From a bacterium (GTDB lineage: Bacteria > JAMCPX01), in contig JAJYJX010000118.1 in assembly GCA_021789095.1 (NCBI GenBank), positions 1-7,535 on the forward strand: 7,535 nt of DNA. Direction: 5' to 3'. Below, in pieces: positions 1-7,535 of this stretch. How positions within the stretch are numbered: the first letter of the stretch is position 1; each line of letters begins with the position of its first letter. The notes under the pieces are model-generated. The model was not told the origin of the DNA. It did not search any database and saw only the letters and a program-made list of their open reading frames with translations. The position numbers and the translations under genes were made by a program.

Positions 1-1551
1 CATGGGGTTATTGATCTCATGTGCAACGCCTGCTGCAAGGGTGCCTATGGAGGCAAGCTTTTCCGTGTTGTAGATGCGGTGTTCCAACTCCATTTTCTCG
101 GTTATATCCTTTATGATAGCAGTGCTGCCGATACTCGTGCCGTCCTTTGCCCGAACCAATGTACGGGAAATATCAACAGTGATGCGCCTGCCGCTTTTTG
201 TTATGCGGGGCGCGATATAATCCTTTACATAGCCCTTTGTTGCAACTTCCCTTTCAATGTCCTTTAACTCCATTTCTGCATCAAGCTCGGGCGGTATGAG
301 ATTATGAAAGCTCTGGCCGATCATTTCCTCTGCACTGTACTCGAAGATCAATTCCGCCCCTTTATTCCACGTCTGTATTTTATTATTGTTGTCTATAAAG
401 ATGATTGCATCAACCGAGTTCTGAAGAATGTTGGAAAGGTACCTCTCTTTTTCACTTACCTGTTCCTTCAGTGCGCGTGATATCCTCTGCTGGTAAGTGA
501 TTATAAGGAATCCAAACAAAAACATACCTGCAATCAGCGCTGCCTCTGCAGCAAAGTGTCGCACATACATCAAATGGACTGCTTCAGCCACTTCCGTGAT
601 CGGTGCAACCACGGCCACTGACCACATATGTCCGGCAGGCAGCAGCGTGCTCTTAACAGGCGTAAATGCTATTAATTTTGTAATCTCGCCTTCATGAATT
701 CCCCTATGCCAGCCGCTGACATATATGCCGGTGCCTTCCTCGCCGTTGAGCATGCGATCCTTCATAATCTGATTGATCTGGGTGAAGGTTATGTAGGGTT
801 TGCGCTCTTTTCTGACCGAAAAGGCGTCTTTCCCGATAAACTCTTTTTCCGGGTGGTAAAGGAACATGCCTGTTTCATCAATAACCCAGGCATATCCTGT
901 TTTACCCGACCGTATATTGCTTGTTACGGTTCTTACAAGTTTAGAAATATCTAATTTTGCAAAAAGTAATTTTATCCCGTTAGAAGGCCCTGCCTTTCTA
1001 ACGGGGGTTACTTTTGTACCCGTGGAATCTATAGTTATATAAAACGCACCCGTGATGGTCGGCTCCCCGGCCGCCCCTTCCACGCTCAGGGGACCGAGGA
1101 CCATATCGCCGCGATGAATATCTTTCGCGACCTTCTCAAGGGTTGCCAGTCCTGCGCCGGAATGACTGTTTACCTCGAATGTATTACCCTTGCTGTCAAC
1201 AAAACCAATCTCCATAAGTCCTTTTGACTGGTTTTCTTCGAAAACTACCTTCATTGCCTCTTCGAAAGAATCACGGGTACTTCCTTTGATGAGTTGCTTT
1301 AAACTCTGTATGCCTGTCTCAATGTCACCAAGATTCACCTGTATATGGGAGGCTGACTGGCGGGCAAGAATAAGCTGCTGCTGGTTAAAATCATCGTTTA
1401 TCTGATGACGCATGATGCTTGCGTTCTGATAAACCAGGAAAAATTCCGTTGCGATGGTGAGGAGGAATAGTACAAGACTAATTATAGCGAGGTAACGTGA
1501 TGTGAGAAGGGTGTTAAAGAATGCTTTAAGCCTGAGGATCAACGGGTTCAT
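1..1551 (-). CDS. Membrane sensor histidine kinase, Cache-PAS-HisKA (C-terminus beyond window)
   Basis: The reading frame is open from the ATG at 1551 to the left edge, giving 517 residues with no stop, so the gene is cut by the window. Residues about 20-41 form a first membrane helix. Residues about 42-330 look like a periplasmic double-Cache sensor domain (GYAWVIDETGMFLYHP at 219-234 is typical of the second Cache lobe). Residues about 332-352 form a second membrane helix. No HAMP domain is seen; a short linker leads into a PAS domain (about 368-485, with DAIIFIDNNNKIQTWN). The window ends just after the phospho-acceptor H-box, LASIGTLAAGVAHEINNPM, with His511. The ATPase domain must lie to the left. 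Such kinases sense a small extracytoplasmic ligand, here unknown, and phosphorylate a response regulator not seen here. The start is 5 nt after the stop of the upstream gene and has only a weak ribosome site, which suggests translational coupling. Confidence 0.93.
   Translation of the reverse strand, partial: MNPLILRLKAFFNTLLTSRYLAIISLVLFLLTIATEFFLVYQNASIMRHQINDDFNQQQLILARQSASHIQVNLGDIETGIQSLKQLIKGSTRDSFEEAMKVVFEENQSKGLMEIGFVDSKGNTFEVNSHSGAGLATLEKVAKDIHRGDMVLGPLSVEGAAGEPTITGAFYITIDSTGTKVTPVRKAGPSNGIKLLFAKLDISKLVRTVTSNIRSGKTGYAWVIDETGMFLYHPEKEFIGKDAFSVRKERKPYITFTQINQIMKDRMLNGEEGTGIYVSGWHRGIHEGEITKLIAFTPVKSTLLPAGHMWSVAVVAPITEVAEAVHLMYVRHFAAEAALIAGMFLFGFLIITYQQRISRALKEQVSEKERYLSNILQNSVDAIIFIDNNNKIQTWNKGAELIFEYSAEEMIGQSFHNLIPPELDAEMELKDIEREVATKGYVKDYIAPRITKSGRRITVDISRTLVRAKDGTSIGSTAIIKDITEKMELEHRIYNTEKLASIGTLAAGVAHEINNPM
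976..1005. repeat. 30-bp inverted repeat inside the histidine kinase gene
   Basis: CCCGTTAGAAGGC (976-988) and GCCTTTCTAACGGG (992-1005) are inverted copies of each other with a single bulged base and a 3-nt loop. On the coding strand the palindrome fills exactly ten codons (residues 183-192, PVRKAGPSNG) in a loop of the Cache domain. The strength of the stem is well above what is expected by chance in a coding region. A short downstream T-run (TTTTTG) on the coding strand is separated from the stem by about 10 nt, so it is not a convincing terminator. Confidence 0.6.
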
Positions 1552-1556
1552 ATATT

Positions 1557-4100
1557 TTATCCGCTGTTATTTTTGCTAAGGTTCAATCTTTTCACGAAAT
1601 CATCCCTGTACCACCTTGTAACAGAATCGTTTGAAAGTGCCATATCAAGTTGTTTGAACATCATAGAAATACGGCCCAGAAGGTGCAGCTTTTCAATGAT
1701 GGACTGGCGGTCCGTATGATAGAGCATAGAATCAAGAAAATCAGATTCACTGAAATTCTCGAATCCCATGCAGGAAAGAATATCCTTCAAAAGGCTGATA
1801 CGCCGTATTCTCCTGTCAAGGGAGGCACCGCCTTCCTTGTACTGCATTCTTATATAATTCTTATCAAGATCGTCAGAACACATCGCCTCTATGGTACTGA
1901 GATGATATCCCATGTATAGGCCTAAAAGCATGTATTCCTTGCCGAGGATCGCAAAGCTTTTTTCCAAAAACCCATACCTCTCCCCTCTGAGCATCTGGGT
2001 GGACAGCACCGAAACCATACCCATAAGATTGACGGGCGGGGCAGATGGCCAGCCTTCTTCTTTTACGCCGCTCCAGAAGGCGTTCATGGGCACGGAATCT
2101 ATTTCATTGTCCGGGAGCGATTTTTCCCGGATGGAACCGGACACCGTGCGATCGATGTAGATAACGTTCATGGCCAATGGAATATCGCTTTTCAGTCTCA
2201 ATCCGATTTCTTCCCTGAACCCTACATCCGTTGCCGTTGTAAACATCTCCTCCATTGCTTTCTGATGGACAAAGCGTGTGATGTCGTGGAATGTCCTGCA
2301 GTTTTCCGGTTGAAAGCTCGGAGCGGTTGAATCAATCATGCTTAAAGGCGATATCTTTGTTAAAATGTTTTTAAGAAGTTCAAAGATCGCTGTTTGATCG
2401 AAAAACTCGTAATCAGGCCGTCTTGCGTCAATCAAATCCCTGTGTATTCCTTCGTATATGATTCCGCCTGTTGCGTCCACGGTAACAGGCTTTCCGGAAG
2501 CAATTCCCATTGCCCCCCTTGCTCCGCATAGTGTTGGAACACGATATTCACGCGCCAGAGTTGCCATATGGCTTGCAATACCGCCGGATTCGGTTACTAT
2601 TGCATTTACCCTGCCCATAGCGGTTATAAGCCCCGGGAATGGATTGTTTGCAACCAGCACGGTTCCATCAGGAATGTTTGAAAGGTCCTGAATGGAATGT
2701 GCGTGGAAAACCCTGCCTGCCCCTGCACCGGGACATACTGTTATACCGTTTGAAAGCAGCGCTTCAAGTTTTGATGTGTCCGGAGATAAAACAGGAGGTC
2801 TTGCCTTTATAACCCTCAGTGGCCGGGTTTGGAGCAGGAACAGCCTGCGGCTTTGATCGATTGCCCACTCTATGTCCTGAGGGCAGCCATAATGATTTTC
2901 GATCCTCATCGCAATGTCGGTGAGTAATTTGATCTGTTCATCGTTCAGAGACGGCATGTTCTGCTCAGATGCCGGAACCGGTTCTTCAACTGTTCCGCCA
3001 TTGCTGCCCATAACAAGACGGACCGGCTTTACAGCAGTGAGGCTTTCTTTAACGGTCATGTCTTTTTTGGATATTTTAAAAACATCGGGCATTATTGTTC
3101 CGTCCACAAGGTACTTTCCCAGCCCGTAAATCGAGTTAAGCACAAGGCATTCTTTTTCAGGATGTACCGGATCGAGGGTATACATTACGCCGCTTACCGA
3201 AGCATCTACCATAGCCATGCAGCCAACACCCATGGCCAGTTCTGATTCAGAAAGGGCATGACTCAAGAAATAGTAGATGGCTTTCGGTGTGAACTTGCTT
3301 GCCAGTACTTCCCTGTACTTGTCTATCAATTCGTTGTCGCGGACATTAAGAAATGTGGCATATTGGCCTGCAAAACTGAGTGATGTGTCTTCACCTATGG
3401 CACTAGAACGCAGGGAAACCCCTTTTGCATGGGATCGCTCTTTAAGCTCTTTATATCTTTTTTGTATTGCAGAGACAAGGTCGTCCGGTACGGGGTTTGA
3501 TTTGATCATGCCCTGAATTTCATTGCTGATGCGTACAAGATCATTGTAGTGTTTTATATCAAGTTTATTTATGCTTTTATTGATCTTTTCCTGGAGCGAA
3601 TTTGCATCAACAAAATGCTTGTACGACCATGCACTTATGGCAAAACCCTCTGGTACGGCGAGGCCAAGCTTTGATTTTAACTCGCCGAGTTGAGCAATCT
3701 TGCTTCCAACGCTTACAGACCTTTTCCCCGACAGCTCCTCAATCGGGATGGTAAAATCGTCTTTAACAACTGCCTTGTTTACGGGGATCATACAGTCAAT
3801 ATCATTGTTTATGGCCTGGAGCTGTTTTTCCAGCGGACTATACCGCTGTCCGCCTATAGTGATAAGTTGATCTATTATATCTTTGACGCCGGATCTTATT
3901 TTTGAAAGGCTCGAGATTATGTAATTGATATCGAACAGATAATCACCCTGTAATTTTTCCTCCATGTCACCGATGGTTTTAAGGATCTGATTGTTCTTCT
4001 CAAGGATGTTAAGAAATATGAAAAATTTCTCTTGAATGTCGCTCAGGAGCTTTCCTGGGTTCTCCCTTTCTTTATGAAAAATATTATGGAACCAGTTCAT
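1557..4100 (-). CDS. PEP synthase/PPDK-like protein lacking the PEP/pyruvate barrel domain
   Basis: Numbered from the ATG at 4100 the protein has 847 residues; the frame stays open to an ATG at 4151 (864 residues). Residues about 1-110 are helical. Residues about 130-430 are the PPDK N-terminal ATP-grasp domain: SLRSSAIGEDTSLSFAGQY (Arg231), GVMYTLDP (304-311), QDIEWAID (Glu411) and LLQTRP (Gln424, Arg426), with Lys134 in GSKIAQLGEL, all matching ATP-binding positions of PPDK. Residues about 455-550 are the swivelling phosphohistidine domain, with GGIASHMATLAR and His511. The C-terminal ~285 residues show none of the PEP/pyruvate barrel motifs (no GxCGE-type active site). ATP-driven histidine phosphorylation therefore looks possible, but the phosphoryl acceptor is unknown, so pyruvate,water dikinase activity should not be assumed. 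No membrane segments are seen; it is likely cytosolic. It heads a unit with the histidine kinase. The 4100 start is preferred because the good ribosome site lies inside the longer version and serves a leader ORF ending at 4097. Confidence 0.88.
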   Translation of the reverse strand: MNWFHNIFHKERENPGKLLSDIQEKFFIFLNILEKNNQILKTIGDMEEKLQGDYLFDINYIISSLSKIRSGVKDIIDQLITIGGQRYSPLEKQLQAINNDIDCMIPVNKAVVKDDFTIPIEELSGKRSVSVGSKIAQLGELKSKLGLAVPEGFAISAWSYKHFVDANSLQEKINKSINKLDIKHYNDLVRISNEIQGMIKSNPVPDDLVSAIQKRYKELKERSHAKGVSLRSSAIGEDTSLSFAGQYATFLNVRDNELIDKYREVLASKFTPKAIYYFLSHALSESELAMGVGCMAMVDASVSGVMYTLDPVHPEKECLVLNSIYGLGKYLVDGTIMPDVFKISKKDMTVKESLTAVKPVRLVMGSNGGTVEEPVPASEQNMPSLNDEQIKLLTDIAMRIENHYGCPQDIEWAIDQSRRLFLLQTRPLRVIKARPPVLSPDTSKLEALLSNGITVCPGAGAGRVFHAHSIQDLSNIPDGTVLVANNPFPGLITAMGRVNAIVTESGGIASHMATLAREYRVPTLCGARGAMGIASGKPVTVDATGGIIYEGIHRDLIDARRPDYEFFDQTAIFELLKNILTKISPLSMIDSTAPSFQPENCRTFHDITRFVHQKAMEEMFTTATDVGFREEIGLRLKSDIPLAMNVIYIDRTVSGSIREKSLPDNEIDSVPMNAFWSGVKEEGWPSAPPVNLMGMVSVLSTQMLRGERYGFLEKSFAILGKEYMLLGLYMGYHLSTIEAMCSDDLDKNYIRMQYKEGGASLDRRIRRISLLKDILSCMGFENFSESDFLDSMLYHTDRQSIIEKLHLLGRISMMFKQLDMALSNDSVTRWYRDDFVKRLNLSKNNSG

Positions 4101-4135
4101 ATGGGTACTCGCCGGAAGAAGGCGGTGAAATCCAT
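4097..4135 (-). CDS. Candidate 12-codon leader ORF coupled to the dikinase-like gene
   Basis: An ATG at 4135 is preceded by AAAGGAG (4148-4142) with a 6-nt spacer, the best ribosome site at this end of the operon. It opens a short frame, MDFTAFFRRVPI, that ends in TGA at 4099-4097. That stop overlaps the ATG at 4100 of the large gene as ATGA, the classic arrangement for translational coupling. The frame differs from that of the large protein. Two alternatives remain: a single-base indel, real or a sequencing error, that separates the true N-terminus from its gene; or a chance ORF with translation starting at 4151 despite its poor ribosome site. The peptide has no repeated codon run typical of an attenuator. 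Confidence 0.45.
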   Translation of the reverse strand: MDFTAFFRRVPI

Positions 4136-4141
4136 ACAAAT

Positions 4142-4148
4142 CTCCTTT
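4142..4148 (-). promoter_or_regulatory. Shine-Dalgarno site AAAGGAG
   Basis: AAAGGAG lies 6 nt before the ATG at 4135. It falls inside codons 2-4 of the longest possible reading of the large gene (start 4151), which argues that the 4151 start is not the main one. Neither 4151 nor 4100 has a comparable site of its own. Confidence 0.6.
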
Positions 4149-4180
4149 CATCCAGTGATACTCAACTTCAACCCATTTTT

Positions 4181-4209
4181 ATAATAAAATACAAAGCAGT
4201 TTATGTCAA
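4181..4209 (-). promoter_or_regulatory. Sigma70-type promoter for the dikinase-kinase unit
   Basis: On the minus strand a perfect -35 hexamer TTGACA (4209-4204) is followed by a 17-bp spacer and TATTAT (4186-4181), which matches the -10 consensus at five of six positions. Transcription would begin near 4173-4175, leaving a leader of about 25 nt before the AAAGGAG site. The fit of both boxes and spacing is good, but this is read by eye and not tested. Confidence 0.6.
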
Positions 4210-4211
4210 GA

Positions 4212-4229
4212 TATTTTGTATACAATATA
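4212..4229. promoter_or_regulatory. 18-bp dyad, candidate operator
   Basis: The stretch is a near-perfect palindrome centred on TTGTATACAA (4216-4225); eight of nine base pairs match across the axis. It sits just upstream of the -35 box of the minus-strand promoter, with its centre about 47 bp before the predicted start of transcription, a position typical for an activator that contacts RNA polymerase. AT-rich DNA makes short palindromes common, so the function is a guess. Confidence 0.3.
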
Positions 4230-4328
4230 CTTTATTTAAGTTACTTATTTTAAAAGCATTTCCGTGGGAGAAAGTATAATACAAAATATATTTTTCCAGC
4301 TATTAAAGTACCTTTTTATCGGTAAAGA

Positions 4329-4360
4329 TTGACTTAAAATTTAAACTTTATCATTATACT
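4329..4360 (+). promoter_or_regulatory. Candidate promoter for the transporter unit
   Basis: TTGACT at 4329-4334 matches the -35 consensus at five of six positions. The best -10 choices are CATTAT at 4352-4357 (17-bp spacer, four of six) or TATACT at 4355-4360 (20-bp spacer, five of six). Neither pairing is ideal, so the exact -10 is uncertain. Use of this promoter would give a 5' leader of roughly 95 nt before the transporter start. Confidence 0.35.
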
Positions 4361-4451
4361 TAATGCTCAGTTTCAGATTCTTAAATCTCCGCGACAGGCG
4401 AATTCCTTCATAATGATGTGGTGATATAGTCTGCTAAAAGAAGTCTTTTTT

Positions 4452-4459
4452 AAGGAGGT
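4452..4459 (+). promoter_or_regulatory. Strong Shine-Dalgarno site for the transporter
   Basis: AAGGAGGT is a near-full match to the 16S rRNA anti-Shine-Dalgarno sequence and lies about 5 nt before the ATG at 4464. It fixes the start of the transporter and suggests efficient translation. No other start in this frame nearby has a similar site. Confidence 0.8.
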
Positions 4460-4463
4460 TACT

Positions 4464-5822
4464 ATGACGAATCATCAAACAACAACCTCATCAATGGGAT
4501 GGAAAGAACTGTGGCTGAAAGAGGACTGGTGGGCTATCTGGCTCGGTATCGGCATCATAGTTATCGCACTTCTTTTTTTCGCAGCGCACGGCACGCTGGG
4601 TCCCCTTGCAGTATTACCGCCCCGCTGGGACAGCTTCGGCCAGTTATTCGGACATTTCAAAGCCAACGTCGTCTGGTATGGTATCCAGTTTGTTGTATGG
4701 CTTGCGATATTCAGCGTAAGCACAGGCATCATGGGAATAAAACAAAAGGACTTTATCCCGTCTTTTGTATTTCTGTATCTGCTTTCCCTGGTAGTTCTGA
4801 TAATAGGGCAATGGAAACCCGCAAGTTATTACGGTTTTGAAGCGCCCCTTGTAGCACTGCTTGTAGGATTGATAATATCCAATACAGGTAAACTACCTCA
4901 ATGGCTGGGGGCAGGTTTCAGGGTTGAGTATTATATAAAAACGGGTATCGTTTTGCTGGGAGCGACCTTGCCTTTTACACTCATATTCTGGGCAGGGCCT
5001 GTTGCTGTGATTCAGGCCACGATAATATCCCTTGCAACATGTTTAACCATATACTTTGTAGGTACAAAGGTCTTCAAGCTTGATAAGAAGTTGAGCGCCG
5101 TGCTGGGCGTCGGCGGAGCGATCTGCGGTGTATCGGCAGCTATCGCGGTCGGTGGGGCCGTAAAGGCAAAAAAGGAAGACGTCTCTATAACCATAACGCT
5201 TGTAATTGTATGGGCAATTATCATGATATTCCTGCTGCCTTTCGTATTCAGACTTCTGCATCTTCATCCCGGCATAGGCGGTGCATGGGTCGGTACGTCG
5301 GAGTTCGCAGATGCCGCAGGGTTTGCAGCTGCTTCTGCTTATGGCCGCATGGTCGGCAATGAAGATGCCGCAATAAAGGCGTTTACCCTGATGAAGGTCA
5401 TTGGCAGGGACATATGGGTCGGTATATGGTCGTTCATCTTTGCAGTGATTTCATGCGTTAAATGGGAAAAGGCAAACAGTTCTGAGAAACCAGAGCTAAA
5501 GGAGATATGGTGGAGGTTCCCGAAATTCGTACTTGGCTTTTTTGTTGCATCAATGCTCATTACGCTCATATCAAGCTTTTACACACTTGTGGAATACAAC
5601 AGCTTGTTGAAACCAATGCTTGTTGCACCTGTATCCGACCTCAGGTTATGGCTGTTTATCTTCTGCTTCCTGAGCATCGGTCTTACAACAAAGTTCGGGG
5701 AGCTGACTGCGGCAGGCAGAAAACCGTTTCTCGCGTTTACATCCGGGGTAGTTGTTAATGTTTTGCTGGGCTTTCTGTTGTCTGTAATTATTCTCGGCAG
5801 TTACTGGTCGAGTATGGAATAA
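4464..5822 (+). CDS. UPF0324/YeiH family inner-membrane transporter (putative sulfate exporter family)
   Basis: The 452-residue protein is highly hydrophobic, with about ten or more predicted membrane helices (for example about 24-41, 68-90, 98-116, 125-140, 156-178, 180-200, 240-262, 315-332, 353-372, 392-408 and 421-446). Family hallmarks of PF03601 are clear: YIKTGIVLLGA (157-167), GVGGAICGVSAAIAVGG (215-231), GAWVGTSEFADAAGFAAA (273-290) and KVIGRDIWVG (311-320). Databases label this family a putative sulfate exporter, but the substrate is poorly supported and I would not assign it from sequence. It is about 100 residues longer than E. coli YeiH, the extra part being an N-terminal region with additional helices; this matches a longer subfamily that shares the TSEFADAAGFAAA signature. 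The start is fixed by AAGGAGGT. A small Cys-rich gene follows after 8 nt and is probably co-transcribed. Confidence 0.93.
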   Translation: MTNHQTTTSSMGWKELWLKEDWWAIWLGIGIIVIALLFFAAHGTLGPLAVLPPRWDSFGQLFGHFKANVVWYGIQFVVWLAIFSVSTGIMGIKQKDFIPSFVFLYLLSLVVLIIGQWKPASYYGFEAPLVALLVGLIISNTGKLPQWLGAGFRVEYYIKTGIVLLGATLPFTLIFWAGPVAVIQATIISLATCLTIYFVGTKVFKLDKKLSAVLGVGGAICGVSAAIAVGGAVKAKKEDVSITITLVIVWAIIMIFLLPFVFRLLHLHPGIGGAWVGTSEFADAAGFAAASAYGRMVGNEDAAIKAFTLMKVIGRDIWVGIWSFIFAVISCVKWEKANSSEKPELKEIWWRFPKFVLGFFVASMLITLISSFYTLVEYNSLLKPMLVAPVSDLRLWLFIFCFLSIGLTTKFGELTAAGRKPFLAFTSGVVVNVLLGFLLSVIILGSYWSSME

Positions 5823-5830
5823 CAACGGAC

Positions 5831-6049
5831 ATGCACGTACAAACTGAACAGAACATGCAAACGTGTCGTGACTGCAGGTATTTCAAGAACAAAGCAGAAG
5901 AGGTCGAGCAGCTGCTGCCCGGCTTGAGGTCGTTGAGCTCGGCTTATTCTTCCATACGAGGGGAGGCAGGTATATGTGTGCTGGACCAGACGTACCTGTT
6001 TCCGCAGAAGGCGTGCCCACAATTTTGCGCCTCCGGGCAACATACATAA
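5831..6049 (+). CDS. Small Cys-rich protein, probably metal-binding, function unknown
   Basis: This 72-residue frame begins 8 nt after the transporter stop. It has five cysteines: C12 and C15 in TCRDCRYF, C49 in GICVL, and C62 and C66 in ACPQFC. The pattern CxxCxxF...GxC...CxxF resembles the small zinc- or iron-binding proteins common in anaerobic Proteobacteria-like bacteria, and the middle segment LLPGLRSLSSAYSSIRGEAG looks like a conserved core rather than random translation. No signal peptide or membrane helix is seen, so it is likely cytosolic. The ribosome site before ATG 5831 is weak; a second in-frame ATG at 5855 (MQTCRDC) is possible and keeps all cysteines. Tight spacing suggests an operon with the transporter, perhaps coupled translation. 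An antisense frame of 106 codons covers the same DNA but lacks any recognisable motif. The role is not known. Confidence 0.72.
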   Translation: MHVQTEQNMQTCRDCRYFKNKAEEVEQLLPGLRSLSSAYSSIRGEAGICVLDQTYLFPQKACPQFCASGQHT

Positions 6050-6087
6050 AAAAGACAGAAATCTATTTATCCCCGAATACATTTGAA

Positions 6088-6132
6088 AATAAGAAAGTTT
6101 GTGCAGTGAGCGAACAAGCAAATTTTCTTATT
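6088..6132. terminator. Stem-loop between convergent genes, possible bidirectional terminator
   Basis: AATAAGAAA-G-TTTG (6088-6101) pairs with CAAA-T-TTTCTTATT (6119-6132): 14 pairs, one of them a G-T wobble, around a 17-nt loop. It lies between the stop of the Cys-rich gene (6049) and the stop of the rmd-like gene (6144), where a shared terminator is expected. The stem is AT-rich and the T-tracts after it are short on both strands, so it is not a textbook intrinsic terminator. Confidence 0.45.
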
Positions 6133-6143
6133 ATATTTTGGGT

Positions 6144-7043
6144 TTATCCGTTGTGCGGCTGTTTATAAACATTTATCATGTCTTTTATAGTTTGTTCTAT
6201 TGGTATTTCCTCTGACCAGCCGAGCTTTTTTAAGCGCTGGTTATCACCGACAAAAAGCAGGGGATCAACAGAGCGTTTTAATGAGTCCGCATGTTTGATC
6301 CGGATCGAATGGCCGGTCAGATTCGTAAGATAACTAATAATTTCATCGATTGAATGTGCCTTGCCGGAGCAGACATTATAAACATCTCCGGATCGTGCTT
6401 TCTGCACAAGAATATGATATGCCCTTACAACATCCCGCACATCGGTAAAGTCCCTTTTTGTGTGCGTAATTCCAAGCTCGAGGGCAGGCTGTTTTAAGGC
6501 AAATGCTCTGACCAGTTTCGGTATGATAAATGATTCAGATTGTCCAGGCCCGGTATGGTTAAAAGAACGAGTGATGACGATGTTCAGGCCATCTGCGATA
6601 TACTTATAAGAGATCATTTCCCCTGCAGCCTTACTTGCTCCGTAATGATTGGCCGGGACAAGAGGCTGGTTTTCTGTTATAGGCTGATGTTTTTCAGATA
6701 CGATGCCGTATACATTCGATGTGCTTACATACAAAATCTTTGGATTGATACCTGCCTTTTGTACAGCCTCATAAAGGTTTAATGTACCAAGAGCATGAAC
6801 CGTATAATATTCGCTCATCTTATCGTGGGCCACATTTGCGATACCTGCAAGATGATAGATCTCATCAGGCTGAACATCTTTTATAATACTACTCAGCTTA
6901 TCTTTATCAGTTATGTCTGCCTGAAAGGTATCTTTATCATGGCAGTTATGATCAATGCCGAAAACATCATTCCCGAGCGAGAGTAAACGTTGCTTTAAAT
7001 AATTTCCTACAAACCCGCTTATGCCTGTTATAAGGGACTTCAT
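6144..7043 (-). CDS. rmd: GDP-4-dehydro-6-deoxy-D-mannose reductase (SDR family)
   Basis: The 299-residue protein is an extended short-chain dehydrogenase of normal length for Rmd (about 300). It shows the NAD(P)-binding GISGFVG near the N-terminus (7-13), the HLAG motif (64-67), the catalytic serine/threonine in YVSTSNVYG (105-113), and Tyr134 with Lys138 in YGASK. The later stretch RDFTDVRDVVRAYHIL and YNVCSGKAHSIDEI is typical of Rmd and related GDP-sugar enzymes. It would reduce the 4-keto sugar made by Gmd to GDP-D-rhamnose in the cytosol, a precursor for O-antigen or other surface glycans. Its ATG overlaps the gmd stop as ATGA (7043-7040), so the two are translationally coupled. A related epimerase or reductase making another GDP-6-deoxyhexose cannot be excluded; a GDP-L-fucose synthase looks less likely. 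Confidence 0.87.
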   Translation of the reverse strand: MKSLITGISGFVGNYLKQRLLSLGNDVFGIDHNCHDKDTFQADITDKDKLSSIIKDVQPDEIYHLAGIANVAHDKMSEYYTVHALGTLNLYEAVQKAGINPKILYVSTSNVYGIVSEKHQPITENQPLVPANHYGASKAAGEMISYKYIADGLNIVITRSFNHTGPGQSESFIIPKLVRAFALKQPALELGITHTKRDFTDVRDVVRAYHILVQKARSGDVYNVCSGKAHSIDEIISYLTNLTGHSIRIKHADSLKRSVDPLLFVGDNQRLKKLGWSEEIPIEQTIKDMINVYKQPHNG

Positions 7044-7535
7044 TTCTTTAACATGGAGACCCTGTTCAGATCAGCCTCTGTCATAATCTCAACAAGCTTC
7101 TTAAAGCTTGTTTTGGGCTGCCAGCCGAGTACTTTTTTTGCCTTGGTGCAATCACCGAGGAGTTCATTGACCTCGGCAGGTCTGTAAAATCTTTTTATGC
7201 TTCTCGCAAGGACTTTCCCGGTCTTTCTGTCTCTGGCGGTCTCTTTGTAACCTTTACCCTCCCATACCAGCTTGAAGCCTGCATATTCAAATGCGTGAGT
7301 AACAAAATCTCTTACACTGTTGTTCTTACCTGTAGCTACGACATAATTATCGGGCCTTTTCTGCTGAAGCATAAGCCACATTGATTCAACATACTCGGGA
7401 GCATACCCCCAGTCGCGACAGGCATCAAGGGTCCCAAGCTCTAAAATCTTCAGTAATCCGTACCTTATTCTTGCCGCTGCATCCGTGATCTTTCGTGTTA
7501 CGAACTCAATGCCGCGCAGCGGGGATTCATGGTTG
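7040..7535 (-). CDS. gmd: GDP-mannose 4,6-dehydratase, C-terminal part (start beyond window)
   Basis: The frame is open through the right edge, so only the last 164 residues are present; the full enzyme is usually about 340-370. The visible part begins NHESPLRGIEFVTRKIT, followed by LGTLDACRDWGYAPEYVESMW, VVATGKNNSVRDF, FYRPAEVNELLGD and KAKKVLGWQPKTSFKKLV, all signatures of the Gmd C-terminal substrate-binding half. The catalytic Tyr/Lys and nucleotide-binding N-terminus lie outside. Gmd converts GDP-D-mannose to GDP-4-dehydro-6-deoxy-D-mannose, the substrate of the next gene, with which it overlaps by four bases (ATGA). An internal ATG at 7381 begins a shorter frame, but homology continues upstream of it to the edge, so it is not the start. 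Confidence 0.95.
   Translation of the reverse strand, partial: NHESPLRGIEFVTRKITDAAARIRYGLLKILELGTLDACRDWGYAPEYVESMWLMLQQKRPDNYVVATGKNNSVRDFVTHAFEYAGFKLVWEGKGYKETARDRKTGKVLARSIKRFYRPAEVNELLGDCTKAKKVLGWQPKTSFKKLVEIMTEADLNRVSMLKK

Follow-up and report, generated by a model that had tools for sequence, protein, structure and literature searches.

Domain organization of the dikinase-like protein

The window, a stretch of 7,535 nucleotides from contig JAJYJX010000118.1, encodes a dikinase-like protein that lacks the PEP/pyruvate barrel. The gene (1557..4151, minus strand) is a single open frame of 864 residues, with an alternative start at 4100 that corresponds to Met18. Matches to several homologues begin at residue 17 or 18 of the query, which fits a start at Met18; no ribosome-binding site is evident ahead of Met18, and a GGAG sits directly after the ATG at 4151 on the minus strand. 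Residues are numbered here from 4151, with an offset of 17 from the preliminary description, which counted from 4100. Upstream of the gene, a sigma-70-like promoter (TTGACA-17-TATTAT; 4181..4209, minus strand) is predicted from its 11/12 match to the consensus. Neither Rfam nor tRNA scans found anything in the window, and PADLOC gave no defence match.

The protein starts with a helical region (residues 28-130; 3762..4070, minus strand as for all the following domains), for which the model gives helices at residues 32-66, 75-100 and 106-121, and which is partially conserved among the homologues (L50, N53, L57 and L107). It is followed by an ATP-grasp domain of the PPDK_N type (residues 147-452; 2796..3713; Pfam PF01326, 5.4e-89) and a phospho-His swivel domain of the PEP-utilizers type (residues 493-563; 2463..2675; PF00391, 3.6e-17), which bears the predicted phosphorylated histidine His528 (codon 2568..2570). 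Among 87 aligned full-length homologues, the residues K151, R248, E428 and Q441 are found in 87/87, R443 in 85/87 and His528 in 86/87; position 526, an alanine in the window protein, is threonine in 46 of the 87. The last domain (residues 578-860; 1572..2420), the presumed acceptor or partner domain, belongs to no Pfam or PDB family and contains an HDxxRxxH motif (residues 622-629; 2265..2288) with near-invariant polar residues in the homologue alignment. The preliminary description had reported a dikinase-like gene with intact ATP-grasp and phospho-His residues and no barrel, which is confirmed by domain searches, alignment and the fold model; its Lys134, Arg231, Glu411, Gln424, Arg426 and His511 are all present, as residues 151, 248, 428, 441, 443 and 528. 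The observation on the window protein is real and far beyond chance.

Fold of the C-terminal domain

AlphaFold modelled the C-terminal domain alone with a mean pLDDT of 85, and the whole protein with 88. The domain consists of mixed helix and sheet in the model, and the order of its elements is not that of a β/α-barrel. It carries a near-invariant set of polar residues, composed of H622, D623, R626, H629, G748, H750, N765, R780, R784, D804 and D836. Pfam returned nothing above the cut-off in residues 1-130 or 575-864, the NCBIfam PEP synthase models match the window protein only up to residue 574, and the alignment with solved PEP synthases reaches residue 577 at most. The barrel family (PEP-utilizers_C, PF02896) is matched neither by the window protein nor by the C-terminal domains of 85 homologues, and these 85 domains gave no credible match to any Pfam family.

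Structural similarity search of the C-terminal domain against the PDB using Foldseek gave no match at E ≤ 0.001, which is no proof of a new fold. The best VIA-align score (Z 6.4, to a domain of T4 MotA) is below the meaningful level and may reflect a common arrangement, and viral structures likewise showed no clear fold match. A profile search against PDB sequences brought up UPF0166 as a candidate relative, which was rejected as not credible (best E 0.022). The model of the whole protein matches PEP synthase, rifampin phosphotransferase (RPH) and PPDK via the two shared domains. The preliminary description had claimed a C-terminus without the PEP/pyruvate barrel and had itself named a fold match to the barrel as the counter-evidence; this match was sought by Pfam, profile and structure searches and in the model, and was not found. 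The similar C-termini that it mentioned do exist: all the aligned homologues share this part as a conserved domain.

A dikinase family that tracks dissimilatory sulfite reductase

When one genome per species was scanned, at least 579 relatives came up, and the best 80 were kept for locus counts. The 85 homologues all have the same C-terminal domain, and the hosts among the homologues kept are Desulfobacterota, Nitrospirota, Ignavibacteria, Acidobacteria, GN15, Omnitrophota and unplaced bins. The home genome, from which the window comes, has four copies; the three besides the window copy lie on contigs C174 and C25 and are 31-37% identical to the window protein, C-terminal domain included. The ends of C25 and C174 share a 115-base overlap inside the fourth copy, which is split over the junction, and the two contigs are therefore almost certainly adjacent. 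The window protein, in which the ATP-grasp domain, the swivel His and the conserved C-terminal domain with HDxxRxxH are all present, falls into a group of seven in the tree with a support of 1.0 (Ignavibacteria, GN15, Omnitrophota and other bins). The order dikinase, histidine kinase, response regulator, CBS protein and DASS transporter is found, whole or in part, in several members of this group and at the equally close locus L012 of Acidobacteria, and the dikinase and histidine kinase genes overlap in most of these closest-relative loci.

A viral scan gave two weak matches, to the ATP-grasp part only. Long open frames were searched for fusions of the dikinase to receiver, histidine kinase or CBS domains; their long N-terminal extensions seem to be read-in from outside the gene, and C-terminal extensions of ~120-210 residues matched no family above the cut-off. 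Antisense frames of more than 900 residues run across the dikinase gene at L049:7881-10787 and L067:7671-10454, probably as an effect of codon composition.

The home genome encodes dsrA (1.5e-174), and in its class the family is present in 3/3 genomes with dsrA and absent from 2/2 genomes without it. Among family carriers from other groups, dsrA scored above the curated cut-off in 29/29 genomes tested. Among the 97 genomes of the class Ignavibacteria, 22 have both, two have just the family, 14 just dsrA and 59 neither; dsrA is present in 22 of the 24 family carriers (Fisher p = 2e-10, odds ratio 46). Thermodesulfovibrionia have dsrA in 87/91 genomes and the family in 53; the near universality of dsrA makes this class no test of dependence on dsrA, and the lower count of the family indicates that sulfate respiration can do without it. 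Of 61 Desulfovibrionales genomes, 55 have the family, with up to nine copies. Altogether, in counts uncorrected for shared ancestry, the family tracks dissimilatory sulfite reductase over several phyla; the “related anaerobes” to which the C-termini had been attributed were a correct but too vague designation. Routine annotation labels these proteins PEP synthase or PPDK and so leads metabolic models of sulfate reducers astray; the taxonomic and genomic association of the family was not found described in the papers searched.

Regulators and anion transporters next to the dikinase gene

Downstream of the dikinase gene lies a Cache-PAS-HisKA sensor histidine kinase (1..1551, minus strand), cut by the contig end; because it starts 5 bases after the dikinase stop, the two genes are probably co-transcribed. 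A YeiH-like (PF03601) putative anion exporter (4464..5822, plus strand) is divergent from the dikinase gene and matches TIGR00698 below the cut-off; we take the YeiH family to be TC 2.A.98. The rest of the window (6144-7534) encodes an NAD-dependent epimerase/dehydratase and the end of a GDP-mannose 4,6-dehydratase, sugar-nucleotide enzymes unrelated to the dikinase finding.

Among the best 80 loci of at least 579 relatives, in counts that are lower bounds because several contigs end early, two-component genes lie within five genes of the dikinase in 66 loci (response regulator 57, histidine kinase 52), an anion transporter in 48 (TauE 37, DASS 13, CitMHS 4, YeiH-type 1), both in 44, a universal stress protein in 22 and a CBS protein in 19. 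In the remaining 32 of the 80 loci, some of which are truncated at a contig end, no transporter was recognised in the vicinity. Two or three places upstream of the dikinase, 20-30% of the genes encode transporters, compared to ~5% beyond five places, and the frequency of TauE near the dikinase contrasts with only ~5 TauE genes in the entire home genome (2.15 Mb). Recurrent regulatory neighbours are universal stress, CBS, NtrC and GntR proteins; those in Desulfovibrionales include a DSP/PTP phosphatase and phosphonate-type binding proteins, and TauE, a histidine kinase and a response regulator adjoin the home paralogues on C174. As four transporter families share the dikinase context, the common factor should be transport rather than one pathway.

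Several other neighbours recur. A conserved protein of ~235 residues (cluster c4), which matches no Pfam family and seems to have a membrane helix at either end, sits between TauE and the dikinase (e.g. L090:7278-7985) and is found near the dikinase in 23 of the 80 loci. A CxxCxxCC (PF03692) protein follows the dikinase at L008:5571-6305 and L037:10475-11215, and the DSP phosphatase protein at L137:9021-10079 has a weak PF03692 match, which suggests a function linked to these CxxCxxCC neighbours. The home paralogues are flanked by redox modules (L008:1-1662 on C174 and L009:8-9218 on C25), which comprise an MvhD-like FlpD, an FeS protein with 4Fe-4S motifs, a CCG-domain protein and multihaem-like proteins.

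TSUP (TauE-like) and DASS proteins are listed as putative sulfate transporters of sulfate reducers by Marietou et al. (PMC5840216); a term search of that article showed neither phosphoenolpyruvate nor two-component genes. A molybdate-responsive cluster of D. vulgaris contains universal stress proteins and a putative sulfate exporter (TC 2.A.98; PMC10102598). With its distribution following dsrA and its genes placed on anion-transport modules, the family points to a layer of control over sulfate respiration that is as yet unstudied.

Relation to the Desulfovibrio nitrate cluster

The “nitrate cluster” DVU0251-DVU0245 encodes TauE, a hypothetical protein, a PtxB-like binding protein, a histidine kinase, a receiver, DVU0246 and a phosphatase (Korte et al. 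2014, PMC4001038). DVU0246 was labelled “pyruvate phosphate dikinase” and left without a function by the authors, who found that transposon mutants of DVU0246, DVU0247 (receiver), DVU0250 and DVU0251 (TauE) are nitrate-resistant, growing equally with and without 100 mM nitrate (PMC4001038). Cluster mutants of D. alaskensis have a mild growth defect on thiosulfate, according to unpublished data mentioned in the same article (PMC4001038); a leaky thiosulfate transporter was suggested by Korte et al. (PMC4001038), and the transporter view was repeated in a later paper (PMC9723548).

Gene order and sizes at the Desulfovibrionales loci L136, L137 and L139 match this cluster, with TauE in L136, the binding protein, histidine kinase, dikinase and phosphatase in L136 and L137, and the receiver in L137 and L139. 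The dikinase at these three loci is a family member with the C-terminal domain kept, and that of L139 is 27% identical to the window protein over 819 aligned columns. At L139:6907-8426, genes for a siroheme-decarboxylase-like AsnC regulator and a radical SAM protein adjoin the cluster-like genes. DVU0246 and its counterpart Dde_0604 have PPDK_N and PEP-utilizers domains in ~744 residues (2235 bp), flanked by TauE, a phosphonate-type binding protein, a histidine kinase, a receiver and a phosphatase; the 2235 bp of DVU0246 are in keeping with a family member whose N-terminus is short. Synteny, length and domain annotation strongly indicate that DVU0246 belongs to the family of the window dikinase, whereas the window copy represents a different branch that adjoins a YeiH exporter and has its histidine kinase directly downstream. 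As loss of each gives the same phenotype, the dikinase, receiver and permease should act in one pathway; this common phenotype does not tell a protein acceptor from a small-molecule acceptor. Membership of DVU0246 offers a possible explanation for the long-unexplained nitrate-cluster mutants, which is relevant to the nitrate control of oil-field souring.

Proposed function

We propose, with evenly divided confidence, that the window protein represents an unnamed family of one-chain dikinases devoted to regulation in sulfate/sulfite-reducing bacteria, where it would regulate oxyanion transport through its phospho-His. As judged by homology, His528 would be phosphorylated by the ATP-grasp domain, releasing AMP and Pi, and the swivel domain would carry the phosphate to the C-terminal domain, such phosphorylation and shuttling being the family mechanism (PMC4844700, PMC12167813). 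The C-terminal domain, or a partner bound by it, may accept the phosphate, which is most likely passed to a regulatory target because genes for anion transporters and for signal proteins adjoin those of the relatives, whose hosts are nearly all sulfate/sulfite reducers. The outcome would adjust how sulfur oxyanions (sulfate, sulfite and thiosulfate) are taken up or exported, a direction that we infer, and the histidine kinase next to the dikinase, with a stand-alone response regulator, may act together with it on this transport. A direct link of the dikinase to receiver or transporter, like an acceptor protein, is hypothetical. More tentatively, and as somewhat less than probable, the family might form an undescribed signalling branch: a one-piece, PEP-independent counterpart of PTS Enzyme I with a C-terminal domain of new fold, which phosphorylates a transporter, receiver or other partner and gates sulfur-oxyanion transport in DsrAB organisms. 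The family is open to direct testing in genetically tractable Desulfovibrio strains.

The main rival is a small-molecule dikinase, plausible though less likely, whose C-terminal domain binds and phosphorylates a metabolite, perhaps one imported through the adjacent transporter, in the manner of RPH, HpeHI and phenylphosphate synthase. The ATP-grasp and swivel chemistry is that of RPH and HpeHI (PMC4844700, PMC12167813), and H622, D623, R626, H629, H750, N765, R780 and R784 resemble a binding or active site; judged by sequence, the near-invariant His/Arg/Asn/Asp set would also suit a small-molecule active site. However, the C-terminal domain has no sequence match to any substrate-binding family, and no catabolic gene recurs downstream. 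The regulator-rich context, the four transporter families and the many paralogues per genome favour regulation over metabolism. The preliminary description had suggested a third kind of acceptor, possibly in signalling; domains, fold model and gene context uphold both this and its separation from PEP synthase, and its interpretation as a whole is partly supported.

It is considerably less likely that the protein is an energy or nucleotide sensor, in which binding of ATP, AMP or PPi together with His phosphorylation changes the conformation and partner binding without onward phosphotransfer. CBS proteins are often adenylate sensors, and sulfate activation yields PPi and AMP, both of them compounds of dikinase chemistry; the association of the family with CBS proteins and histidine kinases would agree with sensing. 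Nevertheless, the conservation of His528 (86/87) and of the swivel domain equals that in true dikinases, which suggests real phosphate transfer. An ordinary or degenerate PEP synthase, the type to which the best named matches belong, is almost certainly not what the window encodes: neither sequence nor model has a PEP-binding barrel, the C-terminal domain is of identical type in all homologues aligned, and our early idea that the protein is the organism's PEP-forming enzyme was rejected because the home genome carries a separate, complete PPDK with that barrel (PF02896, 5e-77).

Comparison with known dikinases

The window protein shares with PEP synthase and PPDK the order of an ATP-grasp domain followed by a phospho-His swivel, but differs in an extra N-terminal helical region and in an unrelated domain at the place of the C-terminal PEP/pyruvate barrel. 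ATP-grasp and swivel His domains are also common to RPH, the layout of which is ATP-grasp, acceptor domain and C-terminal His domain (PMC4844700). The acceptor domain of RPH thus lies between the two and its histidine near the C-terminus, whereas the histidine of the window protein is central (His528 of 864 residues) and the extra domain comes last; the RPH model NF041857 scores 225 bits against a cut-off of 999. The two-component phenolic dikinases HpeHI, CreHI and PpsAB have the same ATP-grasp and swivel His chemistry, divided between two proteins where the window protein has one chain; their substrate domain is RPH-like and their gene neighbours are catabolic. In glucan,water dikinase, the His domain precedes the ATP-binding domain, an order that is reversed in the window protein.
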